A stretch of DNA of 64,000 nucleotides from contig NC_067121.1 in the NCBI RefSeq assembly GCF_021347895.1, forward strand, positions 15,263,962-15,327,961, in the 5' to 3' direction. This document shows, in pieces, positions 1 to 64,000 of this stretch (position 1 is the first letter of the stretch; every line of letters starts with the position of its first letter). Origin of the DNA: Acanthochromis polyacanthus (lineage: Eukaryota > Chordata > Actinopteri > Pomacentridae). The notes below the pieces were generated by a model that saw nothing but the letters and a program-made list of their open reading frames with translations, was not told the DNA's origin and searched no databases. The position numbers and the translations under genes were made by a program.

Positions 1-1282
1 CATTTCACGGATGTAGAGCTTATTATTTGAAATACTGCTGAACAATTAACTGATTTCAAATTAAAAATGTGACTCAAAATAATGACAGACCGCTGTTTAG
101 AATAGACATTATGCTCCGTGTCCGACCCTGGGCTTATACTGCTTTGTCAGTGCTTTTACAAATTCATGTCGCTCTCTTTGTGTGACAATCACACTTTTGG
201 TGGTGTTCCGTGAAAATTCTTCACCCCATGCTGCACAGTGAACTGAAGCATGACTTTAAAAAAAATATCACTAATTTAATTTTGTCAAAAGTTAGAATAA
301 TTATTCTATCCAAATCATCCAACCCCATGTGGAAAAGAGATAAAAATAACCACACTTTTATTATTTGTTACTGGAAGCGCTTGGCTGACTCACAAGCCCA
401 CAAAAAGACTACCTACAACAGAAAAAGGAGTATAAGTGGATAATGAACCCAAACAACAGGCTTCTGCAAAACTAATCTAGCCTTGTGAAGAGGAAACTGG
501 TTTGGCAAACTTGACAATACAGCTCAAGTCAGACCAGCTTTCAAGCAAAGACAACTAAAAAAAACTGCATCAGGACACAAAACACCTACAAATGCAACCA
601 ACACCTGCACAGCATCATGTCTGGACAAACATGGAGCAGCATTTTCTACTCTACTTTAAAAGACACTACAAATCATCAATGCCACCAAGTGGCTCTAGCT
701 TTATTTCTTTGACTCTGAGATACACATCTCTGCAGGGCAGGGTGTGAAAGCGAAGACTGACAATTTCAAATCAAGCTTTTAAGTTAAACCATTTCTCAAA
801 TCTCTGTTCTTGACAGAACAAAAAAAGCAATCATCTCCTTGTCTGCGACCCAGAGTGACTCACCTTCTTCATATATACTTCTGCCCTTTAGTTTTCTGTG
901 TTATGTCGGCTACAGTTTCCTCGTGACTCTGGAAAAACACAAAGGAAAAAAAATCTTGTTCAGTCAGCGGATAAAAACAGAAGAGGAAAATGCAGAAAAC
1001 AAGAGACATTGAATGTACTGGGTCACAGTCTCACTGAGTTTGTGCGTCCCAGTTTTAGCACAGTAGCCTGCAGTGGCCCGCTGGCTGTGTTGGTTTGTGT
1101 ACACATGCTAATGGGCCCTTAGGGTCAATGAGAACGATCCATAGTTTTGTATAAATGCCTCCACCTGACTAAACAGCAGCAGTAGGAAAATCTGTAGCAA
1201 ATCAGACATGAGGAGGAACAAGGCATGGAAGGAAATCTTTAAATATGAAAGAATGAGCAATATTATCGAAGTGCACATATAC
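1..1282. other. Intergenic DNA, nothing recognised
   Basis: No protein family, RNA gene or repeat was recognised here. The open frames are short, lack family signatures and are not joined by convincing splice sites. The sequence is AT-rich non-coding DNA downstream of insr. Confidence 0.5.
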
Positions 1283-2225
1283 CAGTGGCGGGCCACGCAT
1301 TTCACACCTATGCCTTTAATAGTGCTCTGTCTGAATTCATCCACTCCACAATAACTATGAAATAGCTATAAAAAACCATCTTATTATGCAGAAATGCAGT
1401 ATAAAGAGTCGTTGAATCGCCAATAGATAACTTGTGTAACCACAATAAATGCTTTTACCTAAGAAATGAACCCAGGGTGCACAAGTCTCCTTCTACTGCA
1501 GCTACAGCTGTGACACATAAAAAACATCAATAACAGCCTCATAAAATTGCAATATTATTTAGGAAAATAGCAATATTTTATTCATCAAAAATTCTGATAA
1601 TTTGTACACAAAATCCATCCTCCTTACTTTCCTTAAAGAGTGCAATTACTCTGTCGTACAGATTATCTGTGCACTTCAGTTCAATCAAGAAGTCCTTTTC
1701 TATCGCTATCGAAGCTAATGCAGAAAGTGGCATAAGTTTTAATTTGTTTTAGGGCTGAAAATGTCCGCTCGACGGTAGTAGTGGACATGGGGATGGTCAC
1801 CGCCAAACACACAAATGTGTACAGCTGCCCCATGCCCTCATTCAGATTTGTCTGCTGAAGGAAGTCAAGGAGATCAGTGGGAGATTTTCCTGCAAAATCA
1901 CCCATGGCATACATTACAGTTAGTTCTGTTTTTAGCCGAGACAGATCAAAAAGTGTTCCATGGCTCTGTGTTATGCTGGAGAAGGCTGCATGCGGGAAAT
2001 TTTTCTTGTATTCCCGAAACTTCTGAGGGTTGAGGAGGGTGACAAACATCAGTTTTTCGTGGTCTTGAAATCTGGTATGTGTCTGGAAAATAATACCGTC
2101 CAGAGTCCTGCCATGGAGTTGGTGGTAGTGCACGTGAGGGGAAATGGACTATATGCCACAAATAGCATCTACAAACATTCTCTTCAACCAGATCTCCAAC
2201 TTCCTCAGCATACAAACACATTACA
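1283..2225 (-). mobile_element. hAT-type DNA transposon, one-ended remnant
   Basis: A terminus of the form cagtggcgggcc begins at 1283, which resembles the CAGTGGCG ends of one hAT group in animals. The DNA to its right encodes the C-terminal part of an hAT transposase on the minus strand. The opposite end and the TSD were not found, so this is a truncated copy. Family membership rests on the protein; the terminus is supporting evidence only. Confidence 0.6.
1681..2133 (-). pseudogene. hAT transposase C-terminal fragment (dimerisation domain)
   Basis: About 150 codons are open on the minus strand. Near the end lies the motif VERTFSALKQIKTY, matching the hAT C-terminal dimerisation signature (ERxFSxL..IK). 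The family catalyses cut-and-paste transposition with 8-bp TSDs. The N-terminal zinc finger and most of the RNase H-like core are missing. A second frame covering 1946-2221 continues related sequence upstream, which suggests a frameshift. No intact start or splice structure remains, so this is a dead fragment. Fish also have domesticated genes of this type, but a lone truncated exon beside a transposon-like terminus is more likely a relic. Confidence 0.65.
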
Positions 2226-4109
2226 GCACCACTTGCTGGAGCATTTATTCCCAGGCCCTTCTATCATTTTACTTTCTGTAAAAGCTTGCTTCTAAGCTGC
2301 ATGGCATGTTATTATCCATTTTGTGGTTATATGGTCCAGCCTCTTGTTCTAAGTGGCAGCCACACCTCAAATGATTCACCCACACTGGGCGGAGAGGAAA
2401 CAGAGCAGCATGAAATACAGGTCATTCCCTGCAAGAGAAAAACAAGACCAGCAAGTCTGCCAAGTATCTTACAGAGGACGGAGAGACAGGGAAAAATACT
2501 GCTAAACGGTTTTTGTGTGGAGCAGTTTCACTTAGGGACCTAATCACAGCAACATGCTGGGACTAAAAAAAACAAAACAAGTGACAGTTGTGGATCTTGT
2601 GTCATGACAAGTAATCCCAACCAGACCATCCACAGTTAATGGCCGTGAAACTAGACCTGCCACCCTGAGCAAGTTATAAAAGCTGAGTGATTCAAAGAAG
2701 CCAGTGAACCATGTAGCTCGTGTTCCTCATAAACCCTCAAGGCTCCGTTTGTCTCACATCATACAGGAATAATTTGAGAAAAACAGAAACCTTAGGTCAC
2801 TGTGAAACCACTCCCTCTCAACAGCAGCAGGTTTTGCTTGCACTTTTCACACTGCCTTCACATCCACCAGCCTTGACATGCAGTTTACTTATTAACCTTT
2901 AGATATTGGCTGTTTTTAGTCTTTGGTGTACATGCATACATTTTCGTCAGTATGTGCAGGTGAATCCTGTCCTAACAAGGTCCACAGTTTGATGGAAGAG
3001 TGATGTATTTGTCTATGCAATGCAGCACCGGATAATGCACAGCACCTCCTAACTAGAAACATATGAGACCGGCTGAAAGCAAAGAATGTGTACCATACAG
3101 TTTTAGAGCTTTATTGGATTTTAAATTATCAGGCAGCCGTTGATTCGATTCATGTCAGTAATGAGTGGAAATTAATTAATAACCTTTTCAGAAACTTAAT
3201 AAAACTGAATATCAAGTGGTATTATTTTCTGTCTATCTTCTATTTTCCCCTGATGGTAATGCAGCTTAAATACACATTAATTTATACAGTCTATATTATA
3301 ATACCACCAATAATGTAGCTCTGCCAATAGATACAGACTGTATGTTCACTGTGACGGATTACACAACTCGAGCAAGGTGGAGGACGTTGATGTCATATTG
3401 CATGGAACAATGGCTGAAAAATACTCAAGCTTCTGTAATACAGCAGCATGGTTTGCAAAATAGTTAGCCATGCTCTCAAGTGATTTACGGAAAACGGCTA
3501 CCACATGCTTAACCACAGGGACAATCTTACCATTAAATGGCAAAACAGCATGTTCTTACACTGAACAGAAATTGAGCCCTGTGACTAACAGAGAGGCATA
3601 GAAGAGGCCTATAAAGATTTCTTACATTTAAGAAAAATGATTTGGTCTTTGTATAATCAAGAGCTCATTTTATGCTTTTAAAAAATAAATTAAATATGTG
3701 CCTCACATTCAGAAAAATATTTAGAATTTATCAATTACACTGTCCCCACTAAAGAAGTTTGGGTGCAACACTGATTCCTTTGACTGTCACATGTCAATTA
3801 TTGTCCTCTAATATTGTCAAAATAAGCTGACACTGAAAGCTGTAAGGATTCTGGTTTTGTGAAAAAACATAACTCCTGACTTGTCACTGTACCAGCCCTT
3901 ACATTATTTGTGGTCATGTAGAGATCAGTAAAATCAGACATCAAAAAAAATTTTTTTTGCACAGTATGTAACGACTTCAGCTCACAACCTTTTCTATGCT
4001 TTCATGTCTTGTACTTCAAATGAAAGGTGATCTGCTGTTAGTCATTACACTCTTAAATAACATTTAAACTCCTTTATTGCTTACACTTAAAAACCTTTCA
4101 AGTCGGCTA
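2226..4109. other. Non-coding DNA, nothing recognised
   Basis: Short spurious frames only. There are A-rich and T-rich runs (3941-3958) but no family signature. Confidence 0.45.
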
Positions 4110-4165
4110 TATGTGAGCATAGAAATTGTGACACAAGCCAGTGTCACAATTTCTATGCTCACATA
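4110..4165. repeat. Perfect 25-bp inverted repeat with 6-nt loop
   Basis: Positions 4110-4134 and 4141-4165 are exact reverse complements, separated by aagcca. A transcript from either strand would form a 25-bp hairpin without mismatches. No TIR-like or TSD-like flanks were found, so its origin is unknown. Confidence 0.9.
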
Positions 4166-5880
4166 CAATTAATACAAGTATTTTCAATGATTACATTTCG
4201 GTTGATCACCAGACAATTTCTTTCACTTAATACACGTCAGCTGGAATTAACTTCAACTTCCAGCTCAATTCATCTTTTACCCTTCTATGATTTTATCTCC
4301 TTTTTCTACTTTATCTTGACTCCGGAGTTAGATTGACACTCTAAACTGATTCTGTACTTTGCAGAAACGTTGGCTTTGTTACCATCATTTTGAAAGGCCA
4401 CTTAGCATTTTCATATGTTTTATTTGAAATTTTTGAACAGTGACAACACAAGCATTTTTGCATTAGAATTTAGAACTTTGGGGCTTTATTTTTTCCTCAA
4501 ATTTTCTGTGGTAAGGTTATAAAAGCAGTTTATGGACTTAGATGTCAACTTTTTTGAGTTAGTGAGCTAGTTGTTTCTTTTTTGGCTACTTCAACTTATT
4601 TCAGTAACTGTAGCTGATACTTCAGTATAGTTTTCAGATGTTTTGTTTGGAATATTTTCTAAATGACCACATTTATAACTTTCTGATTTTATTTTGTTTT
4701 TGACATTACAATTTATTAAACAGTCAAAGACTCCTATTTCTCTGAGCACACTGTGAATAGTCAACTGAGCTTCTCTTAGGAACTGTATTTTTGACTGCTG
4801 CTTCAATTTCTATAGATGTTTATCTGATTTTTGTATTTGTCCAAATATCCTAGTGTGATATTGTCAAATAATCTAGTCAAGGTTTCTGTTTTTTTCAACC
4901 GCAGTTTCAGCTTTGTGCAGATGTGTTTTTTAAATGTTTGTACCAGCAACTACAAGAACATTTTGTGAAGAAATTATTTAAGTTTCTGGGTTTATTTTTG
5001 GGCCAAACATTATACTTTAAGATTACAATTTCAGCTTTAACAGTCAAGACTTGTTTGAGCACATGCTCATTGCCACTTCAACTTCTTTCAGTAACTGTAT
5101 TTCAACTGCAACTTCAACTTCTTTAGAAGTTCAACTGAAACTTTCAAGCAGTAGCCACTTGCACTTTTGTGGGGAAATGAAAAGAAAAATCAGGTTTAAT
5201 ATATTATAGTCATCCAAGTTTAACACTACAGTTGGAGTGTGAACGGTGGAGGTTTACATATCATTTGGCGTTTATATTTGGTATTATTATTACGCTTATT
5301 TTGCACACTCCAAAAGAAAAAGCTCCAGAAAGTATGCTAGCTTCCTATAAGAACACACCACATTAGCACATCATATTCTGTCATCCTGAAAACGTTAACA
5401 AAGCGGTGATTCTAAAAACGGTTGGGTGACATTAAAGTGTATTGTTGCGGAATGAGAATGCGAGGAATGCCAAGGTGAAAGCAGCTGACCTGGATTCAGA
5501 GCACCTCCCAGTGATAAAGAGTCACATTAAATGAGCAGACAGTTGCTGTGGCCCTCAGGAACAGTCTGCAGGTGGAAAGTCCTGAGAGGCGACACCGCAG
5601 GTGACTAAACACGGATGGACCCTCATTCATGCTAATAGAGCTACCAAAGACACAGCAACGACACATTACATGGCACTGGTTTTAAGTATTGCCACAAAGT
5701 AAAAGAAACTTAGAAAAAAGTGTCAGTTTTCCATCTCACGTCGAGTTAAAATAATGAAGAACTTCCGTCTCGACAGCGTGTAATGACTTACCAAATTGAA
5801 ATGCTAGTTTAGCTAGCTAACGTTAATGTAGTACTAGTACGCCTGTTAGCTACCTGTAGCTATTTGTCGGCTTGTTTGTT
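4166..5880. other. Non-coding DNA with degenerate short repeats
   Basis: The phrase caacttctttcagtaactgta and near-copies recur around 4589 and 5085, showing a weak local duplication. No coding signature was found. The remainder looks like ordinary AT-rich intergenic sequence. Confidence 0.35.
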
Positions 5881-6260
5881 GCTTTCCTAAAAATAACAAC
5901 CAGTGAAACAAGAATTTCCTCTCACCTGGTGTTGAGATAAAACAGCAGTAGGGCACATGCAACAGAAAAAGACAAGTTTCTCTAGTGTATCTCTCGGCGA
6001 GGATTCGAGAAGAAATGATTTCTCAGTCTCAACAGCTTCCACTAATAGGAAAAGGCAGTAAAGATGCCTCAGGAGGAACAAGTGCACAAATTAAAAAAAA
6101 AAAAAAAGTGGAGATGAGAGGAGGGAGGAGGTGTTTTGAAAGAAATCCCAGCCTCCTCTGGACGAGCCCTGCCCTCCTTCCCTCCCTAAGCATTGTGGGA
6201 ATAATCGGTTGTTTCGGTTCAACACATTCCGCAAGTTCAGCCAGCAGCTGCTCGTGAGTT
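5880..6260. other. Possible promoter / first-exon region, unassigned
   Basis: Composition changes here to purine- or pyrimidine-rich stretches with cattgtgggaataat and ccctcc boxes (6130-6250), as often seen near vertebrate promoters. On the minus strand a strong splice-donor-like string, cag|gtgaga, ends at about 5925. No conserved protein is visible. This is a weak suggestion of an untranslated first exon. Confidence 0.2.
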
Positions 6261-6289
6261 TAAATGAAGGCAGACATGTATGAAGGCAT

Positions 6290-6858
6290 TTCAGGTGCAA
6301 AATGTTTGAGCAACTGTAACATCGATTTTGTAGTTGTGTACATTGAATTTGTATGTGTATCAGCAAATCTGATTTCCCACACTCTATGAGTTATGTACTT
6401 GTAAAATAATTTCTTGTATGTGTTGATTTTTTTTCTTCCCACAAATACAACACAAAAATACACATTCACAAAATCGTAATTACAGGTGCACAAATCACAT
6501 TTACAGGTGCACAAATCATATTTACAGGTGCACAAATCCTTCTCTACAAGTCACATATTTCAACACTGACACGCTCACATTTTGCACCTATTGTTGCAGC
6601 ACACTAAGTGCAAAACATACTTTTGCACCTGTATTGTACGAAGTGAAGTTGAAGTGAGAATTTGAATATGTGCAAATCTGAATGTGAACTTGTGCAATAA
6701 GTATGTGAAATAATTTACCACGAAAATAGCTGTGTCCTCTAACACACGAACACAAATTGCTACTTACAACCACTCGAATCCTCTCTACGAGTCACACATT
6801 CTCTGTTTTCTACAGGTGCAAATCAGAAATCTGCAGGTGCAAATCAGAAGTCGTACTT
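6290..6858. repeat. Dispersed repeat rich in caggtgca(a) phrases, interrupted by the L1-like element
   Basis: Copies of acaggtgcacaaatc recur with about 19-bp spacing at 6482-6537, and related caggtgcaaatcag phrases recur at 6814-6848. The sequence resumes after the LINE insertion at about 10494 (ggtgcaaaactac). It is probably a non-autonomous element that was the target of the LINE, but its ends were not defined. Confidence 0.35.
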
Positions 6859-7044
6859 CCGGTCCCGCTGACATTTTTTTATTTATTTTTTATTAACAGT
6901 TTCAAAATTTACAAACATTTTGGCTTATTTGGTTTACATTATAAACAAAAACAAAATTGCGGTTTGCAAGGCACAAATAAAATAAAACAAGCAAAATAAA
7001 GACACACACATACACCCACGCACACACCCACGCGCAACATTGTA

Positions 7045-8103
7045 TGTTAGAGGTCTTCAAATATTTGTACGTTTTCAAGTGCTTGCATCAGAAAAAGAGC
7101 ATTTTTACATAACATTAGTTTCAAAGATTTTACATAGTTATCTTGCATTTGTCTCTTGAAAACTGTGAAAATGGGCTTTACCTTACGCCATTTACAAGTA
7201 TGGATAAAAAAATTTGCCAACAGTAGTATACTATTTATCACAATTTTAGTTTCAGAGTCTTTCTGTAAAAGGCCAAAGACAACAATGTCCCTGTCCAAAG
7301 CGTTCTGTAGCTGGATTTTTGAAGACAACCAGTCCCAGAGGTCTTCCCAGAATGTCTTTGTATAAATACATTGGTAAAAAAGATGTTCAGTGGTTTCAAT
7401 GTCGTTTTCACAAAATACACAGTTGTTTTGTTCAATATTAAATCTTTTTCTCAGCAGTTCACTGGAGGGATAAATTCTATTTAGTATTTTAAAATGTATT
7501 TCTTTTGTTTTAGGACTAACAGGAAGTTTTAAGTATTCAGTTCTAATAATTTTAATTTCAGCTTCAGAAAATTTTTGGATGATTGAATTTTTGTTTGGTT
7601 TTATAGGAAATAATTGATTATTTAGAGATTTTCTAAGACATTTGTTTGGTATATTTTTTTCAAAAAAATTTGTTCAAATATTTGTAGAGTTGAGAGATTA
7701 GGCACAGGTAAATTCTCCCTGTCCAAGTTCTCCATTTGTTGCCTGACAGCTTGAGGAACTGCTTTAAGAATCTTTTTAAATTCTGATCTTCGACATGAAA
7801 TGTTGTGAAGGGAACAAAAGTTTTCAAATGAGAGCCAGTTTTTTTTTCTTTTTCACAGCTCTCCTTAAATTCACTGTCTATTTGTGGGATGTGTTGTTTA
7901 ATTTGTTTCAGGAGACTCTCTGCCTTTGGAGCTAAGTAGGAGGAGCTGTAAAACTTTTGATAGAATTTGGTGATTTCGTTCACAATAGATGTTTCATTAG
8001 AGCAGTCCACACCATTAATCGTCAAAGATTTTATTGTCTTTCGTTCTTGACGCCTTTTCTCAAGTCTGCAAAAATAACTAGTATTCTTTTCCCCGTCCTC
8101 CAT
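7045..8103 (-). pseudogene. L1-like ORF2, C-terminal remnant lacking the RT core
   Basis: Frames 8103-7660 and 7435-7047 on the minus strand correspond to the linker just after the endonuclease (sequence like MEDGEKNTSYFCRLEKRR) and the extreme C-terminal region. Neither the NGKAPGPDG-type motif nor the YADD catalytic box of reverse transcriptase is present. The junction between N-side and C-side sequence falls near 7800. Frameshifts and stops separate the pieces. The product could not copy RNA, and loss of the core explains why this LINE is only about 3.6 kb. Confidence 0.7.
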
Positions 8104-8120
8104 CCACTTTGCTTGTGATC

Positions 8121-9209
8121 TTAAGCACCTTGAGCTTTCCTTTCATACATTTTATTTGTTTTTTCTTGTAGTTGTATAAGGTTTCTTTGTTCATTTTCTG
8201 ATATTTTAGAGCGCAGGGCAATTGTAAGTATATTTTTTATAATCTCTTCCTCTTCTATAAGGTTTTTCTTTTTCAGCTGTTTACCATAAGAGATTGAATA
8301 TTGACGAATTTTATATTTTAAAAATTCCCATTTCTGGGTAAATGATGCTAAGGATTCGTCTCCTAGAACATTTTGTATAAGATTTTCAATGCCTTGACAG
8401 AAGTCATTATGTAGTAGTAATCTAGAGTTAAATTTCCAGTATCCGTTATTTTTAGAAGTTAGTGGGAGAGGTGTTACATATAATTCGACACAGCAGTGAT
8501 CCGTCAGAGGTACTGGTAATATTTCACAGTTTGAGATTTGATTGAGTATGCTGTCAGTAATTAACCAGTAATTGAGTCTGGATCTCGCGGAACCATCTGG
8601 TTTGAACCAAGAATATTGTCTTTTATATGGATTTCTCTGTCTCCATGGGTCTGTTAGATTTAGAGATTCACACCAGTCAGATAGCATGGGATTTATGTGT
8701 GTAGAGTTATATTTACTGGGGAGTCTGTCAAGCCATCCATCTTTAACCAAATTCCAATCTCCACCTAAAATTATGTTTTCTGATGCATATTTCCTTTTGA
8801 ATTGGATTACTATTTCCTGTATTTTTGAGAGTAGATTTCTGTTTTGGCTTCTGTTGCAGTGACCATAAATATTCCCGAGAATTAAGATATAATCATCTAG
8901 TTGTAGGACAGTTATAATCCAATGGCCATTTTCGTCTGATTTTGTCGTAATTATCTTCCCCTGGCAGTTATTGAATAGGATTGCAACACCAGCTGATTTG
9001 GATGTGCCATGTGAAAAGATTATTTTGTCTCCCCATTGAGAAGCCCAGAATTTTTCATCGGATTCATTTGTATGAGTTTCCTGAAGTAGGATACATTCTG
9101 CTCTTTTACCTCTACAATATAAAAAGATAGCCTTTCTTTTAATACAATCCTTTAGACCTCGAGTATTGATTGTCAAAAATTTCAAATTGCATTTCAGTTG
9201 CATTATCAT
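8121..9209 (-). pseudogene. L1-like ORF2, AP-endonuclease domain
   Basis: This 362-codon minus-strand frame is an apurinic/apyrimidinic-like endonuclease, the enzyme that nicks target DNA for target-primed reverse transcription. Family motifs appear in order: NTRGL near the start, LQETH (catalytic Glu), GGDWN (Asp/Asn pair), SRLNYWLI and LTDHCCVEL (SDH-type box). In the SRLDYWL-type motif the usual Asp is Asn here, which would be expected to cripple the nuclease. The frame ends at a stop just before the next ORF2 segment. The start Met is the first in frame; the L1-group assignment is by motif recall. Confidence 0.75.
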
Positions 9210-9420
9210 TCACACACATGCACACACATACACACAGATCACAAAAACGTTTAAGTAAACTTCTTACTCTAAGGTTTAACAAACTTTTGGCAGGTCCCTG
9301 AGAACAAAGTGGGTTATGCCCTCTCTAAAGTAACTTTTTGAACACAACAGCAATTCCATTGGAACTAGTTGAAGAAATATAATTAGAACATTTGGAGGTT
9401 ATTTCTCTCTCATATTCGTT

Positions 9421-10320
9421 TTAAGGTGTGACTATGCGTCCATTAATGACTGTGACGTGGCCTTTGTAATATGCCACCTTACCCTGTGATCTAGCCAATT
9501 TTATTTTTGGCCAGAGTAGCTCTCGAGACAGTAGATCTTCTTTGGTGAAATCCTGGGAAAGGCGGATCCCTCGTTCTCTGCAGATCGGTGAGTCCTTAGT
9601 CGACTTCCACACCGCGTCTCGGCGAACTCTTTTCACAAACTGCATGATGATTTGGCGGCTATGTCCTTCCTCCCTTCTCCCGACACGGTGCACGGAGTCG
9701 ATCACATCCCCGATGCATTCAGCCCACTGTGGGAAGAGTTTAAGCAGAATCTCCTCTATCTTCTCTCTGACATTTTCACCATCTTCTTCTTTGAGGCCTG
9801 AAAGTTGGAGATTCCAACGGCGCTTATAGCGTTCGACTTCCAGAACCTTCTCTTTCAGCTTAGCATTTTCTTTTTCCAGACCTTCACATTTTGTCTCGAG
9901 CATGTCAACCCTTGAGTGGCACTCAGCAACAGCTTTCCCGTTTTCATCCACGTGCTGTAGTAGCTCGGCAAATCTATCACATTGATGCGTCAGTTTGTCG
10001 CTAAAATCATCCACTTTGCTTTCAACTTTCATCAGGATTTTCACTACATCAGCAAATGAGTACTCCCTGTCGGCAATAGTCGCTTCAGCGCTTGGTGTCG
10101 GCTTTTCAATGTTTGGAGCCAGTTTCTTAGCTGGTGGTAGCTTGGTGGGAGTCGTGTTTAGCGGTCGCCGGGTGCCTTGTGTGTTAGCATTAGCCTTGCC
10201 TGGTTTGGTGGTATCCATCGGGGTAGCTTCTTCAGAAGCCACGGTGGCAGCGGCGTAGCTATGGAAGGCTAGCGAGTTTCCCGCTTTTACGTTTGCTCGA
10301 TCCTTTGTCGCAGACATCAC
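9421..10320 (-). CDS. L1-like ORF1 nucleic-acid-binding protein
   Basis: This uninterrupted 299-aa minus-strand frame has the L1 ORF1 layout: a variable Ser/Thr/Pro-rich N-terminus, a coiled coil (about residues 95-165, rich in K/E/L with a MLETKCEGLEKEN-type heptad pattern), an RRM-like segment (RRWNLQLSGLKEEDGENVREK) and a C-terminal domain (VHRVGRR ... RQIIMQF ... VAYYKGHV). ORF1 proteins trimerise and coat LINE RNA as a chaperone. It is the most intact reading frame of this copy, 212 bp upstream of the endonuclease frame. Host expression is unlikely to matter because ORF2 is broken. Confidence 0.75.
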   Translation of the reverse strand: MMSATKDRANVKAGNSLAFHSYAAATVASEEATPMDTTKPGKANANTQGTRRPLNTTPTKLPPAKKLAPNIEKPTPSAEATIADREYSFADVVKILMKVESKVDDFSDKLTHQCDRFAELLQHVDENGKAVAECHSRVDMLETKCEGLEKENAKLKEKVLEVERYKRRWNLQLSGLKEEDGENVREKIEEILLKLFPQWAECIGDVIDSVHRVGRREEGHSRQIIMQFVKRVRRDAVWKSTKDSPICRERGIRLSQDFTKEDLLSRELLWPKIKLARSQGKVAYYKGHVTVINGRIVTP

Positions 10321-10946
10321 TTTTTCGTTGTTCTTTTCTTCACAGGTTAGTCAGTAAATGTTTTGCCTGTGTTCACGACAGTTCGTTATGAAAGGAGGGC
10401 AGCTGTAATGTAAAATTCGGGACCAAAACGAACAAAACTCAAAAGTTTGCTTGTGCCCAGTCCGCCATCTTGCCCGGCCTCCCGGTCCCGCTGAGATATT
10501 TGGTGCAAAACTACAAAACGATCCGATCTGTGTATGAATTCTATGCTCTGAGATTGACAGACTTTTCGGCCAGTCAGGGAGACGCTTTGGCCGCCCAGCC
10601 AATCAGAGGTTTTTATTCCATCCGAGATCGCTTTACCGACTTCCGGGTGTGGAATTTCACGATGGAGAGAGCATAGACATAATAAAGAGTAGACGCCGCT
10701 CGGGGTGCTGCGCAGTGAGAAATATGGCCGCCGTCTTGGTCCGGTCAGCCGCTCCACTCAGCGCTGTTTGACAGCGCATTTAATCCATCTTAACTCTGAA
10801 TATTAAACTGATTTTCACGCCTTTTTTATTTTATTTATTTTTTGCTGCAAACGTCATACATGTAACTATGATACAGGACAAATGGTTCGGTGTATTTTAA
10901 TATTCATAGCGGGAATAATAGATAATAATAATAATAATAATATGTA

Positions 10947-11964
10947 ATAGACCCTTTATTTGTTTACAAACATTGTGACGGTTTTTTGTGGGCGGGGCTT
11001 ATGCTGGAGGCAAAAGCGGAGCGAGAAGTCAAGCGGGACTGGGAGTATATAGTTTGCGCTGGGAGTTTGCACTGCAAACTCGAGCATTTTTAACCCGTTA
11101 AACTTCAGTGTACCGCCAGCGGTACACTTACTAATTTGCATAGGAATTTAAAGAATGTCCGAAGGCTGCAAACGCGATTATATAAACACTATACGCCGAT
11201 GGAAAGCTTAGATTCTCATGAATCCGCCGGTATAAACCACTTTCAGATGTGATTACCACAGCGGGTAATATAAACACATTTGTCCGACAAACAACGAATA
11301 TCCATCCATCCTTTCTCTGTACACGGCTTTAACGTACACAGCGCGACTCACATTTCCGGGTTCATTATTACACACAGATGAAAATATTCCACAAAAAACG
11401 GCCATAATCCAACCTTGGACATCCAGACGACACAAGCCAGTAAACTATTTTGTCCAAAACATGTCTTGAAGTCGGTATATAATCCACGAATCGGTCATTT
11501 TCAAGGAAATGCACCTCGCGATGCGCGTCCAATATTCCCTGTATTTCTCGTCATATTATTGTTTTTGATTGTATTTTTTTCTGTGTCTTGTTGTGTCCTT
11601 GTTCTTATGGTGTGTGTATTTGGACCCAGTGTCTGGAATAAAGCTGAACTGAATTGAATTGAATTGAATATTTTTTATTTACAAATAGAATATTAGCGAT
11701 TTTTTGTACTGAAAATGGCTGGAATTGACTGCAGCTGATCGTCTCTGTCCAGTCTTTTCGCCTCAGTGCATTTAACCACAACTGTCTTCGTTCCCTCTGA
11801 GCACGAGTGTTCGGTGGAATGCTATAAAACTTTAATTTGCGTTCGCCAATGTCATTCCTCCTATTCTGGCATCCAAAAACACAGCAGGACGACATTTTAG
11901 AAAAGTTGATAGAGCCTAGTCCCTCAGTCTTTCGCCTTTCGGACGTGGGTCATTAAAGGGTCTA
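10947..11964 (-). mobile_element. THAP-bearing non-autonomous DNA element nested in the left arm
   Basis: The ends are tagaccctta-like inverted repeats (tagaccctttat at 10947; taaagggtcta at 11954-11964). The matching stretch of the right foldback arm near 14208-14215 lacks this segment, so it serves as an internal empty site. Exact boundaries and any TA TSD are uncertain by 2-4 bp. Inside is a minus-strand THAP-like frame. Confidence 0.65.
11605..11895 (-). pseudogene. Truncated THAP-type zinc finger frame
   Basis: The minus-strand frame opens MSSCCVFGCQNRRN and continues with LKFYSIPPNT and RRQLWLNALRRKDW. This matches the start of a THAP domain: the first two Cys ligands, the FYxIP motif and the invariant Trp. 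THAP domains bind the ends of P-type and related transposons. The second ligand pair (Cys-x2-His, usually CSDHF) is not found downstream, because the frame runs into unrelated sequence after the Trp. It could not fold a normal C2CH finger, so it is a remnant produced by internal deletion. Host THAP genes look similar, but the TIR-flanked setting argues against one. Confidence 0.6.
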
Positions 11965-12042
11965 TAGAATATTCTGATATTAAGCTCGACTGTAGACAGG
12001 TATTTTGCAAACACTGTAAACACACACACACATATATAAAAC

Positions 12043-12080
<38 letters not shown>

Positions 12081-12313
12081 ATCATTTTATGATGTATCTT
12101 TTTTTAATATATATGTATGAATTATATTGATAGTCTATATATGATTTATATAATAATTTTCTCTGATATATTGATTATTATATTAATACTCCACATATGA
12201 TATATATATATTATGGTTTTTGATATATTGATTATATTGATACTCCATACATGATTTATATATGTAGTATGATTTTCTCTGATATATAACTTTTATCTAT
12301 TATAGCCTATATA

Positions 12314-13930
<1,617 letters not shown>

Positions 13931-14213
13931 TATATATGAATGATGTTGATACTCCATCTATGATTTATATATATATTCATTTTCTCTGATATATAACTTC
14001 TATCTATTGTTTTATATAGAAATATGTGTTCATTAGTCAGTATTTTGTTTATATATGTATATATAGCGTAATCATATATTGTCTCTTCAAATTATTAAAA
14101 TAGGCTAATTGACTTTGCTGCCATTATCTGCTTCTCTAACATATATTAGTGTGTGTGTGTGTTTACAAAATACCTGTCTACAGTCGAGCTTAATATCAGA
14201 ATATTCTATTACC

Positions 14214-14249
<36 letters not shown>

Positions 14250-14807
14250 CTATTATTCCCGCTATGAATATTAAAATACGCCGAACCATTTGTCCTGTAT
14301 CAAAGCTTCATGTATGACGTTTGCAGCAACAACAAAAAAAAAAAATGCGTGAAAATCAGTTTAATATTCAGAGTTAAGATGGATTAAATGCGCTGTCAAA
14401 CAGCGCTGAGTGGAGCGGCTGACCGGACCAAGATGGCGGCCCCACCGCTCGTCAGCCCGAATAGGCAGTAGCGGTCGATGCCATAGACATACATACATTG
14501 ACGCCTCATAGGCTGTCGAGAGACGTGCTTACCGCGCCGCCATCTTGAACCGGGGCCAGCGGAGGCAGCGGTGCATAGACATCTACGGAGGCAAGAGGTA
14601 CTGCTGAATCTCAAAGTGGAATTATTCGCTGAATTTTGAACCGATTGCCAAACTGTTTGATTTTTTAGAAAGTCACACATGTAGCTACTATACAATGTGC
14701 TCGGATATTTTTTACAATGCTGGTTTTGCCACTCAACACTTAAGCTATACACTATCTCCCTCTGACTCCAGCATAGTTATTTAAACAGCAGACGAGCTTC
14801 GCGAAAG

Positions 14808-14887
14808 ATGCCGGACTTCTGTTCAGCCTATGGATGCTCTAATGAGCACTGTAAGGAAACAAGAGCTCGTGGGATTACTTTTCACAT
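14808..14887 (+). pseudogene. THAP first exon of a P-like transposase
   Basis: The 80-bp open segment starts MPDFCSAYGCSNEHCKET and ends ITFH followed by the donor at|gtaag (14888). The C-x4-C spacing and the ITFH start of the FHxFP strand fit THAP domain exon 1. No second exon or catalytic domain is present within the element, so this is the vestige of a P-type transposase gene in an internally deleted copy. The presence of this exon is the main protein-level reason for calling the element P-like. Confidence 0.55.
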
Positions 14888-15307
14888 GTAAGATGTATGT
14901 AAGGAATAATATATTGTTAGCAGGTTGTCATAGCTAGAGTGAAATAAACGCTGACAAGACGGATAGAACCCCATCAGCTCCGTGTCTGGCTTTTACCCAT
15001 GATCTAACCAGCTCTCTACATCATCCTGTGTATTACACAGCTGCTTACCGGTGAAATAACTAATCTGAGACAATTTTTTTGTTTAAAATTCGATGTTATG
15101 AATCTAGCGTTCCTAGCAAGAGCTTGTTACAAAGAAAAAACAGACTTACTGCAGTAATTGGTGGGTTAGAATACAGCATCTGATAGATCTAATAATAGCC
15201 CTGATTTATGATGGAATTATTTTTGTTGTAGACAATTCTTTATCTTTGGCTACTTTTCTCCCATGTTTAAGCTTTCCCAAAGAACGTGATTTATACACAT
15301 GATATAA

Positions 15308-15600
15308 TAGTAATAGTAGTAGAATAATAACAGTAATAATAATAATAACGATAAAAAATAATAGTAATAATAGCAGTAATAATAGTAATAATAATAATAA
15401 TTGATATAATAGTAATAGTAGTAGTAATAATACTACTACTAATAATGATAATAGTAATAGTAGTAGTAATAATAATAGTAGTAATATTAGTAAGAGTAAT
15501 ATAATAGTAGTAGTAATAATAATAATAGAAGTAATAGTATTATTATTGTTAATAATAATAATAATAATAATAGCTACCAGTAACTGTAATATAATAATAA
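15308..15600. repeat. Trinucleotide-rich low-complexity tract (taa/gta)n
   Basis: Irregular runs of ataata, agtagt and aataat continue for about 300 bp, then meet the 3' end of an inverted L2-like fragment. L2 LINEs commonly end in such short repeats, so the tract may have expanded from the LINE tail. Confidence 0.85.
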
Positions 15601-15612
15601 TAATGATATGTT

Positions 15613-15850
15613 CAATTTATATAGCGCCTTTCACAAACCCAAGGTCGCTTTACATAAACAAAGAGAACAACAACAAAACATAAACAAAACTACAAAGTGG
15701 AGGAGGCAAAATGATTATTGAAAAGATGAGTTTTGAGCAGAGATTTGAAAGTAGAGAAGGAGTGACAATCACGGAGGGATTGGGGGAGTGAGTTCCAGAG
15801 CTTCGGGGCAACAGCACTGAAAGACCGCCCCCCTACGGTGGAGAGTTTGG
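15613..15850 (-). mobile_element. L2-like LINE, 3'-end fragment
   Basis: The minus strand carries the same 3' region as the L2-like element at 59590-59800: ...gttgccccgaagctctggaactcactcc... to ...aggcgctatataaattgaa. The fragment is 5'-truncated and ends in trinucleotide repeats, as usual for the L2 group. Confidence 0.8.
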
Positions 15851-16002
15851 AAAAAAAACAAAAAAACAATAATCATACAATATTATAGGAATATAATGAT
15901 AGCAATAATAATAGCAATAACAGTAATACAGTAGTAGTACAATAATACAAAAATAATAATTGTACTCCAATGCAATGTAATGCTGTAAATGTAAATTTCT
16001 AT

Positions 16003-16003
16003 T

Positions 16004-16100
<97 letters not shown>
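16003..16100. repeat. (tcta)n microsatellite, about 24 copies
   Basis: An uninterrupted tetranucleotide run. The open frame across it (YLSI repeats) is an artefact of the repeat. Confidence 0.98.
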
Positions 16101-16101
<1 letters not shown>

Positions 16102-16353
16102 ATGTCTGGCTTTTGTTACAAGCAAACCCTGTCAAAATTGCTTGAGAATTGAGCGATTTATGACAACTTTAATTGTATAAGCACATCATTCCTCTATGGA
16201 AGTAATGCATTGTAGGAGCGAGTGGCCCCGATCCAAGATGGCGGCACTGTAGGCATGCCGCTCGAGTGGGCGGCCGCAGTCAATGAGGCGTCTACGTATA
16301 TATGTCTATGGTCGATGCAGCGTCTACTCTTTATATGTGTCTATGGGAGAGAG

Positions 16354-17080
16354 TGTAGGCAGTTCTTATTTTGGACGGCTGGTCTGCTCTAATCTCTATA
16401 ATGCGTATTTCCCAATGACTCAAATAACTTATCCATTCCTCTTAGTATATTGAAATCAAAGCCTACACTCTCTCCATCGTGCTCCAAAAGAAAACTAAAC
16501 TTGTTGATGATTCTTCATACTTCCTTTAATTTACTTTTCCATGAGATAATTGGATTAAATATGAAGTTATGTAGTGTTTCTCTTTGTTGCCTACTTAACA
16601 ATCAGTTGCACAGAAATTAATTGAAAAGGTACATATTGTAATTAAAGGTGTGCATCGTGATCCCAGTTGCTCAAGATGAAAAAGAAATGGGCAGGATTAA
16701 CTGTTAAAGTAATAAAATAGTGATAAAATACCAGATGCACCCAGCAGAGCAGAGTTGTGCAAATGATTCTTTCCTTTCCTTGGACACACTAAGTGGGTGA
16801 AACCAGTCCTATAGTCTGGATTTCTCATCTCCCCCTCCTCTACCAGGACATTTTCACCAAAGCTAAAATGATGCTGGAATGATTAAAAAAAAGCAATGTC
16901 TGAAGGATTGTAAAGTTGTCCAGTAGCAACTAAGCAACACTATTTTGCCCCCAAAAGAACTCTCTTAGCTATAAACACTCAGGAGTAATAAATATTCTTT
17001 CTATGGTAATATGTGTTCTATTTAAGTGTCTGCACATGATCACACCTATATGTGCTTAGATACAGCGCTTTTGACACTAC
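16354..17080. other. Non-coding DNA, continuation of the foldback target repeat
   Basis: The sequence gatggagagag/tgtaggc that spans the TSD recurs inverted at 16467-16489 (gcctacactctctccatcgtg). The foldback element thus landed in one end of an older, about 150-bp, inverted-repeat element. Nothing else was recognised. Confidence 0.4.
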
Positions 17081-17084
17081 CACA

Positions 17085-17330
17085 TATGGGGTTCAGGTCG
17101 GGTGAGGTGGCTGACCAATCAAGCAGTAAAGTCATAGTCAGCAAACCATTTGATTGTGGTTTTGGCTCGGTCAGCAGGTGATTAGTCCTGCTAGAAAAGG
17201 AAATTGGCATCTCGGTAAACCTTGTCAGCAGATGGCACCATGAAGTGCTCTAAAACGGCTATGTTGACCTTGGATTTGATAAAACACAGTGGCCAACACC
17301 ACAGAACTGATGACACCTCAAATCATCACA
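17085..17330 (-). pseudogene. Tc1/mariner-type transposase remnant
   Basis: Read on the minus strand, the DNA encodes LEHFMVPSADKVYRDANFLF, then Q-D and AKTT phrases, and ends with a ggttcaggtcgggtg-type stretch (complement of the PDLNP region). This is the C-terminal DDE portion of a Tc1-like transposase. Stops and frameshifts are present and no TIR was found. It is an old, dead fragment. Confidence 0.55.
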
Positions 17331-17770
17331 GACTGAAAACTTCACAGTGGACTTCAAATACATTGGATTCTGTGCATCTCCACTCTTCCTCCAGAATCTA
17401 GGATCTTGATTTCTAAATGAAATGAAAAAATGAACTTTCATCTGAAGGAGGACTTTGTGCCACTGAGCAACACTACAGTTCTGTTTCTCCTCAGCCCACA
17501 CATAACATCATCTCTGGCTCAATCCAATTGACAGATAGAAATGCGACAGTTGTCAGTCTTTTCCTGAGGGCGTCTTTGTGGTGGTTCTTGATGCACTGAC
17601 ACCTGCCTCAGTCCTTGTGAAACTTTGTCAAGTTCTTGAATCAATTTCCTCTCAAGGTTGTGGTCATTCCTGTTTACCTTTTCCTGCCACACCTATTTCT
17701 TCCAGTCCACGTTCCTTCAACATGCTGAGATACAGCACTCTGCCAATAGCCAACCTTTTCAGCAGTGATG

Positions 17771-18003
17771 GGGCGGCATGGCTCGGTGGGTAGAGTGGCT
17801 GTCTTGTAACTGGAAGGTTGCTGGTTTGATCCCCCCCGTCAAGCTCATGCCAAGGTGTCCCTGAGCAAGACACCAAACCCCTAATTGCTCCTGGTGGGTT
17901 GTGGTTAGCGCCCTGCATGGCAGCTTCCGCCATGAATGGGTGAATGTGACGTATCATGTAAAAGTGCTTTGGATAAAAACACTATATAAATACAACCATT
18001 TTA
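17771..18003 (+). mobile_element. tRNA-derived SINE
   Basis: The head has pol III promoter boxes: tggctcggtgggtagagtgg (box A) and ggttgctggtttgatcc (box B). The body (cctgagcaagacaccaaacccctaattgctcc) and the tail (aagtgctttggataaaaacactatataaatac) are typical of a very common fish SINE. The tail resembles an L2-type LINE 3' end, the usual partner for mobilisation. Confidence 0.85.
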
Positions 18004-18544
18004 ATGTTCTGCGGCTCAATTGTTGTTTTCTCGACAACTTTCAAGTCAGCAGTCTTCCCCATGATTGTGGTTGCATGTACTGAACTGGACCAAGAGATAC
18101 ACAGTATTTAGAATGTTTGAATATTAATGTATTCAAATTCAAAATGAAATATTCTAATAGGGATATTGGGTTTCTGATGTTCATAAGCTACAAGTCATAA
18201 TCATCAAAATTAAAACAAAAGGCTTGAAATCTATGTGTAATGAATATATAAAATTTGACCTTTCTGCATCAAAACACACAAAAAGAGATTTTTTACTATA
18301 TTTAAATATTTTGAGTTGCACCTGTATATCCCGGCAAGACCAAAGATGTGCTGGTGGAATTAATTATGGAGTCACAACCCTGATTCTAGAATTAAGTGAC
18401 CAGACAGTAGAGAGAATCAACATATGTTGGCAGCACCATCAGCTCACAAGCTCAATTTGTTATTAGCTGATACTCTCAAAGGTGTCAACAACTCATTCTT
18501 CCTGAAGAAAACGAGGAAGCTTCAGGTTCTGCCATCAGTCCTGC
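18004..18544. other. Non-coding DNA, nothing recognised
   Basis: AT-rich; no repeat family or coding signature identified. Confidence 0.4.
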
Positions 18545-21400
18545 AGGTGTTCTGTAGATCAAACTGACCTCACCTTTAAACCACCTCCGACATGGCGTTT
18601 TAACATCTCACTGTTAAAAGATGAAGAGTTCGATAAGATCATAAGGAGAGAGTGGGCAGACTATCTGGAAATGAATGATTCCCCAAACTCATCTCCAGCT
18701 TTACTCTGGGAAGCAGGGAAAGCAGTACTTAGAGGTAAAATTATATCATATTCATCTTATAAAAAGAAACAAGACCAAAAATTAGAAAGAGATTAAGAAG
18801 ATAAAATTAAACAACTATCTGATGAATATGCAACAAACCCAAATAATCAGATATGGACTGAATTACAAAATACAAAAATACAGCTAGATGATATGTTATC
18901 CAAAAGGACCGAGGTCATAACACAACAATTGAGATACAACAACTTTGAGCATAGTAACAAATCAGGTAAATTTCTTGCAAACCAACTCCAACGCAATCGG
19001 GAAAAATCTCTCATAACAACGATAAAAGGGACAACTGGTGAGTGTACGCAATCACCAGAAGAAATTAATCATATTTTTTACACTTATTATTGGAGTCTGT
19101 ATTCAGAAAATAACAAGCCCAACCCTGAGCATACTGAGGCATTTCTCAGTAGTTTAAATATGCCTCAGTTATCTACTGAATATAAAAATACCCTAGATGC
19201 TCCACTGTCCATAAATGAGCTGTCCAGTGCTCTAGACAGTATGCCTAATGGTAAGGCACCAGGTCCGGATGGTTTTCCGGCCAAATTTTTGAAGCATTTC
19301 TGGTCAATGCTGGCTCCACTGTTTTTTAGATTAGTAACAGAAATTAAAACCAGTGGTCACATACGGCCTCACATGAACACAGCAGCAATTAAACTTTTAT
19401 TAAAGCCAGATAAAGACCCTACCCTTCCGTCAAGCTACCGCCCGATATCACTAACTAACACCCACATTAAAATTATTGCAAAGGCCTTGGCATCTAGACT
19501 AGAGACAGTAATTTCGACAATTATACATAATGATCAAACCGGCTTTATTAAAGGTCGACACTCTACCAACAACATAAGAAGGCTCTTAAATTTGATTAAC
19601 ATGTCACAGCGGCAGGGCAAAAAGGCAGTTATCATATCGTTAGATGCAGAGAAAGCCTTTGACAAAGTTAATTGGTCCTTCCTCTTTGCTGTTCTAAATA
19701 AGCTTGGCTTTGGAGAGTCATTTATTCACTGGGTGTCAGCACTATATGATTCTCCCAAAGCTACTGTCACCACTAATGGAATCGCCTCAAAGACTTTCAC
19801 CTTACAAAGAGGCACCAGACAGGGCTGCCCATTCTCTCCTCTATTATTTGCGATATTCATTGAGCCGTTGGCAACAGCTGTGCGCCAGGATGTCAGGATC
19901 CAAGGAATCCGCTCTGGGGCAACAGAACACAAAATTAATTTATACGCAGATGATATATTACTTTATTTAGAAGAACCGGCTACTTCATTAAGGGAAGTAT
20001 TTAACTTAATAACTAAATTTTCAGAGTTATCAGATTATTCCATAAATTGGACAAAATCAACATTACTTCCGATCACAGAAAATTCATGGAATCCTGCAGA
20101 CCAGGACCCTCACTACTCTTTCCCTACAGGCAACTTAAAATACTTAGGCATAAAAATTTCACCTAAATTATCTGAATTAACTCACTTAAATTTTGCCCCA
20201 CTACTGGATAACATCACCAATGACCTACAGCGCTGGAACAATCTCCCTATATCTCTTATCGGATGAATAGCTCCTATCAAAATGAAAATCCTACCAAAAA
20301 TAAATTACTTCTTTGCAATGATTCCATTCAAACCAACGTCCAACTGGTTCCAGTCGCTGGACTCGGCTATCACAAAATTCTACTGGAATAATAAAAAAGC
20401 AAAAATCAGTCTATCTACTCTTCAGAAAAGTAAATCCGAAGGAGGTCTAGAAGCACCAAATTTTATGCATTATTATTTAGCTAACCAGCTACAATATCTT
20501 ATTCTATGGACACAACCTAACGGAGATGCCAACTGTTGGTTAGAATTAGAACAGAAGGATTGCAATAGCATCAAACTTTCAGACATACTCTTTATTACAA
20601 CATCCATCAAACGACATAACTGTTTTAAAAACCCAATGATTTCCTCCACCTTGACCGCTTGGTGGAAGGCATTAGAAATTACAAACTCTAAATTGGAGCC
20701 CTGTAAGTTTTCTCCCATTTGGTACAACCCTGATTTTCAGGTTAACAATCAGCCGCTCCATTTAGCTGTTTGGGAGCAGAATGGAATCACACATCTCCAC
20801 CACCTCTTTTCAGATAATACGTTCATGTCATATACAAACTTGCTTCAAAAATACAAAATAAAAAACGGGAATTTTTTTACATTATCTACAAGTTAAAAAT
20901 ATTATTAAGAAAAGAATCCCAACACTTCAAAGCACGCGCCGGCCGCCGGCATTAGCTGAAGCAATCATAAAGCTTTCTCCAACAACAACTAAAACCCTCT
21001 CTAAAATATATAAGTTACTCTTAAGCACTGATACAATACATTTACCTATCTCTAAATGGGAGTTAGATCTATCTATATCCCCGGAACCAGACTTCTGGAC
21101 TCAAATTTGCGATAATGCATTTAAAATGACAAAACACACAAACTTACAACTCATCCAATACAAAATCCTCCATAGAACACATATTACTCAATATATGATG
21201 AACAAAATGGGATTCTCCGACTCCGACATCTGTCTCCAGTGCTCCCAGAACACTGTTGATACTTATTTTCATGCTCTATGGCTGTGCACCCCCGTAAAAA
21301 TTTCTGGACCAACGTCTCAGAAAAGCTTTCCGGAATCTTAAATTGCAGGATTCCTTTATCTCCAAGTCTGTGCCTACTCGGCGATTTAACAAGTTGGACC
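18545..21400 (+). mobile_element. L1-like LINE, 5'-truncated ORF2
   Basis: The plus-strand sequence holds the reverse-transcriptase and C-terminal parts of an L1-group ORF2. ORF1 and the endonuclease are absent. No TSD was found, and the 3' limit near 21400 is uncertain because the sequence after the last L1-like protein segment is not recognisable. Confidence 0.75.
18893..20896 (+). pseudogene. L1-like reverse transcriptase with internal stops
   Basis: The frame shows RT motifs in order: NGKAPGPDGFPAKFLK, SYRPISL, DQTGFIKGR, ISLDAEKAFDKVNW (first catalytic Asp), GTRQGCPFSPLLFAIFIEP and YADDILLY (catalytic Asp pair). A related frame reaches back to about 18551 across a TAA at 18794-18796. 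A TGA at 20264-20266 splits the downstream part, which continues from 20282 to 20896. Further L1-like sequence with a Cys-x2-Cys stretch lies at 21126-21341 after another frameshift. The catalytic core is well preserved but full-length protein is blocked. It differs from the L1-like copy at 6872-10481 in strand and retained domains. Confidence 0.85.
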
Positions 21401-23739
21401 TCCTTGGGCTGGAGGAGACAGCTCCCTCCTTTTGGTGGAGGTTTTCATGCATGCCAGACCCACCACACCGGCACTTACCAAAACTCAATAGAGTTTGTTC
21501 CTCCGGGCGCTGAGTCAGTGGAGGTTGCTGAGTTAGTGTCTGTGGATCTCACTCTGCTTTATCTATCCTTCTTGTGGCCTCCTGACATCTTCATGATTGA
21601 TCCAGTTGGGATTTTGTCGTATTTGGTGTCTGTGAAGGGTCTTAGATTTGTAACTGGTTTTAAGGTGTGAATTAAAGAGTACAAACAAATAAAATGCACC
21701 TTCGCTCTTAGAACACTGTCTATGCCTCACCTTTCTGTCTGTCCTGTGTTTGTTTTATGTTTCACTTGGGTGTGCACAGCCCTCAATGGCGTAATGTAGG
21801 AAACAGCTTGAAATAAACATGATAGGTTAATTTGCCATGAGGACAGGTGATGGTCACAGTCACAAAGAAGAAAAAAATTGCACATGAAGCTTAAGCAATG
21901 ACACCATGGTTGGTTGGTGTCATTTTTGAGTGGACTTGCAGACAAAAAAAAAAAAAAAAAAGGAAAAAATAAGATCATGGTATCCATACTGACTGACACT
22001 ATTGTTGGGTGGTTTGGAGGGAGGAGCCCCACCAACCTAATACCCTTCAATGGAACTGTACTTCTGATCAGCAGCACAACCTCTGGGTGGGAGCAGGAGA
22101 CATACAGCGGGATCCACAAGAAATGGACATTAATAAAGACTTCATATAGAGCTGGCAGCACCTGACACACCCTCAGCATTTACTACAACCTCATGCCCTC
22201 TGGATGCTGAAGTAGGTCTCTGCCATTTAGAACCAAAGAGCCATGCCTAGCTTCATACTCCACTTGTAACTTGTCATGGCATTGCTAATGTTGTGATCAT
22301 TTGTAATTACTGCCTTTTTTTACTTGTTTACTGCACACATTAAGTTCCTCATGGAATATTAAGTCATTTTGATTTCATTGATTATTGATTTAATCATTTT
22401 TGCAATAAATCACTACAAGACACTTTGCAGTAAATGTCAGTAAGTCATATTTTCTGGTTTCCCTTTCTCCACTAAGACAGCAAATTGAATCTCTTGTGGT
22501 CAAAAATATGTTGTGGACAAAAAAAAGACACTCTTCATCACTGTACTGACATTCTATAGGCTAAACAGCTAATTGTGTATTGAAGTTAACAGACCTGTGT
22601 TATAATGAAAACATCTGGGTCTGTATTTGTTTCAAAAATGCCATCACACTTAGCCTCTACTTTGACTCTGTATGTAAATGGACTTGAGTGTATGTGTGTC
22701 GATGTTGCTATTGAGACAAATTTTGAATTTCACAAATTTCCTTTATAATGATGTAACAATCTCTGCATTTAGTGAAGTATCACGTCACTGTCAGGAAAAA
22801 CACATAAGAGCACAAAAATAAGAAAGTCACTGCCAGAGCTTGTCATGGATGCATCTTGCCTCATTATTTACAGCACTATTTTATTTGATCTTGATATGAT
22901 GAGCAGACATCTTAAGCTTAAGACGCCAAACACTTCTTCTCCCAGGCATCACCTAGTAAAAGACCAAGTGCTGTTGGTTGATCATGTGTCCAAAAAACTA
23001 ATCAGTATGATCTTCTGGATTACAAAAAATAAACATGAGAGACTAACATGTAAAAACATTTTCTATGACCGGAAATACCTCAAGAATGACAACATATAAA
23101 CTATGTACAAAAACATCAATAGAATATTTATATATATATTTATACTTTTTTAATCTTCTATACCCACTAAAATATACCTATGAAGCAGCTATTGGTCAAT
23201 CTGAGGAACTCATTTGCCAAAATGTTTCTGAAAACAGTTTAAATATCCTTCAGCTGTAAATGTGAAAACTAAAAAAAAGAGAAAACAAACAAAAAAACCC
23301 ACAAGTAAATAAATTAAAAAATACAACCCAACAAAAGTTCTGTATTTATCCTGTGTGCCTTTTTGGAATACTGCAGAGTGTGAGGAGGTAAGCCACTTCA
23401 ACTAGCTTCTCCAGTGGGTAAGAGTTTGTTCAAGGATGGACCATCGATAGCCATCCAGCAGAAAGTTTCCAGAGTCTTTTATTTTCAGTTCAGTCTTTCA
23501 TTTTCTACTTGCAAAGATTCAGACAGAGCTTCATGACAACTGATGTAGGCCACAGACAAAAGAGAAGGGCACTTTTTTCAAAAATTTGCAACCCAGGGAC
23601 AGACCCATTTCGCGAATTGGGAGAGGAACACAGTCTTGATTCCAGGAGAGAGACAGTGGGTTTAGCAGCCTTCTTGTTTGTCAAGAGTTTGTTTCACAGT
23701 TGAATCCATTATCTACCCAGTCTAGCACAAACCTGGCAA

Positions 23740-23787
<48 letters not shown>

Positions 23788-24048
23788 TACACACAGTATA
23801 TAAACTACAATCATAACCAAGAGACACTGGAGATTCATCCTTAAATACAAAAAGTGTCTTCTGATGTCCATTCGTGGACTTACTGTAGTGTGTGTGGCAT
23901 CTGAAGAGAAAAATAAGGTCCTGAGATATGCACTGAGGGGGTTCTGAGGTGAGAGTGACAGAAGTGTGATCTATATAAAATGACAACAAAAAACAAAAAC
24001 ATTTAAATCTATAAGATTGATGTGTTTGTGCGGGATGTGTACAGTATG
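21401..24048. other. Downstream flank of insr, including its probable 3' UTR
   Basis: No coding signature was found. On the minus strand the insr 3' UTR must start at 24048. An AATAAA (plus tttatt at 23478-23483) about 570 nt further on is one possible poly(A) signal. (TA)n followed by (CA)n lies at about 23742-23795, and an A run at 21942-21960. Confidence 0.4.
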
Positions 24049-24406
24049 TTAGGAGGGGCTGGACCGCGGTAGGGCCAGTATTCGTCCGTTGGTCTTTCCC
24101 CCGTTCATGTGTGTAAATGGGATGTGGTGCTCCTCATAGCTGCCCCTCAGACCCATGGAGGAGGCCTCATCTCTGTCCAAACACTGTTCCCTCTGTGAGT
24201 ACGACGAAGGGTCCAGCGGGATGCTCTCCATATTTTCAATGTCGAGGTCAAAGTCCTCGCTTTCTGGGGGTTTGTTCTCCTCGCTGTAGAAGAAGGAGAC
24301 CTCCTGAAAAGAAGGATGCAGGTCCTCCCGTAGCATCTCGATGATCTCCTGGAAAGTGGGGCGCATCTTGGGGTTGTACTGCCAGCACATCTGCATCAGG
24401 TTGTGA
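24049..24406 (-). CDS. insr: Insulin receptor, last exon (exon 22)
   Basis: This exon encodes the end of the tyrosine-kinase C-lobe ([16 protein letters not shown]) and the cytoplasmic tail. The tail ends [20 protein letters not shown] and stop TAA at 24049-24051. The GRIL.LPRS ending is the insulin receptor signature; IGF1R ends differently. The acceptor is cccag|tcac at 24406, and the phase joins exon 21 as ...DRF-HNLMQ. Tail features include [20 protein letters not shown] and a SYEEHIPFTH stretch, equivalent to human tail tyrosine positions. The gene continues upstream to higher coordinates. Whether this is the a or b teleost paralogue cannot be decided here. Confidence 0.95.
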
Positions 24407-25648
24407 CTGGGTGAGGAGACAAGGAGAGTGGGAGCTCAGTTAGTAAATGCTCTCATACATTACTCATGCTGTCAAAGTCACTTTATAGTCATTTATTACA
24501 CCCCTGAAAATTCATATGTATGTATAGGTGCGATGTGTGTCAGTCGCATACAAAAAAACTTGGATTTGGGCTTAGATGTAATTGTACACTTCTGATTCCT
24601 CTAGAATGTCTAGATCTGTGAAGTCCCTACCTCTGTTTACTTACCTCTGACTGCCTAGTTTGCTCATGATATGTATTCCAGCATATAGAAAAAAACACTA
24701 TTATTATTAACAAGGCTGTTTCTCTGGTGTAGATAAGAATAGTTAATTTAATACAATGTAGCTGTAATGTAAATCATTAGACAGGTGAATTGATACCATT
24801 TTCATTTAACAAATAACATAAAAGATTACTGAACCCACTGAGAAAGACAGAGTCTGAATTAAAGCACTTCATGGTCTTTGAGACAAATAGGGCAAGACAA
24901 AGTGTTCTCACAGTGTGGTCAAGTATGCCTTGGACTTGATTGCAGAGACTGGTACTTAGAAAATGTGCCAAGGAAGAGGCCAAAAACAAAAACTTACTGA
25001 AGCAGATGTGAAGCACCTCAAGATTTAAAGAACTAGACACAGAAGTTAGACCACTGCTGATCTTCAGGCAGAGATTAATGCATCCAGATCAGATTAAGAT
25101 TAACACTTTTTTGTTTACAACATAGTTTCATATGTATTATTTCATAGTTTTGATGTCTTCAGTATTAATCTACAATGCAGAAAATAATGTAATAAAAATG
25201 AGAAGGTGTGTCCAATGTTTTGACTGATAGTGTATGTGATTAAGGACTATTCAGTTGTTAGTTTGTTATTTGCCTAATAAATAACAATACGATTTCTAAT
25301 TTCAAACAAGTTTTTGACAGAGTCCTAAAATATTAGATTTTTCGTTTTTATGACAGATGGCCTAATAAATTTGTTAAGCGCTGTATGCCATCTCATAGCT
25401 CTTCACATATTTAAACAAATAATAGAGATCCCACAATCCAAAGCTGACTTATGATTCCCTATGAACAAGCAGTCAGCGATGGTGGGAAAGAAACAACTCT
25501 CCCCATGAGCTGTCATATAGCGTTTGGCATCTTATCTTAAAAATAACTTGATAAATCGGTCATCAAAACAGTTGTAATAGCACTGACTCGACTTGACTCA
25601 ATGTGAAATATAATTATGTATCTTATGTACTTTTTTGGTTTTACTTAC
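24407..25648 (-). other. insr intron 21
   Basis: AT-rich intronic sequence; no embedded mobile element was recognised. Confidence 0.6.
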
Positions 25649-25783
25649 AATCTGTCAGCACAGTTGTCTGGTCGGTCTAGGTAGCCTCCGTCCATGACAA
25701 ACTTAAGGACCTGCTCGTTGGACAGGCCTTGGTACGGCTGCTCAGCCAAAGTGCTGATCTCCCACAGCACAACCCCAAAAGAC
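25649..25783 (-). CDS. insr: Insulin receptor exon 21 (kinase C-lobe)
   Basis: This 135-bp exon, the human exon 21 length, encodes [20 protein letters not shown] and then [20 protein letters not shown]. The segment covers the F to H helices of the kinase C-lobe, including the conserved DxWSFG-type turn started in exon 20. Splice sites are ccag|gtctt and att|gtaagt. There is no stop or frameshift. Confidence 0.95.
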
Positions 25784-26035
25784 CTGGTGAACAACAGCGA
25801 CACAGTCAGACACCAATTAGACACCGGACAGAGTAAATCTGTCTGTAACACCAGTGACCAGGTAAACTGAGGACATAATGGTGAACAATGACAGAAAGAA
25901 GAGAACTGCATGTAGATTCTGAAATGTTTAAACATGCTGTATCATAAACCTGTCATCTAAACCCTGACTTCCTAAAATTCAATTTCATAGCTGCTCCATG
26001 TACAACATTCACTCAAAATCAGAGGTGTTACTGAC

Positions 26036-26165
26036 CAGCAGTCTGAATGTGCGGTGAAGACGCCGTCCTTTAGAGATTCAGGTGCCATCCACCTGACGGG
26101 CAGCAGGCCTTTCCCACCTTTCCTGTAGTAATCAGTCTCATAGATATCTCTGGTCATGCCAAAGT
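26036..26165 (-). CDS. insr: Insulin receptor exon 20 (activation loop)
   Basis: This 130-bp exon, the human exon 20 length, completes the DFG motif and gives [17 protein letters not shown]. It contains the Y-x3-Y-Y triplet that is autophosphorylated on insulin binding. Next come [15 protein letters not shown] (P+1 loop, APE-type motif) and the start of the D-W-S segment. Residues needed for activation are intact. Donor: tg|gtcagt. The acceptor at 26165 joins exon 19 in frame. Confidence 0.95.
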
Positions 26166-26811
26166 CTGGAAATGAAACACAATTTCAAGATTTCTACTTT
26201 AAGTTACAGTCAAATCCTCTTAATTTTCAAAGGCATTTTTTAGTCATTTTTAAAATGTGGAATGTCAACATTTTAATGTTTTAGATGTTGAACACATCCA
26301 TTTACTATGCTGCTGTGGATGCTGTTGTTGCTTGCACTCAGTTTGGTTCAATTCTCTCCTCTGATTTAAATCATATAAAATATTGCCTGAAAATGTAGAA
26401 TAAATTTATGTCAAGTCTAGTCCAAACTTTAAAACAGCACACAAACTGGACAGTAACTGAAACCTTCAGTCAACACAAAATACACACATACAGCTTGTCT
26501 GGCGGCATGAACACAGTGCAGATTTAACCTCATCAGTCTGATGTGGAGTGTTTAATGCTTGACACAAAAGTATCTTCAATTACTGATACAACAATCCACC
26601 GGACACAAAAAACAACAAAAAACTTAAGTTTATAATTGCTGTGATACAGCAACAGTGCACACTGCTGTCTACCAGTGTGCTGTTATCCTACCACTAGGTG
26701 GTACCACAGTCTTAAAAATTGATGTTTTTTTTGTGGTTATTTTGTGGCCATTTTGTTTAAAGAAAACCTCCTTCGACCAACATCGACTCAGCCTGTGAGT
26801 TCCTTCACAGT

Positions 26812-27105
26812 GTGTTTTTACAGTTACAGACAGCGCCAAACAATAACACAGTCAACAGACAGATAAAAAGAGCGGTCTCAGTCTGTGGCTGCCCCCTGGA
26901 CTCCATTGAGGTGGTGGGAGAGAGGAGGGCTCTGGCCAAACTGTCTTCTATCATAGCAAAAACCTCCCACCTTCTGCATCAGACTGTGAACTCCTTACGA
27001 AGCGCCTTCAGCAACAGACTGTTACACCCCAAGGGTAAGAAGGAGCGTTTCCGCAGGTCGTTTATTCCAACATCAGTCAGACTTTACTATGCCACTGTAT
27101 AAACT
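26812..27105 (+). mobile_element. LINE fragment (RT C-terminus) in insr intron 19
   Basis: A 96-codon plus-strand frame starting near 26812 reads like the C-terminal end of a fish non-LTR retrotransposon: RQIKRAVSVCGCPLDSIE, SNRLLHPKGKKERFRRSFIP and TSVRLYYA. It lies antisense to insr and is 5'-truncated. The matching 3' UTR may run to about 27200. The exact LINE clade is not certain. Confidence 0.6.
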
Positions 27106-27205
27106 GGTCTATCTCTGTTACTGTTGCACTTTTTTCACTTACATATGCATACCACTTATGTGCAATAACTGTTTCAACCTCATCCTTATGTAAATAATCT
27201 TCTTA

Positions 27206-28618
<1,413 letters not shown>

Positions 28619-28908
28619 CTAACAGACAAGAAAGAGGGATTTTTTTTACTCAGTATATGCTTCATCATACTTTTAAAACTGTAATTAGTCTACAGTCAAC
28701 AGATAAATGTAGGAGTGTGCTGGTATTTGTGCGTGATGAGACATATAGCAGTTCCTATTGTAATTACTGACAAAGAGCAGTTAAACATACGGTTGGGTTC
28801 ATCAATTCAAACCCCACCCTGTGCTTTCCACATCATCAATAACCAAAACTGATACCACAATGTTCTCTGCTAATCTATGTAATGAAAGGAGATGACGTCT
28901 CTTCTTAC

Positions 28909-29138
28909 CACATGGTGGCAGCTGAAGGCCTTCATGACCGAGGCCTCATTCAGGAACTCAATTCTCTCCCTCAGGCTGGCTGACTCGTTGACTGTCTTCA
29001 CGGCTACATGCGTTTCCCCTTCACCCTTGATGATGTCCTTGGCGATGCCCTCGTAGACCATGCCGAAGGAGCCCTGACCAAGTTCCCGCAAAATGGCGAT
29101 TTTCTCTCTGGCCACCTCCCACTCGTCCTCCTCATACA
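28909..29138 (-). CDS. insr: Insulin receptor exon 17 (ATP-binding lobe)
   Basis: This 230-bp exon encodes [20 protein letters not shown] through [20 protein letters not shown] to [20 protein letters not shown] and ends at the C-helix region ([12 protein letters not shown]). The glycine loop GQGSFG, the ATP-binding Lys in VAVK and the C-helix Glu are all present. The exon is slightly shorter at its 5' side than the human one, where the juxtamembrane sequence varies. Splice sites are tgtag|tgtat and gtg|gtaaga. Confidence 0.95.
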
Positions 29139-29727
29139 CTACAAATACATTTTACAGCTTAGAGCGAATTCAAGAAAGCAGGCCAGTGGGAACAACAGGG
29201 TTGATGTTGTAAAGATTTTTTTTTAAAATTAATTTTAACTTCTGAACATGATGTGATATGTGAACTGGAGGCTTTCAGTTTTCAGATCAACGTAGTGTAA
29301 GTTGAATATTTGATCATTATTTACTTCTAAACTAACATCAATGTCACAAAATCCTGCTCACACGTAAACGCCTTAAAGTCATGCTTGATGTGAGCACAAA
29401 TAAATATTTCCACTGTGCAATGATGATTAAGTGCATTATGTTTAGGACTGTATATAATTTTCTAATTAACTGTTAAATTTTTGAATTCACATAAAGTGAC
29501 AATGGTGGAGAACAGCATTTAAAGTGAAGAGGAATGTTCTAGAAAGGAGCTAATAACCGTGTTTTTGTTAAATTTTCTAAATATTGTCTGCACCATCAAC
29601 AATCTCAGCACCAATACATCTAGGCTAAGGTAAACCTAAAAAAAACCAAACAAAGAAAGAAACAAACTAAACAAAAAACCAAAATCAGTTTCTCTGAAAT
29701 TGATGAATATGGCATAGTTTTGTTTAC

Positions 29728-29795
29728 CGTCATTAGCGCTGAGATATTCAGGATTTGAAGAAGCATAGATGGGACCAGTAGGACCTTGGGTTTGA
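29728..29795 (-). CDS. insr: Insulin receptor exon 16 (juxtamembrane NPEY)
   Basis: This 68-bp exon, the human length, encodes QTQGPTGPIYASSNPEYLSA. The NPEY motif is the docking site for IRS and SHC PTB domains after phosphorylation, and it is intact. Splice sites are tttag|tcaaa and gacg|gtaaac. Confidence 0.93.
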
Positions 29796-29897
29796 CTAAA
29801 AGGGAAAAAAGACACATTTAATGAATAATTACACTGGCAAAACATTAAATAATAAGTGACTGAGTATTGAGCAGGACATGACACTGTAACTGCATAC

Positions 29898-29997
29898 TTT
29901 TTCGTGAACATAACGAATCCTGCCACAGCCACAAACAGCAGCAGCACAAAACAGATGATTGGCCCGATGACGATCTTTACAATGTAGAGAGGATCAC
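29898..29997 (-). CDS. insr: Insulin receptor exon 15 (transmembrane helix)
   Basis: This 100-bp exon encodes DPLYIVKIVIGPIICFVLLL followed by FVAVAGFVMFTKK. That is one hydrophobic helix of about 23 residues, closed by a basic stop-transfer FTKK, placing the kinase in the cytosol. Splice sites are aacag|gtgat and aaa|gtatgc. Confidence 0.93.
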
Positions 29998-30165
29998 CTG
30001 TTGAACACATCCGCCCAGACAGTGAATCACATTTTGGGTGAAGAACAAAAACAAGCTCCAGACAACAAACCCACACAGCTAGGATCAATATGCTGCTCTG
30101 TCAACATGATGCCCCTTTTAGTACAATTCGCAGCATCTTTGGATGTGTTGACAATAATTAAGAGG

Positions 30166-30225
30166 AGTGACTCATACAAGGTTTTTCATGTCAACAGTGA
30201 CTCATACAAGGTTTTTCATGTCAAC
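30166..30225. repeat. Perfect 30-bp tandem duplication in insr intron 14
   Basis: Positions 30166-30195 and 30196-30225 are identical (start agtgactcatac, end catgtcaac). The surrounding intron (29998-30919) shows no other recognised element. Confidence 0.95.
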
Positions 30226-30919
30226 AGTCTGCTTTTATATCCATTTACATTAATTTCTAGGCTGTATTGAAAGAATTTTAACAGTAGCAGATTAATGTAA
30301 ATTGAAATTGTACAAAGATAATATGAGTTTTTTGGTATATTGATTTATCAAATAACAAAAACTACATTGGCAAAACTACACTTTATTTGCTGTTTTCCTA
30401 TTTATAATGATTTCTATCAAACATTTAAAAAGGTTCATGTTTCAGATTAAGATTTCATGGTTTTATACAGAATATACAGTATTTCTAATAGTAAGATAAG
30501 AAACACTTAGACCTGGCTATTTGAGAACTGAATCACATATACTATTTAATGTTTCGATACAACGCAATGCATATGTAAGATTTGCCTTGTTGACTTTTGT
30601 TCATTAAAACTATTTATTATGTTTTTACTTACTCATTCATATATCCAACTGCAGTGCATTTAGATGGCGGACAGTTTACATACTGAGTATACTGGACGTG
30701 TGATGTAAATGGTCAGACATAACTAAAACCATTGATTAATTCAACTGATGATTTACTTCGTAAAGAGTGGGGGATAATTAATACTACTGCTACTGTTCAA
30801 TGATATTTAATGATTCATAAAAAAATTCAGATAATAAACATCATAAAGGTACTTTGCCATTAAACCGGGCTAAAACAAAAAACTAAGTCAGGGCTCAGTT
30901 TGTCATTATGGAGACTTAC

Positions 30920-31079
30920 TTGCATCTTGGACATAGAAGTACGTGGGCTCAGTCCATGATCCGTTCCCAGCCAGCGAGGTGGCCCGGATCCTCACTGTGT
31001 AGTTCCCAGGATGCATCACTTTCAGCTTGCAGCCACGGGTCATTTTGTACATGTTCCTCGAGACACAGTAGTGCAACTC
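30920..31079 (-). CDS. insr: Insulin receptor exon 14 (FnIII-3, C-terminal part)
   Basis: This 160-bp exon, the human length, encodes [20 protein letters not shown], then a [20 protein letters not shown] segment and TYFYVQD. It completes the third fibronectin type III domain of the beta subunit just outside the membrane. The N-G-S and N-Y-T sequons are likely glycosylated. Splice sites are tgcag|gagtt and gcaa|gtaagt. Confidence 0.94.
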
Positions 31080-31674
31080 CTGCAGAAGAAAGACGCGGCG
31101 GTTCAGGCAGAGGACAGCAGCTTCATAATTTCTGAGCTTAAATTTACACTGTGATTTATTTCAAACCGACACTGTGTCATCTTCCTGTGGCAAAACTGTT
31201 TAATTCTTTTTTTAAATATATATTTGTACTGTGGGAACACCTGAGGGATTTTTTTGTTTCCCACAGCAAATATTAGTTAGTATTGACCTGATGTTTTGTT
31301 CACTTTTCTTCATGGTAGATTAGCAATGTTAAAATTAGTTATCAAACTAATTACACGACAAACACCACAAAGCCAGATTTCAAAGTGCAAGTCAGATATT
31401 AAGAATTGTCTCACTTGGCTATCTGTTCTGCATGGCCAGCTTAAGATGGACACATTTCATTTGTTTCTCACTACTGGCTCCAGCCATTGTGTTTAATGAG
31501 AAGGAGGAAGGTAAAATTGTTCTTTGTGTAACAATAAACAGTGTTGGGGTGAACAGCTGTGAACTCACAGTGAACTTGTGCACTGAGACCTAAGATTCGC
31601 ATTATTACATTCACTAAAGCAATAAAGCTATGACAAATGTGTCTGTAGATGTGTGAGTGTGTACATTTCCTCAC
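31080..31674 (-). other. insr intron 13
   Basis: AT-rich intronic DNA, no recognised element. Confidence 0.5.
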
Positions 31675-31814
31675 CTCAGTGTCTCCCAGTCTCTTGTAGT
31701 TGACCTCATACAGGATAATCATACCATTGGGGGCTGTGGGTTCCTGCCAGGTGATGTGTACTGTATTTTCTGTCACCTCATAATTGATGGGACCTAAGAT
31801 GTCATCAGCTTTGT
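31675..31814 (-). CDS. insr: Insulin receptor exon 13 (FnIII-3, N-terminal part)
   Basis: This 140-bp exon, the human length, encodes [20 protein letters not shown], then [20 protein letters not shown] and RLGDTE. The WxEPxxPNG pattern is a typical fibronectin type III strand and turn. Splice sites are tgtag|acaaa and gag|gtgagg. Confidence 0.94.
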
Positions 31815-31884
31815 CTACAGAGAACAAATTGAGATGGTTTCATGAATCATGTTTCCATTAAAACTCTGGCTTGCTTAGACTAAA

Positions 31885-32065
31885 TAGAGGATGAGCTGCC
31901 TCCGGCTGTCCTAATGGCTATGATCCCATGCAGCCACAACACCCTTGGTTTGATACAGGCTGGGGACACTTGTTGCATGTCATTCCCTTATGTCACTTTT
32001 TCTCTTGCCCTTCAAGCTTCCTGTCTGTCTCGAAACTGTTTTCTTTCACCTGAATTTCTTAGATA
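31885..32065 (+). mobile_element. Degenerate tRNA-type SINE in insr intron 12
   Basis: The stretch contains gctgtcctaatggctatgat, a box B-like ttggtttgatacaggctggg, and ttgttgcatgtcattccc followed by ttcctgtctgtctc. That order is typical of a common fish SINE with a GCATGTCAT core. Divergence is high and the ends are approximate. Confidence 0.5.
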
Positions 32066-32610
32066 CCGACAGTTTAAGGTGGTTCACAGAGTTAAATAAT
32101 TGTCTATGTGAAGGATCAGTCACAATAAGAAAACCAGGGTTGTAATGACATCATTGTTCAACAGCCTATTTGATAGGAACCACAATTAATAGATTTTTTA
32201 ACTGACATGCAATTTGTTAAAGTGGATATGCTAATACGCCAATTTACAGTGGTTACTGAGAAACACATCTGTCATTTTGCTGCCAAATTGAAGTAGCTGG
32301 CAATTCAACCAAAACAGAAATTGGCAATGAAAACCGAACCAGTGAGTTGCAAGACTAAACTGAGAGGAACTGCACAGTCAGGTCACCTTTTTATTTTTTG
32401 TGATTGTCATTTATGTGATTTCTTTCTAGTGATTTTACACATAATAAAATATGTGCCTCACAATACAAAACCTCAGTAATATACCAAAAATGTCATCACT
32501 GCATGAATCTAAGAATTTTCTTTCTCAACTAATAAGAAAAAAATTACACAGAAGGGAAAGCTCTGCGACAGATAGAAAACTCTACAGCACTGACATCAGT
32601 GCCTCCTTAC

Positions 32611-32897
32611 ATTCAGGCATTGTGCGAGCGCTGACGTATGCTGCCATACTGCAGCGGGCTGAGTCGGTTGCATGGTTGCAGGCGTGGATCTCGATCTGGT
32701 AGCTGGTGAAATGGCGTAGGTTGGAGATGACCGTGGACTCCTTGGCATGAACTGTGACTACAGTCTTGGTGCTTTCAAAGGTTTCCTCATCCTCGTTGTC
32801 AGGGGTGCCAGTGCCTCCCGGCAGGGTAGGGGCCATCGTTAGGAAGGGGTGTGTTTGGTTGGCGATGCCCATCACAGAGCGTCGCTGTCTCGAGCGC
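32611..32897 (-). CDS. insr: Insulin receptor exon 12 (furin site, beta-chain start)
   Basis: The exon (287 bp) opens with RSRQRR, the proprotein-convertase site that splits the receptor into alpha and beta chains (human RKRR). A variable insert-domain segment follows ([14 protein letters not shown], acidic DNEDEE), then [20 protein letters not shown] and [13 protein letters not shown] of the second FnIII domain. The last codon of exon 10 contributes K, giving EIKRSRQRR across the junction. No 36-nt exon 11 was seen between exons 10 and 12. Splice sites are tgtag|gcgct and gaat|gtaagg. Confidence 0.93.
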
Positions 32898-33149
32898 CTA
32901 CACAAGGTAAAACAATATTAAAACTGCTTTACAGAGTATATAAAAGTAATTTAAGAAACAGCATAAGATATTTAAAGAAATTCAAATCTTGAAAAGACAG
33001 AGGTGGGGTTTATTTCCAACAATTTCTGTCAGACAGAGTTTGTGAAATCCCTTATTATCAGAAGCTTAGTCTTTGCACTCCATTTTCCTGCATCAATGTT
33101 TGAAACACTGTTTACATGTATTGTAGTTGCATGAACCACTATATTTCTA

Positions 33150-33720
33150 GCATAACCCAGTATATACAGTGTATATAAGTATACTGGGTTATTCTTTTAC
33201 TGAACATTGGAACAATTTTACTGTAGGACAATGGGGTGACAAACTCAAGGAAAATCCAACATAAGTCATCTCAGTAAGGTGTTGGACCACTAGGTACCAT
33301 CAGCACAGCTTGAGATTGCCTTGACATTGATTGTACAAGACTTTGAAATCTCTGGAAAGATATTCCCTTGTGTGATGTTTAGATTGTGATGTCGGTGGAG
33401 AGTTGTGTCAAACATGTCAAAAACTCCACTGAATTGTCCAAAATCTTCCATAGGTGTTAAAGTGGGTTGAGATGTGGTTACTATGAAGGCTGTAGCATAT
33501 GATTCAAACTATTTCCAATAAGCCACTCACTGACCCCTCATGTTCTCTTTGTGAGGGCATTCTGGAATGACACCACTCCCATGGGATAGAAATGTTTCAT
33601 CATAGGATAAGGGTGATCACTCAGTACAATTTTGTATTGATCTGAAATCAACCTTCCCTCTAAAAGTGTGGATGAGGATCCAAACTATGTCAGCAGAATG
33701 CTTCTACAGTTCAAGGGTTA
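33150..33720. repeat. Degenerate non-autonomous DNA-transposon repeat in insr intron 10
   Basis: A short palindromic end (aacccagtatatac ... gtatactgggtt, 33155-33192) precedes a body with ggtgttggaccac, caataggtgttaa and gggttgagatgtggttac-like phrases. These occur in a widespread fish TA-target repeat of the Tc1/mariner type. Classification is from memory and tentative. Confidence 0.4.
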
Positions 33721-34253
33721 AAGTTTATCCTTAAATTTGTCAAATATCTGTATTTATAAATGGGTTTTTGGGTTTGACCACACATTCGACAGGTGGACGG
33801 CTGTGAAAGAAAGTTTTGGCTGAATCCCCAGTACTCCAGTAACAACTAAATACAACACTATAAGTCTGATACTGCCTGGGTACTGTAGTTTGCTTGGCAT
33901 GAACTTAAATTTGTAGTGAGACAAAGAAAGAAAGACAGATAGACAGATATATACTTTGTTGTGTCCATGAAAACGATGGAGCAGTCAGTCCATATGGACA
34001 CCAACACGAACAAAGAGAAGACATTATTGAGTAAACATAATTAAAATTAGGCTGAACTGCAAACAATGTTGAGCTCAATTTAGTTTGATAATGTGAGAAC
34101 AGAAAAAGACAATCTAAAATCCTTTCTTGTTTACTCCAACTCCGCTCACACCTTGAAAAATAATCCTCCTGAGGGCAATGTCTATAAGCTTAAAAAAGCA
34201 CACATTTTTTGACTAGAGTTGTTCCAACATAGTTCTGTTGTTAGGAGTCTTAC

Positions 34254-34452
34254 TTGATCTCAAAGACTTCATTGTGGAGGTAATTCTCAAAGGTTTTGCG
34301 GTACTCTGAGTCCTCTTTCTCCTTCTTGAGCTCCTTGTCAGTTTTAGGGCAGGCACAGCATCGTGTCCCCTGGCCCTGCTCCTCAGTCTGGTTCCACTTC
34401 TGCTCCTCGTCACTGTCCACCTGAGTGGGTACCCGCGATGGCAACTTCATCC
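34254..34452 (-). CDS. insr: Insulin receptor exon 10 (insert domain, end of alpha chain)
   Basis: This 199-bp exon encodes MKLPSRVPTQVDSDEEQKWN, the cysteine cluster TRCCACPKTD, and FENYLHNEVFEIK. The CC-x-CP group forms the alpha-alpha disulfides. The FENYLHN.VF stretch is the alpha-CT peptide that binds insulin together with L1 of the partner subunit. Splice sites are atcag|ggatg and caa|gtaaga. The upstream intron to exon 9 is about 11 kb because of transposon insertions. Confidence 0.94.
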
Positions 34453-34690
34453 CTGATAAAATGGAGTGAAGTACCAGAGGGAAAAAAATACATTTAGACA
34501 GACAGAATGGGATGACAGATATAAAACAGTCTTATGCACAAACATCTATGCACACACCGCCCCACACACATGCCTGACGAGTCATGTCAGTCACTGTCAT
34601 CCTCAGGTCCTAACCCTCTCTAGTGGAGATAAATTACCAGTGACACAACCCCCCTGTGGACTCCAATCTCTCTGAGTGTGTGGGAGTTAA

Positions 34691-35247
34691 AGGGGAACTT
34701 TGTTTTTTTAAACCTGGGGTCTGTTTTCATATGTCATTTCATACATGTGAGTGATGGAGAAATGAATTTTCAACATAGCTCCAGTGTTTAGCCAGGCAGG
34801 CAGCTTAGCAGCTCAGCTAGCAACTCAGCTAGCGAAAAGTATGGGGCAAGTGGCCCCCCCGCCAAAACCGGTGTTTTGGAGCGAGCTATCACGCGATTTC
34901 GGAACGAGATTTGCTTTCTAGCGTCCTGAGCTTTGGATACAGACCACAACAAAGAGCGATCGCCAGGTAATGTGGAGGTTTTCGTTCACTTCTCATCTCT
35001 AGTATGTTGTGGGACACTCGTTGAGACTATCCTAGCCGGTCAGTGTGGGGAAAAAAGCACGTTAGGGCGGACTTTGACGCGGGGGGGGGGGGGGGCCTCT
35101 TGCCCCATACTTTTCGCTAGCTGAGCTGCTAAGCTGACTGCCTGGCTAAATACTGGAGCTATGTTGAAAATTCATTTCTCCATCACTCACATGTATGAAA
35201 TGACATATGAAAACAGACCCCAGGTTGAAAAAAAACGAAGTTCCCCT
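34691..35247. mobile_element. TTAA-target element with long TIRs (Kolobok- or piggyBac-like MITE)
   Basis: The ends are aggggaactt and its inverse between TTAA at 34687-34690 and 35248-35251. Inverted repeats of about 165 bp run inward (34691-34860 against 35095-35247). The 557-bp element has no coding sequence and holds a run of 15 G at 35081-35095. TTAA target plus AGGGGAA ends suggest Kolobok, but piggyBac cannot be excluded. Confidence 0.8.
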
Positions 35248-35251
35248 TTAA

Positions 35252-36245
35252 GGTATTTCTAAAGATGAAAATTTGGACTTGACTGTGTGCCAACATAAAA
35301 AAGTACTGATGGGATCAACTTAGGTCAGGCTGTGACCAAAATAATTTAGCTATGAAAAATGGATGAACTTTGCTTGAAAAGTTCCAGAGTGAGAGGAAGA
35401 TCTTTAATGTTTCAGTGTTTGTTTCATGAAGTTTTAGCTATGCAATGCATCCCAAAAACAATTCCCTTTCACTTCCTTGTGGGTAGAGTAACACTATTTT
35501 TGAGAAAATGTTCAATAGATTCACGTAGAGGTCAAACACTCTGTTGCACTGTTCTGTCTAAAACCTCTTTCTATGAATATTGTGCTTACCTACTGCTGTT
35601 GTTTTGGTTTGGAAAATGTTGACTTCAGTTTTGATTTTGATAGTTTTTATTTATTTAAATGCTTCTGTGGGTTCAGAAGATGCCAGGACCTCTACAGAGA
35701 AGGAATCTCCTCTGAAAAATGTAAAAATGTATGGTCTTCAAGTTAATGCAGGGCTTCAGACTGCGACCAAATCTGACATTAGAACACCTTAGTTTAACTC
35801 TTTTCAAAGCAATTTTTGCTCACACACCTCTTTGAGAACCACAACTACGAAGCAGCAACTATCGCAGCCAGTAATGTGGGGTGTTCAGGGAACTCTGGTA
35901 AATTGCATTATCGATAAGAAGATGTTATGCAAGTGATGTGTTTTGCTTGTGACAAGGTTGGAGGTGCTACCAAGTGAGAAAGGTAGTTATCTGGTGCTAC
36001 TGGTGAAAATGTCAGTAAAACATCACAGGTGAATATGGGGAACATTTTTAACTAATGAAGACACATCAACGTATAACATCCTCTGGTGATTACTTACAGT
36101 GAGGAAAGAAATATTTCTATACATCAGGCTGTGAGTGATAAACCCCTCAATAAAAACCTCCAGAATACAGACAGGAATAAAACTGGAAAGTCTGGTATCT
36201 TCAAGTGTTGTTGAAAACTACATTTGTGTCTCAGAATATTAGGAA
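35252..36245 (-). other. insr intron 9, unassigned part
   Basis: No recognised element between the TTAA MITE and the 8.6-kb transposon. Confidence 0.4.
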
Positions 36246-36251
36246 AAAAAC

Positions 36252-36813
36252 TACGGTGGCCGACAGGGGCCAACGATCTGCAACTTACCAAAACTCCTCA
36301 GTTTAGGAAAACAGCTTCAAGTACAGAAACGATGCAAAATCACAAACTCAAACACAGGTCTACACGAGGTACAAAAGAGGATCGTGGTGCAAATGAAATA
36401 ACGCGCTGAAAAAAACAAAACGCGCTGCTGAAAGAGGAACGATGCAAAGGAGAAAACGATCTCCAAATCAAAAAACGATCTGCAAATCAAGTAACGATTT
36501 CCAGAACATGAAACGATTTCCAAACCAAGAAACGATCTGCAAACTAAAAAACGATTTCAAAACCAAGAAACGATCTTCCAATGAAAAACGCTGCATTACC
36601 AGTTACTACGAACGGAGCAGGGGACGCTCTCGGCGTAATGGGATGGAGAGAGAGAGACAGGACCGGACAGCTGCCTGAACGACTGTGCATAAAATACAAC
36701 GCGAACGGTAATGTGACTTTCATTTGAGTATATTTATTATGATTATGTTTGTATCACTACATATAATGCTGCACATACGTGGTGTTTATTTTATTGTATG
36801 TTACACCAGACGT
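36252..36813 (+). repeat. Left TIR of the 8.6-kb transposon, with subterminal repeats and leader exon
   Basis: From about 36443 to 36590 there are about eight copies of a 19-22-bp unit built on aacgat(c/t)t(g/c)caaa. These are plausible transposase-binding sites. Further in, acgcgaacg|gtaatg supplies a possible splice donor at 36708, with an acceptor ttctag at 37021-37026 before the transposase ATG. A TIR-encoded untranslated first exon and promoter are therefore likely, by inference. Confidence 0.6.
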
Positions 36814-37044
36814 GGTTAAAAAAGCCCTCTTAAAACAGTCTTCCATGCAACGTTGTAGGCTACATAAGGTGTTATGCTAGTTAATGACAGTTCAGTGACA
36901 GCTAGTTAAATCAGTTCACTTGTAAGCATGCATTATCGCCACTGTGTTTGTAACGAGGTAGTGAAGAGTGGGCTACTACTCATATAAATAATGTTACTTA
37001 GCACTTTCCTCATTTTCAGTTTTCTAGATTACTGACACCAGGCT

Positions 37045-38907
37045 ATGTTTTGCCCTTTCTGTGGACAAGAGCTGGGAACAATTTACAGGTTCTGTGGCTC
37101 ATGTGGAACCAATGTGCAGTCTTTGGAAGAATATGCAAACAACAGTAAGTGGGCTCATATTCAGCTTGTCAATTACAGTTCACACTTTGTCTATGTAAAA
37201 TGCATTATATTTGACAGCTTGTCTTGTGTACTAAAGTTACAGTGGTAGCTTGGTGATACAGTATATCTAACCCAACCTTGAGGTGATCAGCTGTGGGTCA
37301 TTGAGGTTCAGACAGTGATTTTTGTCATAAGGTAGAAAATTAGTGTTTATGCAGGTTCTGATGTTAAATGCCCATCTGTTGCCCATCAGAGGCAAAGTGT
37401 TATAATTATTATTGATTATAATTTATTAGAATAAAGTTCAGCCTCTTTATGCCTTTATCCCACTTTGTTTGGCAGGAGCAGAATCAGATATTCCCACCCA
37501 AGAGGATTTAATCCAAAGATATTTTCATCACAGCTACAGCAATGGAGAAATTTTAGATTTTTTGTCTTCAAAACACAAAATTAATATGAGTCTTCGCTCT
37601 CTGAAGAGGAAGCTGAAAAGTTTGTCTCTGTTTAGGCCGAAAGACTACTCTCCTCTTGCCACTGTTCGTGCTGCCATCCAGGAGGAGTTAAAAGGTCCAG
37701 GAAAACACTATGGCTACCGCTCAATGTGGCAGACACTGCACTCAAAGTACTCGCTCACTGTCAAGAGGGATGATGTCATGACCATCATGAGAGAACTTGA
37801 CCCACAAGGCATTCAACTACGTGCAAGCAGAAAATTTTTAAAAAGAGTGTACAGTTCTGCTGGACCAAACCATGTCTGGCATGTGGATGGTTATGACAAG
37901 CTGAAGCCGTACGGTTTTGGAATAAGTGGCTGCATTGATGGATTTTCTCGGAAGGTGCTGTGGTTGAGATGCGCAGCAAGCAACAATGACCCAGTGGTCA
38001 TTTCCCAAATTTACCTGAACTGTGTGGCTGAAGGTGGAATCATTCCAACACGACTTCGAACTGACTGTGGTACTGAAAATGGAACAATGGCTGCAATTCA
38101 TTGTACCTTAAGGTCATCTCATACTGATGACTATGCTGGGGCTGCCAGTCATTTGTATGGCTCTTCAATGGTAAACCAAAGAATTGAAAGCTGGTGGTCA
38201 TATTTTCGCAAACAGAGGTGTCATTATGTATTGTTTTTTTGTGTTTTACAAGCTACAAGCAAATTTTTAAAATGAAATTTAAAACAGACAATATAACATT
38301 ATGGTTCTTGCATGTTTATTGTTTTTTGATGAACAACAAATTATATTTTTCATGTGATTAAAACATTTTAGATTGAATCACTAGTATCCAAAAACATTAC
38401 ATGAAATGTATCAAACTCATTTCAGCTTGTGTCTTCAGGTCACAATTTTGGATGGACCTTCTGAATGATTTGAGAGAAACAAATCTCTACAATGGTAGTC
38501 ATGAGCACACATGCCTCCTGCGATTTGTGTTTATGGATGTTCTACAACGTGACCTTGATGAATGTAGAAAAAAGTGGAACACTCATACAATCAGACCTGT
38601 CAAACTGTCTCGTTGTCCTTCGGGTAAACCAGAGGTCATATACAACCGACCTCACAGGTTTGTTTTCAGTATTTAACTTTATCTTCCCTGAAATAACAGT
38701 ATAAAACATAACAATGAACAGCATTATCAAAATATGTGAAAAATTGTTGCACTTACATAATAGTAGAAAAAGTAAAAGTCTGAGTCCAAGCTCGTTAGTC
38801 CTCGTTACCTTAACCCTAACATGTAACACTAAGACTTACAACATATTTTCATTTCCAGGTTTGGTGCAACTGAGTGTGGGTTAGGAACTGCAGCCATTTC
38901 AGACTGA
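37045..38907 (+). CDS. DDE integrase-like transposase with N-terminal zinc ribbon, 4 exons
   Basis: Exons are 37045-37144, 37476-38217, 38439-38657 and 38859-38907. All have GT..AG introns and matching phases, giving about 369 aa without a stop. Exon 1 is a zinc ribbon (MFCPFCGQELG ... FCGSCGTN, two C-x2-C pairs). Exon 2 has an N-terminal helical DNA-binding region (LRSLKRKLKSLSLFRPKDYS), then the integrase core: HVWHVDGYDKLKPYG (first D), RTDCGTENGTM (second D) and NQRIESWWSYFRKQ (E). The D-to-E spacing is about 40. The family joins DNA ends by transesterification. Similarity to retroviral-type and IS3-type cores is by motif only. It is the likely mobiliser of this element and reads open, so it may be active. 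Transcription probably starts in the left TIR. Confidence 0.85.
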
Positions 38908-39129
38908 GGCCATACACAGTACATGTGGAGATCACCATCTCCAGTCACGCTTTGAGGATCTACAGAGTCAAAGTGGGATGATGCATCCACTTACCTGGGA
39001 GTCCTGCGTGGAACTCTATATGACATTGAAGAACCTGGCTGATTTGTAACCACACTGGAAATACAGGTACTAACTGTTGAACTATAGACACTGAAGGTCA
39101 ACCTAACAGTTTGTTAGAACCAAAAAAAA

Positions 39130-42100
39130 TTAGTACAGTCCAAAACCAGGTGCATTTTTTATTCCAAAGTCCATGTCCTTTTGAAACTCTTCATATGTCA
39201 TTGAGAGTGGAATTTCCATTGTGTTGGCACAGGTTCTGCTGCATGGGAAGCGAGACACCCTTTGAAAGACCAGCTTTGGTCTTGGGTTAAACCCAGATGG
39301 GGGCAGTGAACTGAGTCCTGTGGCGAACATCAGGATATCAGCGAGGGAAAGTCCTGTTTGTTTATCTGAAAGAAAAAAAGATTTACAAAAATGTGTTTGA
39401 TTATACCTGTCTTCATAAAGCATTATAGAAATAGGAACAATTGTATGACATGCTGTTGTAATAAACCTTCTGTATCGGGGAGATAGTCTCTCCAGAATGC
39501 GAGTGCTCTGGTCTCCTCTTGGCGTCTTGTGGTGCCTTGTTCACTTAGTTGAACCTCGAAAAGATTCTCCAGTGTTGTGGCTGTTAGTCGTTCAACACTT
39601 GAGCACATAAATGCCTTGAATATGGATGCATGCTGCTCCAAAGCATGAGTCACATTAAGTGCTGAAAGCCCATCCTTGAACCTACAAAATATTTAGAAAG
39701 AAAAAACACTCTAAAATGCTTAGAACAATACAAGTATCAGAGAAGACTGGTAACAGTTTTGCTTAATGTCCCGATTGTCATATGAGTAGGCACATTACCA
39801 TGTATTATCAGTGCCTGTTATGGAAATAGGTCAGTTTGCCTAAATTTGAAATTATCGCTTTAAGCAAACTAATTACTTGACATTTGATACAATTAACTTT
39901 ATGTAAAGTCTTAAAAAAGAATGCATTATTGAAAATGAAGAAAAAAGAGCATTACCTCTGTATTGAGAAATGGTTCCTGTAAATGAAGTACCACTGCATG
40001 AAGTCCTTAGTTATTATCTTCTTGTCCAACACAACCTTCGGGTACCGAAGACAACCAGCTGTCTGCAACAGACTTGAATGTTTGTCGACAACTGCATGCA
40101 GTTCATCCAGTGTTGCTGCAGCGGAAATCTGAGAGACAAATACCATACATTTAAGTGAAATGCCACAAATTTCCCTGAAAGATAAATATGGAAAGAAATC
40201 AAACTATTTCACTGTGTCCGTGCCATAGAATAAGGAGGGGCTTAATTAGGTTATTGTTATGAGAAGGTGCAAACTGGATTTTGCTACAAAGGGTTGGGTT
40301 CACTATTCATGTTAAAAAAAAAGATGGAACAAATACCTAAGAAGAGACGTTTGGTTTAAAAAACAAATTCAGGACTATAGATAGATAGTTGAGGATGTTA
40401 TTGTGTGATAACACTTTGAGCTTTGCTAATTTGACAATATACCTCAAGCAAGGAAGCCCTCATGGTATCATCTGTGATGTCCTCAACCCTTGCTTCAGTA
40501 TCAACAGTTGATTTTCCGTGAGGTGGTCGTAGAGCATTTCTGACAAGAATTTAGGGCCTGGACCGCCATGTACTATTGATGTAGCGATCATCCTCCCAAC
40601 ATAAAAATATTCGTCATCTCTGGCAGCTGTTGATATTTTACCATCCATTAGTGCCACTACAAAAATCAGTTTCAAATTGATATGAAACTGCATACCAGAG
40701 TTAATTTAACTGAATCCTTATGAAGAGCTACAACCGGATGTTGAATTTCCAGAATGAATTCCAAAATTATTTTCAGAAAACAATGTATTTATGTCCGAAA
40801 AAAAGAAAATGTTTACCTGCACAGTCGAATGTGAGAAATTTCCTATCCTCAGGATCATCAAAGATTCTCCTTGATCTAAGGCAGTCCATCAGCAGGGTGA
40901 GGAACTCCCGTTTGGGACCACCAGTGTCCACTGCATCCTCTGTATGCCCCTCATCATCAGTGCATTTAACCAAAATTTCATGTGATGGGTCAAAAGATGG
41001 TCGCTTAAAGCCTCTGAGTGCCCCATCCCATATATTTGCCCTGTTGATGTTGAACCTGTTGTATGATGTATTGTTTATTTTGGAGGCCAGTTCTGAAACA
41101 ATGTCTTCTGCACTCAAACCCTGTGGACTGTAAGAGAATATCAGAGAGATGATTCCCAATAATGAGGCCAAAAGCTATGAGCTATGAGGTAAAAAATATT
41201 ACTACATCACACCTTTCCACTGCAGGGTAATTGATGTAGTCATCTGTGTCAGACTCACTGTCGATAACTACAGGTGCATACACACTGGTGTACATGCTGC
41301 AAGGAAAGAGATCATAGGCTCAACTGTAAAATGCCCAGTTAATTGATGACACTCAATGATACCGAATATAAGGTACATTGTTACATTTCCCAGAAATAAA
41401 ACAAAAATGTGTTTGGTGGAGTTCTCAGATTATTTTCAGATTATCTATATTTACTGGACACACACTAACCAAACATGTTAAGGTTTCAAATGTCCACCAG
41501 CTTACCTATAGCAGGTATTTAGATTCTGTTCCTTAGCAGTTGGCTGCCGTCCATCCTAATTAAAAATAATTTAAAGGTATTTAAGTTTTTTTAAAACAAT
41601 CAGTACTATTGAATAGTATCTTTCAAAACTTACTTGATGAGATTCTGGTTGTTGGCATGTGGAGGGTCTAGGAATAACAAATAATGCATTAATTTCCCTG
41701 CTCCATAACTGATGTTTTGTTTATAAAGCATAAACATGACTTGACGGAGGCAGTTTTTACCCCTGCAAAAGGTCTCCCATTTTTGGGGTGCTCACGTTAT
41801 CTGGAATGTCCCAGACCTGCATACAAAACATAATATAAACAAATATAATATATATATATATATATAATATATAATTATTACAACATAATATATGGACAAG
41901 TTGTGACCTGTACATTCACCTAAAGCGCACTGCAACTTATTAGCTATGTGTGTCATAATGTTACGTAATTATGGATTATTATTTCATAGTGTGGTGACTA
42001 TGCAGGTCACTACTTGTCCACAAGAGCATTTTAAATGAAACCGACTCATAGCTTCCACTACATTCGGCTTTCCAAACCGCCCCCTTGGATCTCAAAACTG

Positions 42101-44235
42101 ATAGATAAAGTTAATGTACCTAGCAATAGAGCTCCGGGAGATGACGTCACACAATCCTGGCATGCAACAGTCGAAATCAAAACACCGCCATATTGGCAGG
42201 AAGGCACGCTGTTTAAACTACTGCCAGCTAACTCCTAAACGTTCTTCAGCGTCGACATCAGAGATATGGTGGACAGTTGTTGGGTTAGGGTTAGGGTTAG
42301 GGTTAGAACAGCCAGATGCCAGAACAGCCGAGGACGAGCAAAGGGGAGAGCATTTTATTGGATTCCCAAAGATCCTGAAAGACGACAGAGGTGGATCACT
42401 GCCATAAAACGCGCAAGAAGCGAGCAGAAGAAAACGGAGCAGTGGGAAACCGCAGGCAACGCATTCTGCTTATGTAGCGACCACTTTGTATCAGGTACAG
42501 AATCCGTTTCCTAAGCTTTATATCTGATTGCGTAATTTCTGCTCGCTGCTCATGCGAATTTAATAGGACAAAGCTACACTTACCCTCCCAGTGACGACAG
42601 CGATATCCTTCGCAGGAAGACTCCAGATCTGAATCCTAGTGACAAAGTTAGCCTGTGTCCATTTATACCCCTCAAGGCTTTTATACGCTTTAAGAGATTC
42701 ACCGGAGTAGGATGAAGGAAAATTTATCAGGTAATTGTAGATGTCAGGGTACCGCAGGTCTGGTAAAAGGTCCGCTCTGACCGCCTCAAGATTCTTAAAT
42801 AAGATACCGGGGGCATGATATGGATCGGATATGTTTAGTTTGTCCAGTTTGTTTGTATATTTTATAATATCGTCTGATTTAAAATGAAAAGTAAACTCAG
42901 ACGGCGTAAATTTTCTACCAGCGCCATTCATTTTGAAGCGGAGTTTCCTGCCAACATGGCGGCGTAAACAAACGGAGTCACGTGACGTCCGGAGCTCTAT
43001 AGGCAGGTTTGCCAAAATGTTGAACTGTCGCTTTAACATGTATGCACTTACTACAGTGTCAGAGAGATCCGTTTCCACAGACGGCAAGTTGACATGGACC
43101 ACACTGTCATCACTAGAAGACTGCCCAGTACAACCTTTGAAAAAAACACATTTAAACAAAAATTAACATTATGATTTCAGTAATTGGCAGAATTTACTTG
43201 CACAGATAAGATGTAAGTGGAAAGACTCTAAAAATCAAACTATGAATAAATTACAAAATGGTACACTTACAACTGGTTTCAAAATCCTCTGCAGTGCATA
43301 TGTATAGTGTTATTTTCTGGTACGCCTTCCCTATTGCGTCCTTGTACTTCTGGACAGTGAAAGGCTCATCTGTTCCTGGGATGTTTGTCACTTGTCTGCC
43401 ATCAGGGTACAACAAAAAATGGACAACATCTTGCATGTCCTGGTTAAAATCTGTCTGTTTTTTAACAGCAGCAGCCAATAGCTTCTCTGATGACCACTGA
43501 GGCTGAATGTCAAGAGGGAGTGATTTCCCTCTTACAGGTTTTAGGGAGTCACCAGTCAACCTCATAACTCCAACATTAATCTGCAAATTAAAAAATAACA
43601 TTAAGTAAAATCAAAATTGATACAACATGACTATTCGATATGATTGGTCACCTAAAAGGTTGAGAGGTAATCTGAACAAACTATGCAACAACCTATGTAA
43701 TGTTAACAACAGTTCATACCTTCACAGATTTCTGTGTCTTTTCACTCCGAGAGGCCTGATGCTTCTTTGAAAAGAAAGACTTTCTCTCCCTTTCTTTAAC
43801 TGCCCTAAACTGCATAAATCTCTCCATGCTTGAATTTCCCTCTGGGAAAGAAAACAAAGTACTTACATACTGATGTTTTTATTGACTTTACATTTAATTA
43901 TGTTTAAATAAAATTACTTTCTGTAGGACATTTTAGTACACCTAAAATGCCAGTTACTGAACCAAGATAGTGATATTTAGAAGTGATTTTGTATACAAAA
44001 ACATGATCTGAACATTTCAAGCCCACTTATAATCATTTTGTGTTACAAAATCCTGAATCTGTTTACCTGCACTGGTGCTGGGTTGTGCAAAATCAACTTG
44101 TGCATCAGTAGATGCACAAGTTGATTTTGCAGGTGTCTCCACTTTGACATGCTTTAAAAAAGTTATATTTTTGCCACATGCACAGCAAAAGGCATCGGAA
44201 GCTCCAAGCACAGATCCACAGAATGGACAGTACAT
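39130..44235 (-). CDS. HECT-type E3 ubiquitin ligase carried by the transposon, 13 exons, one frameshift
   Basis: Exons (minus order): 44235-44067, 43841-43720, 43580-43271, 43134-43052, 41816-41761, 41667-41634, 41555-41506, 41296-41213, 41127-40817, 40656-40443, 40128-39956, 39681-39467, 39365-39130, for about 685 codons. Exon 1 is a zinc ribbon ([11 protein letters not shown] ... FCCACGKN) like that of the transposase. Exon 3 resembles a ubiquitin-like or linker domain ([17 protein letters not shown]). The HECT domain follows ([40 protein letters not shown]) and ends [20 protein letters not shown]. Its Cys codon (39229-39231) is the expected ubiquitin-thioester residue. It most resembles the G2E3-like HECT proteins abundant in fish. 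Phases agree at every junction except exon 10, which is 214 nt where 215 is required; one base is missing near 40516, so this copy probably encodes a truncated protein. Confidence 0.85.
42266..42494 (+). pseudogene. THAP-domain first exon disturbed by a telomere-like repeat
   Basis: After an ATG the frame reads MVDSCWV, then VR repeats caused by four ttaggg-like units (42280-42306). It shifts to a frame with [31 protein letters not shown] and [11 protein letters not shown]. The last pieces are the THAP signature (FYxIP-like strand, Trp, C-x2-H with F), and a donor ag|gtacag follows at 42494. The N-terminal Cys spacing is broken by the hexamer repeat. This is the first exon of an ISL2EU-type transposase whose remaining exons have been deleted. 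Confidence 0.6.
42590..42932 (-). pseudogene. First exon of an ISL2EU-associated YqaJ-type protein
   Basis: The minus-strand frame starts [20 protein letters not shown] and continues with [40 protein letters not shown] and [20 protein letters not shown]. It ends at a donor ggg|gtaagt-like site near 42586. This is the conserved N-terminal region found in fish proteins whose downstream part is a YqaJ exonuclease domain, many of them carried by ISL2EU transposons. The nuclease itself is not in the window. The exon reads open but is orphaned. Confidence 0.6.
44087..44130. repeat. Perfect 20-bp palindrome inside the HECT gene's first exon
   Basis: Positions 44087-44106 and 44111-44130 are exact reverse complements around agta. 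The palindrome lies in coding sequence and is translated as part of the Ala/Ser/Thr-rich linker after the zinc ribbon. Confidence 0.95.
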
Positions 44236-44333
44236 CTACAAAAGAAAAAAGACATGTTTTAGGTATGGAGAACTGTAATAAGGGAATCTCTAATAAATTT
44301 AGCTTATTTCTCAGGCTAATGTGCTGCCTTGCA

Positions 44334-44873
44334 ACGTCTGGTGTAACACACAATAAAATAAACGCCTCGTATGTGCAGCATTATATGTAGTGATACAAAC
44401 ATAATCATAATAAATATACTCAAATGAAAGTCACATTACCGTTCGCGTTGTATTTTTATGCACAGTTGTTCACTCAAAGACACTGGTTCAGGCAGCTGTC
44501 CGGTCCTGTCTCTCTCTCCATCCCATCTGTTACGCCGGGAGCACCCCCTGCTGGTTTGGATCAGTTCCGTTCGTAGTGACCGGTAATGCAGCGTTTTTCA
44601 TTGGAAGATCGTTTCTTGGTTTTGAAATCGTTTTTTAGTTTGCAGATCGTTTTTTGATTTGGAGATCGTTTTCTCCTTTGCATCGTTCCTCTTTCAGCAG
44701 CGCGTTTTGTTTTTTTCAGCACGTTATTTCATTTGCACCACGATCCTCTTTTGTACCTCGTTTAGACCTGTGTTTGAGTTTGTGATTTTGCATCGTTTCT
44801 GTACTTGAAGCTGTTTTCCTAAACTGAGGAGTTTTGGTAAGTTGCAGATCGTTGGCCCCTGTCGGCCACCGTA
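44334..44873 (-). repeat. Right TIR of the 8.6-kb transposon, with leader exon
   Basis: It is the inverse of 36252-36813, lacking about two or three of the 20-bp subrepeats and with small local differences. The same gcgaacg|gtaatg donor appears on the minus strand (GT at 44439-44438). An acceptor ttgtag lies immediately before the HECT ATG at 44235. This again suggests a TIR-borne promoter and leader exon. Confidence 0.6.
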
Positions 44874-44879
44874 AAAAAC

Positions 44880-45448
44880 AGACTGAAGATATGTATTATA
44901 AAATTCTACATTTTTAGGATGTAAATCACATTTTAAAGTTAAACATTTTAACTATTAGGATTCCCCACAGAACTTCCTCAGCTGACTATTTACAGAATTA
45001 TTTCTTGTTTTTGAAGTTATCTGAAATCTTACATTTATGATATCTTGTTATAAATTATAGAAAAATCAAACCCTAAATGTACATTTTGAATATTTTTCTT
45101 TTTTTAGTTTGAGAAAAAATGTGTTTTGGAAGTAAAATATCCTGAAATCTCAAAACTCACCAGTGCCTATAAAAAACATTTTCCTGTTGTTTCCTGGTCT
45201 TAGAGAAATTGACCTTTATTTGAAAACTATTTACATGCTGGTAAAAGTTAGCCATCAAGGACAATGAGATCACAAAGTCATTACACATGAGTTGTCATCA
45301 CATATAGACTGCAGTTATTTGTAAAAGGAAAGAGCTTTTGAGTGAGAAGAGCTCTTTAGCTAATGGGAACTGCATTCAACAGACATCCACACAAAGCAGT
45401 TACCAAGAACAAGACACAAGAAACACAATCACCAACAAAGCAGCTCAC
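44880..45448 (-). other. insr intron 9, 5' part
   Basis: AT-rich intronic DNA between the transposon and exon 9, no recognised element. Confidence 0.5.
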
Positions 45449-45616
45449 CCTTTTGACAGTAGTCAAACTTGTACAGCTCACTGGCCTCGGGCTGGCGCTG
45501 GCAGAAGACCAGGTAGTGAGTGATGTTGCCATTGGGGTCATTGGGAGGTTTCCACTTGAGGATGATCTGGGAGGAAGAGTTGGACGAGGAAATGGGGTCC
45601 AGTGGGACTGAGGGTT
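45449..45616 (-). CDS. insr: Insulin receptor exon 9 (FnIII region of the alpha chain)
   Basis: This 168-bp exon, the human length, encodes [56 protein letters not shown]. The [18 protein letters not shown] run is the B-C-C' part of a fibronectin type III domain, with N-S-S and N-I-T sequons. Splice sites are cgcag|aaccc and aagg|gtgagc. It is the most 5' insr exon found in the window, because nothing resembling exons 1-8 appears between here and 64000. Confidence 0.94.
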
Positions 45617-46121
45617 CTGCGGAGACATTGCAGAAAAAGGAGGAACATTTAATGCTAAGCAAGGGGTGAAGCAATTAATAAAATGTGACAATATACGTCA
45701 AAGACTTATGGATGGAAACAAAACACATTAGCTATGCTTACCATGCTACACAATACACTACAGACCAAAAATTTGGAGCAAGATCAAATTTGTACAAAAA
45801 AAAAACAGTTTCATGGCCAACATTGTTACAAAATAAACATGACTTATTATATTAAGTGTCACTCAAAAGAATACATTTTTACTGTAACTATCAGGTAATT
45901 GTATCTGTACTCCTGTTTCTTTACTTGGCCGTTTCTTTCCAGCCATGTCTGTAGTAGTTATAGAGATACCAGGCCACTACAGCAACAACAGCAGTCAGGA
46001 GCAGAGCTACCAGGCCACTGCAGAAACAACAGCAGCCAGGAGCAGAGCCATCAGGCTGCTGCAGCGGCAGCAGCCAGGAGCAGACCCACCGGGCTGCTAA
46101 AGCAGCACACAAGGGTGTCAA

Positions 46122-46691
46122 ATGGGACCAAAGAAGGTGAGCACAATTACAGAAGATGAAGTTGAGGAAATTAAGAAATCTCTTAATTTTATGTCGGAGG
46201 AGATCTGTAATATTTCAAAGCAGCAGAAGATTATAATAGATTTGATGGATGAAATTAAAGAACTCAAAAAACAAAATGCTGAAAAGGACAAAAGAATTAC
46301 TGCACTAGAGTGTAGAGTTGCAGATCTGGAACAATACTCAAGGATGAATGACATTATAATTAGTGGCCTGGAAACTAAGCCCAGGTCATACACAAGGGCA
46401 GTCCGAGCAGAAGGAGAGCCCACTGAACCTGATCGAGACTCCCTTGAGCAGCAGTTAGTTAACTTTTTTGATACTAAGGGGATAAAAGTGGATAGACGGG
46501 ATACTGAAACATGCCATGTCCTGCCAACAAAAAACAAAAGCATGAAACCTTCTATTGTATTACGCTTTGCAAGCAGAAAACAGAAATTGGAATTGCTGAA
46601 ACAAGGGAAAAAGTTGAGAGGAACAAATGTCTATATTAATGATAATCTGACAAAAAAAAAGCCGACATTGCCAGACAAGCAAGACTCATGA
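46122..46691 (+). pseudogene. LINE ORF1, RNA-binding protein
   Basis: This 189-codon frame opens MGPKKVSTITEDEVEEIKKS and has a coiled coil over about residues 40-75 (IKELKKQNAEKDKRITALEC, LEQYSR). An RRM-like segment follows (NDIIISGLETK, then VLRFASRKQKLELLKQGKKL). This is the usual ORF1 architecture of jockey/CR1-group LINEs. A stop after PDKQDS interrupts the C-terminal extension, which continues in another frame to about 46840. Confidence 0.7.
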
Positions 46692-46873
46692 GAAAACAAG
46701 GTTTGCTACAGTCAACATGGACATATAACTGTAAAGTATTCATAAAATTGAATGGCCCACCAGAGGAGGCCAAAATACTGTCCATAAAAGAGATCACTGA
46801 GCTGGAAAAGTATCAAAGAAACCAAAACAGAGATCAGTAAAAAATATTCAAACATATACAGAAAAACGAAATC

Positions 46874-49016
46874 ATGATACAGCCATATCAACCCATGACA
46901 AGTATTAACACCTGCAACAGACCTCAAGCTGGAGTCTGTGATAACCTCCTACCCCAAATAGAATTTGAATCTCTTGGACTAAAGACTTTTCAATTCACTG
47001 AATATAAAGAACATGACAAGGAGAATGATTTTGACCCTGAGAATAATTTTTACAACAACACACAGAACAACTGTGAATATTATACTGACGAACAGTTTAA
47101 CAGTAATATAATAACAACAGAAAGAATATCAATTATACATTTCAATACTCAAAGTCTGAAATCAAACCTTTCAAAAATTAAATACTGTCTAAGACAGTTA
47201 AACAAACAATTTATGGCAATTGCTATTTCGGAGACCTGGCTTAGCCCGGAGCAAACAGCTACTGCTGATATAGAAGGATATGAAATGTTTTCTGTCAATA
47301 GGAAAAAAGAAAAGGTGGTGGAGTTGCTCTGTACATTAACAAAAACTGGAGATGTAAAAATATGGAAAGTATGTCATTGGTTGTAGATAATATGGAATGT
47401 GTAACAGTGGAAGTAGAAGTAGAAAAAGGTAAAAAAAAAAAAAAAATTAGCAGTGTATACAGAACTCCAGGGTCATGCATAGACACATTTAGGGATCAGA
47501 TGGTTAGTATGTATGACAGAGTAAATAATAAGAAAATGTTATTTGTCTGTGGGAACTTTAATATTGATCTCTTAAATCCACAGGACCAAAGAAACACATC
47601 TGAATTCATAAATTTAATGTATAGTTTAGGTCTATACCCCTCTATAACACGTCCATCTAGAATCACAACACAGAGTGCTACATTAACAGACAACATTTTT
47701 ACAAATGTAATTAAAAAAGAAGTCAATAGTGGATTGACTGTAAATGACATAACTGACCATCTGCCAGTGTTTGCAGTTATACAGAACCACAGTAGTGAAA
47801 AGATACGGGCTGTAGAGTACAAAACGATAAGACATAAAACTGAGCACGCAATTAACTCATTTAAAGCTGCTGTCCGGAGTTTGAATCGCAGCGTCTCCCA
47901 GAACACTGGTGGTCCCACCCTCCCTCCCTCTGATTTCGCCCCTTTATTTGTGCACGCGCGCAGTACATGAGAGGAGTGCCCGGAGTGCTGCAGCATCTCG
48001 CCTGTTTTGCTGTTTTCCCCTCTTCTACATTTAGTACATTTAGTAAATAATAAAGGAATTAAGTTAGAATGCTGTATTGAGTCTAACTTGTCCTAATACC
48101 AAAATAACATGAATCTGCTAGGACGAACTAGTAAAGTTTCAATATGTGATTACACTCGTGTATCCCTCTCGATGACATTGTTTATCAAACTTAGTGCATT
48201 TACGCGTGTATATGTGTTACGTTGTTTATTTATTTCTATCTAGAGTTCAGAATTGCATGACTCCTCTGACGAAGAGTATGCCCCAGACGCCCCAACATCT
48301 TCCTCCAGAGGTCGGGCATCTAAACGAAGCCGTCAGGCGGGCTATGGAGGGCCGTGGTCGGGGAGCGACGCGAGCACCCCGAGCCAAAAAACGTCCTGCA
48401 GACTCTTGGCCTGACAAGCCGTGGGATTGGTAACTTTTCTGGAAGTTGCTGAGCCCTGATGCTCTCTCCTCCACAAGCAAAACAAATGTGCGCGCGATTG
48501 CGTAGTGCGTAGCTCGCCCACCTCTGCATGGGGTTGCTTGCTGTGCGCGTAACCGTTGATTGACAGCATGACAAAGCTGAAGCTCGAACTTGATTGGTCG
48601 GCAGTAACCGGCGCTTTTTGGAATAACATGGGGGTCTATGAGAGGAAGGCGGAGCTCAGGAATAAATTTTCATATCGCATTATTCTAACTTTATATTATA
48701 GTATCGAACTAGACTAACACATTTAAGCTTTGTTAAAAAATGATACATAAATTGAAAACAAACGGAAACTCCGGACAGCAGCTTTAAATTAGATCTCATG
48801 AGCCACGACTGGGGTAAAGTCTATGTGGAAGATGTTGACGAAACATATGATACATTTCTGTCCATAATAACTGCTCTGTATGATAAACACTGTCCTCTGG
48901 TAACAAAAGTAGTAAACCAGAAAGCTGCTGAAAAACCTTGGCTTACAAACGGTATATTAAGTTCATGTAAAAAAAACAAAAAACAAAACAATTATTATAT
49001 AAAGAGTTTTTAAAGA
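46874..49016 (+). pseudogene. LINE ORF2, endonuclease domain (interrupted)
   Basis: Frames 46874-47386 and 47362-47970 encode IIHFNTQSLKSNLSKIKYCL, AIAISETWLSPEQ (catalytic Glu region), SSVYRTPG, VCGNFNIDLLNPQ (Asp/Asn pair) and DNIFT ... DHLPVFAVIQNH (final His box). A frameshift separates them near 47370 at an A-rich run. After the 919-bp insertion the same protein continues at 48798 (VDETYDTFLSIITALYDKHC). The enzyme would nick target DNA for retrotransposition, but this copy is dead. Confidence 0.75.
47865..48783. mobile_element. TTAA-target non-autonomous DNA transposon (919 bp)
   Basis: The ends are agctgctgtccggagttt and its inverse, between TTAA at 47861-47864 and 48784-48787. A 6-bp tttaaa reading of the TSD is equally possible because of the palindrome. 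Inside at 48240-48430 is a coding-like stretch with SSDEEYAPDAPTSSSRG after an acceptor-like tctag, suggestive of an acidic N-terminal transposase exon. The interior is otherwise non-coding. piggyBac is the best guess. Confidence 0.75.
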
Positions 49017-49925
49017 AGAGAACAAATGAAGCAGAATTGAAATATAAGACATACAAAAATAAGCTGACAAGGATTATAAGAGACAGCAAAAAGATGTATT
49101 ACAGTAAATTACTGGAAAAAAAACAATGATAACATCAGCAGGGCTTAAAGTGAGAAAAAATCGTGAGCCTTAACTTCTAAGATCCAATTTATAGTGTCAA
49201 TAAACATATTTAAATGTGTTTTAAAACTCACTAAAACACAATGTATATGAGATTCTATTAATTCAGAGCAAATATGAGGTCATCTGGTGGAAATAATGTC
49301 CATTATGATCCCACTATTTTATTGTTGCTCAAATGTAAAACCTTACTTGGCCAAAACTTAAGGCATTTTAGAAAGTGCCCCAAGTCTGATTTTTTTTGTG
49401 TTGATGTTTCAATACCACATCACTATAATTGCAAAGATTTATTTTAGTGTAAAGGGGAAAAATCATGAAAATCAAGTACATATATTATTAATAACTTTTA
49501 ATAATTTTTATCTCTTCAGTAGATTTAACAAGAACTCAAAACAACACCAACCACAACCAAACTGCTACAAAACTATGCTGCTTTCCTTCATAAGGCACAA
49601 TTTTTAGTGACAACATTATCTCAAGTGTCAGTCTCAAGAGAATATTAAGTGGTTGGAGAATACTGTTTGAAAAAGTCATTTCTTTTTTCTTTTTTGCTTT
49701 GTTTGTGAATTTTCTGAACATTTTCTTTTTAACATGTTCAAAATGTTGTTTGTTGAAATAAATTGCAAAACACAGACAACAGAATTAACTTGTTTAATAT
49801 TCTCTGGAACACTACAAGAGAATAAATTGTCATATGTCACTTGCTATACCAACTTTGTATTTAAGCAGGTAATAAAAGTACTAGTATTAACTCTTACATG
49901 CAATTTTAGTTATTGCCTCACAATA

Positions 49926-50117
49926 TAAGATACCTCTGAATAAGTTGATCATGATGCTGACTCTCAAACTCTGTAACTAGCAAAGAAATTCGGGCCTTCC
50001 TGATCTGGTTTATCTGGGTCCTGGCGGCAATGGACTGCTCATGCTGAAGAACTTCTACTCTGGCCTTTTCCTCTGGAGTCAGCCCATTTCTCACACAGAT
50101 GTGATTAAGAAGCCCTC
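49926..50117 (-). CDS. Unassigned exon inside the 2462-bp element
   Basis: A minus-strand open exon lies between an acceptor (tgctacag) and a donor (cagag|gtatct). It encodes about 63 residues: GLLNHICVRNGLTPEEKARV, EVLQHEQSIAARTQINQIRK, ARISLLVTEFESQHHDQLIQ. The sequence is charged and strongly helical, probably a coiled coil, with no Cys/His metal motif or DDE element. I do not recognise the family. It could be a transposase exon, an exon captured from a host gene or a chance frame. Clean splice sites and unbiased composition favour a true exon. The CG-rich block upstream on the same strand (50840-51130) could serve as its promoter. Confidence 0.45.
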
Positions 50118-50839
50118 TGTAGCACATAACCACACATACACATGTTAGTAACTGCTCATTTGATACACCTCAATAATCTGTGTGATTAGCTTAAATCATT
50201 TGATTTTCAATTTGAACTGACACACATTTTGTTCGTTTTTGGTAAGGGGAAAAAATTTATTCACTGTATAATTTGTTCAGTCGGCTTTCAATTTAAATAT
50301 TTTTATTTTTATCTATATTTTGGGAAGAAAAAACGGTGAAAAGCAGGCTAAGAACATTCTTATTTAACTATCTATCCATTATTCATTTCACACAACCCAT
50401 ACGTTCATTCTGTTCTTACTAACAATATTTGCTTAAGATTGGAGAGTTTTTGTTTGTGGCTAGACATCATTCGGATGCATAAGGTCAGAAAATCTGCTGA
50501 GAGCTATTTAACTCATTATTACAAACATCCTATATGTCCTCAAATAAAAAAGGTTAATATCACCTAAGCTACATTCAGTTTGTGCATATTTAACTAAACA
50601 GATGTTCTGAGGAGAATAATGGGACAAATCCATATGGCTTGAGCTTTGATTTTTTTTCCCTTTCAAAATAAAATCCAGCAAACTAAAAAGCTGTTTCCTT
50701 TTTTCCTTTTGCCGTTGTAAAACACATAGAAAATGTTTAAAGATTAAGAAATCAAACAAAATCAACAACTTCTGTTTTTGTTACTTTTTTAATTCAGTAC
50801 CTAAGCCCGTTTGTTTTTATTTTATGGCGAAACCATGGG

Positions 50840-51130
50840 GACTGTGGGGCGTGCACGCGCATCGCCACTGACGCACTTACGCCAATGGGGCGAGTCAACA
50901 CACCGCGGCTCAGGGATCGCGGCAGCGGCAGCGGCTGCTCTCTGTCAATCAGCAGAGAAACATCCTCTCTCCTCTGTCACACAAAGTCTGAGCAAACTTT
51001 AGTATCTGCGTCTTTGGGCTAAACACAAGCTCCAACGCTATTGACCAGTGATCAGCTGCTCGATTCTTCACCGCACCACTCACAGATTGGAGCTCCGTGC
51101 GCTCTGGAGAGACCAGGCAGCCACAGGGCT
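50840..51130. promoter_or_regulatory. CG-rich block inside the 2462-bp element
   Basis: CG dinucleotides and GC content rise sharply relative to flanking DNA (gggcgtgcacgcgcatcgcc, cacaccgcggctcagggatc, gcggcagcggcagcgg). This is typical of an unmethylated promoter or of a GC-rich transposon subterminal region. No transcript evidence exists in the sequence itself. Confidence 0.3.
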
Positions 51131-51600
51131 GGGACACGTGTGGAATGGGTATACAGTCCAAGCAGAAATAAAATAAATAATATGCAATATATATCAATGT
51201 GTTTCCAGTAATTCCCTTTAAATATAATTACAAAAAACACCAACAAATATTGCAAATTTGGATTTTGTTTGTGGGATACTGTTATTTCTTATCAGTGGCT
51301 CAGCAGCACTGACGATGCCGAAGCAAGAGGGCGCAGCATATCGTGCGCCCAGCAGTCGATGCGCACTCGCAGTTAGAAAACTGTAATTGGATAAAAGTTC
51401 TATCAGAAAGTCGCATGCCTGGACAGAAAGTGTATAATTTTTAATGTAGGATTTGGAGTTTGATTGATTAAAGCGGAGCAACTGAATGCACAATGACGCA
51501 CATGCTTGGAGCCTTCGGGACGGAGATGGATGAAATTTTTTAAATGGTACATTTCCATGGGCCGGAAATCCGGCGCGACGCCGGAAAACTTTAAGCCCTG

Positions 51601-52890
51601 CATCAGACATATATGGAAACTACTGAATAAAATTACTAGAAACAGAGCTGGGAAAAAAGGATATCCAAATTATTTCGTAACCCCAAAAAATGAGATTATA
51701 AATGATATGACTTCGGCCTCAAAGGAATTTAATGAATATTTTGTCACTGTTGGTCCTGCTTTAGCAAGAGACATTATAAGTTCAAGTGACAGAAATGAGG
51801 TCGAAAGTAAAAATTTAAAGTTACTGAAACCATGTTTTTAAAAGGAACAAATGAAAAAGAAATTATTGATATTGTGAAAAGTTTTAAGGGTAAGAAATCT
51901 ACAGATTGTGATGGTATTGAAATGTCATTGGTTAAGCAAATAATTGATTGTGTGGTAAAATCCTTTATGCATATATGTAACCAATCCCTGAAAACTGGTG
52001 TTTTTCCATGGAAAATGAAAACAGCAAAAGTCATACTCTGTTATAAGGCAGGAGATTGTCACATTCTCTCCAACTATAGACCAGTTTCTTTGCTTTCACA
52101 ATTTTCAAAAATAATGTAAAACATATTTAAGTAAGACTTCATGACTTCATCACTAAACATAACATACTTTATGATGAACAATATGGATTTAGGAGAAACA
52201 GGACTACCTCAATGGCACTCATGGAATTTGTGGTAGAGATATCAACTGCTGTAGAAAAACGGAAATATGCAGTGGGAGTGTTCTTAGATTTAAAAAAGGC
52301 TTTTGATACGGTTGATCACAACCTGTTAATAATAAAACTGCAGAAATATGGGATACGGGGACTAGCACTTGCATGGATTATTAGTTATTTGAATAACAGA
52401 AATCAGTATGTACAGATAGGCTCGGCAAAATCACAACTTTTAGGAGTAAAGTGTGGGGTTCCTCAGGTCTCAGTATTGGGGCCATTGTTGTTTATTTTAT
52501 ATATCAATAATATCTGTGAAGCCTCTGGTTCATTAAAAGTTACATTATTTGCTGATGACACTAATTTGTTCTGTTGTGGGGACAATTTGGAAAAACTTTT
52601 GGATGAAGTAGGTGAGCTAAAAAAATTGAAGAGTTGGTTTGACTCAAATAAATTAACATTAAATTTAGCCAAAACAAAATTTATAGTATTTGGAAACCGT
52701 CCGACCTACTCAACCAAAAAACTCATAAAAAATTATGTAGAGATCGAAAGAGTATCTGAAATCAAATTTCTTGGTGTTATAATAGATGAGAAACTGAGCT
52801 GGAAATCACACATTAACTATACCAGGGGTCGGCAACCCGCGGCTCCGGAGCCGCATGCGGCTCTTTCAGCCCTCTGTTGTGGCTCCCTGT
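51601..52890 (+). pseudogene. LINE ORF2, reverse-transcriptase domain
   Basis: The LINE resumes at 51607 (IWKLLNKITRNRAGKKGYPN), then KGKKSTDCDGIEMSLVK, SNYRPVSLLSQFSKI, and after a stop/frameshift near 52117, the catalytic palm: VGVFLDLKKAFDTVDHNLLI (first Asp), GVPQVSVLGPLLFILYINNI and FADDTNLF (catalytic Asp pair). The GVPQ-G-SVLGP motif has V in place of G. The frame runs into the hAT insertion at 52823. This is typical jockey/CR1-type RT. Confidence 0.85.
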
Positions 52891-53666
52891 AACTTTGGAA
52901 AATAAATTGTTCTGCCTTTCAGGCGCGTTTCAATGCATTTTAATGTAGAGTTTTATTGTGAAATTACCGCTCTTATTTTGCCGTGTCACTCCACCGGATG
53001 TGTTGCTGGGGTTTTCCCCTGTGACATGAGAGCGCAAATTGATGCAGAGAAACAACACGGAGCTTCAGATTCCCAGACGTTTCATGCCTTTTTTTATTTT
53101 ACTCCTGGAGAAGCAACACCTGTAGTTTCACATCGTTTTGTACTCAAGAATGGTAAGCCTGTATATTAAAGCTCCACTCCAAGAAAGACACGTCTTTGAG
53201 GCAAAAGTGCTCATGATAGGGTAATACACGTTACTCGCAAGAACACGGCAGCAGGTCAGAGAGTCAGAGTGTCGTCTTGGAAAATAGGGCAGCGACTTAC
53301 CGGAGAAAAGTTATTAGCTTAGGATAAATAGATTTTACAAGTTAAATAGACATTCACAAAATATTGATTTCTAGCTAACATTACGTAACATATGAGGTCC
53401 AGGAGCAAAAATGACATTAACCAAGTAAGATAAATATTAGTGGAAGGACACAATTAAAAAAAGGAATCTATCTAATTAGAGGCTTTGTAATTAATTAATC
53501 ACGACTGATTAACAAAGGTATAGAGGTAAAAAAAAAAAAAAAAAGCCATATATGCAGTGTTGTCTTCATTTTAAATGCCAAAAGGATTTTGCGGCTCCCG
53601 GTGTTTTCTTTTCTGTGGGAAAAGGGTCGAAATGGCTCTTTGAGTGTTAAAGGTTGCCGACCCCTG
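52823..53666. mobile_element. hAT-type non-autonomous element (844 bp), 8-bp TSD
   Basis: The ends caggggtcggcaacc and ggttgccgacccctg are classic hAT termini. The 8-bp aactatac flanks both sides (52815-52822 and 53667-53674). Internal phrases such as gcggctctttcagccctc are common in this fish family. A short frame at 52933-53169 is a possible transposase relic. The LINE frame continues immediately after the second TSD copy. Confidence 0.92.
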
Positions 53667-53674
53667 AACTATAC

Positions 53675-53970
53675 CAAAGGGAAAATAGCAAAATCAGTGG
53701 CAATTTTACATAAAGTCAAATATTTCCTAAATAAATCTTCATTATACATTTTGTACTGCTCCTTCATACTCCTGTACATGAATTACTGTGTGGAGGTTTG
53801 GGGGAACAAATACAAAACAAATACACAGCCTGTATTTATCCTACAGAAAAGAGCAATAAGAATTTTGAACAAATCCACATATAGAGAACCAACAAACCAA
53901 CTCTTCATCAAATTTAATATATTAAAATTTAAGGATCTGGTCAACTATAAAATAATCCATGTTATGTATA
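53675..53970 (+). pseudogene. LINE ORF2, post-RT segment
   Basis: The frame reads YTKGKIAKSVAILHKVKYFL, LYILYCSFILLYMNYCVEVW and QKRAIRILNKSTYREPTNQL, the conserved C-terminal thumb-side region found after the RT in jockey/CR1 LINEs. It is cut by the Tc1 element at 53971 and resumes beyond it. Confidence 0.75.
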
Positions 53971-55598
53971 CAGTGCCTTGCGAAAGTATTCGGCCCCCCT
54001 GAACTTTTCAACCTTTCGCCACATTTCAGGCTTCAAACATAAAGATATAAAATTTTAATTTTTTGTCAAGAATCAACAACAATTGGGACACAATCGTGAA
54101 GTGGAACGAAATTTATTGGATATTTTATACTTTAACAAATAAAAAACTGAAAAGTGAGGTGTGCAATATTATTCGGCCCCTTTACTTTCAGTGCAGCAAA
54201 CTCACTCCAGAAGTTCAGTGAGGATCTCTGAATGATCTAGTGTTGTCCTAAATTACTGATGATGATAAATAGAATCCACCTGTGTGTAATCAAGTCTCCG
54301 TATAAATGCACCTGCTCTGTGATAGTCTCAGGGTTCTGTTTAAAGTGCAGAGAGCATCATGAAGACCAAGGAACACACCAGGCAGGTCCCAGATACTGTT
54401 GTGGAGAAGTTTAAAGCCGGATTTGGATACAAAAAGATTTCCCAAGCTTTAAACATCTCAAGGAGCACTGTGCAAGCAATCATATTGAAATGGAAGGACT
54501 ATCAGACCACTGCAAATCTACCAAGACCCGGCCGTCCCTCTAAACTTTCACCTCGAACAAGGAGAAGACTGATCAGAGACGCAGCCAAGAGGCCCATGAT
54601 CACTCTGGATGAACTTCAGAGATCTACAGCTGAGGTGGGAGAGTCTGTCCATAGGACAACAATCAGTCGTACACTGCACAAATCTAGCCTTTATGGAAGA
54701 GTGGCAAGAAGAAAGCCATTTGTCAAAGATATCCATAAAAAGTCTCGTTTGAAGTTTGCCACAAGCCACCTGGGAGACACACCAAACATGTGGAAGAAGG
54801 TGCTCTGGTCAGATGAAACCAAAATGGAACTTTTTGGCCACAATGCAAAACGATATGTTTGGCGTAAAAGCAACACAGCTCATCACCCTGAACACACCAT
54901 CCCCACTGTCAAACATGGTGGTGGCAGCCTCATGGTTTGGGCCTGCTTTTCTTCAGCAGGGACAGGGAAGATGGTTAAAATTGATGGGAAGATGAATGGA
55001 GCCAAATATAGGACCATTCTGGAAGAAAACCTGTTGGAGTCTGCAAAAGGCCTTGAGACGAGGACGGAGATTTATCTTCCAACAGGACAATGATCCATAA
55101 CATAAAGCCAAATCTACAATGGAATGGTTCACAAATAAACGTATCCAGGTGTTAGAATGGCCAAGTCAAAGTCCAGACCTGAATCAAATCGAGAATCTGT
55201 GGGTAGAGCTGAAGACTGCTGTTCACAAACGCTCTCCATCCAACCTCACTGAGCTCGAGCTGTTTTGCAAGGAAGAATGGGCAAGAATTTCAGTCTCTCG
55301 ATGTGCAAAACTGATAGAGACATACCCCAAGCGACTTGCAACTGTAATGGCAGCAAAAGGTGGCGCTACAAAGTATTAATGCAAGGGGGCCGAACAATAT
55401 TGCACACCCCACTTTTCAGGTTTTTATTTGTTAAAAAAGTTTAAAATATCCAATAAATTTCGTTCCACTTCACGATTGTGTCCCACTTGTTGTTGATTCT
55501 TGACAAAAAATTAATATTTTATATCTTTATGTTTGAAGCCTGAAATGTGGTGAAAGGTTGAAAAGTTCAAAGGGGCCGAATACTTTCACAAGGCACTG
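53971..55598 (+). mobile_element. Tc1-type transposon (1628 bp), TA TSD, nearly complete
   Basis: The ends cagtgccttgcgaaagtatt and inverse are flanked by TA at 53969-53970 and 55599-55600. The inverted repeats are about 200 bp and closely matched. The plus-strand transposase is almost complete. This is the best preserved Tc1 copy in the window and probably one of the youngest insertions. Confidence 0.95.
54359..55379 (+). pseudogene. Tc1-type transposase, one frameshift and one stop
   Basis: Frame 54359-55093 opens MKTKEHTRQVPDTVVEKFKA (paired HTH), then GRPSKLSPRTRRRL, the GRVARRKP linker, LWSDETKMELFG (first Asp of DDE) and HGGGSLMVWACF. A one-base shift near 55060 puts the next part, with the second Asp region, into another frame. 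That frame meets a TAA at about 55093 and resumes at 55119 with EWPSQSPDLNQIENLW (last acidic residue in IENLW) through ATKY at the end. Apart from these two lesions the length (about 340 aa) matches functional Tc1 transposases. Confidence 0.92.
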
Positions 55599-55691
55599 TA
55601 AAGTTAAAAACCAGGAGTTACCAAATAGTATTCAAAGGTTTTTTTCTACTGAGAGAGGGCAAACATCATCTCAGAGGATTTTTTATGTTAA

Positions 55692-56555
55692 CCCTTGCCA
55701 CCCGAAAAAACGCTCTGGAGCGTTTTCTTGTTGCGTCGCGGTAATCAAAACAAAGCAGGAAAATGAAGGGTCGGCGAGTCTCCCTTTAAACGTGTGCTGA
55801 AAGTACAGATTTTGAACTTTCTACCAGTTTTTGAATCATGTTGATCGGCCAAGTAAAACCAGAGATATGATCAATAATAAACGCCACATTTTTTACCGAA
55901 CTTCACCGGAGCTATTTCCAGCGTCTTTTATGCACGGCGAAACTTTGAACTTTGGACTCAGCGGAGAGTCCTCTCTGCTGAAAGCATCTGGCGAGAAACA
56001 CAGACCTTTGGAGTTATGCTTGGTGTAGGAAGGAAAATGTGGACCAGATTTTCACAAACCTGGCGTTCTCTGGAGTAATAACGCGAACTGGATTTCCCCA
56101 AAGGTGACTCAGAAACTTGGAGCTGACAGAGACGCTCTGACGGGGAGCGGCCGCACAGACACGCCCCCAGTCTCTGTGTTCATAGTAAGAGAGTGGAATA
56201 TTCTACAAATAGACAGAGGAGAGATGGCCAAAGTGCAGATTTGGAACTTTCTATCATTTTAAAAAAATTTTTTTTTTAGTCAGGTGATAGTTATCACTCT
56301 TTGGGAGAGCAGCACATCCTTCACTGGCTTTGGCCACAGATCACTCTCTCTGCTCGACACCAAAAATGCACAGAAAATTAAGATTTTGTTTCAGATGTAT
56401 TATATTACTACTACTACTAATACTACTACTAATAATAAAATAATAATAACAATAATTATAATAAAATAAAATGATAATAAAACAACAATAATAACATTCA
56501 TAACTAGAAAAGCACTCGGAGAGCGCATACCTCCGCCATGCCGTTTGTTTGTCCA

Positions 56556-56589
<34 letters not shown>

Positions 56590-57378
56590 TGTCTGTCTGT
56601 TAACAGCATAACTCAAAAAGTCATGGACGGATTTTCACCAAATTTTTACAGGATGTCCGGAAGAGCAAGAGTATAAATCGATTAGATTTTGGAGGTGATC
56701 CGAATCACCGTCTGGATCCAGGAATTTTTTGAAGGTCGAAGGACAATTGAGGGATGGTCGGGTGACCTGGCGGCCATCTCTCAATTGTTTTACATAACCT
56801 CCTGGCGGAGGTAATAAACATATTCTAGCAATGGAGAACACCAGGACTCTGGATTCTCCCTATGGTCCTAAAGACTGTTTCTATTGTTTTTGTCATTGTT
56901 GAGATTGCGGTGGACAGAAAAAGCTTTTTGGAATGGTACAAATTCATTTATGTAAAATTTTATTGTGACTCCTCATGATTTTGTAAATAGTTGTGCAAAA
57001 ACGCCTAAAAAAATTCCTGCATTTTAGTGCAAATAGTGGTATATAACTGTGTTAACTGCTAAATTTGTACATTATTTTATGACAAACAATTTATATTTAC
57101 ATTATAAGTTCTGAAAAAGATTCATTACACATGTTTATGGTGTCCACAGCAAAAAAATCTAACTTTTTTCTACTCGGACTTTGTATTTTTTCTGCTATTT
57201 TAGGTCAAGTGTGTCCATACATTATATCAAAATGTCTAAATTATAGAATCACACAGGTGAGGTTGTGCTGAAAAAAAAGATACCAAGCAAAGCAAGATCA
57301 ACAGCTTTTAAGGTGAAATATAAAGGTAAAATCAGAATTTGTCAAAAACGGACCTAAACCCCCCCAAGGCCCCAAGGG
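55692..57378. mobile_element. piggyBac-like non-autonomous element (1687 bp), TTAA TSD
   Basis: CCCTTG ends abut TTAA at both sides (55688-55691 and 57379-57382), as in piggyBac. There is no complete transposase. It contains another repeat (56500-56825) with agcactcggagagcgcatacctccgcc and a terminal ggcggaggt, a (gt)n run at 56561-56588, and at 56400-56480 an (ata)n-like tract. The LINE 3' region continues after the right TTAA. Confidence 0.75.
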
Positions 57379-57800
57379 TTAAAAAAACCAGTTAGAACCA
57401 ATGTGAAACTTCACTGTGTCTCAATAAAAGGAGTTACATTATGGAACAGCTGCAGTGATGAACTGAAATCATGTAAAACAATAGGGGGGTTAAAATATAT
57501 CTTTAAAACTGAAATATTAAACAGATACAGAATAGAAAAAAAAGGTAAAATCAGTAACATCAGGGGTGTTGTGTATTCTGTGATGTCATTTTTGTTTTGG
57601 TTTTGAATTTTACGCTGTTTTTTTTTGACTATGCTGTTGTTTTGTTGGTAACTAAATGACTGGGTATGACCTGAACAATGCTTCAGGGTGAATTTAAGTA
57701 ATACATTTTGATAAGGAATAAGGGGTGGGACTAGATAAGTTGTTTTTTACTTCTTCCTACACCCTTTTTGAACAGAATCTGGTTTAAATGCTGTTATAGA
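57379..57800 (+). pseudogene. LINE ORF2 C-terminus and 3' UTR
   Basis: The frame from about 57390 reads VKLHCVSIKGVTLWNSCSDE, then LKSCKTIGGLKYIFKTEILN, and stops at 57606. The W-N-xL-P-like block is the standard C-terminal end in jockey/CR1-group LINEs. A pyrimidine-rich 3' UTR with cttcttcctacaccctttttgaac follows to about 57800. Confidence 0.7.
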
Positions 57801-57931
57801 TACAGGGTGGGGAAGCAAAAATGTCCTATTGAAAAATTTGAATGTCCTGCACAAACGGTGAGGGTAATCAAAACAATAATTAAAATCAAAGTTCCTTACC
57901 TTTAACCAATCTTTTTAGTATTTGTCAGACC

Positions 57932-58400
57932 TTGGTGCATTGTGAAGTGAGCAAGCAACAAGCAAAGCTCAATAGGTTTTGTGATCTCCTGGATGCCCAA
58001 ATCCCACAGAAGGACATTGCCAAGATTGTTGGCATCAGTGAGAGGACCATTCGCCGCATCCAGCATGCCAGACAATCCAGTTTGGGCACCAAGAGATCTC
58101 CAGATGGTCCTGGGAGTCTTGGGCTCAGATGGCAATAAGATGCCACCCAACTTCTTCAAGCCAGATCAGAAAATTGGGGCTGATGTATACTACAAAGTTC
58201 TGACATACACCGTTTTGCCCTGGCTGAAGGCCACCTACCCTGACAACAACTATGTGTGACAGCAAGATGGGGCTCCTGCTCACACATCAATCAAGGTCCA
58301 AAAGTTCTGTGAGTAGAATATGGCGAACTTCTGGCCCAAAGGCATTTGGCCCCCGAGCTCACCTGATCTAAACCCCCTGGATTTTTTCTGATGGGGCGCT
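57932..58400 (+). pseudogene. mariner/Tc1-group transposase remnant
   Basis: The N-terminal frame at 57932-58138 has an HTH (AKLNRFCDLLDAQIPQKDIA, VGISERTIRRIQHAR). After a deletion and shift, 58140-58395 encodes PDQKIGADVYYKVLTYTVLP, a QQDGAPAHTS block (second catalytic Asp) and SSPDLNPLDFF. Stops interrupt it. The last portion (ATPHANM-like, EWEAYPKEAIRRACASFR) lies beyond the L2 insertion at 59816-59960. Confidence 0.75.
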
Positions 58401-58404
58401 ATTG

Positions 58405-59815
58405 AGTTGAGGACTAATTGTTGCTGCCCAGCTTCAGTCCTTCCTGTCCACTCACTCTCACTATGAAACTTTTCAGTCAGGTTTCCGTAAGCATCACAGC
58501 ACTGAGACCGCCCTCCTGCGTGTTGTGAATAATCTCCTCCTGTCTGCAGACAAGGGCTCAGTCAGTGTCCTCCTGCTCCTGGACCTGACTGCAGCCTTCG
58601 ACACGGTCAACCACTCCATCCTCATCTCCCGTCTCTCCTCCGTCGGTATTTCTGATTTGGCTCTTCAGTGGATAACGTCATATCTCACCAATAGAAAACA
58701 GTTTGTCACCCTCGGTCCTCACAAATCCTCCACCTTACCGGTCACATGTGGTGTTCCCCAGGGTTCAGTTCTTGCTCCGTTACTTTTCCTCATTTACATT
58801 CTTCCCATTGGTCACATCATCCGCAAACATGGTCTCAATTTTCACTGTTACGCTGACGATATCCAGCTGTATCTCAGCTTCAAATCCCCCACTGACTTCC
58901 CCCATCAAAAACTCTGTTTCTCTGATCTCAAATCCTGGCTTCATCATAACTTTCTCAAACTTAACTCTGATAAAACAGAAATCATTCTTATTGGATCCAA
59001 GTCACCCCTTAATAAATTTTCCCACTTCTCTTTCTCCATTGACACTGTCCCTCTTACACCCACTTCAACTGTTAAAAACCTTGGCATACTTTTCGACTCC
59101 ACCCTCAGTTTTCAACCTCACATAAAGCAGCTGTCTAAGACTGCCTTTTTTCACCTCCGCAATATCGCTTGCCTCCACCCTTTCCTCACTGACACTGATG
59201 CACAAACTCTGGTTCACTCCTTCATCATGTCCCGTATAGATTGTTGTAATTCCTTGTTCCTTGGTCTCCCAGCATCATCCCTACAGAAACTTCAGTACAT
59301 CCAGAACTCAGCAGCTCGTGTCCTCACTCACACCAGCCGCTCCTCTCACATCACTCCCATCCTTCGTCCATCCTTCGTCAATTTCACTGGCTCCCCGTTC
59401 AGTCCCGCATCATATTCAAAACTCTCCTTCTCACTTTCAAAGCTCTCCATAATCTGGCCCCTCCGTACCTCAATGAACTTCTGACCCCCTACTCACCCTC
59501 TCGCTCTCTCCGGTCCTCCAGCTCCAACTTCCTCTCCATCCCTCAAACCAAACTCTCCACCGGGGGGGGGGGGGGGGGGGGGGGGGGTGTCCTTTCAGTG
59601 CTGTTGCCCCGAAGCTCTGGAACTCACTCCACCAATCCCTCCGTGATTGTCACTCCTTCTCTACTTTCAAATCTCTGCTCAAAACTCATCTTTTCAATAA
59701 TCATTTTGCCTCTTCCTCCTTGTAGTTTGTTTGTTTTGTTGTTCTCTTTGTTTATGTAAAGCGACCTTGGGCTTGTGAAAGGCGCTATATAAATTGAACA
59801 TATTATTATTATTAA
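58405..59815 (+). mobile_element. L2-like LINE, 5'-truncated, inside the mariner element
   Basis: It starts in the RT domain and ends with the L2-type tail ggcgctatataaattgaacat followed by (att)n. No TSD was found, as usual for L2. A 26-bp run of G (59562-59587) interrupts the region just after the ORF. The same family gave the fragment at 15613-15850. Confidence 0.85.
58525..59484 (+). pseudogene. L2-like reverse transcriptase fragment
   Basis: This 319-codon frame contains VSVLLLLDLTAAFDTVNHSI (first catalytic Asp), GVPQGSVLAPLLFLIYILPI and FHCYADDIQLYLS (catalytic Asp pair). Next come LNSDKTEIILIGSK and RIDCCNSLFLGLP. A frame with GFRKHHSTETALLRVVNNLL extends it upstream. Motifs are intact but the endonuclease is missing, and the tail region shifts frame after 59400. 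This is a typical 5'-truncated copy. Confidence 0.85.
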
Positions 59816-60092
59816 TGCCACCCCTCATGCCAATATGGATTAACTTAAGGCTGCATTCTCCAGGGAATGGGAGGCCTACCCCAAGGAGGCTATCAGGAGG
59901 GCCTGTGCCTCTTTCAGAGGCTGTATCGAGGCCTTCATCATGGCTGATGGAGGACGTATTGAATAAACATGTTCTGAAAGCTTTAAATTTGTGTTCTTCA
60001 AGAAATAAGTTCAAAATTCCAAAGAATAAAAAAGTTATACCCATTTATAGTTGTTTTTACCTGACAGAACATTTTTGCTTCCCCACCCTGTA

Positions 60093-60489
60093 AGGACACA
60101 GTTGAGACTTACTGGGATTTTGGTATGCAAACTCTCAAAAGCTTAAGAGCCAAGGTGAATGATGTAACTCTTGAAAATCTTCTCAACTCTAAAAATAATC
60201 TCTTGTTTTCTTTTGTGAACATTTATTCAGAAATTGTCTGCTAACATCAATGTATACCGAAAGGACAATGAGGAAAATGGTGGATATCAATGAAAGCTAA
60301 GTCTGATCATGGAGTAAATACATTCAAAATCCATAGAATTAATGCTGGTTTGTAAGAAAGGCATTAAGAACAGAAACTTGAAGTTGCTTCCAAATGTTTG
60401 GAATGTAGTGTATCTATAAGATCGTTTTCTTTGTTCCGGATGTGCAACAGTGAAGAATAAACACAAGATAAACACGCTCCGCTTAAAAC
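60093..60489. other. Non-coding DNA, nothing recognised
   Basis: AT-rich; a phrase gcttccaaatgtttggaatgtagtgta (60388-60414) resembles the end of Tc1-like MITEs but is not conclusive. Confidence 0.35.
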
Positions 60490-61385
60490 ATCCCCCGCCT
60501 TATATATAGTACCTCTAAGTGCAAGAAATAATAATATATACTGGACAATACACCTACAAAATGATACATCTTCACTACAATAAAAACAATCAGGTCAAGG
60601 TCATACACCAAAAAAGGCAGATCTACATTATGCACAGGTGGCGTTGGTGCAATATGCATGAAATCCTTCAGGTAGTTTCTGACATATGGTCCAGAAACAG
60701 AATCAAAAAATATTTGAAGTGCCTCACAATGACCTTGAAAATAAGGTGAAGGTCATGCACCCGAAAAAGCACATCTACATTACTAACAGGCTTAGTGTGT
60801 GCAATATGAAGGAAAACCTTCAACTGGTTTCTCAGATATGCTCCGGAAACAAAAAAATATTTGAAGTGCCTCACAATGACCTTGAAAATCAGGTCAAGGT
60901 CATACACCCAAAAAGGCACATCTACATTATTCACAGGTGGTGTGGGTGCAATATGCATTAAATACTTCAGGTAGTTTCTGACATATGCTCCAGAAACAGA
61001 ATCAAAAAATATTTTAAGTGCCTCACAATGACCTTGAAAATCAGGTCAAGGTCATGCACCCCAAAAGGCACATCTACATTACCAACAGGCTTATTGTGCG
61101 TAATATGAGTGAAATCCCTCAACTAGTTTCTGAGATATGATCCGGAAACCAAAAAATATTTGAAGTGCCTCACTATGACCTTGAAAATCAGGTCAAGGTC
61201 ATGCACCCCAAAAGGCACATCTATACTATATAGAGATGGCCTGGGTGCAATATGAATGAAATCCCTCAAGTAGTTTCAGAGATATGCTCTGGAAACGAAA
61301 TGTGGACATATGTACGTACGTACGGACATACGGACGGACGTGCCCACGCCAATATCCCCCTCCGTGCCTATGGCCGGCGGGGGAT
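60490..61385. mobile_element. Element with atcccccgcc ends filled by an approximately 150-bp minisatellite
   Basis: atcccccgcc at 60490-60499 is inverted at 61376-61385. Between them a unit of 147-152 bp, containing aaatatttgaagtgcctcac and gaccttgaaaatcaggtcaag, is repeated at 60711, 60858, 61010 and 61157. Neighbouring units alternate between two variants (caggtggtgtgggtgcaata against caacaggctta). The right end has acgtacgtacgg and cggacggacg runs. It looks like a non-autonomous transposon with an internal tandem array; superfamily unknown. Confidence 0.65.
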
Positions 61386-64000
61386 AATAAAAACAAAAGT
61401 GAACTGCATCTTCCTATCCGTGTTTTCTCAGTGGGGTGAATGCTGTTCTGCTAAAGGGTCACTAGAATATTGTTTTTTTAGTTTGCCTAAATAAATGTTG
61501 ACTGCAAATTTCTCTAAAACATATAACATCTAAAACAGAAAACAAGCAAATTTAAGCTTAAAATTCTATCAAAACAATGTCCTCATGTCTCATTAAAATA
61601 TACATGTATTACCAAAAAGAAAACCAGCTACATTCACAAGATTTTGTAAAAAAAAAAAACCCAAAAGACTGTTTTCATAGGGGTGCAGTAAAAATTGGAA
61701 CCCACAGAAAGAAAAATGTAAGCAGAGCAGAAGAGTACCTAGAACTGTTTGGGATTCAGAGAGTTACATTTTCTGGCAGCCCTCACTTTGTGTAGGTTTA
61801 GGGTCTTTTTTCTGTTTCAGTTCATACACCAAGTATTTTATGTATCATATCATGACAAAATGGTTTTACTTACATTGGAAATTGTAAATAAAATATTTTT
61901 AAAAACATGAGTTTTTGTCCAAGAGAAATGTTAGACTGAAATGTCAGATCATGGATTACAGCTTTGTGAGGCTCCACTTTCTCTTATATAGAGAGATTCA
62001 CATACATATATTAGCAAAGAAAACAACTATTAATCTCAAGAACATCCAGCAAAACCGAAACAAATGCATGTTTATTAGTGGCTTTTGAGATTGCATCTTG
62101 TTTTGTATTGTCACAATTAGTGCTGCAAGTCTGCAAATTAATCACTGGCATTCGTTGAAGATACCAAAGGACAAGTGCTGTTTCAGTCCAATTTGCATTT
62201 CAAACTACTGTACAAATAACGGAACACACTTACTGGCATGGTGTCGCTCTGTGACCCGCAGCTGCCTGCTCCGGGAGTTTCCCTATCAGTTTTGTTTTTT
62301 TTGGTAATCAGATTGCTAGATGCGTGTAATATGTACAGTTTGAGGACCCAGTGTTTCTGTTTACATTCAGAGGTTTTTATGCACCAAGCAAATGACGACA
62401 AAATTTTTAAAAAGTACATTTTCAATAGTATTTCCCTTGATGATGGTAACTGTCTCTGTTTTAGCGTTATAGTTCAGCCATAATTTTCCATGTGCTGTTT
62501 TAATTTAGATCTTTTTCAGCTTGTTAAATGTGGTTTAGGCTTTTAGTGTCACTTCTATTTTTTTTTAGTTTCTAACCTTTATTTTACATGGATGATTTAG
62601 GAAAAAAAATTACAATTTATTTTCAAGATATTTTAAATTTAGTTTAATTTCTGCATCAGTTCTAACTTGTTGACAGTGTTGTTTTTGATTCTAGTTTACC
62701 GTAACAAGCCCTGAGAATCACACCAGCCATTTTGTGGTGACACACTTTCATGATATGCAACCGAAGTGGTACGTGCTGCATGAGTGAAATCTCAGTCACT
62801 GTGTGATTTGCAAACACAGGATGGGGACTTTAGCACCTGCTGCAAATGTGTAATGTTTGTTTAATATTTCTGTAAATATCTTTTCTAGCTATATATTCAC
62901 TGTTTCAGGAGAGATTGGTCTTTTACTACTACACATACACCAGTTTTGTGTTATCTGATGTGCACTAAATGTGGTCACTGGACAACAAAGTGCATTTTGT
63001 GCTGCAAGCAGAAAACGAGGTTATGAGCTTGTAGCATGAACACTGATTTACACTGTTGTATATCTGATAAGCTGTTTTTTGAGTCTTGAATGAGAGACAA
63101 ACCTGTAGTGAAGTAACACTTCACACCCAGCGGAAATAAACACTGAATAGGCAACACAGCTGAAGCTTTTCTGATGCATGGTAGTTTTTACAGACTGTTG
63201 TGTTGGACTGAAATCAATACTGTAGCCATTAAACTAATGATATGTTCAGTCAAATGAGGTTTACATGTTGACATTTCTATGTTACAGGAAGATTATGAGA
63301 GCAGAAAGATATATATGAGGAAGAAGTGGTGGGTGGGCTTGTCAGATTGAACCCTGAGGAGAAGCAGAGGCCTGAGCTTTGTTGTCACAGTGTGATTATG
63401 TTCTCCTTGTTTTGTGACAATGCAACACTGGTTGGACCACATTGTCAGACTAGGTTTCATCAGCAACAGCTTATTTGTAATGACAGCTTTGCCATTCTAA
63501 TGAGGTATGCTGGCTAAATATGACACAGACCAGAAACCCAGAGTGGCAGTCAGATGGGTAAAAACAACCCTCACTGACTGACGTGTATCTGCTGGAAGCC
63601 TGTTTCGTGCGAGCGAGATATGCCATGTTTGATGCGGTTTATCAGGAAGAAAATGTACACTGCCTAAAAGCAAGACAGCTAGACAGGGCATCTCAACTAT
63701 TATGAACCCAAACTGCACACGACAGAGTCTGTGGGTGCTAGAAAACAATCAGGTACTGGCGAAGAGTTTTATGATTGCTGCGTGACGGATTGATGCAGAC
63801 ACCTCACACAAGGCAGTGTCCAGCAGGTCAGTGGCACCCTAGGCAAATCATGCCATCTGTCTTCCTCTTCCCTGTTCTTGTGCCAAGGACACTTTGGCAG
63901 CTGCAAGACTGACACACACAACACTGACATCACCCACCAATGATAGTAACACCACAGGATGACCCTAAAAATAGTTGCATTCTAGTACCGAACAAGAGAC
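61386..64000. other. Non-coding DNA, probably insr intron 8
   Basis: No exon of insr and no repeat family was recognised. The ORFs are short and without motifs. The next insr exon (8) is expected beyond the right edge. Confidence 0.4.

Follow-up and report, generated by a model that had tools for sequence, protein, structure and literature searches.

The window, a stretch of 64,000 nucleotides from the genome of the spiny chromis (Acanthochromis polyacanthus), contains at positions 36252-44873 an IS3EU-like DNA transposon with two convergent genes inside, one for a DDE transposase and one for a predicted HECT ubiquitin ligase. The element is probably best explained as a two-gene cut-and-paste transposon of fish, with the ligase as an accessory gene that is inherited stably. 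The anatomy of the element and the accessory role of the HECT gene are held with high confidence.

Structure of the element

The left end of the element, tacggtggccgacaggggcc (36252), and the right end (44873) were exact reverse complements, with tips of the form TACGG..CCGTA. Alignment of the arms gave a left terminal inverted repeat (TIR) of 562 bp (36252-36813, plus strand), which begins TACGGTGGCCGA, and a right TIR of 540 bp (44334-44873, minus strand), which ends TCGGCCACCGTA. Of the 599 columns in the alignment of the arms, 492 were identical and 96 were gaps, and the longest ungapped arm pair in the window extended over 280 nt at 94% identity, which ruled out a chance TIR. Repeat reading located a subterminal tandem array of the 19-bp unit AAAACGATCTCCAAACCAA within the left TIR (36453-36588, plus strand), mirrored in the right TIR. 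The flanks carried the target site duplication (TSD) AAAAAC at 36246-36251 on the left and at 44874-44879 on the right, an exact match that is A-rich and weak when taken alone. The identical inverted ends, the TIRs of about 540-560 bp and the 6-bp TSD claimed by the sequence-only reading were all recovered.

The TSDs of seven elements of family A (the window copy, C4, C7, C19, C4:14.1 Mb, C9:22.5 Mb and C10:30 Mb), the ends of which had been fixed by alignment prior to flank reading, were perfect over 6 bp in six elements and matched at 5/6 positions in the other. An eighth family-A element at C8:29 Mb also had a perfect TSD, but the scan used required equal flanks. The family-C element was bordered by CCTTTG on both sides, and the family-B element by CATTTC on both sides, yet with an additional C on the left. 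Termini of the form TACGG..CCGTA were present in families A, B and C, and the 12-bp tips were identical among them. End positions were fixed for these three families, while the loci L031, L033, L034 and L035 were left without located ends.

The transposase gene

The transposase gene (37045-39049, plus strand) consists of four exons with GT/AG splice sites: 37045-37144 with the zinc ribbon, 37476-38217 with the helix-turn-helix (HTH) and the DDE core, 38439-38657 and 38859-39049. The spliced protein matched the Pfam family rva_4 (3.5e-33) and, weakly and under the cut-off, HTH_21 and rve. Its N-terminal ribbon has the form CxxC..CxxC. The catalytic residues D171, D230 and E271, with 40 residues separating the second D from the E, were invariant in 16/16 aligned relatives. 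A profile of the transposase alignment found no match in the PDB, and no relative was found in viral contigs scanned with the family-B transposase.

The HECT ligase gene

The ligase gene (39130-44235, minus strand) was resolved into 13 exons; exons 2 to 10 match the annotated protein P0126, and exon 1 and the last exons match the Siganus protein P0121. Exons 1 to 4 lie at 44235-44067 (zinc ribbon), 43841-43720, 43580-43271 (ubiquitin-like domain) and 43134-43052, and exons 5 to 9 at 41816-41761, 41667-41634, 41555-41506, 41296-41213 and 41127-40817. Exons 10 to 13 follow at 40626-40443 (with an alternative splice site at 40656), 40128-39956, 39681-39467 and 39365-39130, the last encoding the thioester Cys and the GFGL end. 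The two genes are arranged tail-to-tail, with 80 bp from the HECT stop to the unshifted transposase stop.

The HECT protein, with X placed at the frameshift, matched the Pfam HECT family (4.1e-13). A structural model of the Siganus relative P0121, with pLDDT mostly >90 across the HECT part, gave the HECT domain of Smurf2 as best Foldseek match (E 7e-15, TM 0.35/0.54), and the HECT profile aligned to the C-lobes of AREL1 and NEDD4-like. The middle domain of the window protein was modelled with a pLDDT of 92.5; its top PDB matches were LC3 and ubiquitin, both weak (E 1.2e-2). With a HECT fold and a C-lobe thioester Cys, the window protein is a predicted E3 ligase. The earlier description of a zinc-ribbon DDE transposase convergent with a zinc-ribbon HECT ligase was thus borne out by the rva_4 and HECT matches and by a ribbon pattern, M(F/Y)CPFCG..C..CG, that could be read directly in both proteins.

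Damage in the window copy and in its relatives

The window copy is structurally complete, not intact, as small frameshifting indels occur in both genes. The sequence-only reading had called it a complete transposon, which holds for the structure and fails for the reading frames. Compared with C4 and C7, the HECT exon at 40443-40626 (minus strand) is frameshifted by 1 nt, and the last transposase exon lacks 14 bp that are present in both of those copies. Through this deletion the transposase frame shifts, the C-terminus is altered and reading stops at 38905-38907. A HECT intron also harbours a nested element of 871 bp (AGAGCTCCGG..CCGGAGCTCT, 42128-42998, edges uncertain by 1-3 bp), which is absent from C4 and C7 and is not part of the system.

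C4 and C7 are full-length copies with both genes and 96-97% nucleotide identity, and both are damaged too. In both of them one HECT exon contains the same 1-nt insertion, which points either to a source that remained mobile in trans with a broken HECT gene or to two separate slippage events in a homopolymer.

Twenty distinct family-A TIR loci were read, the window and 19 others, among 59 matches listed. Catalytic exons were present in three, and all three held both genes. In the remaining 17, nothing matched the catalytic part of the transposase, and of the HECT gene no more than scraps of 5' exons were present. TIR copies with a transposase and no HECT gene, which would have counted against the interpretation of the sequence-only reading, were absent from these 20 loci. 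Between the two roles first considered for the ligase, cargo or working part, the latter is now better supported. Transposase stability, repair and silencing, as first suggested, are candidate processes on which the ligase may act.

Association of the two genes

A convergent rva_4 transposase was found at 9/10 HECT loci read in the spiny chromis genome, which has about 29 such loci in total; the ten were the window, C4, C7, the six weakest-scoring and one stronger locus, not a random sample. The pair was present at L031, L032, L033, L034, L035 and L038, while L036 had a HECT gene without a transposase. Some of the paired transposases were just 31-36% like the queries. The same convergent gene order occurred in families A, B and C and at three more distant loci. 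In three family-A copies, unlinked to one another, and in an element of family C, the HECT gene lay between TIRs with an exact TSD; it also lay inside the TIRs of the family-B element.

In other fish, seven species had both proteins on same-sized contigs, four times with consecutive gene identifiers. Ten contig sizes were common to 114 transposase and 110 HECT matches, three of them of contigs <0.5 Mb; a contig was counted as shared by equal size in bases and species name, not by accession. Triplophysa rosa added a further pair, on a second contig of that species (51,121 bases). Accidental single capture of the HECT gene in one copy was ruled out by C4 and C7, by families B and C, by the distant loci and by the other species. 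Related HECT proteins were also found in corals and a hemichordate.

Zinc ribbons and coding capacity of the TIRs

The Pfam zinc-ribbon matches of both proteins were weak and under the curated cut-offs. As judged from their sequences, the two ribbons look homologous and not like two unrelated fingers, a relationship missed by the sequence-only reading. The family-C TIRs, 463-464 bp long and 98.9% identical, cover the start codon and the ribbon codons of both genes. The two genes therefore have the same beginning, made up of 5' region, start codon and ribbon. A start codon and a zinc ribbon encoded by the TIR for both proteins of one element, as in family C, are new.

Identical or nearly identical transposase and HECT ribbons were also seen in Polypterus/Erpetoichthys and in Oryzias melastigma, in a comparison of listed proteins irrespective of whether the two lie in one element. 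Over all listed proteins, the mean closeness of transposase to HECT ribbons was 0.45, compared with 0.48 and 0.53 within the two sets. Exon 1 begins beyond the TIR in families A and B, where transposase and HECT ribbons are just about 50% alike, which indicates that strict sharing of the ribbon is not required.

Possible roles of the ligase

A common ribbon would give transposase and ligase one address; this could be the subterminal repeats in the TIR, or else a shared partner. The ligase would then be present at the element ends together with the transposase and would ubiquitylate what is there. The ribbon sequences make such recruitment of the ligase conceivable, and we regard it as tentative. 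The first guess for a substrate would be the transposase or the strand-transfer complex, which would be dismantled so that the ends pass to repair; the next would be a host silencing or repair factor. Any single substrate named in this way is unlikely to be the right one. In its widest form, which is possible and short of an even chance, the proposal makes the TIR a coding device that supplies promoter, start codon and ribbon address tag for two proteins; both would be sent to the element ends, where ubiquitylation would steer disassembly of the transpososome and repair. The unit would date far back in ray-finned fish and perhaps in animals, and many G2E3-like genes would be its ligase.

Less likely than not is a role as an anti-defence factor, in which the ligase would act in trans on silencing, interferon or repair proteins of the host, away from the element ends, with the ribbon as a relic of promoter acquisition. 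Transposon genes thought to counter silencing do exist, for example TET/JBP in fungal IS3EU according to the available part of PMC12730594, and the ubiquitin-like domain, a weak structural match, could bind host factors. The ribbon identity in family C suggests instead a joint target of the two proteins, though gene conversion between the TIRs alone could produce it.

Transposase and HECT protein diverge together, with a Mantel r of 0.571 over ten non-independent pairs that was equalled or exceeded in 9/20,000 permutations. The chromosome-scale shared contigs 39954782 and 43855677 were left out of this test because adjacency could not be shown, and the second T. rosa pair, found later, is not part of it. 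For family C, a transposase piece taken from C9 was combined with P0172, a HECT protein annotated on C20, as a stand-in; family B was represented by a single HECT piece whose reading crossed an intron, and a value of 20% was entered for one missing comparison. Between families, pN was less than half of pS for both genes (HECT 0.345 vs 0.740; transposase 0.306 vs 0.830 and 0.240 vs 0.816). Such constraint speaks against a HECT gene that an ancestral element acquired on a single occasion and that has since been passive cargo without a role in transposition, and so do the thioester Cys kept in 70/70 HECT relatives with a complete C-terminus, the convergent pairing that persists with the most divergent transposases, and the ribbon common to both genes. 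Passive cargo is improbable for these reasons, although copies without either catalytic gene have spread, C4 and C7 have the same HECT frameshift, and the three copies of family A gave near-neutral dN/dS values (0.39-0.84), as for dead copies, with too few changes to serve as a test of selection.

That the gene is a host G2E3 paralogue with transposons inserted into or beside it is scarcely credible: 64/118 HECT relatives among the matches listed are annotated as G2/M phase-specific E3 ubiquitin-protein ligase, but the gene lies inside the TIRs of families A, B and C, with exact TSDs in A and C, and is accompanied by a transposase at nearly all loci read.

Comparison with known systems

The reading preferred here, a two-gene IS3EU-like transposon with an accessory ligase, was placed by published descriptions of the superfamily, not by a tree with Repbase transposases. 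IS3EU elements are described with TA..TA termini (TAYGG..CCRTA in rust-fungus members), 6-bp TSDs, TIRs >30 bp and an integrase-type DDE transposase (Kojima & Bao 2023, PMC10045372; PMC12730594 of 2025, both available in part). The fungal members that carry TET/JBP have an alpha-kinase gene oppositely oriented beside the transposase (same sources). The window element resembles them in its TA..TA termini (TACGG..CCGTA), 6-bp TSD, 562/540-bp TIRs, integrase-type DDE transposase and extra gene. The superfamily is also expected to have an IS3/IS481-like transposase that lacks the retroviral HHCC motif; on this point the window transposase shows the rva_4 integrase core, the HTH_21 and rve matches under the cut-off and the CxxC..CxxC ribbon. 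It differs from IS3EU as described in those parts in that the extra gene encodes a HECT ligase and both proteins start with a zinc ribbon. 'HECT' and 'ubiquitin' are absent from the available text of PMC12730594, and 'ubiquitin' from that of PMC10045372. A literature search (IS3EU, HECT, G2E3, TIR transposons, fish), with most subscription papers, Repbase and Dfam outside its scope, returned no report of a transposase-HECT pairing.

Ubiquitin-linked transposons were previously known through proteases. In Ginger1, OTU or Ulp1 protease domains are fused to the transposase, with a proposed role in transposition or repair, and the elements have TGTNR ends and a 4-bp CCGG/CCGT TSD (PMC2836005, in the part available, from which 'HECT' is absent). 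The window element likewise belongs to the integrase-type transposons with a link to the ubiquitin/SUMO pathway. It has a 6-bp TSD, TACGG ends and a separate HECT gene, and unlike the fused proteases, which remove ubiquitin or SUMO, its ligase would add ubiquitin. A ligase kept with a transposase in many fish offers a natural two-gene system for the role of ubiquitin in transposition, and the TIR-encoded ribbon suggests a route for addressing an accessory enzyme to the element's own ends.

Unclassified Cottus repeats have been reported to match G2E3. For three of the G2E3-named proteins, an rva_4 transposase from the same species was found on a same-sized contig <0.5 Mb. Together with the 64 relatives that bear this name, these cases support the earlier suggestion that many G2E3-like fish genes are transposon genes. 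Many of these are probably genes of mobile elements, which bears on studies of gene-family expansion and selection. Vertebrate G2E3 has PHD/RING-type fingers ahead of its HECT domain. No PHD/RING array was found in the element's protein with Pfam, which gave just the below-cut-off zinc-ribbon matches and HECT. The element's ligase shares with G2E3 the HECT domain and, for many relatives, the name in public annotation; the zinc ribbon and the ubiquitin-like domain that precede HECT in the element's protein set it apart from G2E3.

Structure of the element

The element at window positions 36252-44873 had tips that were exact mirror images, terminal inverted repeats (TIRs) of 562 bp (left) and 540 bp (right), and the TSD AAAAAC on each side. 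A tandem array of a 19-bp unit in the left TIR was mirrored in the right one. The genome carrying the window comprises 957 Mb, and the contig 41,869,585 bases.

The transposase gene consisted of four exons with GT/AG splice sites. Its product has a zinc ribbon and an rva_4 integrase core (Pfam, 3.5e-33), together with a weak match to a helix-turn-helix. The putative D, D, E triad was invariant in all 16 aligned relatives. The HECT gene, with 13 exons on the minus strand, was convergent with the transposase gene, and the stop codons lay tail to tail 80 bp apart, as reckoned on the unshifted transposase frame. Two A. polyacanthus proteins, LOC127535418 and LOC127535413, were 98% and 97% identical to the two genes of the element. 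The sequence-only reading, a complete transposon with a DDE transposase and a HECT ligase, was borne out for full length, both genes, TIRs and TSD. In this copy small indels shift the frames of both genes. The element is a genuine IS3EU-like transposon, complete in length and mildly decayed, that includes a conserved gene for a HECT ligase.

One HECT intron contained a nested 871-bp element (window 42128-42998) with the ends AGAGCTCCGG..CCGGAGCTCT, which was absent from the full-length copies on contigs C4 and C7. By eye it has a THAP-like reading frame, and four telomere-like GGGTTA units lie at 42282-42305. HECT exon 1 contains a perfect 21-bp hairpin (44086-44131); in this copy the exon has 18 bp absent from the C4 and C7 copies. 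Four further long inverted-repeat pairs in the window (53962-54146/55423-55607, 10726-10942/14229-14441, 12352-12525/13716-13888 and 34703-34821/35116-35234) are probably more transposons or foldback elements. A tandem array with a period of about 299 bp, in two copies 91% alike, occupies 60588-61301.

Pairing of the two genes in A. polyacanthus

The TIR of family A (the window element and its relatives by TIR) gave at least 59 matches in its own genome, with 40 of 70 candidates scored; 20 stretches, representing 19 distinct loci, were fetched. Two were full-length copies with both genes and 96-97% identity (C4:5140519-5148223 and C7:41413319-41421457). The C4 copy lacked 131 bp of one transposase exon, and the C7 copy carried early stop codons in its transposase. 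In the HECT exon corresponding to window 43271-43580 the two copies share a 1-nt insertion, which suggests either continued mobilisation of an element whose ligase was broken or slippage within an A run. At the remaining 17 loci the catalytic part of the transposase was not matched, and of HECT at most fragments of 5' exons were present. Both genes lay between the same TIRs in the window, C4 and C7, and no copy with a single catalytic gene was seen among the window and the 19 fetched loci.

Querying the same genome with a HECT exon yielded 52 matches, which fall into about 29 distinct loci; 10 of the loci were examined as DNA (the window, C4, C7, L031-L036 and L038). A convergent rva_4 transposase was present at nine; the exception, L036, was a HECT piece without transposase. 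Because the main transposase matches at L031, L034 and L035 were only 31-36% like the best query, the pairing is old. The results establish one mobile unit carrying two conserved genes.

Relatives in other species

The relatives comprised 120 listed of 984 for the transposase and at least 118 for HECT, the latter from a scoring limited to the 7,991 candidates with the most words in common. Linkage was assessed for 114 transposase and 110 HECT relatives among those listed, with contigs equated by identical size. At least 10 contigs were common to both lists, always with the same species within each; of these 10, one was the window's own and two were chromosome-sized, which is no proof of linkage. 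Consecutive gene identifiers were found in Archocentrus, Notolabrus, Dissostichus mawsoni and Gymnodraco, and small contigs with both genes in Takifugu flavidus (31 kb), Triplophysa rosa (81 kb, and a second of 51,121 bases) and Brachyhypopomus (463 kb). Pairwise identities of the two proteins correlated (r 0.571; 9 of 20,000 permutations as high) over 10 linked, non-independent pairs.

Judged by sequence similarity, HECT relatives also occur in corals and a hemichordate. These were P0282, P0300, P0314, P0328 and P0332, from the corals Montipora, Acropora, Paramuricea and Oculina and the hemichordate Ptychodera; all but one of them carry the name G2/M phase-specific E3 ligase. P0326, a distant HECT relative, has by eye the same architecture of zinc ribbon, ubiquitin-like stretch and HECT. 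Three Sarotherodon galilaeus transposase and HECT proteins (P0031, P0061, P0150) bear the host names solute carrier family 15, gamma-butyrobetaine dioxygenase and PP2A regulatory subunit, and are apparently transposon genes annotated as host genes.

The HECT protein and the shared zinc ribbon

The N-terminal part of the HECT protein contained a zinc ribbon followed by a domain whose model (pLDDT 92.5) is a ubiquitin-like beta-grasp, for which PDB matches were weak (best E 1.2e-2, none at 1e-3). The HECT domain itself was matched by Pfam at 4.1e-13, and the model of the Siganus relative P0121 matched Smurf2 in Foldseek at 7e-15 (TM 0.35/0.54). The thioester Cys was kept, by eye, in 70 of 70 relatives with a complete C-terminus, the remaining 48 of 118 being without that end. 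A later search added 106 HECT proteins, 78 with a complete C-terminus, and all 78 kept the Cys (77 by pattern, one by eye). Between families A and C, pN was less than half of pS for transposase and HECT alike, with pS near saturation. The predicted catalytic residue of the ligase gene is under constraint.

Transposase and HECT protein share the N-terminal start M(F/Y)CPFCG..C..CG. A wider ribbon pattern was found near the N-terminus of 41 of 120 listed transposases and 42 of 118 listed HECT proteins, and those lacking it may miss the first exon. Ribbons of the two proteins agreed at 38 of 38 residues between Polypterus and Erpetoichthys and at 35 of 36 in Oryzias melastigma, in comparisons of listed proteins that need not share an element. 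Mean ribbon identity within the transposases was 0.48 and within the HECT proteins 0.53, vs 0.45 between the two sets.

The decisive case is a single family-C element at C9:14330995-14337073 (TSD CCTTTG, ends TACGGTGGCCGAGAGG). The beginnings of both genes, with 5' region, start codon and the codons of the ribbon, lie within its TIR (463-464 bp, 98.9% identical). No stop or shift was seen in its transposase exons, and its HECT exons closely matched P0172, a HECT protein annotated on contig C20. The TIRs of families A and B stop short of exon 1, and identity between the two ribbons has dropped there to about 50%. Families A, B and C all open with the same 12 bases, TACGGTGGCCGA; repeats within the TIRs are of about 19 bp in family A and 18-22 bp in family B. 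The TIR-encoded shared domain of family C is the most unusual feature of the system.

Proposed function and comparison with known systems

The ribbon written into the family-C TIR is best explained as a shared address of both proteins, although the same sharing would result if a TIR that extends over exon 1 by chance underwent gene conversion. With a shared address, the ligase would act at the transposase's site of action. Ubiquitylation there could clear the transposase after strand transfer, or could act on repair or silencing proteins.

No paper was found on IS3EU together with HECT, or on a HECT domain with a DNA transposon and terminal inverted repeats, in a search that extended to neither Repbase nor most subscription journals; Repbase may already contain an entry with a HECT frame. 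Unclassified Cottus repeats match G2E3 according to PMC5638112, which is consistent with transposon-borne HECT genes. The ends and TSD of the window element fit the description of IS3EU in PMC10045372 and PMC12730594. According to the latter, fungal IS3EU members carrying TET/JBP also carry an alpha-kinase gene that runs in the direction opposite to that of the transposase. Transposases of Ginger1 bear OTU or Ulp1 domains, and the authors of PMC2836005 suggested that transposition involves the ubiquitin pathway.
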